From Oasisia sp. SBJ-2009 (Eukaryota; Annelida; Polychaeta; Sabellida; Siboglinidae): a stretch of 64,000 nt of DNA. The position numbers were made by a program, and so were the translations under genes. The notes below the pieces were generated by a model, which saw nothing but the letters and a program-made list of their open reading frames with translations, ran no database searches and was not told the origin of the DNA. Positions within the stretch are counted from its first letter, which is position 1. The number at the start of each line of letters is the position of its first letter. Of the stretch, positions 1 through 64,000 are shown one piece after another. The DNA is taken from assembly GCA_964017155.1 (NCBI GenBank), contig OZ024854.1:11686392-11750391 (forward strand). The letters are read 5' to 3'.

Positions 1-436
1 GTGGTTCTTGTATTCTGAACTACCGTTGTACATTCATTGGTAACATACAACGATAAGTCTTAATTATAAGTATAGCAGTCTTTAGCTCGACTAAATCTGA
101 TACTTTAAGAATATGTGCATTGTGAAAAAGTAAGTTTGTATTATCAATTGAGGGTTTTGGCACAATAAGGTAATCTTATAATCCTTTTTCTGTAACAAAA
201 CTAAACAGTGAACATTTGTAGCATTTGTGTTACCCCATACTTCAAGTACAATATAAGGCATGAAAAGATAATAATACAAAATATGCATCATACCATGTTT
301 GTTAATCAGTAAACTGGTTCTGTGCATAATAGCGCACTTCTGACAGTTTAGATCATACTGACAAAATGTGATTTTTCAGTCCATTTTTTGGTAAAGCACC
401 ATGAATATAGACAACTCATTTCAATGGCACTGAAAA

Positions 437-541
<105 letters not shown>

Positions 542-634
542 ACACAATATATAGTCCTTCATCTCACTTGGTTATGCAATCCACTTTTGCGGATCATAAA
601 GATACATCTGCTGTACCTGACTTGAATGTTTTAG

Positions 635-1294
635 TTAGCGGATGAGTTGGTGCAGAAATGGGGTAACACCCCACCAGAGGAGCACATTGCGCTGAATGAG
701 ACATGCTATGACATGGCCGCGTCAGTCATGCTCCAGTGCTCACTTGACAAGCACTTTTTGGAGGACCATGTCGCCAAAGAGATAACAAGAAACTACGATG
801 TGGTACGTTTAAACGAATCCTGGTGTCCAATTTCACTAACTCAAGTTCATTAGCCCATTTTCGCTCATTCAAATTTATTTCCATATTTACCTGTCTGGGT
901 AATTCTTCATCTACCATATATCTACCTGTACCTGTATATCTACCTGTACCTGTATATCTACCTGTACATCTACCTGTATGGCTGTGTCAGGCGTGGGCAG
1001 AGTTGGAGCGGAGACTGGTAGAAGGTGACCCAGAGGAAGGAAGTGACAAAGAAGAAACATTTCAGAAAGGTTGGTTGCTGGCGACGGCTGACTTTCTTTG
1101 TCTTGCTATTAAAGCATAGATCAACTTATTTAGTGTTTATACTACACAATAATTACAATAAATAAATAACTAGAGTTCATAACGGTGGGAATATATTATA
1201 TACATATATAGAGTATAATTATATGTGTTTCATATATATAATATATATATATATAACATAATTATATATAGAGTATAATTATGTTATATAAATA

Positions 1295-1338
<44 letters not shown>

Positions 1339-1427
1339 TACTCTACATATGTATATAATATACTCCCACAGTTATGAACTTTAGTTATTTATTTATGGTA
1401 ATTATTGTGTAGCACAAATACTAAATA

Positions 1428-1498
<71 letters not shown>

Positions 1499-4400
1499 TC
1501 CAGTGTGTGGTAGGGACTGGTAGCTGGCATATTGTTTGTGTGTGTGCGTGCTTGCACATATTTTGCATTGCTTATTGGTGTGCTGTGTCTTGCGGTAATT
1601 TGCATGAGGACCCACTTGTCTATTTTCTTACTAACCTTACAGGCCATAATTACCATTCTCCAATTGCAGCATCGAACACTCTTACTGACACCCTGAAGAA
1701 GGTGTTGGAGGAATACAAGAATAATTTGCCAGCTGAAGCCAGGACGACGTTGATTGATGTTCTCAGTCGTTCTGACCTGTCCGAGGCAAAGGCTGCTGCT
1801 GACCTTATCACAGTGTTTGTGGGTGGTTTTCACACATCTGGAACCTGTAAGTGTGTTCCTTAGAAAGTACTTAAAGTAGAAGATATATTAAAGTTACAAG
1901 AATAAAAAATTATTTTAAATATATTCAAATACAGTTACCTCCTCAATTAATGAACTAGCGAATTGTACTATTAACATACACAATTATAATACTTTTAGAA
2001 CTAAGTGTGCATCAGGTTAAAATAATTTTATATTCTGTTTAAATTTTAACCTTAGGCTGAGTTTGAGTTTATAATTTCAACAGAATATATGTTAGAATTC
2101 CCTGATTATATTTCTTTATTAGACAAAGTTTTTAACATGTCATTAAATAAATTAACAACATCATTAGCATATGCAAAGCTCATCGTTAGCATATACAAAG
2201 CTCGTCGTTAGCGTATGCAAAGCTCGACCTACTAGATACTTAACTTAGGGACAAGGTCAGCATCAGAACAAATTAATTCCTTTCATTTTCAAATAACCTC
2301 TATTTACTGCTTCAGTACTGTGGTGAATTGTCGTGACTCACTTATCTAGTCTGTATGATTTCTGTGTTAAATTATTTATGATTGTATATTCAGGTTGTCT
2401 ACATACATCCGACCATCGTGGATGACTAATCAATGTCATGTTCCGTGCTGCAGTTATGAACTGGACACTGTATTTCCTTGCCACTCACCCGGATGTTGAA
2501 CAGAAGCTGGTCAACGAGATTCGACAAGTTCTTGGTGTCGATGAATCTGGGAACCAATGCAAAGTGACACCAGAAAACATCGACCAGCTTGTGTACGGGT
2601 CTTGTTCTCTATGTCATGTCGGCTGCAGGCGCTGGCGATTATTGCCTCCAGAACCATGGAGCCATTTGTAGCTGCTCTGTTGCAGTCTTTCTGAACCATT
2701 TTTATACAGTACCGATTATTTTATTCCATGATAACTTTTCCCGTCAACCTAGATGTTATAAATTTACCGTGATATGGCTTAGAAATATTTATGTTTTAAT
2801 TTTATTCCTGAACTTTCTGTTTTATTTGGTTGTTCTGGTGATGTTTAAGTTAATTTTCTATTCTGTCAATGACCCTCTTGGCATTCTACAATGTGCCGCA
2901 ATTCACTGGTTTTCGTGTTTTGTGTTTTTCCCCCGTTATTGTGGAGAAATCACATCCTTATGTCAGTGTGTACTCTGTGTAGCGTTGCAGTGTGTGTTCT
3001 CTGACTTCAGTTGATATAAGTTTTTTGTTAAAATGTTCGTCATCTTCTGGAGTGCTGTTTTGGACTGCGTATTGTGTATATATATACACAGACCAGATCT
3101 GACAGACATGATGTGATATCAGTTAAAAAAATATTCACCAGAACCAAGTTAAGTATCAGAGTAGTTAAAACAGTTGGTCTATATCGAATTATTTACGTAA
3201 CCCCAGACCCCAAACAGTGTGGGCCCCAGTTGTAGACATTGACTGTAAAGCAATGTGAAATGCAAAGTAACCATTCTATATTTAAGCCTAAGGCAATGCA
3301 ATATGGTAAAATGGTTTTTTGTTATTTCTTATGCCATGGTAGCTTGCTGAAATTTTCAGACAATCTTAGACTTAATTATATTTCAAAAGGAATGTGTATA
3401 TTTTTTAAATATTGTTTTGGTCCCGGTTTAGACCCTTATCGGGGCAGCCATTTTGATTTCAGTGGCATCAGCTGAACTCCTAGATCTGGTGTGAAATAAA
3501 ACGAGTACCACTACCAGGCTGTAGCACAAATTACAAAACATAATTCTAGGCTCAGCAACCTCGCAAGTCCAGGTCATGACACTTGACTTGGCCTTGTCAT
3601 TGACACTTGAAATTACAGTATTTTTATTACACGGTACATATGCAGCCAAACAGGCATGCTGATTGCCTCCAATTATAATATAATCAAAAAATACGTGCAC
3701 ACGACTTAGTATTTTATCAGCTAAATGTAAAAAGAATAATACCTGCGAAGTGACAGGCGAGTAACGGCTGTCATTGTCATTCGCGTCGCTCTCAGAGTCG
3801 GATCCGACCGGAGCGGCGGAGGCGCTGCAACCGCCACCGTTGCCAGTTGTCCAGCCCGTGCCTACCTAAGTTGCAGTCGCCTGCGCTTGCGACCCTTGCC
3901 GAAAGAAGTAACGTGTTTTTTCTTCTCGTCTGGCATGGTGTCGCGAGTATCAAAATAGCGGGAGATACACGCGATTGAAACCGATGTCGATGATTTTTCG
4001 ATCGGCGCTGCGTCATTGGTATTGCGCATAAACAAAAGAAACAGTATAGTAGGGCTCACGCTAAATCGTGTTTTTATAGCATTTATCGTATTCATACAAA
4101 GTATCCACGTACACACATCGAAAGTTAAATAATTATATTATGAATTTTTTGAAAGTGAAAATTCAGAGAGAAAAATATTCCGTCAGAAATGATAAATCCA
4201 CGGTGTTGCGTCCCCTTAAGCCAAGTGAGGTTTGGGAATGCAGTGTTAGTTGTATTATCTACTTATATGCTTATCAACGTATTCATTGTATGTCTGATGT
4301 TGTGTGGAATTGTTTTCGTTGTTTTAGTTACCTGCGCCAAGTTCTGGACGAAGCCCTACGATGTTCCACACTTGCACCATATGCAGCACGGTTCGAGGAT

Positions 4401-5848
4401 GTTGAATCCGAACTGGGAGGACATCGCATACCGGCGGGAGTGAGTGCACGTGCTAGAACAGCCTTGATATAACAAACACTAATTAGACACTGTTATGTTG
4501 CACCGATCTTGTCTGGTGGACATGCACATCTCATCATTGAGTATTACTGCAATCTGTCATTTGACTTCTGGCAAAGATGACAGTTGACCTCATAAACCGT
4601 TTACTGTGAGTAACGATTGATAACCTTGCTCTTCAACACGTTTTGTCTATCACAAATTATGGCCGTTGAATTTTATTCTGTTGTTAGTCTTAACATCAGC
4701 GGAACCATTGACACCAGGATTCTTAACTGACTAGTTTATATAAATTATAGTGGGTACAATGTTAATTATGATCTTATAAGATCTCATTGAACTAATCAGC
4801 CTTTTTCAGAACAATTTCGCCAAACCGAGCTTTCTAGCTGACACTGAGTGAGGTCACTGCTTGTCATCCTCATTGGTTCTACTACGTCCCAAACCGAGTC
4901 AGAACCGACACTATTATTCTCCGAATCATGAGAGATGCATACTCGTCAACGTTTTTACACCGAATATGACATGCTTGCCGGCTCCGCGTATTGAATCCGG
5001 ACCGCCGTTAATGTATAAAGACCCAAACCATTGTTGCAATTTCCCACAAAAGTTTGGAAATTCTTTCGGTTAGGGTGATTTGTTGAAGCATGTTTAGCAA
5101 ATAATGTAGTTTCTTAATAGCTTTAAACAGTCAGGTGTTCACTGACTAATTACCGTGTCCTTGTATTGCAGACACCCGTGATCCACGCCCTAGGGGTAGT
5201 GCTTCAGAGTGAAGACCTCTACCCCGACCCCACCAAGTACGCACGCCATATGTTCGTCGATAATCTGTGATTGTTGGAAGCATAGCACAATAATTACTAG
5301 CTCTTGATTTTGCTTCGTAGTGATTAAGTAACTGTGGGTCTGTGATATGTATCTTCTTATATAGAGCCATCGTGTACTTAATAGAGCAATTCAATGCTGG
5401 ATTAACTACGCGTTTGCTAATCATCAAGTTAAACCAATAAAAGCTGTAGAACTTTATCTTCGCGTGTAACAAATACTTTTCTGAGCCCTTTCTTGCATTT
5501 GAAATCCCCTGAAGTTGAAGTATACAATAAGATCGTCATTCCAGGAAGGTTAATACCATTGCCAATTTATCCAATGATTTTTTTTTTTTCATTAGGTTCG
5601 ATCCTGAACGCTTCAGCCCAGAAAACCGGAAGAAGTTGCCACCTTTTGCGTTTGAGCCATTTGGGTTTGCTGGAAAACGCAAATGTTTGGGTTGGAAGTT
5701 TTCCTTCACCGAGAGCACGATCGTCTTGGCCGCGATTGTTGGTCACTTCAAGTTGTCAATGGTCCCTGATCAAAAGATGGAAAAGAAATATGGACTCGTG
5801 ACAAAGCCATCTGAAGAACTATGGATCACAGTCACCAAAAGGAATTAG
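635..5848 (+). CDS. CYP20A1: CYP20-type cytochrome P450, copy 1 (3' seven exons in window)
   Basis: Heme-thiolate monooxygenase of the orphan CYP20 family, expected to be ER-membrane bound. Exons: 635-802, 991-1069, 1670-1846, 2454-2592, 4328-4439, 5172-5236, 5596-5848 (stop TAG). All have AG acceptors and GT donors. Phases join into 330 codons equal to residues 147-476 of the complete copy on the opposite strand, and every exon has the same length as its partner there. Visible motifs: I-helix end VGGFHTSGT, K-helix ExxR (EALR), FDPERF, and heme loop GFAGKRKCLG with the cysteine ligand. The protein ends in ITVTKRN; human CYP20A1, from memory, ends in a similar ITVSKRY. The exons for the membrane anchor and residues 1-146 would lie left of the window, so whether this copy is complete cannot be judged. 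Most amino-acid differences from the other copy are scattered; a cluster follows the EALR motif. Confidence 0.9.
1195..1497. repeat. AT-rich microsatellites with local inverted repeat
   Basis: Long TA tracts (about 1298-1335 and 1433-1496). The flanking sequences 1155-1225 and 1340-1425 are near reverse complements, so this part of copy 1 intron 6 can fold back on itself. Confidence 0.85.
3300..4230. other. Copy-1-specific intronic insert with GC-rich, coding-like core
   Basis: The equivalent intron of copy 2 is about 0.75 kb, against 1.74 kb here, and flanking sequence aligns on both sides. The core (about 3745-4020) is GC- and CpG-rich, unlike the surrounding AT-rich intron. On the minus strand it has an ATG at 3935 opening a short frame rich in Lys/Arg (MPDEKKKHVTSFGKGRKRRR) that stops at TAG. 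A second open stretch just downstream, in another frame, includes SDSESDANDNDSRYSPVTSQ followed by a GT donor-like site near 3748. This looks like a displaced or decayed first exon, or a promoter-proximal fragment of another gene. The source is not identified. Confidence 0.4.
4795..5062 (+). repeat. Dispersed ~0.3-kb repeat, copy in P450-1 intron
   Basis: Shares ordered blocks (CTTTTTCAGAAC, GACACTGAG, TACGTCCCAAA, CCGAC, GCAATTTCCCACAA) with 42290-42612 (+), and in reverse orientation with about 10510-10830 and about 6845-7010. The copies at 4795 and 10510 occupy the same intron of the two P450 genes, so that insertion predates the duplication. Probably SINE-like. Confidence 0.6.
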
Positions 5849-6133
5849 ATGGGACATGTTTCTCATGGAGTTCATATACAAGAAACTGTGCATACTGTTT
5901 GGAAATGTTTAGTTAAAGTGATGATGCCTGCTCCTCTGCCCAGAAATGTCAGAACACTAATTTGTGACAGGAAGTCTGCTGATTAGAACGTGGGAAAGTT
6001 AAAAATCCAAGGGTATTGTGGTTAACTCTGCTTGCGTTGGCTTTATTGCCAACCGATTTTGTTTTAAAACTATATGTTTTGTTTTCCATGTGAACGTATT
6101 CCACGTTGACTCTTTCAACGTTGTTGTGAACTT

Positions 6134-6139
6134 AATAAA
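6134..6139 (+). terminator. Candidate poly(A) signal, P450 copy 1
   Basis: AATAAA 286 bp after the stop codon of copy 1, in a plausible 3' UTR. Not experimentally supported. Confidence 0.5.
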
Positions 6140-8209
6140 GTAACAATTTGGCAGGCACTAAATCTTCAACATGTAGTTATGAGAACATAATATTATATAA
6201 AACCTTGGAGCAGTCACCCTTGTTTCAGAACTGTTCAGTTTTGTTCTCGGTTATGGTCATTTATTTGGAAATGGTCTTGTATAGTAGAAATTAACTTACA
6301 TTGGAAATGTGAGTTTTCAAAGAGAAATGTTCAAGTAAGCAGAAATGCTGATTCATACTGAATTGTTTAATTATATAGAAATGTGACGGCATTGCATTGA
6401 CATCTAAGTTGTTGAATTTATTTAGCTATAAAACATAATTGGTGTCTATTGAAAATAATTATTGAACTTGTTATGAGAGGTTATATTTTTGTTTCTGGAG
6501 TCAGCGAAAGGAGGCGTTGTTAACGCTAGGTAGAAACCAGGAATTCGTAACTAGATGTCCAAAGGTGGACGCATATTGTATCCATGCTTTCATATTCTGC
6601 TATGTACTTTACGTTGCTTATGCAGCATGGTGGATTTAGACTGTGATATTGAAAATTAACAGTTAGCCATCGTTATAATTAGGCATATCGGAATTTAGCT
6701 TATTCATATTCAGTTATACAACTGCATTCTCGGATTAAATGCTTGGCTTGGCTTGGCTTAGCTTCTGTTGTAAGTCTTATGCCGCATGAAAACGTGCTCT
6801 TTCGTAATTCGTATTCATCGAGTTATTACGTTACCTCCCCACTTAGCCAAATGTAGGGTATTCGTGGCGTCGGGAAAGGGTCGTCAGGGCCGATCCCCAC
6901 TGTCCTTTTCGCTTAAGAAGCGGTCGAGAACTTCTGTGTGAAATTGCAACAGCGGTTCGGGTCTCTATATTGTAATGGCGGTCCGGGTTCAATACACGGA
7001 GCCAGGAAGTGTATGTCTATTCATATAAATGGTGTTGCTTGTTTTCTGATAACATCCGGAAATATTATAATATAGGCAGATAAAATATAATGTTCACTGA
7101 ACAGTGTTCATATTATTCGTAATGTTCATATAGATATATATATACAATTATATATGCAAATATCATATTTGATATTCCAAAATCTGCTGGTAACAGCAGT
7201 ATGTTAAATAAGTGTTATATCTGTGATAATCGCACATTACTACATCACACTCAATTGTTTGACAAAAAAATTAGGTGTATTTGCATAATTACAGTACTGT
7301 CATTGTTTGAATAAAATATGCAATCAATAACGATGTGTTAGTACAATATCCGTGCACTCTAAATGTGCTAGTAGGGCCTACTGAATGTCATTTATATAAT
7401 TATGTAACTCCTCGCTAAATAAAGCCCTCACAAGATGGTGTCAGATGTGAAAGTTAATTTTTAATGCACGGAATGTTTCTTATGTTACCATTTTCAACCA
7501 CCCACGCATTCATATCGTGTAATAAGATTTATTTTTATCATGTCCAGGATGGAGGGAAAATTATGTAGATGTCCATGCCATTACAATATAGTGGTATTTT
7601 AAAATGGAAAGAATCACATGTAGCTAAATGGGCCTACAATGACCAATAACATTACACAAGCACACATTCATGAATGTAAGTGAAGCACATAAAATTTATA
7701 AAATATATGTTGGCGATGTTATAAAGTGTTGTGTCGTCCCTGATTGGTGTATGATGAGTGATGATACGATAATGATATCCGTTTTATTGCACAGCCAACT
7801 GAGCCAAGGCATACGTACGGTTGTTCTATCATCTATGTGACCATGGCTATCTCCGTTACTCACTAACTAGTCGGCGTGGCCCTATGGGGTATATACCCTA
7901 ACGATAGTTGGGTTAGTCCCATTATAAATACATTAGGGTAGAGACTGATCTATGCACATGCTAAGCGGTGTATAATAAGTTTTTAAGAACACTGGATTCC
8001 TCCTCAAGTTGATTATCAACAATTAAGTGATTAAAAAAAGTCCACCATACAGACGATGTCTGCACGTCCAAGATCATACGTATAGTCACACATGACTATT
8101 TGTTAACGTCCATCATACACAGTCGATGTATGTAAGTCTGAGATTATACATAGTCATTCATAACTATTAGTTTTTGTTATTGTCCTTACAGTTCACAAAG
8201 TAATGCCAC

Positions 8210-8850
8210 TATTACTAATGGGATTCCACAAATCCACAACTAGACCCTAGTTGCAACTAGATACGCAACTAGACCCTAGTTGCGTATCAGCGCCTCTAGC
8301 GACTAACGTGGATTTCTTTGCATGTTTTGCGGAACGCTTGTTTAAATCATCCTTTTCGAATATATGAATGGTAAACTATTGACTGTGCAGGCGCTTAGCC
8401 AGCGGTAGTTTGTATGTGTGGGCATGCCGTATGTGTGGTCAATAGACAGAATAGCATGCCGTACGTATACAAGTGCAGTCAATAGACAGAACAGCCAAAA
8501 CAACGCCATCTTGGTACTGAATTCGATCGAATGTCCCGCGACGTTTCATCGACTGTAAATGTACATTAATGTCGACATTATGCTTTCATATTGACGGACA
8601 TGTTATACGATATCAATATTTAACTATGTGTGAACACGTAGCAGTCTCGTGTGATGCATACGGCGAGCTGTAGATGATTTAAAACATCCTTTACGGCATT
8701 GAGCCGTATATAAGAAACATACGCCATATTTACGAATAATCTTAACTGTTTCGAGAATACCATTTCCGAAAAATCGTAACTTACGATGCTTCGACGCCAT
8801 TTTTACGGGAAAATGACGCTACGAAATTCGTAAGTTGTTCGAGAATACCG
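8210..8850. repeat. Foldback-family dispersed repeat (half element)
   Basis: Begins TTCCACAAATCCAC and continues through GCGACTAACGTGGATTT, GTTTTGCGGAA and a block with GTGTGGGCATG...GAATTCGATCGAA. It aligns with 21615-21740 and with 22785-23075. Inside, the palindromic core pairs AAATCCAC with GTGGATTT. Confidence 0.6.
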
Positions 8851-9332
8851 GACCTGGTAACGTAATAACTCAATGAACACGTCACGAAATGGCACGTTTT
8901 CACGCGGCGTAAGTCTCACGACAGAACCCAAGGCCAAGCCAGGCATTTAATCCGATAAAGCAATTTGATAACGGAACACGATTAAGCTAAATTACAATAT
9001 GCATAATTATAACGATGGCTAACTGTTAATTTTTAATTATACAGTCTATGTCCATCAAGCTGTATAAGCAACGTAAAAGTATCGTATCGAATAATTAGCG
9101 AGTACTACCTTTACACAGCATGTTACTTCTACACAGCTGAAACAGCGGAATATGAAAGCATGAATAAAATATGCGTCCACCTTTGGACATCTTGTTATGA
9201 ATTCCTGGTTTCTTCCTAGAGTTAACAATGACCTCCTTCCGCCGACTCCAAAAACAAAAAGACCTCTTATAAAGAGTTCAATAACTATTTTCAATAGACA
9301 CCAATTATGCTTCATGTTTTTTTATAGCAAAA

Positions 9333-9338
9333 TTTATT
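9333..9338 (-). terminator. Candidate poly(A) signal, P450 copy 2
   Basis: AATAAA on the minus strand about 385 bp after the stop. The position equivalent to the copy-1 signal appears altered in this arm. Confidence 0.4.
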
Positions 9339-9721
9339 CCAGAACCAACTATGTCAAACCAGTGCATTCCTATTTATGTATAAACTGACATTCCCAATGA
9401 AATTTACATTTCTACTATACAAGGCCATTTCCAAATAAATGACCACTACTGATAACAAAACTGAACAGTTCTGCATTTAAAACAAGGGTAATTTTTTTTT
9501 TTTCATTTACTATTCCGTGTATGACTACAATGAGAGCATGGTTAAACCCAATACCCTTTGATTTTTAACTTAGCCACGTTCTAGACAGCAGACTTCCTGT
9601 CACAAATTAGTGTTCTGACAATTCCGAGCAGAGGAGCAGGCACCTTCACTTTGACTGATCATTTCATCCATTCAGAAGTCACATTTTCTTGTACATGAAC
9701 TCTGTGAGAAACATATCCCAT

Positions 9722-12700
9722 CTAATTCCTTTTGGTGACTGTGATCCATATTTCTTCCGATGGCCTTGTATTGAGTCCATATACGCTTTCCAACTTTTGA
9801 CCAGGGACCACTGACAACTTGAAGTGACCAACAATCGCGGTCAATACGATCGCACTCTCGGTGAAGCCAAACTTCGATCCAAAACATTTGCGTTTTCCAG
9901 CAAACCCAAATGGCTCAAACGCAAATGGTGGCAACTTCTTCCGGTTTTCTGGGCTGAAGCGTTCAGGATCGAACCTAATGAAAGACAAATCAAGCATGTG
10001 GATAAATCGGCAATGGTATTAACCTTACTGGTAAGACGAACTTGTTGTACACCTCAACTTCAGTGGATTTCAAATGCAAGAAAGGGCTCAGAAAAGTATT
10101 TGTTACACGAAATGATAACTACAGCTTTTGTTAGCTTAACTTGATGATCAGCAAACATATAGCTCATCCAGCATTGAATTGCTCTACTAAGTACACGTTG
10201 GCTCATATAAGAAGACAAATGTCACAGACCCACATTTACTTAATCACAACGAAGCAAAATCAAGAGCTAGTAATTATTGAGCTATGCTTCCAACAATCAC
10301 AGATTATCGACGAACATATGACGTGCTTACTTCGTGGGATCGGGGTAGAGCTCTTCACTATGCAGCACCACCCCTAGGGCGTGGATCACGGGTGTCTGCA
10401 ATAGATGGACACGGTAATTCGTCAGTGAACAACTGCCTGTTTAAAAGCTATTACGAAACTACATTATTTAAAACTACATGCCTAAAAAAAATCACCCCTA
10501 ACCGTGAAAATATTTTCAAGATTTTTAAACTTCTGTGAGAAAGTGCAACAGTGGTTCGGATCTTTAAACTGTAACATTTTGGTACTCATGCAAAGCGGTG
10601 TGGATAGGGCTACAACACAACCACCCGGCACGCCGACAGTCCGGATTCAATAACAACAGGCACGTTATATTTGGTGTGAAACCATTGGGGAGAATCACAA
10701 CAATGTCGGTCCGCACTCAGTTTTGGACGTGAACGAACCACTGGCCTTAGCAGTGACCACCCTCAATGCCAGCACAGAAATATTAGCTTGGCGTAAATGT
10801 TCTGAAAAAGGCTGACTACCCTGGGGTAGTTCAATGAGATCATTAAAATTTTGCTCATAATATATACAGACTAGACAGTTAATAGAACCCTGCCACGTGC
10901 TGACTTGAACAAGTTGAAACCGATATAACGATGAAAGTAATGGTACCGCTACGAAACAATTCAACGACTATAATGATCACAGTCAACGGTTTATGTGGTA
11001 AATTGTCATCTTTCCTAGAAGTAAAATGACAGATTGCAGTAATACTCTACGGCGAGATATGCATGTCCACCAGACAAGATCGGTGCAACATAACAGTGTA
11101 TGATTAGTGCTTGTTATATCAAGGCTGTTCTAGCACGTGCACTCACTCCCGCCGGTATGCGATGTCCTCCCAGTTCGGATTCAACATCCTCGAACCGTGC
11201 TGCAAATGGTACAACTATGATATACCGTAGTGCTTCATCCAGGACTTGGCGCAGGTAACTGAAACAACGAAAACAACTTCACACATCAAACATACAATGT
11301 GAACCAACAGTGTGGCAGAAACACACACGCATATGTTGATAACACAACTGACATTGTATTCTCCAAACGCACTTTCCCTAAAACGGTTTCTTTACGTTTC
11401 ACTTCGCTTTACAGTCAACCTCCACAAATGGAGTTAAATCAATAATTCGACTTAATTGCTTGAACTACTTTGCTACTTTACATGGTTCTGACGAATAATT
11501 TCTTTTACTTGATATGCAAACACAATACTCAGTCCAAAACAGCTTTCCATGAGATGAAGAACATTTGAACAAACAAACCTTTATCACTTGAAGTCAGAGA
11601 ACACACATTGCAATGCTACATAAAGGTTCACGCTGCTATAAGGATGTGATTCCTGCTCAATAACGAGGAAAACACACAGAAATATGAAAGCCACTGAAAT
11701 GTGGTACTTAGTAGAACGCGACAGTGCCATTGACAAAAGAGTAAATTAACTTAAACATCGCCAAAACAACCAAATTAAATAGAAAGATCATGAATGAAAT
11801 TTAACATTTCTATGCCATATAACGAGACATTTACAGCAGCTAGGTTGAGGGGAAAAGTTATCAAAGAATAAAAGTAGTCGATATTGTATCAAAACGGTTA
11901 AGAAAGATTGCAACAGAACAACTACAAATGGCCAAACGGAGTGGAAGGCCATGATCGCCAGCGCCCGCAGCCGACATGACATAGAGAACAAGACCCGTAC
12001 ACAAGCTGGTCGATGTTTTCTGGCGTGACTTTGCACTGGTTCCCAGATTCATCGACTCCAAGAACTTGTTGAATCTCGTTGACCAGCTTCTGTTCAACGT
12101 CCGGGTGAGTGGCAAGGAAATACAGTGTAAAGTTCATCACTGCAGCACGGAAAACGACATTGATTAGTCATCCACGATGGTCATACGTATACAGCCTGAA
12201 TATACAATCATAAATACTTTAACACAGAAATGGTACAGACTAGATAAGTGAATCACAACAATTCACCACTGTACTGAAGCTGCAAACAGAAGTTATATGA
12301 ATATCGGATTAAACTGAAAGGAATACAATTATTTTTATGCTGACTTTGTCCCTGAGTTAAGTATACAGTAGGTCGAGCTTTGCCTATGCTAACGACAAGC
12401 TTTGCGTATTCTAACAACAAGTTTTGTATATGCTAAAGATGAGCTTTGCATATCCTAATGATGTTTTTAGTTTATACAGTGACGTGTTAAAAACGTTGCC
12501 TAATTAAGAAATACCATCATGGAACTATGTCATATATTCTGTTGACATTCTAAGCTCAATCTACGGTCATAACCTCAGCTTCAGGTAAAAATGTCAAAAG
12601 AATATGTAACAGCTTACTTCTAAATATCTTTTACACAAGTGTATATTAATACTTGGAATAATTCGCCAGTTTAGCAATTAACGAGATAATTGTTTATGAA

Positions 12701-13077
12701 TACATCTAAAATGACATTTTAATTCTTGTAACATTAGTGTAATACTTTTAGTACTTTGCAAAGAAACCACTCACAGCTTCCTGTTGTGTGAACACCACCC
12801 ACGAACACTGTCATTAGGTCAGCTGCAGCCTTTGCCTCGGACAGGTCAGAACGACTGAGAACATCAATCAACGTCGTCCTGGCTTCAGTTGGCAAATTAT
12901 TCTTGTATTTCTCCAACACCTTCTTCAAGGTGTCGCCATAAGTCTTCAGTGCTGCAAGTGGAGTACGGTTCTAATGACATGTATGGCTAGCACGAAAATA
13001 AACAAATGGGTCCCCAGGCAAATTACCGCAGCACACCAATAAGCAATGCAAAACATGTACGCACGCACGCACGCGCG

Positions 13078-13129
<52 letters not shown>

Positions 13130-15638
13130 TATGCTAGCTATCACACACCATGAGGATATAATTTATACACATTTTTGAGGGCACATCACTGAAATACGTT
13201 TTTTTATAGTTAATTCTGGTAATTAGTTAATTGTTATGAAATGGAGCTTGTGTCAGTATCATAATGACCAATTACAATTACCTAAGTAACTCAGTGTTGC
13301 CCAGGGGAAATGCTGATATATATACCAGACATCCCAAACCTAGCCTACTTACATTGGCAACCATTTGTCACTGTTACAAAATCATGTCAGGTAACATTAT
13401 ACAGCATTATAGTAACATTATACAGCATTATAGTAACATTATACAGCATTATAGTAACATTATACAGCATTATAGTAACATTATACAGCATTATAGTAAC
13501 ATTATACAGCCAAACGAACATTAGTAGGTTACAAGGTGTTTGATTAGCAACACAAATACTGTAGGGTTTGCAAAACATTGTAGAACCAGTTCATTCCAAC
13601 AATTCCTTAATCATTTATCTGTACATAAATTGCTAACTAACGTTTTGATGCAAAGTGGTAGTATCTTCTCTGAGGCGTTGACGTTCACATACCTCTTTCT
13701 GTCTTCATTTGCCAATTTGCAATGCATTAAAAACAGAGATGGTTAATGTGAATTATTTACCTACATCCACTATACTCTTCTACATGAGCCACTCTCCAGA
13801 TGGGATCACTGTTGTATTACTGCAGCACTTGGTATGTGGTTTCATGAACAAGTATAAGCTAGTGGACATCAATTAACATCCAATATATTAACTTCAAAGT
13901 GGTTAATTAGAGCTGTCTCAGACACTTTAACCCTACTGGCAATTACATTGGTAACTGGCCACTGCAAAAGGACAGGGCACCAATAAAAGGCACAGAGCAC
14001 AATATAAAAGGCACGCTGCACCCTTGGGAAAAGGCCTAGCTGGACACTGTATATATTATACATTTACATATAATAATCATACTCTATATATGCATATAGC
14101 ATATAGCATTATTGTAATTACACTGTGCATCATGAAAAATCAATGAGTTATTATTTTATACTTGAATAGCAAGACAAAGAAAGTCAGCCGTCGCCAGCAA
14201 CCGACCTTTCTGAAATGTTTCTTCTTTGTCACTCCCTTCCTCTGGATCACCTTCAACCAGTCTCCGCTCCAACTCTGCCCACGCCTGACACAGCCATACA
14301 GGTAGATGTACAGGTACAGGTAGATATACAGGTACAGGTAGATATACAGGTACAGGTAGATATACAGGTAGATATACAGGTAATAATATTAATAATAATA
14401 ATAATATTTATTATTTATAAAGCGCAATATTCAAATATGCTCAAAGCGCTGTACAATAAAATATAAAGCTATTCATTATGTATTAAAACTAATATTAATA
14501 ATAATAAATACAACTGTAAAATTTACTTTCAGATAAAAAAGAAGAAAAAAAAATATTAGAAACGTTAACTTATTCATAATAAAACTGTTAATTAAATATC
14601 ATATATAATTAACGACGATGAGTAAAATAAATAAACCAATAAATAAATAAAACTAATAATACGCTATTTACATGCAAAACACATACTAAACGATGGGATA
14701 TATAAATTTCAATAAAAAATAAGATAAGATAAAATATTTGAAACAAATTTTCTAAAATGGCATTGAATATTTAAAATGTCAGCAGTAATATGTTTTGAAA
14801 ATGTGCGTTTTCAGTGCCTTTCTGAAAGCCGACAAAGTTCTGCAGCACTTGATGTCAATGGGCAATGCGTTCCATAGGCGAGGTCCCACCACACGAAAAC
14901 ACCGGTCACTAAAACTGGTCAGCTTCGTACGCGGAATAACGAGCAAATGTTGTTCAGATGAACGCGTGCGTCCTGGTCTCTTTAGTAGGTTTGCCAGATA
15001 CACGGGAGCCGTCCCATTCAGACATCGGTACACATGGAGAAGTATTTTATACTCGATGCGGCATTTAACTGGCAGCCAGTGTAGGTCTTTTAGAACTGGC
15101 GTTATATGATCACGACGTGGTGTAAACGTGATTACTCTGGCTGCCATGTTTTGAACTCGCTGGAGTTTATTTATCTGGTACAGGTAGATATACAGGTACA
15201 GGTAGATATACAGGTAGATATACAGGTACAGGTAGATGTACAGGTAGATATACAGGTACAGGTAGATATATGGTAGTTGAAGAGTTAGACAGACAGGTAA
15301 ATATGGAAATATATATTTGAATGAGAGAAAATGGGCTAATGAACTTGTGTTAGTGAAATTTGACCCCAGGATTCAATTAAACCTACCACATGATAGTTTC
15401 TTTTTAGCTTTTCGGCGACATTGTCCTGCAGAAGGTGCTGGTCAAGTGAGCACTGGAGCATGACTGACGCGGCCATGTCATAGCACGTCTCATTCAGCGC
15501 AATGTGCTCCTGTGGTGGGGTGTTACCCAATTTCTGCACCAACTCATCAGCTAACTGAAACATTCAAGTCATGTACAGCAGATGTATCTATCTGATCTGC
15601 AGAAGTGGATTGTATAACCAAATGAGATGAAGACAATA

Positions 15639-15674
<36 letters not shown>

Positions 15675-18600
15675 ATGCACGCACGTGTGCGTGAGTGTGT
15701 GTGTGCGTGTTTTCAATGCCACTAAAAGGTGTTATCTAGATTTATGGTGCTTTATAAAAACATTGAACTGGAAAAATCACATTTTGTCCCGAAAATCTAA
15801 ACTGTCAGACTTGAGCCATAACGCACAGAGCCAGTTTCTTGATTAACAAACATGGTACACATGTATGCATATTTTATACCATTCTCTTTTCATGCCTTAT
15901 ATTCTGTATTGTGCTTGAAGTATGAGGTAACACATACAAATGTTCACTGTTTAGTTTTATTACAGAAAATTAATGAATGAATGAATGATGTTTTTTATTC
16001 GACCAGTATTTCAACCAAATACATACACTAAATCTGTGTCAAAACAACTCAGAATCAATACAAATATAACAATCACAATAAACATGGTAATAGTATATAA
16101 TAATTTTTAATACAGTAATACAACATATGGTCTGGAGACTCCTCTAATTCCATGCTAGTCGCTATCGAGGAGCCACCTTTAAAAAAAATTCATATACAAA
16201 AATCATTCCATTTTCTAGAACAAATACTTCGAGAGAGAAAAGGAAAAAAAACCTTAAAGTAAAGATCCATGTGCACAGCTGACGTGGCTATTTTACCCTA
16301 AGGCACTATTTAATTATATAAGTATAAGTAAATATAGATATAAGTAAGTAGAGATATAAGAAAGTATACATACAACATAAAGTTGATAGGTGATTTTTGA
16401 TTCTTAATGTTGCATATATACATAAGTCTTGTATAGTACATGCTACTTGATAGCTTTGTAAAAATACAGATAAAAAAATACATTGTGAGATAAGTTTTTC
16501 TTTAACTATTTCAGGCAGGTTGTTTAATAAGAGTGGCAAGGAATGCCTGAGACATTTCTGTGCAAAAGTATGTAAATAGAATAGTAAATCATGGTGTAGA
16601 TATTTATAGAAAAATTGTAATTGTTGTAATTTAAGGATGTTGTCTACTTTTAATAAGCTGAGTTTTTTGTACAGTGGTTCAGTATGGGAAATGTAAATGT
16701 AAACATTGCTGTGAAAAGAGTTATAAGATTACTTTGTGGTGCCAAAAGACTTGATCATACAAATTAACTTTTTTACAATATACATATTCTTAAAGTACCA
16801 GATTTAGTCAAGCTAAAAGCTGCTATACTTATGATTAAGACATATCGTTATATGTTACCAATGAACGTACAACAATTGTTCAGAATACATGAATCACTGT
16901 ACTCATCCAAGCATAAATGTATGTTTAAGCAAACCTATGCATGAACCAACCTAGAGTATGTGTGTTTCTATTACAGAAGCTAAAACTTTGGAACAGGCAC
17001 GATAGGTCACTGATTAGCTGTAGGAATGTCCATCAGTTCAAAAAGTGTTAAACAGATAAACTATTGAATAATTATGTGTTGGAGATTTATACCATTTATG
17101 TTGAAAACGTTACATAAATTAGATAACTTATTCAAACGCTCTGATTATTTATTGTTTTCTATATTTGCCATTACTAAATATTCCAGTATTTTCTTTCGAT
17201 CAAATATTATATGGGTATACATGTAAATAGTGTTGTTGCACCTTTTGTTATTGCACTGTCTGTACTGATGCATTAGGAACTTAGTTAACATTTAATTAAT
17301 TAATTCATTAATTCAACACAGCTGAGTGAAGTATTGCACTTCTTTTTTTCAATAATTTATATTGTATGCCCTGTATATATGATGTATAATGTGTTGTTGT
17401 TGAAATAACTAAATGTCATTCATTCAATATTACTGTAACAATACAGACAAAACAAACTTTCCCAACAGTACAGGATTCAAACCCAGGTTCTTTTACTCAA
17501 GAGTCTGGGGCTCTAGATACCGTGCTGCAACGTGAATTACACTTTCAACTTTTTTAGTATAATCAATAATATTAATATGTGAAGCTTCTGAGATATCTGT
17601 GAAACCAATTGTAAATCGAAAAGGCATATGAATATAAAACATGTGTTGACAAAATAGCTATCAGGAATCATGTTTGCATGCATGTGCTTCATGTCAGTGT
17701 GTACATACATGTTTGCAATACATTTGCATGTGCTCAGAGAGAATGCATGCATGTGCACAGACCAACCTCAGTAGATATGGGCAAAGTAGCAATTTACACA
17801 TATTTCGACAACTACCCTTGATATGATACCTGTAGACAACAGGTGTTGTGTTAGAGACACACCTTGGTGATGGTGGGGTAATATGTGCTCATAGCCTGAT
17901 CACTGTAGCACCGGCCATAGGCCACATGTCTTTGCCGACCCTCGTCTCCATTGGCATATTGGATGCTCTCTGGGGTGATAAAGGGCTCAACATTTTTGAA
18001 GAGGAGTGCTAAAAAAGCAAATTTCCATAATGTAAGCATTCTGATAGCATACTGTTTGGGAATAAACTGTTTACTGTTTAATTAGAACTAAGTCACGTGT
18101 ATTTAGATAAGTACATCTTCAAGCTACATTTCCACGTGTGAAGACATAATTGAGTCTATCACATTGTAGCTAAACAAAACTATGTGGTTGAACTATCTGC
18201 TTTGGAGTATTAACTATATGTAATACTAAGCTCCCCACATTTTCGTGAGCCTCAGATGGGGGGGGGGAATTGGAGGTATTTGGAGAGCCCGAAGGTGGAG
18301 TTGTTGGCAAGCTTTAGGGGCTGGAATTTGAGAGCCAGAAGTTTTTATGAACCTTGAGGTGGAATTGGAATAGTAAGACCTCTCTAAAAGTGTCATTGTT
18401 AGCTAAACAAAATTATCATTGCAGACATGTTGCCCTTGTGGACTGTCGTGATTTTGATACTCGCTAGGTGAAGGCATGGTATTGATAGTGGTTACTTTGA
18501 CGTAAATGTATATGTAGTTGGTTCTGGTGCATGATACAAAACTAGTGTTAACATTAATAATATACATACACTACTCAACTTGGTATCTTTATTTGATGTT

Positions 18601-21600
18601 TCTGTTTTCATAAATAAACAGTGGTGTAGATAGTTTGTAAATTTAAATTCCAATTGAATAAAAAGGAATTGAGCATCTGATATTTTTGTGACGCTGCAAA
18701 GGATATTTTACAGATAGTATTGCTATGCAGGCAATAGTGTTTAATGACCAAGAAATGATGGACAATGAAGATGCTGGTCAAACATTACCCAGGAATCAAT
18801 CAGTGGATGAAACTGATGAATGGGAAGTGAATTAGGCTAGTGCTACTGCCTTGTGTGAATGTGTGCTAGCTGAGGACTGCTTCAAAGAACCACTGAAATT
18901 GCCCAGATTACAATCACACTTTCCCTGTATCACTAAGACTACCAGTGAAGCCAGAACTGTGACACTGAAATACTTTGATTGAATTGGAATTGATAAAGTT
19001 GAATTGAAAGAAATTTAATTTGAATTGAAAAAATGGAATTGAAAGAAATTTTATTGGAATTGAAAAAACTTAATTGAAAACATTTGAATTGAAGCTGAAT
19101 AAAAGGAATTGCAATGAATTGGAATTGAAACAATGGAATTGACCCGAACCCTGGTCTTGACCTGCCCACAAGCATGGAGAGTATGAATGGCACGGTCTAA
19201 ACTAACTGATCATTATATGCATTACCCAGGTTACGTCTAAGAACAGAGAGTGGGATGGTCAAACTAATGGGAAGTTACTCTGGACTTTCAAGGGTCACCT
19301 TCTATTCTGGTTGTCATTATGAATGGGTGGCCACTAAGACAGGCTTCAGTGCACTTAATAAAAATATGGATTAATTTGAAAGGTACCAACTCATGATGGG
19401 GTTAATAAAAATATGGATTAATTTGAAAGGTACTAACTCATGATGGGGTTAAACCAACTGACAAAGAAGAAGCTTTGCTATCCATAATTTAGATTCAGTA
19501 ACCTACGTGGTCGGTCGAACACTTTGGCATGTTGCTTGAACAGCCGTGGTGAGGCAATGCTGACGACCAGTTGTTGACCGTACCAGAAGGAAGCAATGTC
19601 ACCGTAGTTTTTGTGCAGAATCATAAGAAACTCATGCAGACTTCCGGCTTTCTGAATATCTGGTAGATTTCCCAAACTGAAAAATACACACAGAGAAGTC
19701 TTTTAGTTTGATATGATCAAACTGGTTTAACAAAATTATACACAACTTCACAAAATGTAACAAATTATGTTCTGGCCCAAACAGGTAAGGCTGATGAAGT
19801 AAAGTTTACATAGTGTATGAATTGTCTTTAAAATCAAATTCCTAGGGCGTAACTCAGCCGGACTGCATTTTTTCAGGAGACCAAATTAATGTACGAGTAA
19901 CTAATGATGTTTGCCCACAAATTATTTATTTTTGTCATTTTTGCAGTATTCAGACAAAGCCCCTGTTGATAAATTTCAAATAACATATTTCTTGAAAAAA
20001 CACCCTAGTGAATATGGGGCCCATTTAAAATTAATGACACATTAGTTATTGTATAATTAACCCTTTGTTTCTAGCCAAACTGTATTGACTGCACTTTACT
20101 GGTTGTAAGGATTTTTTATATTGAACTTATTTTGACAGAATGCAGTCACCACAGCAACATACAAAATATACACCATTCGAAAATAACCAAAGGCTACTAT
20201 AGCCTTTGGAAGTATATATTTAATGTAAATAATGTGTATATTCTGATATACAACTGGCAACTCTGTAACAATGTTCATCTTGCTTTGAAAAATATTTTCA
20301 TATAGCAATTTCCAAAAACAAAACAGTCACATGACCACTAACACATTTCAAGAGATCTTTGTGAATACGTACACTTCATCAGAGGCGTCCAGCCCTGGCA
20401 CAGTTGTGACCTTTTTGGAGCTCTAGAAGAAAATAAAACATCATCTGAGTTAGTTGTGCCCTGTGCTAAATCAGGAATGATTATTCACCATTGCATATTC
20501 ACATGAACAAACTATATTCAATGGTTTACACCATGACAGCCATGAAGCTGTTTTTTGGTACAAAATGTGAGCACGTTTGGATTTTGCTAGATTTAAGTCT
20601 TAAGAAGTAATTTAGAAATACAAAGTAAACATCTGACACTGACGAGAATTAACAGTCTCACATACAGAAATGTGAGAGAAGTAATAACTTTTATTTCACA
20701 ATGCAACCATGTACAAGAACAAAACTAATGTATATATTAAATTGTCAGCGTGACATTGCTAAAAGCTGTCTTCCAGTGACACCACCATGACGTAAAATAA
20801 CCATCAATCCTGCACATATATATATTTGTAGTTTTACAACAAAATACAACAAAAGAATTGTTAAGATCAAATTAAACATATTGTCAGATATCACCAAGAC
20901 TGTACTACTAACCATGGATATATAAAGTGGTGATATCTGACAATGATCCGAGAAAATTGCATGGATGAATCCAAACAAGATTTGACTTAACTTGGGCTAT
21001 TTTTAAGAATGAAATTAAACACTATGATAAGTAGTAACTTAATTGTTATTCTGCATCACTGCCGCTAAAAAGTCAGACATTATTTGTTTAAATTGTGTTT
21101 TAGATCCATTTAATGTCGTCGAGTCGACGTAAATATGTCAATGTCACTGGGCGACTGGGCGTGAGCAGTTAGCACTCGCCAGATGCATCACGACTGCAAA
21201 GCCAAAGGTGGTGTCTTTTGTTTTGCGTATATGTCCCCAAAACTAAGGGTACATCTTTAATTGTTATTCTATATAATGCAGATATAGTTGTTTTAAAATA
21301 TGGCTAATTTTTTTATTTTAACTTTGCAATGTACATGCTATAGGAATCAACTTGAACAAAGCGGGGCTTTGAGGCCCCGATGCGTCTGAACTGTGTTAAC
21401 TGCTCGCATCTTGTGATATCGATTGGCTTATTTACGTTGACTCAACGGCATTAAATTTATTTAAAACACAACCTAAAAAAATTCTGACTTCTTTTTAGCG
21501 GAAGTGATGCATAATGATATTCCAAACACATACACATCGAAAAAAACGTGGAAAAACCGTTTTGAAAAGGCCCTAAATTAATAACTTAAGCCAGTTAACT

Positions 21601-23664
21601 GGAAGCTCTTATTAATGGGCTTCCACAAATCCACGCTAGTTGCTAGAGGCGCTTATACGCTGAGACCCTGGTTGCATCTCAGCGCCTCCAGCGACTAACG
21701 TGGATTTGTTTGCTTGTTTTGCGGAAAGCTTGTTTAAATTATCCTTAGCTGTTGAGGTCGCATGACTCCGAAACCTCACACATAGCTAAATATGGATATA
21801 ATCTAACATGTCAGTCAATGTGAAGGCATAATATGTACATTAATGTACATTTACAGCCGAGTCGATGGAACGTTGACTGATGGCGACGTATGGCATGCTA
21901 GAACGATTCCGGAACGGATGTTAAAAATAATCTACAGCTCGCTGTATGATTCACACGAGACTGGTACTTCACACATAGTTAAAAAAGGATTTCGTATTAT
22001 AACATGTCCTGATGTCCATCATTGTGAAAGCATAATGCCTACATTAATGCACATTTACAGTAAAAATGGTGCGGGCCCGGTTATTTTTGTCGTGCACTGA
22101 TCACATGTTCTCGGTCTTGACTTTGTCGAACATACCCACATCTCAGATACAGGCTACGCGGCCACACGGTCAACATTCATTTTTGCAGATACCGATAGCG
22201 GTACCAGGTTTATTACAACTGAACAGCTTATATCTCACTCACCCTCTATCTCAAAAACAACCTTAACCACTGTATCCACCTGAGATAATGTCGAAATAGC
22301 CCGCACTTTCTTGCCGCGAACTGATCACATGGTCTTACAAAACATACTAATTTGTATTAGTTTTGTACTAATATTGACGAATACCAGTGCGCGATATTTT
22401 TCGGCGGGTAAAATATGTTACATTTTATTGTATTCGGCCGTGAAATTTAGGTTGGTGTGTCACTTGGTGAATTTGGCTGTGTTTATTTAACAAAATAATT
22501 AATGTTATTGAATTGAATTCTATGTTGGTTACATATACACATTTGATAGTGTCAGTGAAACCAGCGTGAAGTCATTGACATTGTAAATAAAATTGTGTAC
22601 GTAATGTTATTATAGTCTGGACTCTGGATTAGGGTGCATGTAATTAATTGTTAAAAGAAACGGCACCAGGACCAGGTTTCCACGTCAATGTCGTTGCACA
22701 GCTTTTATCAACAGAAACCATGACAAAAGCAATTATGTCACCCTTTCTCTATATGGTGAAATACCTTTTCATATATATGAAGGGTACGTAAGCTATTGAC
22801 CGTGCAGGCGTGTAGCCAGTTTGTATGTGTGGGCATGTCATGACATGGGTGCTCAACAATGAACAGCCAAAACAACACCATCTTTGCACTGAATTCGATC
22901 GAACGTCCCACGACGTTCCATCAACTGTAAAGGTATATTAATGTAGACATTATGCTTTCATATTGATGGATATGTTATACGATTTCAATATTGAACTATT
23001 TGTGAAGTAGCAGTCTCGAGTGATGCATACAACGAGCAGTTACGAGCTGTAGGTGATTTTAAACATCCGTTTCGGCATCGTCGCCATCGAGCCAGCACAC
23101 CTGTCGGGCCACCAGTCGACGTTCAATCAGTTGTAAATGTACATTAATGTACATATTATGCCTTCACATTGACGGTCATGTCAGACTGTATCCATATTTG
23201 GCTATGTGTGAGGCTTCGGAGTCATGCGAGTTCAACAGCTAGATTGTAGGATGATTTAAGCAAGCGTTCCGCAAATATATTCCCAAACCGTTCCGCATTT
23301 TATACACGTCAAGAATACGTAAAAAACGGCACAAAGACCCTAGTTGCGTCAGAGCGTCCTCTGTCGGATTAGTTATTATGGTACGGATTCTTATAGAATT
23401 TTAGGTCAAAAATACAGATTGCCATCCCAAAAATGTGGCAGGTCTGGAATTACTCGACCTAGTCCTAGTCTAAACAAAAACGACTAAACTAGACTGTCTA
23501 GACTCGAGTGCGACTTGTGAATCAGTGTTAGTGATCGACTGATTCAGTGATTGCTCGAGTCAGTGAACAATACTAGACTAGTCAATACTCACGGGGAATA
23601 GATAGATGACAGCTATGACAACACAAATGACGACAACGCCGACAGATATGATGAACTCCAGCAT
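9722..23664 (-). CDS. CYP20A1: CYP20-type cytochrome P450, copy 2 (complete, 11 exons, 476 aa)
   Basis: Orphan P450 of the CYP20 family. Exons in transcript order: 23664-23593, 20422-20373, 19676-19507, 18008-17863, 15554-15387, 14284-14206, 12951-12775, 12139-12001, 11258-11147, 10395-10331, 9974-9722. Splice phases agree throughout and give 476 codons plus stop. Exon 1 encodes MLEFIISVG followed by a hydrophobic anchor to residue 24. Exon 3 carries GNLPDIQKAGSLHEF, very close to the human CYP20A1 N-terminal region as I recall it. ExxR is E342-R345, FDPERF is 394-399, and the heme cysteine is C423 in GFAGKRKCFG. The I-helix reads VGGVHTTGS, with His where most P450s have Asp/Glu before Thr. 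Introns hold a LINE fragment (14376-15175), tandem repeats and foldback repeats. Exon 2 could instead end two bases earlier, but only 20373 keeps the frame. Confidence 0.92.
13064..13127. repeat. (GCAC)/(CA)n microsatellite
   Basis: Short ACGC units followed by about 24 CA units in copy 2 intron 6. Confidence 0.9.
13391..13509. repeat. 21-bp tandem repeat, about 5.6 copies
   Basis: Near-perfect repetition of a 21-bp unit containing AACATTATACAGCATTATAG in copy 2 intron 6. It is not present at the corresponding place in copy 1. Confidence 0.95.
14376..15175 (-). mobile_element. 3' end of a non-LTR retrotransposon (L2/CR1-like)
   Basis: The minus-strand ORF 15147-14779 (122 aa) has the C-terminal signature of LINE reverse transcriptases: ITPVLKDLHWLPVKCRIEYK, LNGTAPVYLANLL and VVGPRLWNALP. 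It is followed by a 3' UTR and a TTATTATT-type microsatellite tail at 14376-14420. It sits inside a TACCTGTATATC-type minisatellite of copy 2 intron 5 and is missing from copy 1, so it inserted after duplication or was lost there. The 5' truncation is typical of LINE insertion. Confidence 0.85.
15181..15300. repeat. 12-18-bp minisatellite (ACAGGTAGATAT type)
   Basis: Tandem ACAGGTAGATAT/ACAGGT units, continued on the other side of the LINE insertion at about 14300-14380. The same array, shorter, is in copy 1 at about 912-980. It predates the duplication and lies next to the exon 6 acceptor in both copies. Confidence 0.85.
15967..17440. mobile_element. Two decayed LINE 3' fragments in opposite orientation
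   Basis: The left part (about 15967-16660) ends in TTAATGAATGAATGATG and reads on the minus strand, with a fragment LPLLLNNLPEIVKEKL. The right part (about 16670-17440) reads on the plus strand and, despite stops, contains an RT C-terminal-like stretch (ILKVPDLVKLKAAILMIKTY, then LKLWNRHDRSLISCRN). Both ends carry ATTCATTCATT-type tails. Family assignment is uncertain. Confidence 0.55.
17440..17535 (-). mobile_element. SINE fragment (tRNA-like head)
   Basis: The reverse strand carries a B-box-like GGTTTGAATCC preceded by CAGACTCTTGAGTAAAAGAA. It matches the heads of the SINE copies at 50595-50915 and 33065-33365. Confidence 0.5.
18960..19155. repeat. Degenerate GAATTG repeat element
   Basis: Irregular GGAATTGAAA-type units ending TGGAATTGACCCGAACCC. 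The same array type, with nearly the same terminal sequence, lies at 45870-46015. Confidence 0.7.
21615..23330. mobile_element. Foldback element family in P450-2 intron 1
   Basis: The segment 21720-21880 (GTTTTGCGGAAAGCTTG, then CATGACTCCGAA, then GTACATTAATGTACAT) is inverted relative to 23115-23285. An inner pair, 21890-22070 and 22880-23075, is also inverted. The head carries AAATCCAC...GTGGATTT. No transposase-like ORF is visible inside, so it would be non-autonomous. Exact ends and target-site duplication are not resolved. Confidence 0.55.
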
Positions 23665-23784
23665 CTTATTCGTTGTGTATTTCGCATGTAGCCGATGCAA
23701 ATGGTGTCATCTGTGCATCAAACACAAAAGCAACAACAATATTCTAGGGCCTCGGAGAGGGGTTGGGTCAGACTGTCGCAAAAC

Positions 23785-24178
23785 GGGCCCTACTAATTGG
23801 CGGACCGGAATTGGCGGACCGCGCGGAAACGGCGGACCACATTCACAAAGATTCCATCGATCGATACGCTCCATGTTTACGTGGGGGCCACTTACGTGCG
23901 TTGTTCTAGTTGGCGCCTATAGTTGCTGTTTTTACGGTGTTCTTGTGATGTTGAGATGTCTTTCAATAATAACAGACGTGTAATAAGCAAATAGAACTAC
24001 AGTACAGTTAACATATACAATGTTTAAAAGACGAAATAACAATTCTTGGATTTGTTGTTTGTTTGTTTTTATTTTCGCCAACACAGTAAGCATTCCTTAG
24101 TATTACTATTACAACAATGAGATATATATCTCTCTCTTTATATATATATATATAATTGTTTGTGTGTAATACAATGTA

Positions 24179-24244
<66 letters not shown>

Positions 24245-25104
24245 AGAATAAATAGAATGTTATATATATTTGTGTGTGTAATACAATGTATATATACATG
24301 TATCACATATTAAATAGAATATAATTATATATATATATGTATATATATATATACATATATATATTTGTGTGTGTGTAATACAATGTATGTACCATATGTA
24401 TACCATGTTAAAAAATAACACCACTAGAAGCGACAATAGCCATAGTTTTACTTTACCAAAAAGGTAAAGTAAAGATTTTTAAGACAAAAGACAGCTAACC
24501 TCAGATACAATGTCCATGATCTCAGTGAAGTACATTCTATTAAATAATCCTCAATAACACGAACTACTCACCCACCCATTAACGAATGTGCAGCTAGCAG
24601 TGCAATCCGAGATCAATCCACGTATATGCCCTTTCACAGTAGATCAAAGAACATCAAAAGACGGCTGGAGCTTCAGAATTCCTCACCTGCCAGGTGACCG
24701 TTTCGGTATTCAATAACGGGAATTAGTGCCCTATGAGCACATGTACCCTTAGGCGAGTCATTACATCAAACGATTTAAATAAACGGATTGTATGCAGCTG
24801 CCGTCGATCATCTCTGACTATTATGTGGGAGTTCTGTTTTTGACTGAGCGAATACTCGTAGAGTTAATTAGTAAGGCCTAACATTTTATTTATAGAATTT
24901 AATAAATACAAGTAATACCATCCGGTATTACAATTAGAATTGTTAGTACAACACAATAATAATAAAAGTCTGCAATATTTATGATCGGGCGCGCAAACAA
25001 CAAAGCTTGTAAACATGGAGCGTACCGATCGATGGAATCTTTGTGAATGTGGTCCGCCGTTTCCGCGCGGTCCGCCAATTCCGGTCCGCCAATTAGTAGG
25101 GCCC
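23785..25104. mobile_element. 1.32-kb foldback DNA transposon with 96-bp TIRs
   Basis: Left TIR 23785-23880 and right TIR 25009-25104 are reverse complements with one mismatch seen, starting GGGCCCTACTAATTGGCGG. The perfect 8-bp direct repeat CGCAAAAC flanks the element (23777-23784 and 25105-25112), which is a target-site duplication. The interior is AT-rich microsatellite sequence with no transposase, so it is non-autonomous. An 8-bp duplication is usual for hAT and some other superfamilies. It lies 120 bp upstream of the start codon of P450 copy 2. Confidence 0.9.
24130..24370. repeat. (AT)n microsatellite cluster
   Basis: Long TA tracts alternating with a repeated TTTGTGTGTGTAATACAATGT motif (about 24160, 24270, 24365), inside the foldback element. 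Confidence 0.9.
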
Positions 25105-25879
25105 CGCAAAACCAAACTAACCTAAGACACTGCATATACCTTTCTACCTATCATGATCCATAATGGCATAAATCAGGATTTTTTGACGCAAATTGCAATG
25201 TTCAGGTCTGGCCATGCGCATTCGGAATAAACCTAGTTTAGTTTTATATTTGTTACAAGAGTTTCCTCCCTCAAAATGCTAATCGGGAAAATGTATTCTG
25301 GGAATGCAATATTACAGGTAAAGAGAATAGTAATGTATTACACTCTTCACCACTGTATTAATTATCATTGGAGAACTAAGTATCAGTTACACTTACAGTT
25401 TCTAATAGTATAATATTATATATAGCTCTAGTCATGTTATCGATGTAATGTTCCGGAATTGAATTATTTTCAACTAGTCTTTTAGAAAAGTAAAATGACT
25501 GTTCTCTTAGTGACAAAAAATGTACTCAATATAACCTAAAATACAATTTTAATCATTTTACCCAGCCATCATAAAATGAGCCAAAATGCCCTTTCTTTGT
25601 TCATGATGACCCGATTTCCGATACATTTCATCACGCAATAGTTATCTAGAACAAAACTATCAGTATATATTAATGTTAGTAAATATGAAAGTGTAATTTC
25701 CCGCTGTTTAGCAATGTAAAATCTCATCGATAATATATCATATGTATGTTATCAGCTGATCATTTGATTGCTTGCATCGTTATACTTACATGTTATTTTG
25801 GGATTATTGTTATCTAATATCATGCAGTAACAGGTCAAAATGTTTATAATGAACACGGGTGAGCGATAATATAGGACTA

Positions 25880-26190
25880 TATGCTCGGTCGGAGTTATAG
25901 ACCTTATGTCCCAAGTCGCTTATGTCCCAAGTCACTTATGTCCCAAGTCACTTATGTCCCAAATATTGTGGACGATATGTCCCAAAAACAAGATGCTAAG
26001 TAACAGTTAAAATATGCAATGGACTTCAAGTGTTCTACAAAGAGTGCCAGCATTAGTGTTAATATATCAACAGATTTATGTTAAGACTAAAGTTAAAAAA
26101 TAACATAAAAACTTAATAATAAATTTAGGACATATCGTCTAGGACATATGTGACTTGGGACATAACGTCCATAGGCTCTCGGTCGGATTT
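25880..26190. mobile_element. Putative MITE with ATGTCCCAAG subterminal repeats
   Basis: The left end has four tandem TTATGTCCCAAGT units. The right end has the reverse complement (ACTTGGGACATAA). The ends TTATAGACCTTATGTCCC and GGGACATAACGTCCATA are imperfect inverted repeats. The direct repeat CTCGGTCGGA occurs at both flanks (about 25884 and 26178), a possible target-site duplication. No ORF. Confidence 0.6.
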
Positions 26191-26589
26191 GCTCGGAAGT
26201 TATGTTATGAATAAACAGAATATGATTACCGCTTATGCTGCGTTCCAATCACATTTTGTTCATCGTGAATACCAGTTCACGACACCCTACGTGACCCAGT
26301 TGCATAAATTAACTAGTGGCAAACTGCAGCCTGAGCTCCTGAACATTTTGGACCATTTTGGTTCACCAGCGGCAGCGCTGTTTTTATCAGAATACCATCT
26401 AAGCATCTTCATCTGCATGCCATGGACGGTGATCGGAACGCAGCATAACAAGTTTTCTGAATGTATGCACTATAGCAAAGTATAAAAACTCAAAGAAACA
26501 TTCAATTTATGGCGATTTAGATACAAAATCAGCTATATGTTTTGTATTACGAATTATGCAACTCTTAAGAAATTGCTCATATTTCCAGC

Positions 26590-26740
26590 GAATTATAGTC
26601 GGAATGCCCCAGTGCCTGGATGCCCCAAACCTAGTCGCAATGTACCAGTCGCATAGTCACCATGCTGCAATGACATAGTCACATGCTCCAAAACGATAGT
26701 CGCAATGCACCACTTTTGGTCGGAATGCCCCAGTGATTGT
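26590..26740. repeat. Short repeat-rich block (GTCGGAATGCCCCAGTG)
   Basis: The 17-bp sequence GTCGGAATGCCCCAGTG occurs at about 26600 and 26719 in direct orientation, with related TAGTCGCAATG motifs between. Likely a decayed mobile element. The remaining intergenic DNA up to 27117 shows nothing recognisable. Confidence 0.5.
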
Positions 26741-27117
26741 ACTATTGTCGTTGCATAAGATAGATATCAACTTGGTGTTTCTGGCTGTTGAAAATACTCC
26801 CATGTGAAGGGAACCCTTTTAAGCTTTTATGCAGTATATCAGTGTTCAGCATGTAGAAAAGATGTTTCATTCAGTAACAGAATGTTCCAATAGTGCGATT
26901 ATCATCTGATTATCGTAAGGTGCTAGCTAGACACACTGGCAGATTTATTTTAAAGAGCAGTTGTCATAATTAAACTGCATCAATTATTAAACAGATATAA
27001 CAACCTCACAGAACAACTACATTTACTAAATCAACAACATGCCTTTTTATATACAGATGGACTTTGCCGTTGCAGGATTCTCTTCAGAAATTTAGGGCAC
27101 AGTAATTACCAAAGACC

Positions 27118-28704
27118 ATGAGTCTGCTGTTATCTTTTCCTCCGATTCCTCCGGAGGGCCACGTGACGGTGTGTGAACAGAATGCAGAGCTACTGGCTCT
27201 ACCAAAAGAGGTCGCTGCTGACCAGTTGAGTATGCAGGTAAACACTCCTCTCAATTACATTTTCTTTACATGTCTTGTATCAGATTCATTTTGCAAACTT
27301 ATTGCAACGATATCAGTGTTTCACCTGGCGGGCAATTCCAGCATCACTCATGTTACATTTGAAATGTTTTGGATGTTTCCTCGCATCATATTTCAGAGTT
27401 TTACTGATCAGTCTAAAGTGTTACATGCAGACCATCAGTAACACATCTGACAATATGCACTAATGTGAATAACAGATTGAAGAATACCAACTGTACATAA
27501 ATGATTGTTAGTATCTACATAAAAAAATGTAGTACTTAACTTGGTTCATTTGAATACTGAACTGGAAATGGGCTATGAATTTGGGGAAGTTTTTTTTTAA
27601 TGCAGCCCCAACCATTCCAAAAGCTCCTATTCTAAATTACGAAGTAGCCTTTAAAAGTAACTTCCATTTTAAATACTTCCAATATGTGTACAGTTCAATA
27701 CAAGCATTAATTTTTCAATATGAGAAGTTTTATTTTTTCATTGTCATGTTACATGGAATTACCCTGGATAAAATAATGGGCGATATGGTAGGGTGCTCGG
27801 CAAGCACTGAAGGTGCAATGTAGTGTGGGCTTCTGGTGGCATGCCCCCAGAATAATTTTTAAAACTAGGGGTAGGCCTCAAAATGGTGCATTGTGATTAA
27901 TGAAGTGTGTTTGAACCTATTCCCTGGCATATAGTGGGGAGAAAAATTATAAATTACCATGTAAACTTGGTTGTGGCATTACTGTAAGGACTTTGGAATC
28001 CCGGCATATGTTGGGCTAGAAAAGTAGGGAGTCGACCAACCTCTCTTTTCATGTAGCAGGGGAGACACTGATATTCATTTTGTTCTAGTGAAATTAGCAC
28101 AATAAAGTGACAATTTATAATCACAGACAATTATTAAATATCTGTTAACCAATTGCAGTGAACATTTGTTAAAAATATACACGGTGTTTGGCTCTGCTTG
28201 AAGTAACATGTAGCATACATGTTTAAGTAATTCATATTACTCAGTCACAATAAATAAGAAACTAAAATAATTTAGTTTAATATTAATTCTCAATGCAATC
28301 CACACTGTAATTGTAACCTATATTTTTATGAAATTGTAGTTGGTATTTAATGATACCGTGTGGCATGTGATTATAAAATTCTCTTTACTGTGATTGAATC
28401 TAGCCCTTGTAAGTGACACGTGTGATGTTGTCATCTCTTGTAGGGTCTTCCGTACCCAACTGTTGACGTGGCTCAAGATCTTCTCCGCCCCTCCATATCC
28501 AGGGTCAGTGCCCGGTCAGCATTTATTGAACACACGGAGACACCCCACAAACGTCTGCTCCAGGCCTGGTAGGTCCCTTACTGAGCTACAATAATAACAA
28601 TAAAGCTTTATTCTCCATTTTCAATATGCAATATACATTTAAATAGGAATGTGTTCTTGCATTTAAGTGATATAGTGCCTATATAAAATAAAATATGATA
28701 TATA

Positions 28705-28748
<44 letters not shown>

Positions 28749-28866
28749 GTTCTTTAAATTAAAATAATTAAGTATCCATTATAATTATTTGTTTGATCTA
28801 ATAAATAAATATATTATCTATAAGATGTCCTTTAATATAATAAATGATCTATTAAAAATTAAACTA

Positions 28867-28921
<55 letters not shown>

Positions 28922-31900
28922 TAAAAGGTCATTTAAAATAAAAAATCTATTTTTAATTAAAATGTTAAGCTAAATTTTCACAATAAAAGAAAATGAAACA
29001 GGTGAAATGCTCCAAAATTAATGAAAAGTGAAATATTTTGAAGCTAGTACAGTGTATTTAACAAAATATAACAAGTAAAGCCCCAGGTTTGTTTCACATG
29101 TAGGAGTCTAGGACCAGTGTAACATCCACACCAGTAAATGTGATAAGTAAATATTGTATTGCACTACATATTGTATGGTGAGGGTAGTCATGGTATTGTA
29201 TCATACTATCATTGCAACTCAGCGATTTACATTTTCGCTATATATATCTAGTTATTATCTACATGGTAACTGACACAAAGCACGAGCCTGTCTAGACACA
29301 CACAATACTGTGTCTGTTCCAACTCACCTAAGCTGTCTGTGCTCCAGGCATGAGCACGGCGTGTCTGGAGTCCTGGAGGAACTGGCAGCCGGCAACAGAG
29401 AACCTGTCGTAGGTGAGGCTCATGTTGGTGTTCTCCTTGTTCTCCCTGTCGTCAGGGGTGAGGTTGCCATGGTTACTGTCATCTTTTCATTGTCTTCTGT
29501 TTCCTCTCCTCACTTTCCTCTCATTGCGTTCACTGTCACTAGTCTCCAACTTCTTTTTATCTTTTGCTGTTGTTCTCCATTCTACTCCCACTCTTTCCAG
29601 ATCTCTCAACACCCATCTGTCCCATTCACGGTCTTCCTCCCCTCCTCCATCCCTCCACATTCTGGACATCTACTCTCATTTCCCATTCTTTCCACATGTC
29701 TGGGCCATTTCAACCTACTCCTCACCAGTTTGTCCTTAATGATGCTTTCAAATATGTAGTGTGAGATCAGTACGTATTCCATAGTCTGGGGTTCAAGCTG
29801 TATTCTGACATTGTTTTGTTACCAGCAAGATCAGTTATGTTTTAAATGTTAGTTAACTGAGTACAATTTGCTGTAAAACCTAAATGTATTCCACAGCATT
29901 AAATAGAGATGTTGTGAAACTTTCATATCTTCACAGATTTCTACTACTGTGTAGAGGAGTGAATGTATTGATTCAGATGATGTTGATTGTGATATTTCAT
30001 CACACAGTGGGTCGCACAGTTAGTCTACTAGCATCTGTCTTGCTCGGTGCCGTGCGATGGGCGAACTCTCTGAGAGGAACTATCTGTCCTCATCTCATGG
30101 TGAGACATCTACAGGCTTTGTCTTCTTCAGTTGCCATTAACCCTCACATGTGCAACATACATGTGTGTGCATGCATGCACACACATACACACACCGCACA
30201 CCACACACCGCACACCGCACACACCGCACACCATACACCACACGCCACGCGCCACGCAACACACGCCACACAAACACATCACATGCCAGACATACACCAC
30301 ACACACGCCACAGACAACACACGCCACATACACTTGCATTAATGTTTTTTTGATATGTTGAATACACTAATAAAAAATTAAGTTTGATGTCTATTTCCAT
30401 GCAAGGAAGAACATGTTTACTGTCATGCTTACGTGAATATTTGCCTAGTTTTTACCCAGTGCTTGCAACAACATAATATATTGTTTAAAACCTTGACGAT
30501 TTTTCCAATAACCTAACGGTGTATTATTTGTATACTTATTTGTATTTCAGAAGGTGTTTGAGAGTTGTTTTTGAGATTTATGTGACGACAAATGAAATCA
30601 CAATACTTAGTTATGCTTCTTGATTATTCCAGATGACAAACGAAGATATGGTTGCAGAATTCTCTCCTAATTCAAACTGGTATGTTGTTTTGTAAATAAT
30701 TTTTATGAGATATTGTATGAGTGTAGAATTATATCTGTACGAGACATATGCAGATCAAAATAATTTATATACACATCGTTGATAGCACAACTTTCCTAGA
30801 AATATAACGATATAAATGTTAGCAATTGTGATGTGTTATGTTGAAGGTGGGATGCATACATCAGGTGTTTGGTGTGATGTTTGATGTTGAAGGCGGGATG
30901 CATACATCGGGTGTTTGGTGTGATGTTTGATGTTGAAGGTGGGATGCATACATCGGGTGCTTGTTGTGATGTTTTATGTTGAAGGTGGGATGCTTACATC
31001 AGGTGTTTGGTTTGATGTTTGATGTTGCAGGCGGGATGCATACATCAGGTGTTTGGTTTGATGTTTGATGTTGAAGGCGGGATGCATACATCAGGTGTTT
31101 GATGTTTGATGTTGCAGGCGGGATGCATACATCAGGTGTTTGGTTTGATGTTTGATGTTGAAGGCGGGATGCATACATCAGGTGTTTGGTTTGATGTTGA
31201 AGGCGGGATGCATACATCAGGTGTTTGGTTTGATGTTGAAGGCGGGATGCTTACATCAGGTGTTTGATGTTTGATGTTGAAGGTGGGATGCTTACATCAG
31301 TTGTTTGGTTTGATGTTGCAGGTGGGATGCTTACATCAGGTGTTTGGTTTGATGTTGAAGGCGGGATGCTTACATCAGGTGTTTGATGTTTGATGTTGAA
31401 GGTGGGATGCATACATCAGGTGTTTGGTTTGATGTTTGATGTTGAAGGCGGGATGCATACATCAGGTGTTTGATGTTTGATGTTGCAGGCGGGATGCATA
31501 CATCAGGTGTTTGGTTTGATGTTTGATGTTGCAGGCGGGATGCGTACATCAGGTGTTTGGTTTGATGTTGCAGGCGGGATGCGTACATCAGGTGTTTTGC
31601 GTGGCACCCTCACACCATGAAGTTTGCCATCGCCCTCCAGGACGATTCAGTGAAGGTTTACACCGGCTGCAGGACTGACGTGACCCCCACCCTCAAACAC
31701 AAGCTACAGAAAGGGGTTGCGGACGTCGCATGGAGGTATAGTGTTCACAATTCACTGGGAATGTACTTATGTACCTCCATAGCTGATAGTGGTAAATTAC
31801 CCTCTTACACAACACCGTTTATTTCTTCTTATTATTATTGTCTTCTTATTGTAGCTCAACACCCTGAAGTAGCCACGTATATATTCGTGGCTAGAGTATT

Positions 31901-34900
31901 GTCGAGCTTGGTCGGACGCAAGTAGTGGGTGGTGTTGCACGGGGGGGGGGGATAATAAGACGTAAATATGTACTTATGTAGGCATTGACTGCAAAAGCCT
32001 TCTAAATCAATTGAGTGATTGTTTGCTAATTGTTGTGTGCATTTGTTCCATGATTTGATGGTGCTCGGAAAGAAGGAGTGCGGGTGAATGGTTGTAAGTA
32101 GCGGTGTGTGTTGCCTCTGGTGCGTGTAGGAGCGGCTGTGAGTGCGGATGTTGTTACGTTCTTTGTAGATGGGACAAATGCAGTGAACCTGACGAAAATC
32201 AATTACAATTAATGATTTTAATGACTTATGCCCCATCCATGTACTACATGATCTGACATTCATCTAGAGAGAATGCAGCCTGGTATGTCAAAATTGTGCT
32301 GTCGAGATACTCCCCCATCTAGCCCTTGGTTGCAGCTACATGTTGTCCTCAGTCCTGGCCGTGGCGTGCCAGACGTGCACCCTCATATGGCATGTTGACC
32401 CTACATCTCTCGCTTCAAGGTACGTCTCGATTGTTTTCGTGCTCGCATTTTGACGGTATGGTCAGACCAACTACAACACTGACACATTTTAAAAACTGAA
32501 CTTAAATTTAACTCTAACCACACTAGTTGTGTATTTTAACATATTCAGCATGATTTATTGTGAAAACTGAATTAAGCTTTTGAGAGAAGTCATTTTGACT
32601 CACTAGTGTCTATAGTTTATTGTTTTTAACATGTTAAATACACATATTTAATGGAACAAAATGAACTAGATGTATAAATGAGATTATAACGTTTGCATAT
32701 ATGCCAGAATAGCAAAGTTAATGACACATGACCTAGGTAGTTATTTTTAGCTCATGTGCAGAATGGACTTGTTCGGTTTCATGTCCCAGATCACATGTTG
32801 CTCTCCAGCGTTGTTCTAGCTGCAATTGACAACACGTTCAAGTATAATGTCGTCTGTGTTTGTCAGGCCGTCCACCAGTTCAGTCCAGGTGTTGACCAGA
32901 TCTGGACACAGCCCTGTCACAGGCCTGGCCTGGTGTCCAACAGGGGACACGCTGGTGACAGGCTCAGCGGCCGACGCCTCCATCCTGGTATGTCAACTTG
33001 TCATTGTCCTGTGGTTGGGCGAAGGCTTCAGCATGCTTTTCCACATCTGCCTGTATTGTAAAAATAAAGGCAAGTTCATATATACCGCAGTATCCAGTCC
33101 TGAGGACCAGATACTGTGCTATATAAGAACTTGCCTCTGAGAAGCATCTAACCATATGCTACAATGAATACGCTAAGGCTGCTCTTACACATATCCACCA
33201 CTGTCTATAGCCAGGTACTCATTTATACAGCTGAGTGAACTGGAGCAATGTAGAGTGAAAAAACTTGCCCAAGGTTGTAACACCGCAGCACAGGATTCAA
33301 ACCCGGGTTCTCGTAGTCAAGAGTCCGAAGCTCTTCCCCTGAGTCCGCTCTGCCTGTCTAGTGCTAGCCTCTGGTGTCATTCAAGTACTCATCTAGCTCG
33401 CCTCAATGGTCTTCCTCTAGATCGTTTCCCTTCGTAAGGTTTCCAGGTGCCGTGGTGATTCATCAAGTTCATTTCCACCTTCTGACTTGTTCAGTCTCGT
33501 CTATGACTTTGTCTTCTTTCTTACGCAGATGTTTGTTTTTCTGTCCCGGTATACAGCACAATATCCAATCATTAGGATTGCTTGAAGCACTTTACATTTT
33601 ACTCCCTGACAGACCTGTTCAAACAAACACCATCTTGGCTTCTTAGGGAAGTCTTGGGCTACCCTATGTACTTGCTTACAATCATCCATGAGGCAATAAA
33701 TCAAGGATATCACATTATATTGATCTCTTAAAAAGAATTCCACAAAGACAACCACTGGAAGAGTGTCTCACCAAACAGGAGGCAGACACTGCAGATAAAC
33801 ATAGTAAGCTAAAAACTTAATAAAATGAGTATTTAAATTAATTCTTGTTCTGTAATATGTCTCCAAATTACATATTATGTCATTGACCATGGTTCCTGTC
33901 TCGCCCGCCAGGTATGGGAGGTGTCACGTGAAATGTGTACAGCGTTGCGACGATTCGGGTGCATCGGAAATTCGGTTTTGTCCTGGTCACCAGATGGCAG
34001 CAACCTGCTGGCGGCATCACCTGCGGCGGAGTTTCGGTGAGGAGGCAGGAACTAGATGACACTGACTGCTACATTATCTTGTGTTATACAACATTTTTAT
34101 AAATTGTTTTCTTCGTTGTTTTCTGTGTTGTTTTCTTTGTTGTTTTCTGTGTTGTTTTCTTTGTTGTTTTCTGTGTTGTTTTCTGTGTTGTCTTCCGTGT
34201 TGTTTTCTGTGTTGTTTTCTGTGTTGTCTTCCGTGTTGTTTTCTTTGTTGTTTTCTGTGTTGTCTTCTGTGTTGTTTTCTTTGTTGTTATCTGTGTTTTT
34301 TCTGTGTTGGTTTCTTTATTGTTTTCCATGTTGTTTTCTTTGTTGTTTTCCATGTTGTTTTCTTTGTTGTTTTCTGTGTTGTTTTCTTTGTTGTTTTCTG
34401 TGTTGTTTTCTTTGTTGTTTTCTTTGTTGTTTTCTTTGTTGTTTTCTTTGTTGTTTTCTGTGTTGTTTTCTTTGTTGTTTTCTTTGTTGTTTTCTGTGTT
34501 GTTTTCTTTGTTGTTTTCTTTGTTGTTTTCCATGTTGTTTTCTTTGTTGTTTTCTTTGTTGTTTTCTTTGTTGTTTTCTTTGTTGTTTTCCATGTTGTTT
34601 TCCATGTTGTTTTCCATGTTGTTTTCCATGTTGTTTTCCGTGTTGTTTTCTTTGTTGTTTTCTTTGTTGTTTTCTTTGTTGTTTTCTTTGTTGTTTTCCA
34701 TGTTGTTTTCCATGTTGTTTTCCATGTTGTTTTCCATGTTGTTTTCTTTGTTGTTTTCTTTGTTGTTTTCTTTGTTGTTTTCTTTGTTGTTTTCTGTGTT
34801 GTTTTCTGTGTTGTTTTCTGTGTTGTTTTCTGTGTTGTTTTCTTTGTTGTTTTCTTTGTTGTTTTCTTTGTTGTTTTCCATGTTGTTTTCCATGTTGTTT

Positions 34901-37774
34901 TCCTTGTTGTTTTCTTTGTTGTTTTCTTTGTTGTTTTCTTTGTTGTTTTCCATGTTGTTTTCCATGTTGTTTTCTTTGTTGTTTTCTTTGTTATTTTGTA
35001 TATTCACTTTCGTGGGATCTGTCACATGACAGTTGGATTAGTGACAAAGCAGTGGGGTGACAAACAGCAGGAATTGCCATGTAACTTTCTTAAATGAAAA
35101 CAAATGTGTCACGTAAATTTGATTAAAATTTTATAATGATTGAAAAGCCTCTGAAACTAGAAATATTTTTGGATACGATTATTTTGGGAATACACTGATA
35201 CAGTTAACATTTCAGTTTAAATTAATTGTATATGAAGCTTAATACGTTCTCCATAATATTAGGAAGGCAAAGGGTGTTGTAATTTGTAAATTGGTGTTTT
35301 GTTTTGTAGCGTGTGGGAATGTCGAAGATGGACGACTGAGAAGTGGTGTAATCTGTCAGGCAGGGTCAAGGTCAGCTAATGGAATGTTGTCTGGCGTTCA
35401 CTGGCATATTATATATAATAAAATTAAATATGGGAAATTAATACATAATATACAGTGTACATAATTATTATGTTCTTTAAATAATAAAAGATATTATTTT
35501 GATCTAATAAATAAATAAAAACAACATTGTGTGACTAACTGAGTGACTCAATTTTGTTTACTTACGACTCATTTTGTTGGAATACGTCACAACTGTGTAA
35601 TAACTGCCTTGTAAGTTACGGTGCCATGATTTCTGACTGTTCTCTCTAGTGTGTGTGCAATGTGGACCAGACTGTGGAATAGTGTCCTTGTTTCCATACG
35701 CCTCACTACATCAACAGATGCATTGAAGAGACAATTAATGATATACCTGTTTAGAAAGGCATTTACGATTAATTTTAATTATTTAAGACATATATATTCT
35801 TAATGTGTGTTTCTTTTAGAGATATTTTGTAATTTACTTATCTTAGACATGTAATTTAAATTGTGCGTAGTTTAAGAAAATACTGCATTTTAAAGTTTTA
35901 GTATCTATGACTAACTTTAATGATCTTATGTATTTATCTATTAGTATTTGTGACTTGTTTTAATGATTGAACCTGTAAAGTAACTTTGAGATGTTTAGGC
36001 TGAAAAGAGCGCTATGTAAATGTTCACATTGTTATTCCTGCAGTGTGCCGTGTGGAGTCCAGACGGCAACATCCTGCTGTTTGCGACGGTCAACGAACCC
36101 ATCATCTACTCCCTCGCATTCCAACACAGTGGGGACTTCAAGGACCCCGGCACTGGGGGGTCAAAGGTCGCAGTACAGTGTGCCGACTTGAGTGAGACAG
36201 TTGTGGGGGGCATCAGGTGAGACAGTTGTGGGGGGCAGCAGGTGAGACAGTTGTGGGGGGCATCAGGTGAGACAGTTGTAGGGGGCAGCAGATGAGACAG
36301 TTGTGGGGGGCAGCAGGTGAGACAGTTGTGGGGGGCAGCAGGTGAGACAGTTGTGGGGGCAGCAGGTGAGACAGTTGTAGGGGGCAGCAGGTGAGACAGT
36401 TGTGGGGGGCAGCAGGTGAGACAGTTGTAGGGGGCAGCAGGTGAGACAGTTGTGGGGGGCAGCAGGTGAGACAGTTGTGGGGGGCACCAGGTGAGACAGT
36501 TGTGGGGGGCACCAGGTGAGACAGTTGTGTGGGGCACCAGGTGAGACAGTTGTGGGGGGTACCAGGTGAGACAGTTGTGGGGGGCACCAGGTGAGACAGT
36601 TGTGGGGGGTACCAGGTGAGACAGTTGTGGGAGGTACCAGGTGAGACAGTTGTGGGGGTTACCAGGTGAAACAGTTGTGGGGGACACCAGGTGAGACAGT
36701 TGTGGGGGGTACCAGGTGAGACAGTTGTGGGAGGTACCAGGTGAGACAGTTGTGGGGGGTACCAGGTGAAACAGTTGTGGGGGCAACAGGAATAGACGTA
36801 TTGGTGTGTACAGTTTATTGTATTGGTTTTACAATCTTGTAATTTAGGTGTGTCTGAGTATAATGTTTATGGCTAGCTGATTCCCACACAAGCAGTGATA
36901 GTTGTCACTGTTTAACTGTATTTAATAAAATAAACTAGTTCCCTGGATGTGAGAATCAGAACATTTCAAAAATATAGAAGTAGATAATGCTAGATAATTA
37001 TTGTTTTCTTTTCTGAAACTTCGTAAAAAAGCGGAAGTATGAACATGGTCATGTGTTAATATATAGATGGATTATTATCGTTAAGAGAGAGATAGAGCAA
37101 GACAGAGAGGCAATGGGAAGAGAGGGGGGGGGGGAGAGATCTGATGCTTTAACCATAAAGAAATCACACTGATTGGGGTCAAAAGTTCATGTTTGTCTGA
37201 GTTGTGAGTTCCTCTATTCAAGTGATGAACCGTCATTAGAAATGATAGTGTCCGATGACTTACATGTACAAATTTCATACCACAATCTCCTGCCAAATTG
37301 CAGACATAAGAGAGAAAATAGTCTAAACAGTCTTGTTTAACTATTTAGTTTACTACCTTATTTATTTTATTCACTCAAATCTTTAGCTTATTTACATCTT
37401 AAAAACTTGTATTCTTATATATTTTATAAGTATAAAACATATATTTTATTACTTTAATATGATATAAATTTATTTGTATTCGTAAAACATATATTTTGAA
37501 TTCAGATGCACAACCAGCAAAACATGTAAAATAAACATGGTACTAAATTTAAGTAAACGTCCTCAACTCATAAGTTGCCACCATGTCTTGAAAGGTGATC
37601 CGTGTGGAATACAACTTTATAAATGTGTAGACAGATTTGAATGTTCATGCTATTGTTGTGATCGTGTGTAGTGTTGGAGGAAACATACAAGCGATGACGT
37701 GGGACCAGACAGGGGAGAGGCTGGCTGTACAGTTCACAGGTACAGGCTGTGTGTAATGGTTGGTTGCACGCACA

Positions 37775-37810
<36 letters not shown>

Positions 37811-38793
37811 CACACGCACACACGCACACACACACACACCAATCTCGACAAATGACAAATTTTATGAAGTACACTCTATGTCTATGTCTATGCTACGCAT
37901 ATTCTGTTGTTTGCAGACCTGGGCACCATTTCACCAACATTTTAGTTAAGAGACGTCTTAAACCCGATTATGTTCTTTAAAATCAATTTTGATCCTTAAT
38001 AATGATCTCGAACACATGAGAACTGTCAACACCATGAAATGCTAGTGGAACACTGTCACTGGAATGTCTGTAGTAATACGGCAATGGATATTTACGTTTT
38101 GATCAAAACTCATTTAATTTAAAACTCATTTAATTGTGTTTAATGATGACATTTCTTTAATAACTTTATTTTAGTGAAACAGATTTCATAGAATGTATGC
38201 TTTTTACGCATATATGCTACTAACTTTCTGCAAAATCTGATGCAAAACACTATCCTTTTGTAATATAATAATATTATGAACATTTATATAGTGGCCTTTT
38301 CTGCCTAAACAGCTCAAAGACACTTTACATGTTCGGTAATTAAAACGGCACAAATACTAATAGACTAATATACAAACGTGTACACATCCGTAGGAAGCCA
38401 CCATATGTAATGGTGTGATTTTAGTACCTTTTATGTTCATTTTGGCAATTGTTTTAGAGTTGCGTGAATAAACGTAAAACAGTTGTGTTTGTTTTTACTT
38501 ATGTGATCTCTGAATTACTTGCTGATGTGTTTTGCAGACTGTGAGTTCATCGCACTCTTCCAGACAAGAATGCAGCCGGTGCTTGAGATTATCCCAAGGT
38601 AATTAGGTTCTACAGTTCACTGCAGGTCTCTACCGTGTTGATATCTTAATGCTGGTGTAAAGTTTATGACAGATAATTAAGAGGTCGGTCACCACATAAT
38701 TGTGTCAATTGAATCCAACATATCACCATGACTGTATATGCACATTCACATGCACAATCACACACACATACATATGCAAGTACACACACGCAT

Positions 38794-38844
<51 letters not shown>

Positions 38845-40633
38845 CACATGCACACACATACACGCACACATTGAACACATAATATTAAATATTACATTAC
38901 TCCAGAACATGTGTATTGACCTTCTGTGTGGTTAAACACTTGGTTGTTTTGTCTTTCATTGTTCATGTCCTCAAAGTAATGTTCTGTTATGATGGATAGA
39001 TGCAAGCAAACTCCCTGTGTAAGCAACATATGCATACAAAGGTAGAGTCATTGTTACATCTTGCATTAATAACTTGATCTTGTATATTATATTATCTCTA
39101 ATGTTGAATATGTTGAACATGTATCCACAATTTAACGCTTGATATTATATTTTACCTCAGAATGCCCAAAGTGATTATATTTGTGACACAGATTATATTT
39201 ATGACATATGCAATTATTGTTATATTTCTCATGTTCTCTGTCTTCCAGTGGCTTCGTACGTGGCAATGTTGGTGACATTCCATCTGTGATGTCCTTTCAG
39301 CCATCATTTGGTCATGGAGCACTGCTTACAGTTGTAAGTGTCACCAGTTTACGTATTTGTTGTCCTTGTGGACCAAATAATAGAATGCTACAAAATAATA
39401 GGTATAAATCCTGTGGAAACAAGTGTTCAGTTTACATAGAAGGTACCTGGGTGTCTAAGCTGTCAAAATCATACATCATATTCTGGTGTTTTTAGGATGA
39501 AGTGATGGTCATATTTTTAATCCTGTTACAGTGTACCTCGGCAAGCTTTGTGTGCAAACATAATATTCACCCACCAGTGATAATCTAATAAAGAGTGAGC
39601 TCACCAAATGGGCAGCTAAAAGACCTGCAGGGATTGGTTCACTAAGATAAACAGATTCTAAGGAAATGTCATCTTTAAACACAAATATCCATTGTCATAT
39701 TACTGAAGACATTATTTCCATGACACACCAGTGACAACGTCTCGCTGGCGTGTCCTGGTGTTGACAGTTTTCAGGTATTCAAGACCACTGTTAAGGATCA
39801 AAATTGATCTTAAAGTGCAAACTTACTGTTACACGTAAGAGCTCTTAACAACGTTAGAGAAATGGTTCCCTGGGTTCAAGCTGTTGTTTTTGAAATAAGC
39901 ACAATTTCATTCACTCCATCTTGGCCCTTGGGTCATAAAGTTGGTGATGTATTCAGCATGTCAAAAGGACACTGCACAGAAAATAATAAAGCTTTATTGC
40001 CATTTTCAACATGCATTACATGTTAAATTGGAATGTAGTCTGGCATTGACACACATAGTGCCTATATTTACAATAAAATTAATATGGCAAATAAATATAT
40101 AATATACAGAGTACATATGTTCTTTAAAATGAGAAAAGATTTTTTTTATCTAATAATAAATAAATAACATATCTCATATATCTTTTAAAATAATAGATTA
40201 TCTATTTAAAAATAATTGTGTTAAGCTAGTTAGTAAATAAATAAACATAAAATGTCCATTAACATTTTAAATTATCTTCTAAAAATATTTTTCAGTTAGT
40301 AAACAAATACATATTATAAGAGGTGTAAAATTTACAATTGAGTTATATATAAAATTGAATTATATTTATAATAAATGCATCCAAATAAAACACTTAACAA
40401 TTATATTAAAAATTATGTTTAAAATTATATAACATATGTTGCATCCTCCTCACATTTGATATGTCTGTCTCCAGGTGTGGGCGCGAGGCACAGTCTCGTA
40501 CATTCCTCTCTACTTCATCTCAGCGAAGTCGATACAGAAGAGCGCCCTCTCTCAGCAACGATCTGGCAACATGCCCGTCCCTGTTGCCCGACAGCCGACC
40601 ACTCTCTTCTCCCACGGTGACAATGACTGGTGA
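27118..40633 (+). CDS. AAAS: Aladin, WD-repeat nucleoporin (15 exons, 515 aa)
   Basis: Aladin is a scaffold-associated nucleoporin of the nuclear pore complex; loss in humans causes triple-A syndrome. Exons: 27118-27237, 28444-28568, 29348-29412, 30008-30099, 30633-30679, 31574-31735, 32336-32419, 32867-32987, 33912-34036, 35310-35370, 36044-36216, 37672-37739, 38538-38598, 39249-39333, 40475-40633 (TGA). Phases agree at all 14 junctions, giving 516 codons with the stop. Recognisable blocks: start [38 protein letters not shown] (exon 6), [16 protein letters not shown] (exon 8), [12 protein letters not shown] (exon 9), [11 protein letters not shown] and ADLSETVV (exon 11), [13 protein letters not shown] (exon 14) and [11 protein letters not shown] (exon 15). 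WD-type repeats span roughly residues 150-390. Length is close to the human protein as recalled (546 aa). The acceptor of exon 6 and the donor of exon 11 are embedded in tandem arrays of their own sequence. Confidence 0.95.
28596..28860. mobile_element. Dispersed repeat starting AATAAAGCTTTATT
   Basis: AATAATAACAATAAAGCTTTATT followed by CATTTTCAATATGCA, ATTTAAATAGGAATGT and TAGTGCCTATAT. Matching blocks occur at 39985-40300 and partly at 35405-35520, all in the same orientation within AAAS introns. Probably a 3' end of a retroelement read on the minus strand. Includes a (TA)n tract at 28709-28741. Confidence 0.6.
28869..28920. repeat. (GT)n microsatellite
   Basis: About 26 GT units in AAAS intron 2. 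Confidence 0.95.
29475..29740 (-). mobile_element. LINE reverse-transcriptase C-terminal fragment, frameshifted
   Basis: Minus-strand translation gives [14 protein letters not shown], then in another frame [20 protein letters not shown], the typical end of endonuclease-reverse transcriptase proteins. At least one frameshift separates the two parts. It lies in AAAS intron 3. Confidence 0.7.
30142..30345. repeat. (CACA/CACGCCA)n low-complexity tract
   Basis: Imperfect CA-rich repeat with ACCGCACACC and ACGCCACA variants, starting about 45 bp after the exon 4 donor of AAAS. Confidence 0.9.
30843..31573. repeat. Tandem array of AAAS exon 6 acceptor region (17 units)
   Basis: Seventeen units of 39, 41 or 46 bp precede exon 6. 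Each contains TTG(A/C)AGG(C/T)GGGATGC followed by (A/T/G)TACATCAGGTGTTTG, that is, the last bases of the intron plus the first ~25 bases of exon 6. Five units (near 31026, 31114, 31316, 31483 and 31531) keep an intact TTGCAG acceptor; the others read TTGAAG. The functional unit is the last one, where GTGTTT continues into GCGTGGCAC. Use of the nearest upstream copy would read TGT TTG GTT TGA, a premature stop. Confidence 0.95.
31860..32265 (-). mobile_element. LINE reverse-transcriptase C-terminal fragment
   Basis: The minus-strand ORF 32263-31856 contains [15 protein letters not shown] and [14 protein letters not shown], resembling the extreme C-terminus of LINE-type RTs (FFPRTIxxWN). It lies in AAAS intron 6. 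A TTATTATTATTG-type stretch lies beside its 3' end (31827-31853 on the plus strand). Confidence 0.65.
33065..33370 (-). mobile_element. tRNA-derived SINE, reverse orientation
   Basis: The reverse strand reads a head with CTCAGGGGAAGAGCTTCGG and a B-box-like CCCGGGTTTGAATCC, then a body with CTGTATAAATGAGTACCTGGC, and ends ATACTGGATACTGCGGTAT. The same order occurs on the plus strand at 50595-50915. AAAS intron 8. Confidence 0.7.
34106..34995. repeat. 12-bp minisatellite, ~75 units, in AAAS intron 9
   Basis: Near-uninterrupted repetition of TTGTTTTCTTTG with variants TTGTTTTCCATG and TTGTTTTCTGTG, starting about 70 bp after the exon 9 donor. Because the unit is a multiple of three, both strands stay open for about 240-340 codons in several frames (minus: [12 protein letters not shown] pattern). 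These frames are repeat artefacts. Variants occur in short runs, suggesting higher-order duplication. Confidence 0.95.
35640..36035 (+). mobile_element. LINE 3' fragment abutting AAAS exon 11
   Basis: The plus strand encodes a decayed RT C-terminus ([20 protein letters not shown], then KAFTIN). It is followed by a 3' UTR ending near GAAAAGAGCGCTATGTAAATG, about 20 bp before the exon 11 acceptor at 36043. Confidence 0.65.
36217..36790. repeat. 25-bp tandem array duplicating AAAS exon 11 donor (~23 units)
   Basis: Units of 24-25 bp reading GTGAGACAGTTGTGGGGGGC followed by AGCAG, ATCAG or ACCAG. The unit equals the last 24-25 bases of exon 11 (codons for SETVVGGIR) running into its GTGAGA donor, so nearly every unit carries a CAG|GTGAGA 5' splice site. 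The first donor (36217) preserves the reading frame; reading into the array meets TGA at once. G-runs occur in every unit. Confidence 0.95.
37769..37840. repeat. (ACGC)n/(CA)n microsatellite
   Basis: About 11 ACGC units then CA-rich sequence, about 30 bp after the exon 12 donor. Confidence 0.95.
38786..38870. repeat. (ACGC)n/(CA)n microsatellite
   Basis: ACGC units followed by CA units in AAAS intron 13; the same motif as at 437 and 37769. Confidence 0.95.
39985..40440. mobile_element. Dispersed repeat starting AATAAAGCTTTATT
   Basis: Same family as 28596-28860: AAAATAATAAAGCTTTATTG, CATTTTCAACATGCA, TGGAATGTAGTCT, TAGTGCCTATAT. It continues as AT-rich sequence to just before AAAS exon 15. 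Confidence 0.6.
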
Positions 40634-42782
40634 CACGCTGACAGTGTCAAATTCAGGGCTGTGCATGCGGGACAGTTGCCCACGATTTATTATGTACCAT
40701 AACTGCACAGAACTAATTTGGGTTATCTCTTTAAGAAACATGTTTATGTATAATTTGAGTGCTACAACATGATGCCATTTGTTATATTGCTGTTATGTCC
40801 CTACTGCAGAAGGTTAGAAGGAGTGGTATCTAGACTGATATGAGTCCAGACGCATTGCTGTCCAAGGGTCATATCACTACTACATCCAAGTGTCATCTAC
40901 GCCAAAGCTTACTAGTGGAGAGTATCAGAGGCTGAATCAATGCAATTTCTTTCCATCAAAACGGAAATCACCAAAACATACCAACAATGATTATCTTCAA
41001 CTAGTTGACAAAAAAGGTTGTGCGCAAGAGATTTTTGACTTGCTTCTTGAAAATGTTTTCACAGAAAATGTTATCATTACAATGATATGCGTGTATTTGT
41101 AATACTGATTTTTATGTGCTTAGCGTTCATTAAAATATCTTTTGATGACAGGTGTCAACATTTTTCATTGACCGTTGAATTTATCATATATTTTCCTTTG
41201 TCACAGGCTGGTTCTCGTTTCACAACGCATATGTGCTATGGTACTCGTTTTATTTGTGTGTATTTAAATGAAAGGTGTGGTTGTAACGTATACAGGAAAA
41301 ATTTAGGTGTGAACTAATCAAAAATATCCAGTATTCACAGTCCACAGAAATCACTTCAGGTTTATATTGTTTATGAATTTAGTAACAGGTAAAATATTTT
41401 AGTCCGCTAATACCCAAGTCCTTTTAGAGCAGAATTTCCAATATAATTTCCTACTTGACGATTTGTTTAAGGTCGAGTAACTGTAACTAGTCCGACACTG
41501 AAGCAGCGCCACGCGTTCGAAATTTCAAGTGTGGAAAACATACACATGAAGGAACAAGAATTAACAAAAAAGTTTGATTTGGATGAATTGGTACAAAGTA
41601 CGAAAATCCACAGTCACACACATATTATTCGTACTTGGGTATACGCATAACATTGTCATTTTCAAATAGTACTTGACATTTCAGCTGGAACCAATTTTAT
41701 TAGAGATTTATGCAGCGCATGTTACAACGAACTGCAACTACGAGGTTCATAGCAAGTTTTTGGAAACTATTAATGACACCCATTCGCCACGTGTCGTCCT
41801 TACTTAAAAACCTGATAGAAAATTCATATAATACTCGAAAGTAGAAGTTACTTTTCACCACTTTGTGACCAACATGGCAAATTTGGTAAAGCAGAAATGT
41901 AGCGAACAGCCATTCGGCGTCAAAAGTATAACGTGTTTTCCCAGGTGAGTGGTCGTCTTGGTTTGATCAGTAGGTCCTACAACTGAAGCATTTCACCATG
42001 GATTTGAGCCAAGAAGAAGCGTGTGTAAATCGCATGATAGTTTAATGTACGTCAGACCAATATTAAACATCGTCCGACATAAGTAAATAATACAAAAATA
42101 CAGTTCCCTTTGCGAAACTAACATGATTATGTACATTTTTACAATCACCGCATCCATTTTGAAATCACGAAAAAGAGGCTGCGACGTCTGGCGCAATACT
42201 AAAGACAAGTCTGTGTTGTCTACAAGTCTTGTAGACAACACACTTCTAATTCTAGTTATTTACAGCATTCAACATCAAAAAAACAACTAATCTTTTTCAG
42301 AACCAAGCCGACCTTTTATGCTGGCACTGAGGGCGGTCACTGTCAGGGTAAGCTTACCTGTCCTTCTCGGTGCTTCTTTTACGTCCCAAATTGAGACGGG
42401 ACCGACATTAACGTGATTTCCCCATTCACGAGGTATACACAGTCCCCAATGTTGAGATACCGTGCCTGTCTTGACCGGGTATTAAACTGTGTGAGGCGGA
42501 TGCGCTGATCATTACACTATCCGCCTCTCTAACTCTATCCGCGCCTCTGCGTAAGTAGCGGAATGTTACCGTTTAAACACCCGAACCGCTCTTGCAATTT
42601 CCCACAAGTGTTTGAGCCCAAGTCAAGTGACAGTAATCTTGCCAATAATCTCACTACGTAATGCCATCACATATTCACGATCAGGGGTGAATACATCCGT
42701 CCACCTTGCGTGGTCATGGATAGACCCGACTGCAGCACTCGGTTTTGTGGTCACGGGTAACGCGAATGCTCAACACACAACC
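40634..42782. other. Intergenic/3' UTR region between AAAS and ankyrin gene
   Basis: Presumed AAAS 3' UTR at the start, with a possible variant poly(A) signal ATTAAA at 41129-41134. A copy of the ~0.3-kb dispersed repeat lies at 42290-42612. No further coding region recognised. Confidence 0.5.
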
Positions 42783-44027
42783 TTACGAGTCCCCTTTCCG
42801 AGGCATTGGCGATGCAATATTCCTTTTGAACGTTTCAACGGCAGCCTGCACCATCTCATTAGGATGTCGCGTCGTAGACTCGCGTCCATGCGCTTCGCTC
42901 AGGCTCAGCCGAGAAGAACTCGTTCGCTTGGAGGCGGACAAAACAGGAACAGCAATGTTCAGATTGGACGCGTTTGACGCGAGTCTCTCTAGCACGACCG
43001 ACTCCCTCTTCTGCGGTCTGCTCTCACGTATTATCGGCACGAGGAGTTGTCCAGCCGGAGCTCGGTAAGACGGCGACATTTCAAGAGAGACAACATCAAT
43101 GATCGACGGGAGATCCACGTCTCGATGTTGTCTATTCATTCTGCTGATCCTCCGCAAAGCATCGGAACCAATTCTGCCGTACGCGTTCGGCTCGGAGTGA
43201 AACTTAATCGTCGTCTGCAATCCACTGTCCAGTGACTTCGTCGCGGGATTCGTCAACTGTGTCTGTCGTTTCGACAAACCCACAAAACGGGGGTGTCTCG
43301 GTCGGATGGACTGGAGTTTGTCGTCTCGAGTCTGCTTGGCCGCGGCTGCGAGTTGCTGCTGTCGCTGGCACACAGCCCCGCCGTGGTGCAGTGACCAGCC
43401 GCCGGCAATGCTTGACCTAAGGACGTCTTTGCCGGCTCGCCTGGTCGTTTCCTCTGCGATCCTCGGCAGTGCCCCGACTACGCTGAGCCTGTGAACGCTC
43501 GCAAAGCCTTCCTGGCGAAGGATGTCAGCAATGTTGTAGAAGCCGAACTTCTGTGCGTATTGATAGGGCGATAGGCCGCCGTGCGAAGTAACGTCGGCGC
43601 TTAGTCCGTATCTCATGAGATTTGTCACGACTAGCTGAACGAGGGAAGCACTTCCGGTGGAGACAGCGTGGTGCAACGCTGTATATCCGTAGGCGTCAGG
43701 AGCGTTCATGTCAATATCACCCGGCGCAAAGGAAAGCAACGTCTTCAGCTCTTTCGTCCGTTCCAGCTTGCAAGCCGTCGCAAAGACGTTCCTACCCGTC
43801 TCCCGGTCGACGCAGTTGTAGTTGGCGCCACAGCTGAGCAGGAACCGGAAGAAGCGGTCACGGGTGCGGCCATTGGGGATGTGCAGCGCCGCGACGAGGG
43901 CACAACGCGAATTAGGGCCATCTATCGGAACCCCGGAGTTGATGAGATATTGAACTTGGCGGAATCGTCCATGGATTATGGCGTCGTATAAAACGGGCGA
44001 CATGGTCAACGATGCGGAGAATTTCAC
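42783..44027 (-). CDS. Single-exon ankyrin-repeat protein (414 aa)
   Basis: Intact ORF without introns, more GC-rich than its surroundings. Residues about 8-174 form about five ankyrin-type repeats: LYDAIIHGRFRQVQYLINSG, ALVAALH...RFLLSCGANYNCVD, NVFATACK...LKTLLS, AYGYTALHHAVSTGSASLVQ, and LSPYQYAQKFGFYNIADILR. The rest (about 175-414) is low-complexity, Ser/Arg-rich and probably disordered. Either Met1 or Met8 (MSPVLYD) could be the start; Met8 begins directly at the first repeat. The layout of N-terminal ankyrins with a disordered tail in one exon recalls ANKRD34-type proteins, but orthology is not established. The partner is unknown; ankyrin repeats bind proteins. A retrogene origin is possible. 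Confidence 0.75.
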   Translation of the reverse strand: MKFSASLTMSPVLYDAIIHGRFRQVQYLINSGVPIDGPNSRCALVAALHIPNGRTRDRFFRFLLSCGANYNCVDRETGRNVFATACKLERTKELKTLLSFAPGDIDMNAPDAYGYTALHHAVSTGSASLVQLVVTNLMRYGLSADVTSHGGLSPYQYAQKFGFYNIADILRQEGFASVHRLSVVGALPRIAEETTRRAGKDVLRSSIAGGWSLHHGGAVCQRQQQLAAAAKQTRDDKLQSIRPRHPRFVGLSKRQTQLTNPATKSLDSGLQTTIKFHSEPNAYGRIGSDALRRISRMNRQHRDVDLPSIIDVVSLEMSPSYRAPAGQLLVPIIRESRPQKRESVVLERLASNASNLNIAVPVLSASKRTSSSRLSLSEAHGRESTTRHPNEMVQAAVETFKRNIASPMPRKGDS

Positions 44028-45549
44028 ATCGTGCTTTCACTCAACGATTGAAACAACACGTGGGTTGACTTTTCCGCAGAGTCTATGGTGCACCTGTAAA
44101 AGTGAACTCGTGACGTCGACGAGTCCTGATCTGAGTGCGGAAATACGTAATTTGCAAACATATGACAACAAGTCCGGCACTTACAAAGCGCGTCGTTCAC
44201 AAGTTCGATTGCTTAACGTGCTTAACTGGACTGGAAAAGACAATCCGTATCGCCAGAACACATCCCTGGTCTGACGGCATGCCGTTCATGTCCCGAGTAC
44301 ACTCCACTAGCCGCTTGGTGATTTTAGCTGTCGCCTCACATATAATACTTGCCAGAATTGACTTTATCGAGGTGAAAACAATGCTTCGGTTAAGTTGTGA
44401 TATAACAACGGTGGCCAGAGTTGCGTAAGTCATCCACACGACCGACGAAGCGTAATGGGCCGTAACGCGCAGTAACGCCAGCTCGTAACTTCGGCCCGAC
44501 GCGTTTAATAAGCTTTGCGTATAACGGACTGGTCTAAATCAGCAGTTGTTCCTTCTGCACCGTAAAACCATTAGCTGTTGTCGCAAGCGTGTTAATGATT
44601 CTCGATTGTCGTTCTCCGTTCACCACCCCGACTGTGATAGATTACGTCATTTGTTTGATATTGCTACAGTATAAAATTATGATCTTAAGCATTACCATAT
44701 GATAAGCAAACCTATTTTCTTAGATGTGCATTCGCGCGGAAGCAAAAAAGAGTACTGTACTAATACAAATGTAGTATGCAGATAATGTTCAACTAGAGTG
44801 TAAGCCGTTTCGAGCAATCCGATGGTTTGATACTGCACTATGTAAGAAATTACCTTTATTTGTCACTCAGAAGAAATAAGGGGCTATAACTAAACTTAAC
44901 TTCAAGCATACTAATATACTCTTAAACACACAGCAGCATATCATAGAAAGATGGTGCGCTCTCCCCTCTCTCATTGCATGAATTTATTACTTGTGTTGAT
45001 TTATAAACCGCAAATTAGTACAAAATATGCTGTCAAATAAAAAGGAAGATTGTCATAATTGCCGTACGTAGCGTAGACGACAATGCCGCCATTGTAGAGG
45101 CTAAGTTAATATATTTCGTTGCATGTCTTACATGTGTGCATTATAAAAATCAGTGTCGTTTTTATATCATGTAGCTGTTGTCTTTATTTTTATCCTTGAA
45201 TATTTATGTTGCACGTGCTCCTCCAATTTGTAGTCTGCATTCCAATCGTCATACGTTTAAAAAAACGACGCAATATCGCACTGTCATGGGTTTTTGCGAT
45301 AGATACAATGAATACTATAGTAAACACCTAGACGTAGGTGTCATGCAAATAGTAAAAGATAAAGGTAACGCTATATTTCTTTTTTCTTTTTACGTAAAAA
45401 GAAGTGTGCAAGATATAGATTACACCAGTATCGGTATAAAGTAAAACATAAGCGGCAAGATCATTTATTATAGGTTACATTATGTCATACAATGGCGAAT
45501 GTATCAAATGTGAACATCTAATCATTTGGGTACATAATTAACAATAAAG

Positions 45550-46300
45550 TACGCGATCTTCTGTGTGAAGCTATTAGAAGCTGTGAAGTTATAAGAACAT
45601 CGGACAGTTCGCCGAGAGTTTCCGGGGTCGAATATTCTTTCTCCGCTTCCGGACCACGTACAAATTCGCTGTTTTCTACCCTGCTCCTGTTTAGTCAAGT
45701 GTATAAACGAGTATATAGGCACCTGGCTGTAGACTGTGGTGAATATCTGTGTAGGAAAGTTTTCCAAATATCAACGAGGCTGAATACGTCACAGACAAAA
45801 TTATTTGTTTTATGGTGTGTCGTATAATTTTATAGTTAAATTTTGTTATGTGAATTGCAGCGTGAATTTGAATTGAATAATTAAAGTTGGAATTGGAATT
45901 GATAACAAAATTAATTGGAATTGATTTTATTAAAATTGGAATTGAAAAAATATATTGGAATTGAAAAATAGGAATTGCAACGAATTGGAATTGAAAGAAT
46001 GGAATTGACCCCAGCCCAGCTATGTGATAGCTCCAGAACAGTTTGATATTGATATTTGCGCTGTTTTATAGTGTTGTGTGACCGCTCTCCAAGATTGCTT
46101 AATGTTCTTTGTCTAACTTTCTCTTGCTTCGATTTAGGGATGTGGTCTATGGCTAGAGATAATTCGTGGTCATCAATATAGTTTATATGGGTTTATAATC
46201 CTTAAGATTTCACATTTGTCTGGGTGGAAGTTCATTAACCATGTCGAGATGAACATGTCTGCTAGTGAATAAAGCGTATATATTTTAAGTGTCCTGAGTC
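45550..46300 (+). mobile_element. SINE copy interrupted by a GAATTG repeat element
   Basis: 45550-45776 matches the head and middle of the SINE at 50595-50915 (AAGAACATCGGACAG, GTATATAGGCACCTGGCTGTA, GAATATCTGTGTAGG). The distal part resumes at about 46205 (GTGGAAGTTCATTAACCATG, GTCTGCTAGTGAATAAAGC). Between them lies a GAATTG array (45870-46015) and non-matching sequence, consistent with nested insertion. Confidence 0.6.
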
Positions 46301-46516
46301 ATAACTAGATGCAGGATTACGTATTATAACTTACCATATTCAATTCCAAACACTATTAGACATCTACGCGTATAATTAATGCTTTGTATGTCTATGTTTG
46401 GTTTGGATGATGAAAATAAATGTAGGTATTAATGTTCAGTATGAAATATGAGCCAGATCCTGCAGTAAAAGTACCTCTGACGTTATTCTTACCCACTCCA
46501 AGTCAGCATTGTCGGC

Positions 46517-48364
46517 ATGGCTATAGTTGCGTCGTACACTGGCACAAGTAGAGCACTTAATCAAGCTACAGCTGAAATTAGAAATTCGAAGAGAAGCTAT
46601 GAACAAAAAATAGCTTTCAACATAAAACATGACAGCAAGAGTTTTTATGCGTATGTTCGAAGTAAACAGAAAGTTCAAGATAAGGTCGGGCCACTAGAAG
46701 GTAGTGATGGAAACATAATAACGGAGGGATTCTTAATGGCAGAAAACCTAAATGAATACTTTAGTTCGGTGTTTACCAGGGAAGATATTAGTACATTACC
46801 AGTACTAGAGACTAAGTTCGAAGGGAGAGAGTGTGACTATTTAGGACAACTAACTGTAACCCCAAAAATGGTAGCTATGAAAATAAGAGATATGAAGGAT
46901 AATAAATCACCAGGAGTGGATGGGATTCCTCCCAAATTACTACTGGAAATTGTAGAACAAATTAGCATACCACTTGCAACAGTGTTCAATTTGGCATTAG
47001 AGGAAGGAGTGGTTCCGGTAGAATGGAAAGAAGCAAACATCATACCATTATTTAAAAAAGGATCAAGAAGCAAGTCAGAGAACTATAGACCAGTGAGTTT
47101 AACATCGGTGATTTGTAAACTATTAGAAAGACTAATTAAAGATCACTTGGTTGATTTTCTTGTTAAAAATAAATTGATAAACACATCTCAACATGGGTTT
47201 TTAAAAGCGAGGTCATGCTTAACAAATATGTTATGTTTTTTGGAAGATGTCACAAAGTGGGTAGATGAGGGATCACCAGTAGATATAATCTACTTAGATT
47301 TTAAAAAAGCCTTTGACAAAGTGCCACACCAAAGATTACTACTTAAACTAAAGGCCCATGGCATAGGAAATAGTATGATTAACTGGATAGAAAAATGGCT
47401 TATTGATAGAAGACAAAGAGTAGTAGTTGATGGGGAGGTTTCAAATTGGAAATCTGTTTTGAGTGGAGTACCGCAAGGATCAGTATTGGGACCTATTTTA
47501 TTCTTAATATATATCAATGATTTGGATGATGACATAACAAGCAAGGTGTTGAAGTTTGCGGACGACACAAAAGTGTTTAGGAAAATAAAAAGTGATGCAG
47601 ATAGACAGCATTTACAAGATGATCTAAATAAGTTGATAGAATGGTCTGAGAAATGGCAAATGCTGTTTAACTTTGGAAAGTGTAAGTGCCTCCACACAGG
47701 ACATGGGAATGAAAATGCACAATATACAATGGGTGGTACTGTACTAAATACTACTGTAAAGGAAAAGGACTTAGGTTTAACCATTAGTGCTGACATGAAG
47801 GTATCAGAGCAGTGTGGAATTGCAGCAGCGAAGGCAAACCAAATTCTTGGATTAATTAGGCGAAATATAGTATACAAAGAAAAAGAACTAATAATACCGC
47901 TTTATAAAACAATAGTTAGGCCTCATTTAGAATATTGTATACAAGCATGGAGGCCATATCGCAAGAAGGATATTGATATGCTAGAAAGAGTACAAAGGAG
48001 AGCAACGAAAATGATACCAAAACTCAGGAATATTAGTTATGAAATGCGTCTAAAAGAATGTGGTCTAACAACACTAGAAACCAGAAGATTGAGAGGAGAT
48101 CAGATTGAGGTTTTTAAAATATTGAATGGGTATGAAAATATTGACAGAAATATTTTTTTCACGGTCAAGGAAGAGAGAAGGACTAGAGGACATGGAGTTG
48201 CATTAGCAAAGAAGCAGTGTAGACTAGATATTAGAAAATTTTCATTTTCCCAAAGAATAGTAAACGAATGGAACAAATTATCAGCTGATTGTGTAGGTGC
48301 TAGAAGTGTTAATATGTTTAAAAATAAAATTGACATATACCTAAGACGGGCAGGGTATACTTAG
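46517..48364 (+). mobile_element. Non-LTR retrotransposon reverse transcriptase, 615-codon ORF
   Basis: Uninterrupted RT ORF. In order: SPGVDGIPPKLL (RT 1), EANIIPLFKKGSRSKSENYR with PVSLTSVICKLLERLI (RT 2), QHGFLKARSC (RT 3), DIIYLDFKKAFDKVPH (RT 4, first catalytic Asp), SGVPQGSVLGPILFLIYIND (RT 5-6), LKFADDTKVF (FADD catalytic pair, Phe instead of the common Tyr), then thumb and a C-terminal LFSF..RIVNEWNKL-like motif (FSFSQRIVNEWNKLSADCV). No apurinic endonuclease domain is seen upstream, so the copy is probably 5' truncated. The 3' UTR ends near 48465 with TCTTGTTAAA units. Jockey/CR1-like by motif; clade not certain. The long open frame suggests a recent insertion. Confidence 0.9.
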
Positions 48365-48929
48365 ATAGATAGGTTGGACTCTCGATAAGCCAAACGGCTT
48401 CCTTGTCCACCTGCCATCTAGAGTTGATTCTCTAGGTGGCAATCTTGTTAAATCTTGTTAAAGTACGCTACTGCACGACACAACCATGCCGCCATACGTG
48501 AAACGTAGGCCTACGTATACATGCACATATTTGTATATTATTATTGTATACAAGCATAGGCCTAAATACAACATATTAAATTTTGTTAGTGCATGCTAAA
48601 ATGCTTGTAAAAATTATACAATTAGACAGACAAAAACAGGCAATACGTCTAAGAAATGATAGGTATACGTGTATGTAAAATCAGGTATCGGACTGAAAGC
48701 TGAGTTCTGATCTTTGGTTTTTGGACTCGACACAGCCCCTTCTGGAGCTGATATATGAGTTGTGCTGAAGATACGCACTCAGTTCCCAATATTTCGGCGG
48801 GAGATTTGTAGTTCGCAACAAACGGTGGCGACAATTCGCGGAAACTGAATAATGATTTCCGATGTGTAGTGGCGCCAACTGACGGAGTCAATATGACTTA
48901 GGTATCGAGTAGAATCGGCGAACGTTTTC

Positions 48930-51900
48930 ATGGCGGAAAGCGATCTAGTTCATATCGGCAGTTTCGTCAAAGACTGGACTGCCATCCTCAACGACACAGA
49001 CCTTGGCTCCACAAACGATGCAGTGAATTCAACGGCGACTAATATTCCCGATGACATTGCCGAGGAACTGAAAATAGTGTGTGGGTGCGTGAACGTATTC
49101 TCTAATATCGCCCATTAACCTTTTTTTCTTCTTCGCCAAATGTGCCGATTTCTTGGATGGTGTGCGCATGTTCTTATAATAATTGTGTTGAAATATTTAT
49201 AAAAACAAAGTGTAAGTCCCGACTGTAGCTCCCAGACGCAATTGCCTCCCAGACACAGCGCAGGGACCTGTAAATCCGCTAGGGGCGCGTCGGTAGGTCG
49301 GTTGCAATTTGTGTCCACTAGGCTTTTTGACTCATGAGGGGAGGCCCAGGGAAACTCCTTTTAAGAGTCTCGTGTTAATCGTATGACGGTGAAACCACAT
49401 TTTTCTGAGACCCAAGATGAGAGAAAACGTCAATGTATGATTTGTAAAATTTTAGGTGAGTTATTTAATTTCGATTTTAATGAATGAATATGCAATATGT
49501 ACAGATAATTATATCTTCGTAGCACGTTAAGGAAGTTTTCTGAAGTTTGGCTAGTAGTTAGATGAATATTAAATAAGAAGACCCTGAAGATTTCATACAA
49601 ATCGCATGTAGCGCATTGTAACTAGGAAATTTTGAATGTACCGCCCATTTGTTCAGGATTGCGCTGATGCAGTGACAGCCATCTTGGAGTAATCTAATCT
49701 AACTGCATCTTTGAACATGATAATATTAAAAAAAGCTATTTAGGTGTGAATAAATATCTAAATTAAATTATATTAGAATACTCGACTGTCTTCAATGTGA
49801 CATATATAATGTTCAGTTATCTCAGCCTTGTTTCATTAACACTTGTTACGTGTCATACAGTGAATCCACTTTGAGTTGTCCTGAGGAACCGAAGGAAGTG
49901 CAGACACTGCTGAGAGAAGTTCCCCCTGGTCTGGAGTTAGTCACTACCAGGTAATCTTCAACAACTTGTCAATACATAAGTCATTATTGTAGATTATTTG
50001 GCAGTTATAGTTAAACAGTGCGGTTGAAAAACAGATTGGTAATATTCAAGGAGAAACATTTCTGATGCTAGACAGATTCCCAACATAACTTAATGGCTTT
50101 GATTTAAGAGTATTCTGCAAACTTTGTGTTAGTGCTGGGTTGGTGATATTCAGTCACTTCTTGCAAAAACTAGCAGATGTCTCTAATGCCTACAATTTAA
50201 AGTAAAAAACACAGATTTCGACCAAACAGATATGCCATATGTACTCATAGTTAAACTACCAGGTACATTCAACAGTATTTTGTATCATTGCATTTTCTTG
50301 TCAGTTGTAACTAAATATATGTGTCGGTGTATACTTACTTACTAGTGGTTTTGTTTCAGACTTCAGCAGAATGAATTGGAGAAGCGGAAAGACCCAGGCT
50401 ACTGGGGACATTTGAAGATCAAAATGAAATACCTACTTCAGAAAGGACCATGGGTAATGTGTCTTAAGTGACAATGACGCATTAATCCATGACTGAGTGG
50501 TTAAGCTGTTGGTGACAATTTTACTTCACCACTGATTGATGTTGATCATCTGGTTAACCATTGCAAGTGGCTACATTCTGACATCATTGTCATACAGTGC
50601 ATTGGCTAGAGCTTCAGAATCTTGATAAAGAGAACCTGGGTTTGAATCCTGGGCTGCGGTGCTGCCATGTAATGTATAGTTTTTCAGTCTGCTTTATTCC
50701 AGTTCCCTCAGTTGTAAGCATAAGTACCTGGCTATAGATAGTAGTGTATATTTGTGTACAACAAATCTTTGTGCAGTAATTACAGGATGGATACTACCCA
50801 GAAAAGTTAAGATGATGTTCGGTTGAACATGTCAGCCAGGGAATAAAATCTAAAGCGTTTTGAGCAATCCTGAGGATTGGATACTGTGGTACACAAGAAC
50901 TTAATTTATTTCCAGGAATTCCATGTCTGTATGAGGATCTCTACATGGCAGTGTGTGTGTTTTACTACAGATTCACCAGAGTACCAAAGGCACTGAGCCG
51001 GTGACCCCCATCACGCACACAGAGGCCATCATCAGTGTCCGGGTCTACCGGCCGTACTTCAAGACCAAAGTGAGTTCCACATGTACTCGCAGACAGGTAT
51101 ATCTGATACGTAGACAGGTACAACATCAGATAGCTAGATACATCTGGCAGGTAGATAGATGCAACTTAAGATAGCTAGATACATCTGGCAGGTAGATAGA
51201 TGCAACTTAAGATAGTTAAATACAGTTGGCAGGTAGACAGATACAACATCAGACAGTTAAATACATCTGGCAGGTAGACAGATACAATATCAGACAGTTG
51301 GATACATTTGGCAGGTAGATAGATACAACATCAGACAGTTAGATACATCTTGCAGGTAGACAGATACAATATCAGACAGTTGGATACATTTGGCAGGTAG
51401 ACAGATACAATATCAGACAGTTGGATACATTTGGCAGGTAGACAGATACAATATCAGACAGTTAGATACAGCTGGCAGTTAGACAGATACAACATCAGAC
51501 AGTTGGATACATTTGGCATGTAGATAGGCATGAGATCAGACAACCAGACATATCTAATGCCAGACTTGTAGACATGTACAACATTGAGAGGTAGATAGAT
51601 TCAACTTCTGGCAGGTAGCCAGGTACAGCATGAGCGAGGTACATCAGACAGGTAGATGGGTACATCTGGCAAGTAGATACATCATATATAGGAAGACAGA
51701 TACATCAGACAAGTTGACAGATGCAACGTCAGACAGGTAGATACATCTGACAGATAGACACAAGATATAGGTAGATATATCTGACAGATAAACACATACA
51801 ACATCAGACAGGTAGATAGTACTAGATACATCTGACAGATAGACACAACATCAGACAGGTAGATACATCTGACAGATAGACACATACAACATCAGGCAGG

Positions 51901-54487
51901 TTGACATAGGCAGATGAACAGACAGACAGATGGTAGATACGTCTGACAGATACAACCCGAGACAGACCTGTCTAATGTGTGTGTTGTGTCCCTGTTCAGA
52001 CAATCCCCCACCCCCTGCTCAGCCAGGAGTTCCAGGTACTGGGGTGTCAACTGCTCACACAGCTAAGAGACTTCATAGACTGTCCCGCCGATGACATCAT
52101 TGCCGGAGACTTCAGTCAGTGTCCCGACTTACCCACAGACGTCAAGGCAAAGGTGGGGAGAGTCAATGACTTCCATATTGTACGCCAAGTGTTGTAGTAT
52201 AGTGCAGAATACTGCAGTCTTCTACTTCTTGTAACATATGATATGTTTCGTCAGACAGTAAGAAGTAGGCCAGTGCTGTATATCAGGACAGGGATCAGAA
52301 ATGGTTTCAATTTACCATAGATAAAATAGTCACATCATGCAAGTAATGTTTTCTATGTCCACTATGACAATAATAGTAAGGGTATTGAAATAGATTGTAC
52401 GTGGTGACTACTCCCTTCCAGCAAACTAATTTTGATTGATGTACATTGCTGGTGTTATTGTGTAGACAGGATTTTTAGCGGGGAAATAAACGACTGAACC
52501 AATCTTTATTATACCTACTGGGCAGAATATGGTGATTGTAAGCCCCCAAGATACAATACAAATACTCCTTATTTGCCAGATGTTGTCGAAGTAGCCATTA
52601 AGATATATTTTGCAGGACATCTACAAATCTGGGACATTCTTCATTGAAGATGTTTTCTACAATGACATGAGATACCCAAACTGTCGTGACTACAGCAGGT
52701 AGGTTGTCCCTCCCACATCAATATGTCTTCAGTTTACCTCAAATCTACAGCAGATAGGCCTGGGTAAGACATATGTCTACATTTGACCTTCCATAATTGA
52801 AAACTCTGGTTTTCATGGCTGTTTTTAATAATGCAGCCTTGCATGACTTTCCAACCAGGTCCAGTGAAGACATTGTGCATTTTCACCTCAAATACAAAGT
52901 TAACCAGTACTAAAAGTTACTGTGCTGTTGTCAGGTACAAAAGATATTTATACATTTAAAATTGATGCCACATTTACTGTGATTTGCAGCGTTTTTGAAT
53001 ATTTTCCACAAAAACATAGCAGTAAGCAAGAATTTGTAAACTGCAAATCATCAAGAATGGGTGATGCGATGTTAAATGATTGATGATTACTACTTCACAT
53101 TATTTGCATTTTGATAACACTGAACTTGATACGATATGTTGGTGCTTTCAGACAGATCATTGATTGGTCAAAGGAGCCATCGCGGGGCATCGGACCTTTC
53201 ACCAGCAATTCAATGGAGACAACGACCTTCAATGACCTTCATGTGCGTCTAGGACATCCCTACCTGTACCTACACCAGGGAGACTGCGAACACCTTGTTA
53301 TCTTCTCAGACATCAGGTAGTGTTTGTTTGATTATTTATGACTCATCACAATGAGCACTTTGTACAAGCCAAAAAACAGGTGCCATCAGTTTTATTATTC
53401 AAGCCGAAATGCATATGTTGTAATTTCATTGTTCAACGTCCAGTTTATTTTCCCCTATTTAAAAGATACACATAATTATTAATGTTTTAAAATGGTTTTC
53501 ATGTCACTTCCAAGTTCCAACTCATATTGTGAATACATTACCATGCCGGCTCATTTCTATTTTTGTTACTCTGATTCAATTAAATGTTCAAACAAACTTC
53601 ATTTCTTCAATTAATTTAAAATGATGATTGTTCAGATAGAATAACCATCTCTATGTGTACAGTTTTATTATATGAATGATTATTCGACTAATGGTAATTA
53701 TTATAAATTTAGAATCAGTTCACAGGCTTTGAGAACACGACACTAATAGTCTGCTAACAGAGGAATGAACTAGCCACATACAACTACCACAGTGATGGTT
53801 GGGGTCACACTTCCGCAAGACGTTAAAATGAGTTATTTACCTCACATCTGAACTGACTGACGTGTATTTGTGACAGACTGCTGCACCCCGAGGACTGTCA
53901 GGACCTCGCGAGGTATCCCTTGCTGATTGGGGAGAGGCCAGAGCGTCAGTTTCGCTGTCGAGTGTGTCAGACATTCACTGCCAGGTGAGTCACTGTCACA
54001 TGACATTTGATGACATGTTGTCAGGCGTTTATATCAGGCTAGTGAATTTCATTAATGTTCTGCATATGCCATAGAGATCAGTGCAGGTCTTTTATACACA
54101 AGAATAAGAATATTTCTATTTAAATTCCAGTTCGATATTTACGTGTTTGTCACTGTTTGACCAATGCCATATTTTGTTTGATCACAACTATTTCAATGTA
54201 CAATACGAACAGAAAGCATCCACAGGGAATAAAGTAGGTTTACTGTAGAGAATAGTCAGCATAGATTGCTGATGCGTGTCATTGTTGTTGACAGATGGGT
54301 GACACATGAGAGTCCCCTCACACCCGAGGACCCGTGCTTCTTCTGCGACACCTGCTACCGGTCACTTCACTACGCTGCCAACGGCGAGAGTCTGGCCACC
54401 TTCACAGCTCACCCGTACGGCAAGGATGCGGTCAAGACTGGACCCATCAAGACTGCGCCGGTCACAGCGCAGACATTGCCAGTGTGA
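48930..54487 (+). CDS. SNAPC3: snRNA-activating protein complex subunit 3 (9 exons, 379 aa)
   Basis: SNAPC3 (SNAP50) is the DNA-contacting subunit of SNAPc, which binds the proximal sequence element of snRNA genes for Pol II and Pol III. Exons: 48930-49084, 49861-49950, 50360-50453, 50971-51069, 52000-52152, 52616-52698, 53152-53316, 53877-53984, 54295-54487 (TGA). All have GT-AG borders, and the phases sum to 380 codons with the stop. Strong family blocks: SGTFFIEDVFYNDMRYPNCR, TTFNDLHVRLGHPYLYLHQG followed by DCEHLVIFSDIR (exon 7), and the C-terminal Cys cluster CRVC (307-310), then CFFCDTC (330-336) after ARWVTHESPLTPEDP, likely zinc-binding. Human SNAPC3 is about 411 aa with a longer N-terminus. 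It converges on RBM48. Confidence 0.95.
50595..50915 (+). mobile_element. tRNA-derived SINE in SNAPC3 intron 3
   Basis: A-box-like TTGGCTAGAGC and B-box-like GGGTTTGAATCC (about 50638), then a body with TAAGTACCTGGCTATAG and a 3' part with TGAACATGTCAGCCAGGGAA. A reverse copy lies at 33065-33370 and an interrupted copy at 45550-46300. Confidence 0.7.
51095..51965. repeat. ~41-bp minisatellite in SNAPC3 intron 4
   Basis: About 20 imperfect units built from CAGGTAGACAGATACAA, ATCAGACAGTTAGATACAT and CTGG. It starts about 25 bp after the exon 4 donor and ends about 35 bp before the exon 5 acceptor, so it fills nearly the whole intron. Confidence 0.9.
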
Positions 54488-55020
54488 TTCTGTCATGACA
54501 TGGCTCTCGTATTAAAATCTTCCAAGAGAATGTTGACGATGGACTGTTATAAATGTACACAGATGTGTTGACAGTCAATGTGTGTGTCGCTCTGTGGTTC
54601 GGAGGAGGGACCTGTCAACTCGTTTTTTGTTTCTTTGCGACTACGCCATCTTGTGGAGTTGAGGAAACCTGCAACGTGACAAGAACACAAGAGAAACATG
54701 ACCAACTGTTGGTGGTTTATACAGTTGTACCTCAAGAACATGTCTAGTCTGTGGCTGCATTAATTCACTCGTTAAGTTATCAAATAACATACCTTTAACA
54801 AGCCATGGCAAAAGAGAAGTTTGTTTTATCGAACCATGAATCAGATTTGCTTATGGCTAAATGAGTACTACTGCCAGTATCATGGAATAATTTAATGCAA
54901 CAGTGTGTTGTTGTATGTATGGACATACGATGTGTGTGGATATAATTAGGCAAAATACTATTTAAAGCTGAATTTCTGTACTTTTCCTAGAAGGCACATA
55001 TTTGATTGTGTATTTTTTAT

Positions 55021-55026
55021 AATAAA
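55021..55026 (+). terminator. Poly(A) signal of SNAPC3
   Basis: AATAAA 534 bp after the SNAPC3 stop codon, the first canonical signal noticed downstream. Confidence 0.7.
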
Positions 55027-55058
55027 GAATGTACTGAAAGTAAAAAAATTGCAACATG

Positions 55059-55064
55059 TTTATT
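55059..55064 (-). terminator. Poly(A) signal of RBM48
   Basis: AATAAA on the minus strand, 80 bp after the RBM48 stop codon. It faces the SNAPC3 signal, so the two 3' ends would meet or overlap by a few bases. Confidence 0.7.
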
Positions 55065-55143
55065 CTTCATCATTCAAGTGTAAGTAACCTCAACCATGTC
55101 AACAAGAACTGACCTATTCCAAAACAATTTCAAAATTACACAA

Positions 55144-57399
55144 CTAGCAATGTTCTACTTCTACGTTTCGACCACCATCTTCAGGAACTGTGGTTTGGAA
55201 TAATATACTGCCAACTTGATGAACATTTTCACGAATATAAGAACTTACCTGCTTGATGGTCTGTCGAATCGAAGAGATGGTCTTCTTGTAGGACGTGTCA
55301 CACACTGTGGCGTGGTCTGTGTGTGTCGATGCCGGGTCCTTTGTCTGAGACCCAATGGGCAACGCTGGACCACTGACGGGTCCAAGAACGCATGCATTCA
55401 GTCGCACCTGTTCACTGTTGATATCCACTGGTGTGGGGGGCACTTTTACCGTCTTCCCCTTACCCAGTTGACGGGGCACAAACTTGGGTGCTACACCTGT
55501 TGTTTGTTTGTAGTCCTTCACCAGAAGTTTCCCCGCCAAGTGCAGCTCTGTGAGACGGTCTGTCGGAGCGGGGTTACACACTGGGGTGATTTTGTGGGGC
55601 GTACTTCCTGAATATTTCCCAGGGGCCATGCTTGGATAAGGGGCAGATGAGTGCAAGTTGTGTCTGACTTGAGGAGATGGTGCGAATGATCTACCGCGTT
55701 CGTTTCTGTGTTGGACATGAGGATGTGGTGGCAACTGATTGGGCACCCATGGCATTGTGGGATACGGAACAGGTGGCGGTGGGATATTCCGCCAGTCGAC
55801 GGATGCGTCTAGGATGTGTCCGCTTGGTGGGGGCAGTCGGTGGTCACCAAATGCATGATGGGATGGGTTTGAAGTGTTGCCAGTTGTTGTAGCCTGTGGT
55901 GTTGAGATGTTGTTGACGTCGGTGTTAATGTTGGTGACAACTGTAGTTGTGTCATGCGTCGAAGCAGTCTCCTCTGTGTGGGTGATAGTTGTCTTCCCAG
56001 GGATTGATTCTTGCTCAGCCTCTGTCAACATGCAGTGTCAAATATACATCAGTGGACAACCTGTGGTAGGCAATAGAAACTATATGACATGCAGAAGGGA
56101 AGTAATTTCATTGCTGCTCTAATGCCAAAGGCCATAGCAAGCTGTAAGAAACAACACAACTCAGCTTGCATGGCTTCTGGATAATTCAGGGTTTACTTTC
56201 TAATGTTCATCATAAAACTACCCCGGGTACACTGTACTTGATATATACTTGGCAAAGTATAAAATTAATATTAAATGTTATCGATATCCTGGTGGTGTTT
56301 CTGGAGATATGCCTCAGGTGACATTAACTTTGGCATGTGTTAAAACCATGCCTGACTTTCTGCACTGAGTTACGGTGTTGAAGTTTTCTATAAATGTCTA
56401 ATAGTTGATAACTTTCGGTCTGTTTTGACTCCAGCACAAACAGTAGGCATTTCCTTCAATAGGACACTATAAAATAAACAACATTTGTAGCACCACTATG
56501 GAACTAAGATCGATTATATATATATATGTACATCACATTGCCCAATTAACATTTAGTACCACTCTAGTCCATTGTGACAAACCAAGAAGTCTGGATGTCA
56601 TCAATAACGTGCAGAAGACCTATAAGTGGATTCGGTCATTACATAATGTCGCCAGCTCACCAAGCACCAGTTGCCACCAACTCGCAGAAGAAGGGAAAGA
56701 TAATTAATTTCTGCTAGACCACCAACCATGCTCTGCAGAAAACAGAAATATCTAGATGATCCCTGGCCCCCCTGTACAAATTTAGAAAAATCTAAATCTA
56801 CAAATCATTTGAATGGGCCTGTTACACTGCCAAAAAAGTCAACCCAATACATGCAAAACTGGCGGGTTAAAGCGGCATTTTAAAATTGCTTTTCTCCAGT
56901 TACTTGTACAATTATTCAAGTACTGTTCTGCCAAGACGTACCATGTAAACGAATTCGCCGGGCGACCTCTCTTCGACGTTCGAGCAGTTTGGCCCGGGTG
57001 TCATCCACTGTCTCATATTCAGGTGCATAGCATGCATGCAACACACCTCCAAAGAATGAACAGTCATCCAGCTTCCTTTTCGCAATTCTAAAATAGTCCA
57101 ATACATGCAAAACTGATGGATTTGTGGGGGCACAAACAACATTTTTTAGTGGTTAATAAAACCATAATTGTAATAAACATACCAATATGTCACAGTAACA
57201 ACTGTGGACTTATTGTACGATTTTAACTTACCTTGGAGCATAAATTTGTCGATGAGTACGATGTTTCGACCTGTCAGCTACAGGCCTTGTTCACATATTG
57301 GTGTCATGTGTGTTGGCTCAGATTTCGGCGGGATAATTTGGTTGTAGATGGCAGGCAGATGGTACCCCTGGTTTGTGTTCATGGTAGGGGGTCTCTGTT

Positions 57400-57439
<40 letters not shown>

Positions 57440-59851
57440 CCTTTTTCACTTTTCTCTTGTGACAGTTGGATTCACGGGCCAGTACCTTAGTGTATCCTGC
57501 CGAAATCTGAGTCAACACATGTAGCTGAAGGGTCGAAATGTCACTCATACTCATCGACAATTCTATGCTCCAAAGTAAGTTAAAATCATAAAATAAACCA
57601 TTCTTGGAGCCATGAACAATATATGCAATAACTGTGTACATTATAGCTAGATAACCAATTCCCAAAGAGTTGCTTTAATACAAAAATCAGCCAGCACCTA
57701 CCTGGCTGCTGGCAGTTTCTGGTACTTCACCCAGATGACCTGCTGAAATTCTTCCGCGGGGTATTCGTGGAGGATGCGGTACTCTTCCACCGCCCCGTAG
57801 AGGGCACACAACTTAATGAGGTCACTGACAACCCCCAGTGCTGGCACCCCTTGCAGTAGGAGATAACGAGACTCCTGGTTCACGGTGTACACCTGGAGAC
57901 AGAAGTAACAACTACACTGAATTTCAGCTACATCATGATAATGTAGACATACATAACTGAATATTTGATGTATGGCAAAATGCATGTTTATTAACAAAGG
58001 GTTGTAAATGCTGGAACTTGCATTGGAATGGACGTATTGTTGAAGTTGAAGACCAGGCAAGAGAGTCGGTGATGGACTCAGATGGAGTCGATGCAGGTAT
58101 GGTGGTGTGTATTGGTAACCCGTCTTGCTGCAGTGTGTAAGTCTCAGGCAGTGAGCGACTACTCCAGGATTGGGCGAATACGGGCTTCATATGCTGCGTC
58201 TTTGGTTTTCTTGTTTCCGATGTTTAGGTTTCTTCTGAGGAAGCCGAGTGTCTTGTTTGCTTTGTTGGTGATGTCTATGTGAAGTCCCCAATTCAGGCTG
58301 TCTTGTATGTTTACGCCGAGGTATTTAGCTGTGCTGATGTTTTGAAGGTTGTGCCCATGTAGGTGGTATGATGGTATACTTTTCTTCTTCTGAGTGGGGA
58401 GCGGTGGTTGCACAGTAGAGCGCCAGACAGTCAATCGAGGGGATGGTGGTTCAATCCCACCTGCCGCCATTTAAATACTTAGGCAATTCCGTTCACCCCA
58501 CATTGCCTGTGTCTTTCGGAAGAGAGTTCAAGAGACACTAAAAGCCGGTGGTCCCCTCTATCTGGTGTCTCTACAAGGGGAAGTAAAAGATCCCCACATT
58601 AATGAGCTAACCATAAGAAGAACAACCCAACATGTCATGTAACATTTCTGTGGATGGAAGTTCATGGACAACTGCCACTGTTTCTTCCACGTTGTGAAGG
58701 AATCAAGATATTTTTGCAGTTTTTCTGCTCCTCGTTTTGTTTGATGGTGTTATTTACCTTGATTCCTCTTCTACTATGTAGTCGAGGAGTTGACGAGGAA
58801 GGGAGTCAATCGCTGACTCGTGTATAACGAGTGTAATCCTCCGCCCTATTTCGCAGATACTTGTCAATGTGACCCTTAAACTGGTTGACGCTTGCGGACA
58901 TAACAGCACTTCCCGGAAGTCTATTCCAATCGTTTACTATCCTTTGAGTGAAAGAGTACTTTCGTATATCAAGTCTAGAGTGTAATTTGCTAATTTTGTA
59001 AGGGTGCCCTCTTGTTTTGGCATGCTCATTTTCCATAATAAAGAAGTCGGCAGGAAAAATACTATCCAACTCACTTATTATTTTTTAAAAATCACCGTTA
59101 TCACCGAACAGACGGACTTTTGATTCAATATGTATGGGCTGACGGAAGAGACACGGCCGACGACTGTATGGCGGTTCCTGTTACACTACTCACGAGCATC
59201 TATTATCGGGCCTCTGTATTTTGCGGAACGTTCCGCCGGATCTGCCGGAACTCTATGTTTCCGGCTTAAAACACATCTATTCGCTTCGTATCAAATTGAT
59301 ACTTTATGTATAGTTTAATATTGCTCTAATGTAATGCCTCTGCAAGTATGAAGACATAATATATTGATTAAGGTATAGTTATGAGCGCCGGAATATCGAG
59401 GGCCGTCGAGTATGTTCAATGCGTGGAACAGCCATAACAAAGCCGCCATCTTGCTCAATATTGACGGTCCTCGACGTTCCGGCGCTCATAAATATATCTT
59501 ATTCAATATAGTATGTCTTCATACTTGCAGAGGAGTTACATTAGAGCAATATTAAACTATACATAAAGTATCAATTTGATACGAAGCGCATAGATGTGTT
59601 TTAAGCCGGAAACAGAGTTCCGGCAGATCCGGCGGAACGTTCCGCAAAATACAGAGGCCCTCTATTATCGCCCACCTAAAGCATGTCTGACGATGCTACA
59701 ATGTTGACATGGGATATCACATTACTGACTCACAAACCTTTACAGCTTTAGGCTCTCTCCCTTCTCTATACGCAGGTCTTGTTGCGCAGAGGTTTTGTCG
59801 AATGTGATGTTTTCGCTTAAGTTCATGTTCGTCGTCTGCATTTTCTGCCAT
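55144..59851 (-). CDS. RBM48: RNA-binding protein 48 (4 exons, 442 aa)
   Basis: RBM48 is an RRM protein that, with ARMC7, is linked to the minor (U12-type) spliceosome in animals and plants. Exons in transcript order: 59851-59738, 57892-57702, 57087-56942, 56021-55144. Phases agree (1329 nt, 443 codons with stop). Exon 1 begins MAENADDEHELKRKHH and contains YREGREPKAVK. The RRM starts with VYTVNQESRYLLLQGVP (residue 39 on), continues through EYRILHEYPAEEF and ends in exon 3 with CSFFGGVLHACYAPEYE, all close to human RBM48 as recalled. The tail encoded by exon 4 is Pro/Ser/Thr-rich and longer than in human (367 aa). A phase-neutral extra exon between exons 3 and 4 cannot be excluded, but none was seen. 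Intron 1 holds SINE and LINE fragments and a foldback element (59208-59660). Confidence 0.93.
57219..57587. mobile_element. Foldback element around a TA microsatellite
   Basis: The arms 57219-57345 and about 57480-57587 are imperfect reverse complements (left GATTTTAACTTACCTTGGAG; right CTCCAAAGTAAGTTAAAATC), sharing GTCGATGAGTA, TTTCGACC and CTCAGATTTCGGC-type blocks. The centre is (TA)n at about 57401-57436. No clear target-site duplication. RBM48 intron 2. Confidence 0.65.
58165..58385 (-). mobile_element. LINE RT fragment (thumb region)
   Basis: The minus strand encodes AKYLGVNIQDSLNWGLHI followed by NKTLGFLRRNLNIG, the conserved post-catalytic region of Jockey/CR1-type RTs. The upstream part is cut off by the SINE at 58391. 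Confidence 0.75.
58391..58640 (+). mobile_element. tRNA-derived SINE (V-type)
   Basis: tRNA-like head: A-box region GGTGGTTGCACAGTAGAGC and B box GGTTCAATCCCACC. Then a conserved body with CCGTTCACCCCACATTGCC and TGTCTTTCGGAAGAGA, and CACTAAAAGCCGGTGGT. A second copy is at 62411-62560. Confidence 0.8.
58700..59090 (-). mobile_element. LINE RT C-terminal fragment
   Basis: The minus-strand ORF 59069-58806 carries SRLDIRKYSFTQRIVNDWNR, very close to the end of the RT at 46517-48364 (RLDIRKFSFSQRIVNEWN). It is a related, 5'-truncated element in RBM48 intron 1. Confidence 0.8.
59208..59660. mobile_element. 453-bp foldback MITE with 9-bp target-site duplication
   Basis: Almost the whole element is an inverted repeat: arms of about 205 bp starting GGGCCTCTGTATTTTGCGG with few mismatches, and a short loop near 59415-59455. 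TCTATTATC is repeated directly at 59199-59207 and 59661-59669. No coding capacity. An 8-9-bp duplication with ends starting GGG would fit Merlin-like or hAT-like non-autonomous elements; superfamily not proven. It lies 190 bp upstream of exon 1's 5' splice site side, within RBM48 intron 1. Confidence 0.92.
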
Positions 59852-60218
59852 CTTTGTACTGCGCCATCTGCCGGAAAGTGTAAATCAAACTCGTAGTGCG
59901 ATGGGTGCAGATCAGTATTATTAGAGTTGGCTTCAACAAGCAAGGATCGACTGGAACGACACTTTTCCGAAAAATTAGCTAACAAAAGTGTTAGTCACAA
60001 TACTGATGCGTATAGTAGCTGATAACTGTTATATTTGATTGTTTATTGCTTTGTTGAAAAATAATGCATGTTTGAAATCTGGCAGTATCGCATTTTCAAT
60101 GTTATGCCAATTCAAACAGATTGCATTCCGCGTACTAACCATACAGCTTCCTAATCCCAATATCACGTGGTTCGTTGATCTTCCACAAATAGAAAACCTA
60201 CGTAAGCTTATTATGTAT

Positions 60219-60305
<87 letters not shown>

Positions 60306-60524
60306 CGTGCGTGTGTGTGTTGGACCAACGTAACGTACGTTGGATTATAATATCATACAAATTAACACATAATTATGTAGCATATACGTGTTACCAATCC
60401 AATTTTATTTCAAAGAACACGTAATTTAGGTGTGTCACACAGAACAATGCGTTGTTTAGGTGTGCTACACAGAACAATACGTAGTTTAGGTGTGTTACAC
60501 AGAACAACACGTAGCTTAGGTGTG
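59852..60524. other. Intergenic gap between RBM48 start and LamG gene 3' end
   Basis: About 0.67 kb separates the RBM48 start codon from the stop of the next gene on the same strand. It holds the (GT)n tract and the 30-bp repeats. The RBM48 promoter must lie here, but no core element is evident. Confidence 0.6.
60219..60318. repeat. (GT)n microsatellite
   Basis: About 38 GT units followed by GCGCGCG and more GT units, downstream of the chitin-binding/LamG gene. Confidence 0.95.
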
Positions 60525-60540
60525 TTAATTTACACAGAAC
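60432..60540. repeat. 30-bp tandem repeat overlapping the stop codon of the LamG gene
   Basis: Four units of the type TTTAGGTGTG(T/C)(T/C)ACACAGAACAA followed by an ACGTAG-type end. The innermost unit overlaps the last codons and stop of the gene (60525-60527), so the array is a tandem expansion of the exon's end. Confidence 0.9.
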
Positions 60541-62993
60541 AACAAGACATCGTTGGGGTGCGCATCGAGAAGGTTCATTATTATATCGTTGTCAATGACC
60601 ACTTGCATCGTCTCACGGGTTACCATCTGTAGAAGCAGATCTGAAATATAGAGAACGCCTACGTAAGAAATGTATGTTTTTATATTACCGACTTACACAC
60701 AACCAAAAGCGATATTGTAGAAAAATATAATGTTTCAATGTTATACCTTTCACGGTGAGCCCGACTATATAGTATAATCACATAATAATTAAAAGGTAAT
60801 ATTAATACATGTAATGATATTAACAGTAGCAATAACAGCATCTGCGTTTGATCACGTGATACTTACGTTATCCATGTAGCCCTTGAAGTAGCTATCGACG
60901 GCTTCCTTGATGTACGAGCCGATCACCAGAGGGCAGTGGCTGTTCCGGATGGGACCTGTGTGTACAAAAGTATGACCAAATGTACATCATTTTATTATTA
61001 TCAATTGTTGCTCAAAGTGGAGACTGGTGAAGTGTTTTACTTGATTAAAAAAGTGTTTGTATATGCTTTCTTGTTTATTACATTCTTGTTTGTGTGCGCG
61101 CGCGTGTGTGCGCAGAATTAGTCTAGCGGAGAATATGTTTGTGCGCATGCGCGAGTATGTGCGCATGCGTACGTGCGACTACGCGCGTGCGTGTCGGATT
61201 GTCTTATGCGACGTCAGTGGGATGCCCGGAAGCACAACGTGATGGTTACTTACTCTGGAAAGGGGCTGGTTTCTGTTCATCCAGCAACTCTCCGTCAGGT
61301 CCGTCTTTTCTGAGGAACATCCACAGTTCTTCCCCGTCCCACTTGATCTCGACGTACACCCAGGAAGACGCTTCAGCCTGACACACGAACACGTGACACA
61401 ATCGGGGAAATGACCGGTTGACATGCACCAGACTGTATTACGTCTAAATAACACATATCTCTGGCTGCTTTTCTGCTAATACTGCTGCTGATGCTACTAC
61501 TGCTACTGCTACTGCTACTGCTACTGCTACTGCTACTGCTACTGCTACTGCTACTATGACTATACTGCTACCGCTACTGCTACTACTGCTACTGCTAATA
61601 CTGCTGCTGCTGCTGCTGCTACTACTGCTGCTGCTGCTGTTGCTGCTACTGCTACTGCTACTGCTACTGCTACTGCTACTGCTACTGCTACTGCTACTGC
61701 TACTGCTACTGCTACTGCTACTGCTACTGCTACTGCTACTGCTACTGCTACTGCTACTGCTACTGCTACTGCTACTGCTACCGCTACCGCTACCGCTACC
61801 GCTACCGCTACTGCTACTACACTCACAGCGATTGCCGATATATCTGCGTCTGCTATTCCTGCGTCACGGGCCTTGAGACCTGCGCTGACAACGTCGCCCT
61901 TTATTGAGCAGTACAGCGAGTTTCCTGCAGCGTACGGCACCGTGGCGTCTGGGTGACAATCGTTGCTGATGAATGCGTTGCCTAGGTCAGTGCTGCCGCC
62001 ATGGTACTTGAAGAGGAAAGTAATATCCAAGGAGGTCATGCTGTCGTAGTTGTTGGAGAAGAAGGGAATTTCGAGGCGGCCGCCGTTGAAGAGACCACAA
62101 CGATTGCCTTCGGGACAGGATGGATCGGACACAACCGTGACGCCGTCGTTGAACACGTAGACGCCATTGTCCGTCAGTTGGTGTTCGTTCTCGAAGTTGA
62201 TGCAAAACAACTTACGCTCAACCTCTGCAATGCAACGCAAACGATATAACTTAGGACAGGAATAGGAATAAATATTTGCATTGGCCATAGGGAAACTATA
62301 ATATGTATAGAGGTTCGAAGAAAGAATGTGATGTCTGAATTCGAGAAAATTACATGGGAAAGTAAGTGAGGCATGAAGTGATTAAGACATTTGACAAGAA
62401 CAATCGTTTCAAGGCGAACGGTTGTCGCGCGGTAGAGCTCCAAACTGTCAATCGAGGGGACGGTGGTTCAACCCCACGTACCGCCGTTTCGAAACTTAGA
62501 TAAGTTCGTTCACCCCACATTCGCCTGTGTCTTTCGGAAGAGACACTAAAAGCCGGTGGTAATTGTGTAACTTTTAGTGAACTCAATAACTCCAGAGAAG
62601 GACAACTCCTGCATTGGGCTGTTTGGAGGTAACCACATGAGACCATTTGCACACCTGACACCATAACAGAAAACCAAGTGGCACATGTGCTTCAAGATCA
62701 CTTTGTACACGAATAACTGCTCAAACAACATTTACCATGTGTTGGGACGGGCGCCACGCCAGTTACTGGTTCGAAGTAACCACAAACACCAGTGTCGTCA
62801 GGGTCGGAGTACACCGCGACACATGTCAACTTCTCTTGGTTCCAGAAGGTGCAGTTGGGACACGTCATCGGGAAAGCGTTCCACTTGTCACTTCCAGCGG
62901 TTCGCTCGCACATGTAGAACTTCTGGCAGTTGTTTGGGTCAGCCGCGAATCCGGGGGTGCTCTTTGTCAGGTTGTAGCACAATGAGCACCTCT
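60525..62993 (-). CDS. Chitin-binding and LamG-domain protein, Pif/BMSP-like (3' part)
   Basis: Five exons in transcript order: 62993-62736, 62224-61827, 61377-61254, 60955-60867, 60626-60525 (stop TAA). Borders and phases agree, giving about 323 codons. Exon 1 seen here encodes a chitin-binding type-2 (peritrophin-A) domain with its cysteines (NNCQKFYMCE, TCPNCTFW, LTC, TGVC). The next three exons encode a concanavalin/LamG-like fold: LFCINFENEHQL, GGRLEIPFFSNNYDSM, SLDITFLFKYHGG, WVYVEIKWDGEELWMFLR and FKGYMDN. This order matches the C-terminal part of mollusc Pif/BMSP shell-matrix proteins, which bind chitin and calcium carbonate and are secreted. The upstream part (signal peptide, VWA and further chitin-binding domains in that family) would lie right of the window. 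A function in shell or cuticle matrix is inferred. Confidence 0.82.
61488..61822. repeat. (CTACTG)n hexanucleotide/trinucleotide tract next to exon donor
   Basis: More than 300 bp of CTG/CTA triplets. It begins immediately past the donor of the 398-bp LamG exon (minus strand GCT|GTGAGTGTAGTAGC). Open in all relevant frames (AVAVAV on minus, LLLL on plus), but these are artefacts. Confidence 0.95.
62411..62560 (+). mobile_element. tRNA-derived SINE (V-type), second copy
   Basis: Head GGTTGTCGCGCGGTAGAGC, B box GGTTCAACCCCACG, and body TTCACCCCACATTCGCCTG and CACTAAAAGCCGGTGGT, matching 58391-58640. It lies in an intron of the chitin-binding/LamG gene. Confidence 0.8.
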
Positions 62994-63268
62994 CTGTAAG
63001 CAAGTGAAAAGACAAGTTGCAGAATTTAATCACACGTGACTTACTTAAACATATCTTCACACTCTGAACATAGTCAGTCGACAATCGTCCTCGAAATTGT
63101 TTGAGTTGATGCAACTTTTTAGGTTTCACTCTTGGTCTATCCCGTCAGCTTTATTTCGCTTTCAGTTTCTGTCTTTCCGTGTCTCTGTCTTTCTGTGCCT
63201 ATATGTGTATATGTGTGTCACTGTCTCTTAAACTCTGCTCCTTTCTATATCTCTCTCTCTCTGTCTGG

Positions 63269-63302
<34 letters not shown>

Positions 63303-64000
63303 TATCCCACTCTCTCTCATCTTCCTTCTGTCCCCCTTCATCTCTCTGTCATATGTTCCTCGGTCATTCTCTTCTCATCTTCCCTGGGGTGTTCCACGTG
63401 ACTGCTTGTCGGGTAATGTTTGATGGTTATTTCCTCAGTCCTAATCACCTCCATGTTCTCGTCTTTATTTTGGTCTGGTGATAGTTGATTGATTTACTCC
63501 TACCGTTTCGTGTTGTGAAACTTATCTGACCATTTTGATGTGAAGAATACTGCGCTGGCATTTGAAGATGAAAATTGGTTTGGGTTTAATGTTTTCTGTG
63601 CACGTTGCCATGTCCCGAGCCACAAAATAACACAGATTTGATATTTGTTTTAAAGGACAAAAAAAGGCTACGGCTTCGTGTCATACACCTAATAGAGTTT
63701 ATACAAAGTAGCAATTTCCACATATACTCAATTTTTTAACGTCAGCGGTTTACTCAGAATGTGACTTTAACGTCTAAAATTCTAACGAAATCCACGATGG
63801 TCTAGACGCCGCCATAGGTGAAGGGTTAATTTGGCTTGGCCATTCAGCGCGCGGCATTCTATATCTCGGTCAGCTTCCGGCGACGCTGTTAAGGGTCAAC
63901 AACTTCGAGTCTTCGACAGTTCGTTGAGTTGGCGTGACATCTAGCAGCTGCTTATAGACGTATATCTAAATCTGTGGTTAAATCTATGGTAAACTTTAGT
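62994..64000. other. Intron or upstream sequence without recognised exons
   Basis: No exon of the Pif-like gene could be supported here. A CT-rich tract at 63253-63320 and AT-rich unique sequence are present. Confidence 0.5.

What the first reader, a model, noticed from the sequence alone, without database searches (positions are those of the whole stretch)
36044..36790. AAAS exon 11 donor multiplied into ~22 consecutive 5' splice sites
A 25-bp unit equal to the end of exon 11 plus its donor is repeated ~23 times. Almost every unit offers CAG|GTGAGA. Only the first keeps the frame; any other retains TGA. Each unit also has a G-run (GGGGGG), a known class of intronic splicing enhancer and a potential quadruplex former. 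Finding this in the same gene as the acceptor array suggests recurrent exon-edge slippage here.
Basis: partly seen in the sequence, partly recalled or inferred. Interest (0 to 1): 0.8.

Follow-up and report, generated by a model that had tools for sequence, protein, structure and literature searches.

The report
Repeated splice site at exon end
In a deep-sea tubeworm's aladin gene the end of one exon and its splice signal are repeated about two dozen times, so that only the first copy can give a whole protein; the same layout is known in a few human genes and seems to recur elsewhere in this worm's genome.

Summary
Positions 36192-36790 hold 24 tandem copies of a 25-bp unit; the first is the coding end of exon 11 of an intact, single-copy AAAS gene of a vestimentiferan tubeworm close to Ridgeia. 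The 23 unit joints give 22 GT donors and one dead site. Intron phase and relatives' proteins support the border at 36216; every later donor reads TGA at once. No quadruplex motif with loops up to 12 nt exists. Best explanation: an exon-edge minisatellite whose first donor is used, the rest being decoys that waste a little mRNA. Donor use was not observed. The kind is known: human ABCA7 has a 25-bp x 23.7 array at its exon 18 donor; CBS and IFI6 are others. Two arrays at AAAS exon edges are what array coverage of the window predicts, so 'recurrent slippage here' does not follow. But whole-genome pattern searches show more donor arrays: by eye I place 15 of 21 sampled at a coding exon's end (6 with homology support, 2 weakly), while an automatic criterion passes 13 of 21 against 79 of 253 background sites. 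Array variants also match residues that differ between tubeworm species at this exon end, suggesting exchange between array and exon.

The parts
27118..40630 (+). AAAS (aladin) coding exons, 15-exon model, 515 aa (stop codon follows); CDS 1545 nt
   Evidence: model, exon 10 end moved to 35370 after the relatives' RVK; length checked; 95.3% identical to Ridgeia P0001 (491 of 515); single copy in the genome
36044..36216 (+). exon 11, 173 bp, phase 0 to 2
   Evidence: acceptor ttcctgcag|TGTG and donor CAG|gtgaga; PDB aladin match with exon 11+12 peptide 2.3e-18; relatives keep the join
36192..36216 (+). first unit of the array, coding: S-E-T-V-V-G-G-I-S with one base of exon 12
36217..36790 (+). 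intronic part of the array, 23 units, 574 nt, 39% of intron 11
36217..36225 (+). donor 1 (first intron bases GTGAGACAG), the only one that keeps the reading frame; strongest U1 pairing of the gene's 14 donors (-11.1 kcal/mol)
36242..36774 (+). decoy donors: GT sites starting every 25 nt (24 nt once) from 36242 to 36766, 21 of them, each giving an immediate TGA
36292..36300 (+). dead donor CAG|ATGAGA
36466..36765 (+). 12 distal units ending CACCAG or TACCAG; folding model pairs CACC/UACC with the donor's GGUG, lowering donor accessibility about ten-fold
37672..37739 (+). exon 12, 68 bp, starts in phase 2; skipping it would shift the frame
30829..31599 (+). second exon-edge array: 18 copies of intron end plus start of exon 6 (the true acceptor, 31574, is the last); each of the 17 upstream acceptors would bring in a stop

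Best explanation
An exon-edge minisatellite. A 25-bp stretch, the last 25 coding bases of exon 11 beginning with GTGAGACAG and running up to the donor that begins with the same bases, was tandemly copied into intron 11. The array drifts by unit gain and loss inside the intron. Because every unit ends with the same exon end and starts with the same donor, unit gain or loss leaves exon 11 intact as long as the first donor is chosen. The splicing machinery, defining a normal-sized exon (173 nt) from the acceptor at 36044, mostly picks the first donor; later donors are decoys whose products carry an immediate TGA and would go to nonsense-mediated decay. Shown: array, border, frame, U1 pairing, single-copy gene. 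Inferred: preferred use of the first donor, decay of decoy products, neutral drift.
For: Array and border. Three relatives join this exon end to exon 12 without array sequence: SETVIGGIS-VGG (P0001 Ridgeia gene model), SETVVGGTS-LGG (P0002, a 2162-nt contig, too short for the 13.5-kb gene, so by inference spliced RNA), SETFVGDSS-VGG (P0009 Lamellibrachia satsuma gene model). The whole ORF is intact, so functional mRNA must use 36216 at least often. Donor 1 is the most accessible of the 23 joints in RNAplfold at all three settings (0.125, 0.061, 0.046) and holds 17-33% of the summed accessibility. Near neighbours differ less than distant ones (1.35 v 1.97 mismatches), as tandem copying gives. 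In human ABCA7, an array of the same anatomy, retention of one unit was about 2% of transcripts (PMC5954066, passages).
Against: No RNA data from this animal. Duplicated strong donors in minigenes often favour the intron-proximal site (recalled), which would predict heavy decoy use. The accessibility advantage is largely an edge effect: with units shuffled the first donor still ranks first in 50, 156 and 121 of 200 orders, and 7, 11 and 9 of 44 rotations or reversals (the observed order among them) give it an equal or larger share. The 5'-3' difference beats 200 of 200 shuffles, but shuffling ignores that like units cluster. The direct exon/donor repeat that could have seeded the array is perfect only here (8 of 8) and not general among 14 arrays.
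Confidence: 0.72

Rival explanations
1. Regulated unproductive splicing: the decoy donors set AAAS protein level by sending a tunable share of transcripts to decay, the share depending on U1 or hnRNP level and on array length.
For: All 21 later GT donors give an immediate TGA; 19 of them pair with U1 as well as the first, -11.1 kcal/mol. ABCA7 array length correlates with exon 19 skipping and lower expression (PMC5954066); here exon 12 is 68 bp, frame-shifting if skipped, with one of the weaker pyrimidine tracts (0.55; exons 4 and 6 have 0.55 and 0.50).
Against: No conserved element beyond the unit is known; no array sequence from relatives was available; nothing shows regulation.
Confidence: 0.12
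2. Array and exon end exchange sequence: unequal exchange or conversion copies array units into the exon, so the last residues of exon 11 turn over between species.
For: Array units read in the exon frame carry I, S or T at the third-last residue and once G-to-D; the relatives have I, T, S and D there. 3 of the 4 relative residues reachable by one change are array states (hypergeometric 0.0035), and all 5 multi-unit variant states are silent or relative-like (0.0027). Unit 1 equals unit 3 and differs from unit 2.
Against: Post hoc tests on protein letters only; two of the five relative substitutions (V-to-F, V-to-I) are not in the array; silent excess alone is weak (P = 0.11); faster change of the nine residues is not significant (4 of 9 v 52 of 274, P = 0.08; v 9 of 49 in exon 11, P = 0.10). 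A tolerant loop site can change in parallel.
Confidence: 0.25
3. The array is a landing pad for U1 that protects the intron from premature polyadenylation, or a G-rich R-loop site.
For: 20 near-consensus U1 sites in 600 nt; strong G skew of 36-38 kb (0.269).
Against: No such need is evident in a 1455-nt intron; the quadruplex motif fails with loops up to 12 nt.
Confidence: 0.04
4. Assembly artefact.
For: Tandem arrays can be mis-sized in assemblies.
Against: Units differ in an ordered way (CAGC units, then CACC, then TACC); unique locus on a 71-Mb contig.
Confidence: 0.03

Closest known systems
ABCA7 intron 18 VNTR (human), PMC5954066 (passages read)
   Same: 25-bp unit, 23.7 copies in the reference, starting at and including the exon 18 donor; retaining one unit shifts the frame to a premature stop
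   Different: Unrelated gene and sequence; described there as an intronic repeat whose first two bases are the donor GT in a C-rich region, whereas here the first unit is coding exon and the transcribed strand reads G-rich; length polymorphism, expression and skipping effects were measured there, not here
CBS 31-bp VNTR, c.1444_1467+7(16_21) (human), PMC2630376 (passages read)
   Same: By its name the unit spans the exon's last 24 nt and 7 intron nt, 16-21 copies
   Different: Unrelated sequence and unit length; allele frequencies known
IFI6 / 6-16 minisatellite (human), Turri, Cuin and Porter 1995 (title seen in reference lists; not held); IFI6 passage in PMC4526556
   Same: A minisatellite giving multiple splice donors
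   Different: There downstream units are used and three mRNAs encode isoforms; here a later unit always gives a stop
Intron gain by tandem duplication of AGGT-bearing exon pieces (PMC4974935, search listing only)
   Same: Tandem copying of a sequence that holds a splice site
   Different: No new intron: the acceptor of intron 11 (37671) lies 881 nt beyond the array

Membership tests
Exon-edge donor minisatellite (ABCA7 / CBS / IFI6 kind) | tandem array whose unit includes the exon's donor and starts at the exon-intron border | tested here: met
   border by phase and relatives
Exon-edge donor minisatellite (ABCA7 / CBS / IFI6 kind) | retained unit changes the reading frame or ends it (ABCA7 subtype) | tested here: met
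   23 of 23 later exon ends
Exon-edge donor minisatellite (ABCA7 / CBS / IFI6 kind) | length polymorphism between individuals | not testable with these tools
   one assembly only
Exon-edge donor minisatellite (ABCA7 / CBS / IFI6 kind) | later donors used in RNA | not testable with these tools
   no RNA reads; the one spliced-size relative contig (P0002) shows the first join only, in a species whose array is unknown
IFI6 subtype | later units encode protein isoforms | tested here: not met
   TGA at once in all 23 later exon ends
G-quadruplex array | four runs of three or more G with loops of 1-7 nt | tested here: not met
   0 with loops up to 7, 0 up to 12; 5 with loops up to 21
Intron gain by tandem duplication | new intron bounded by duplicated AGGT sites | tested here: not met
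   intron 11 acceptor lies outside the array

The most novel reading that the evidence does not exclude
This tubeworm genome multiplies exon ends into donor arrays at many genes (a rough extrapolation from the two octamers searched gives about 400 for CAGGTGAG and 120 for CAGGTAAG), and such arrays act as reservoirs that rewrite the last codons of the exon by unequal exchange while splicing always takes the unit next to the exon, so the exon border heals itself after each rearrangement.
Probability: 0.25. Interest if true: 0.75.

Novelty: new member of a known kind. Interest (0 to 1): 0.5.

Why it matters
It gives a natural test of how a spliceosome chooses among about 20 identical strong donors, in a gene that must be spliced correctly (AAAS encodes the nuclear-pore protein aladin; human AAAS mutations cause triple A syndrome, recalled). 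If donor arrays recur across the genome, one animal offers many natural replicates with different unit lengths and copy numbers, which the few human cases do not, and the array/exon match in residues would make concerted evolution between an intron repeat and coding sequence directly testable.

Tried and rejected
Quadruplex: rejected with loops up to 12 nt. Microhomology birth as a general rule: exact only in AAAS, 2 to 5 of 8 matches in the 13 other arrays compared, best of five shifts. Evolved masking of decoys by CACC units: the folding effect is real in the model, but orders that keep like units together do as well in 7-11 of 44 cases, so selection is not shown. Recurrence argued from AAAS alone: rejected; arrays placed at random inside the gene would cover 5.4 edges on average and cover more exon (observed 51 exon bases, random mean 269, P = 0.008), fitting removal of arrays from exons, and the chance of two arrays that just touch one edge is 0.066. 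Seeding bias towards donors genome-wide: not proven. Raw match counts hardly differ from the reversed octamers (CAGGTGAG 4973 v 3867; CAGGTAAG 955 v 799), distinct arrays do (7 in the first 13.24 Mb of C1 v 8 reversed-octamer arrays on all 71 Mb of C1, 1 of them in the first 13.24 Mb). Array-side GC 80 nt: P = 0.057. Automatic acceptor-plus-open-frame criterion: 13 of 21 donor arrays, but 6 of 18 control flanks and 79 of 253 background sites also pass. It failed 4 arrays that I call exon-edge (L044a, L053, L055, L057), passed 2 that I read as antisense (L054, L062), and in some loci chose another frame than mine. Near-neighbour control CAGGTCAG: asked, never answered. Genome-contig scan: one bacterial match taken as chance.

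Searches for prior print: searches found no report of a donor array in AAAS or in tubeworms in the held library.

Full report
What is there. The window lies in a 764-Mb genome, C1:11686392-11750391. It holds a complete AAAS gene on the + strand, 15 coding exons from 27118 to 40630 (the end of exon 10 was moved to 35370 because relatives read NLSGRVKCA). The model is 515 aa and 95.3% identical (491 of 515) to a Ridgeia piscesae protein, 435 of 496 to P0002 and 240 of 283 to Lamellibrachia satsuma, so the animal is a vestimentiferan tubeworm near Ridgeia; the species was not settled (the published Riftia assembly is 560.7 Mb, PMC8789280 passage). AAAS is single copy: all 14 matches of the protein in the genome fall in this locus.

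The array. TRF gives 36192-36790, period 25, 24 copies, 94% match. The first unit is the coding end of exon 11 and reads, with one base of exon 12, SETVVGGIS; 23 further units follow in intron 11 and make up 574 of its 1455 nt. The 23 joints are 20 CAG|GTGAGA, 2 CAG|GTGAAA and 1 CAG|ATGAGA. By duplex energy with the 5' end of U1 (recalled sequence), CAG|GTGAGACA is the strongest of the gene's 14 donors (-11.1 against -10.0 for the next, exon 3), and only 5 of 4392 other GT sites of the window are as strong.

Is 36216 the real exon end? Exon 12 begins in phase 2, which fits 36216; all 23 later exon ends tested reach TGA after GGIR. The exon 11+12 peptide matches Xenopus (2.3e-18) and human aladin (1.2e-15) across the join. 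Of 64 homologues aligned with the model, three are tubeworms: P0001 (Ridgeia gene model), P0002 (2162-nt contig, which by its length must be spliced) and P0009 (L. satsuma gene model); all keep SET..G..S.GGNIQ with no inserted array sequence. These three and the model are four residues shorter here than Xenopus and human aladin. Two intron-free ORFs of other animals (P0121, P0122) read straight through the region of exons 11-13, so intron 11 is not universal.

How it most likely works. Under the simplest reading the spliceosome takes the first donor, as the intact ORF requires, and later donors are decoys. Local folding agrees in direction: of the 23 joints the first has the highest unpaired probability at three settings (0.125, 0.061, 0.046), holding 17, 26 and 33% of the sum where 4% would be even. 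Two causes appear in the model. The array pairs with itself, so its edge is freer; and the 12 distal units ending CACC or TACC can pair with the donor's GGUG, lowering accessibility about ten-fold compared with CAGC units (uniform arrays: 0.0043 v 0.0516). Shuffled orders put the first donor first in 50, 156 and 121 of 200 cases and 7-11 of 44 rotations or reversals equal the observed share, so no selection for this order is shown.

Known kind. Human ABCA7 has a 25-bp repeat, 23.7 copies in the reference genome, whose first two bases are the exon 18 donor; keeping one unit gives a frameshift and premature stop, frameshifting isoforms were 14% (cryptic acceptor) and 2% (unit retention), and skipping of the next exon rises with array length (PMC5954066, passages). 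CBS carries a 31-bp repeat named c.1444_1467+7(16_21), that is, 24 exon and 7 intron bases (PMC2630376, passages). IFI6 has a minisatellite giving multiple donors (Turri et al. 1995, title in reference lists; PMC4526556 passage). The AAAS array is therefore a new member of a known kind, with no common descent implied. From ABCA7 I predict low decoy use and possible length-dependent skipping of exon 12.

Is it recurrent? Within AAAS a second array multiplies the start of exon 6 (18 copies). Two of 28 edges in arrays is just what the 7.2% array coverage predicts (mean 2.0, P(2 or more) = 0.49). Across the genome I searched three copies of CAGGTGAG within 8-38 nt gaps: 2436 + 2537 matches against 2479 + 1388 for the reversed octamer. 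The reversed octamer's list covers all of C1 (71 Mb) and shows 8. CAGGTAAG gives 469 + 486 matches (control 366 + 433), 11 arrays on C1 and 3 more listed on C2. I fetched 20 further array edges, 6 and 14, and with AAAS read 21. By eye, 15 start at the end of an open exon-like stretch: AAAS, L040, L041, L042, L043, L044a, L049, L052, L053, L055, L056, L057, L058, L060, L061. Two lie at the start of an exon on the other strand (L054, L062), four are unclear (L044b, L050, L051, L059).

Homology support for the 15: L040 RRM_1 5.8e-14 and L042 FnI_RECK 1.9e-9; L060 methylcrotonoyl-CoA carboxylase, where the Ridgeia protein P0123 is identical over the exon's 32 residues and continues AIHPGYG exactly at the exon end (Pfam Biotin_carb_N only 0.0053); weakly L052 (EGF, 0.0012 and 0.0017) and L057 (polybromo-1, 0.0071); and AAAS itself. 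L062, antisense, is GMC_oxred 4.6e-10. Against: L041, L043, L044a, L049, L055, L056, L058 and L061 had no useful hit in the searches given them, L053 had only an implausible one (RHH_5, 0.014), and in the pooled search only 1 of 13 array-side peptides hit (its length and candidate limits make misses likely). Kinesin and SANT likeness of L049 and L055 are my recollection only.

Controls for the by-eye reading: of 18 flanks of 9 reversed-octamer arrays, six ORFs from six flanks went to Pfam with no hit. An automatic acceptor-plus-open-frame test passes 13 of 21 donor arrays, 6 of 18 control flanks, 79 of 253 background [AC]AG|GT sites of the window and 12 of 13 true internal AAAS exons. GC beside the array is 0.41-0.65 against 0.36-0.59 in control flanks, P = 0.057. 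So donor arrays at exon ends recur in this genome; whether donors are favoured as birth sites beyond their share of such octamers is open.

Exchange with the exon. Read in the exon frame, 22 full-length units among the first 23 give 9 SETVVGGTS, 7 SETVVGGSS, 2 SETVVGGIS and one each with N, W, V or D. P0002 is exactly SETVVGGTS; L. satsuma has D and S at the positions where the array has D and S; Ridgeia has I. Three of the four relative residues reachable by one base change are array states (hypergeometric 0.0035), and the five variant states shared by several units are all silent or relative-like (0.0027). This is the boldest reading left open.

Verdict.

Noticed in passing
window 30829-31599: Acceptor-side array: 18 copies of intron end plus the first 24 nt of exon 6; AAG or CAG before each (12 and 6); using any of the 17 upstream acceptors brings in a stop.
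   Followed up: yes
window 34104-34997: 894-bp array of TTGTTTTCTTTG (74.6 copies) starting 68 nt after the exon 9 donor.
   Followed up: no
window 35310-35370: Exon 10 ends at AAG|GTCAGC, a weak U1 match (-5.4), as the relatives' RVK shows.
   Followed up: partly
P0121, P0122: Two ORFs of other animals read without interruption across the homologues of exons 11, 12 and 13, so introns 11 and 12 seem absent there.
   Followed up: no
L041 (donor strand), about 2065-2393: An exon-like stretch with an array of donors after it and repeated acceptor-plus-exon-start copies before it: possibly arrays at both edges of one exon.
   Followed up: partly
L062 and L054: Arrays at what look like exon starts on the other strand, one in a GMC oxidoreductase exon (4.6e-10).
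   Followed up: partly
window 46481-48364 and 42783-44036: Open reverse transcriptase frame of 627 aa (RVT_1, 1.8e-35) and, on the minus strand, an intronless 417-aa ankyrin-repeat frame.
   Followed up: partly
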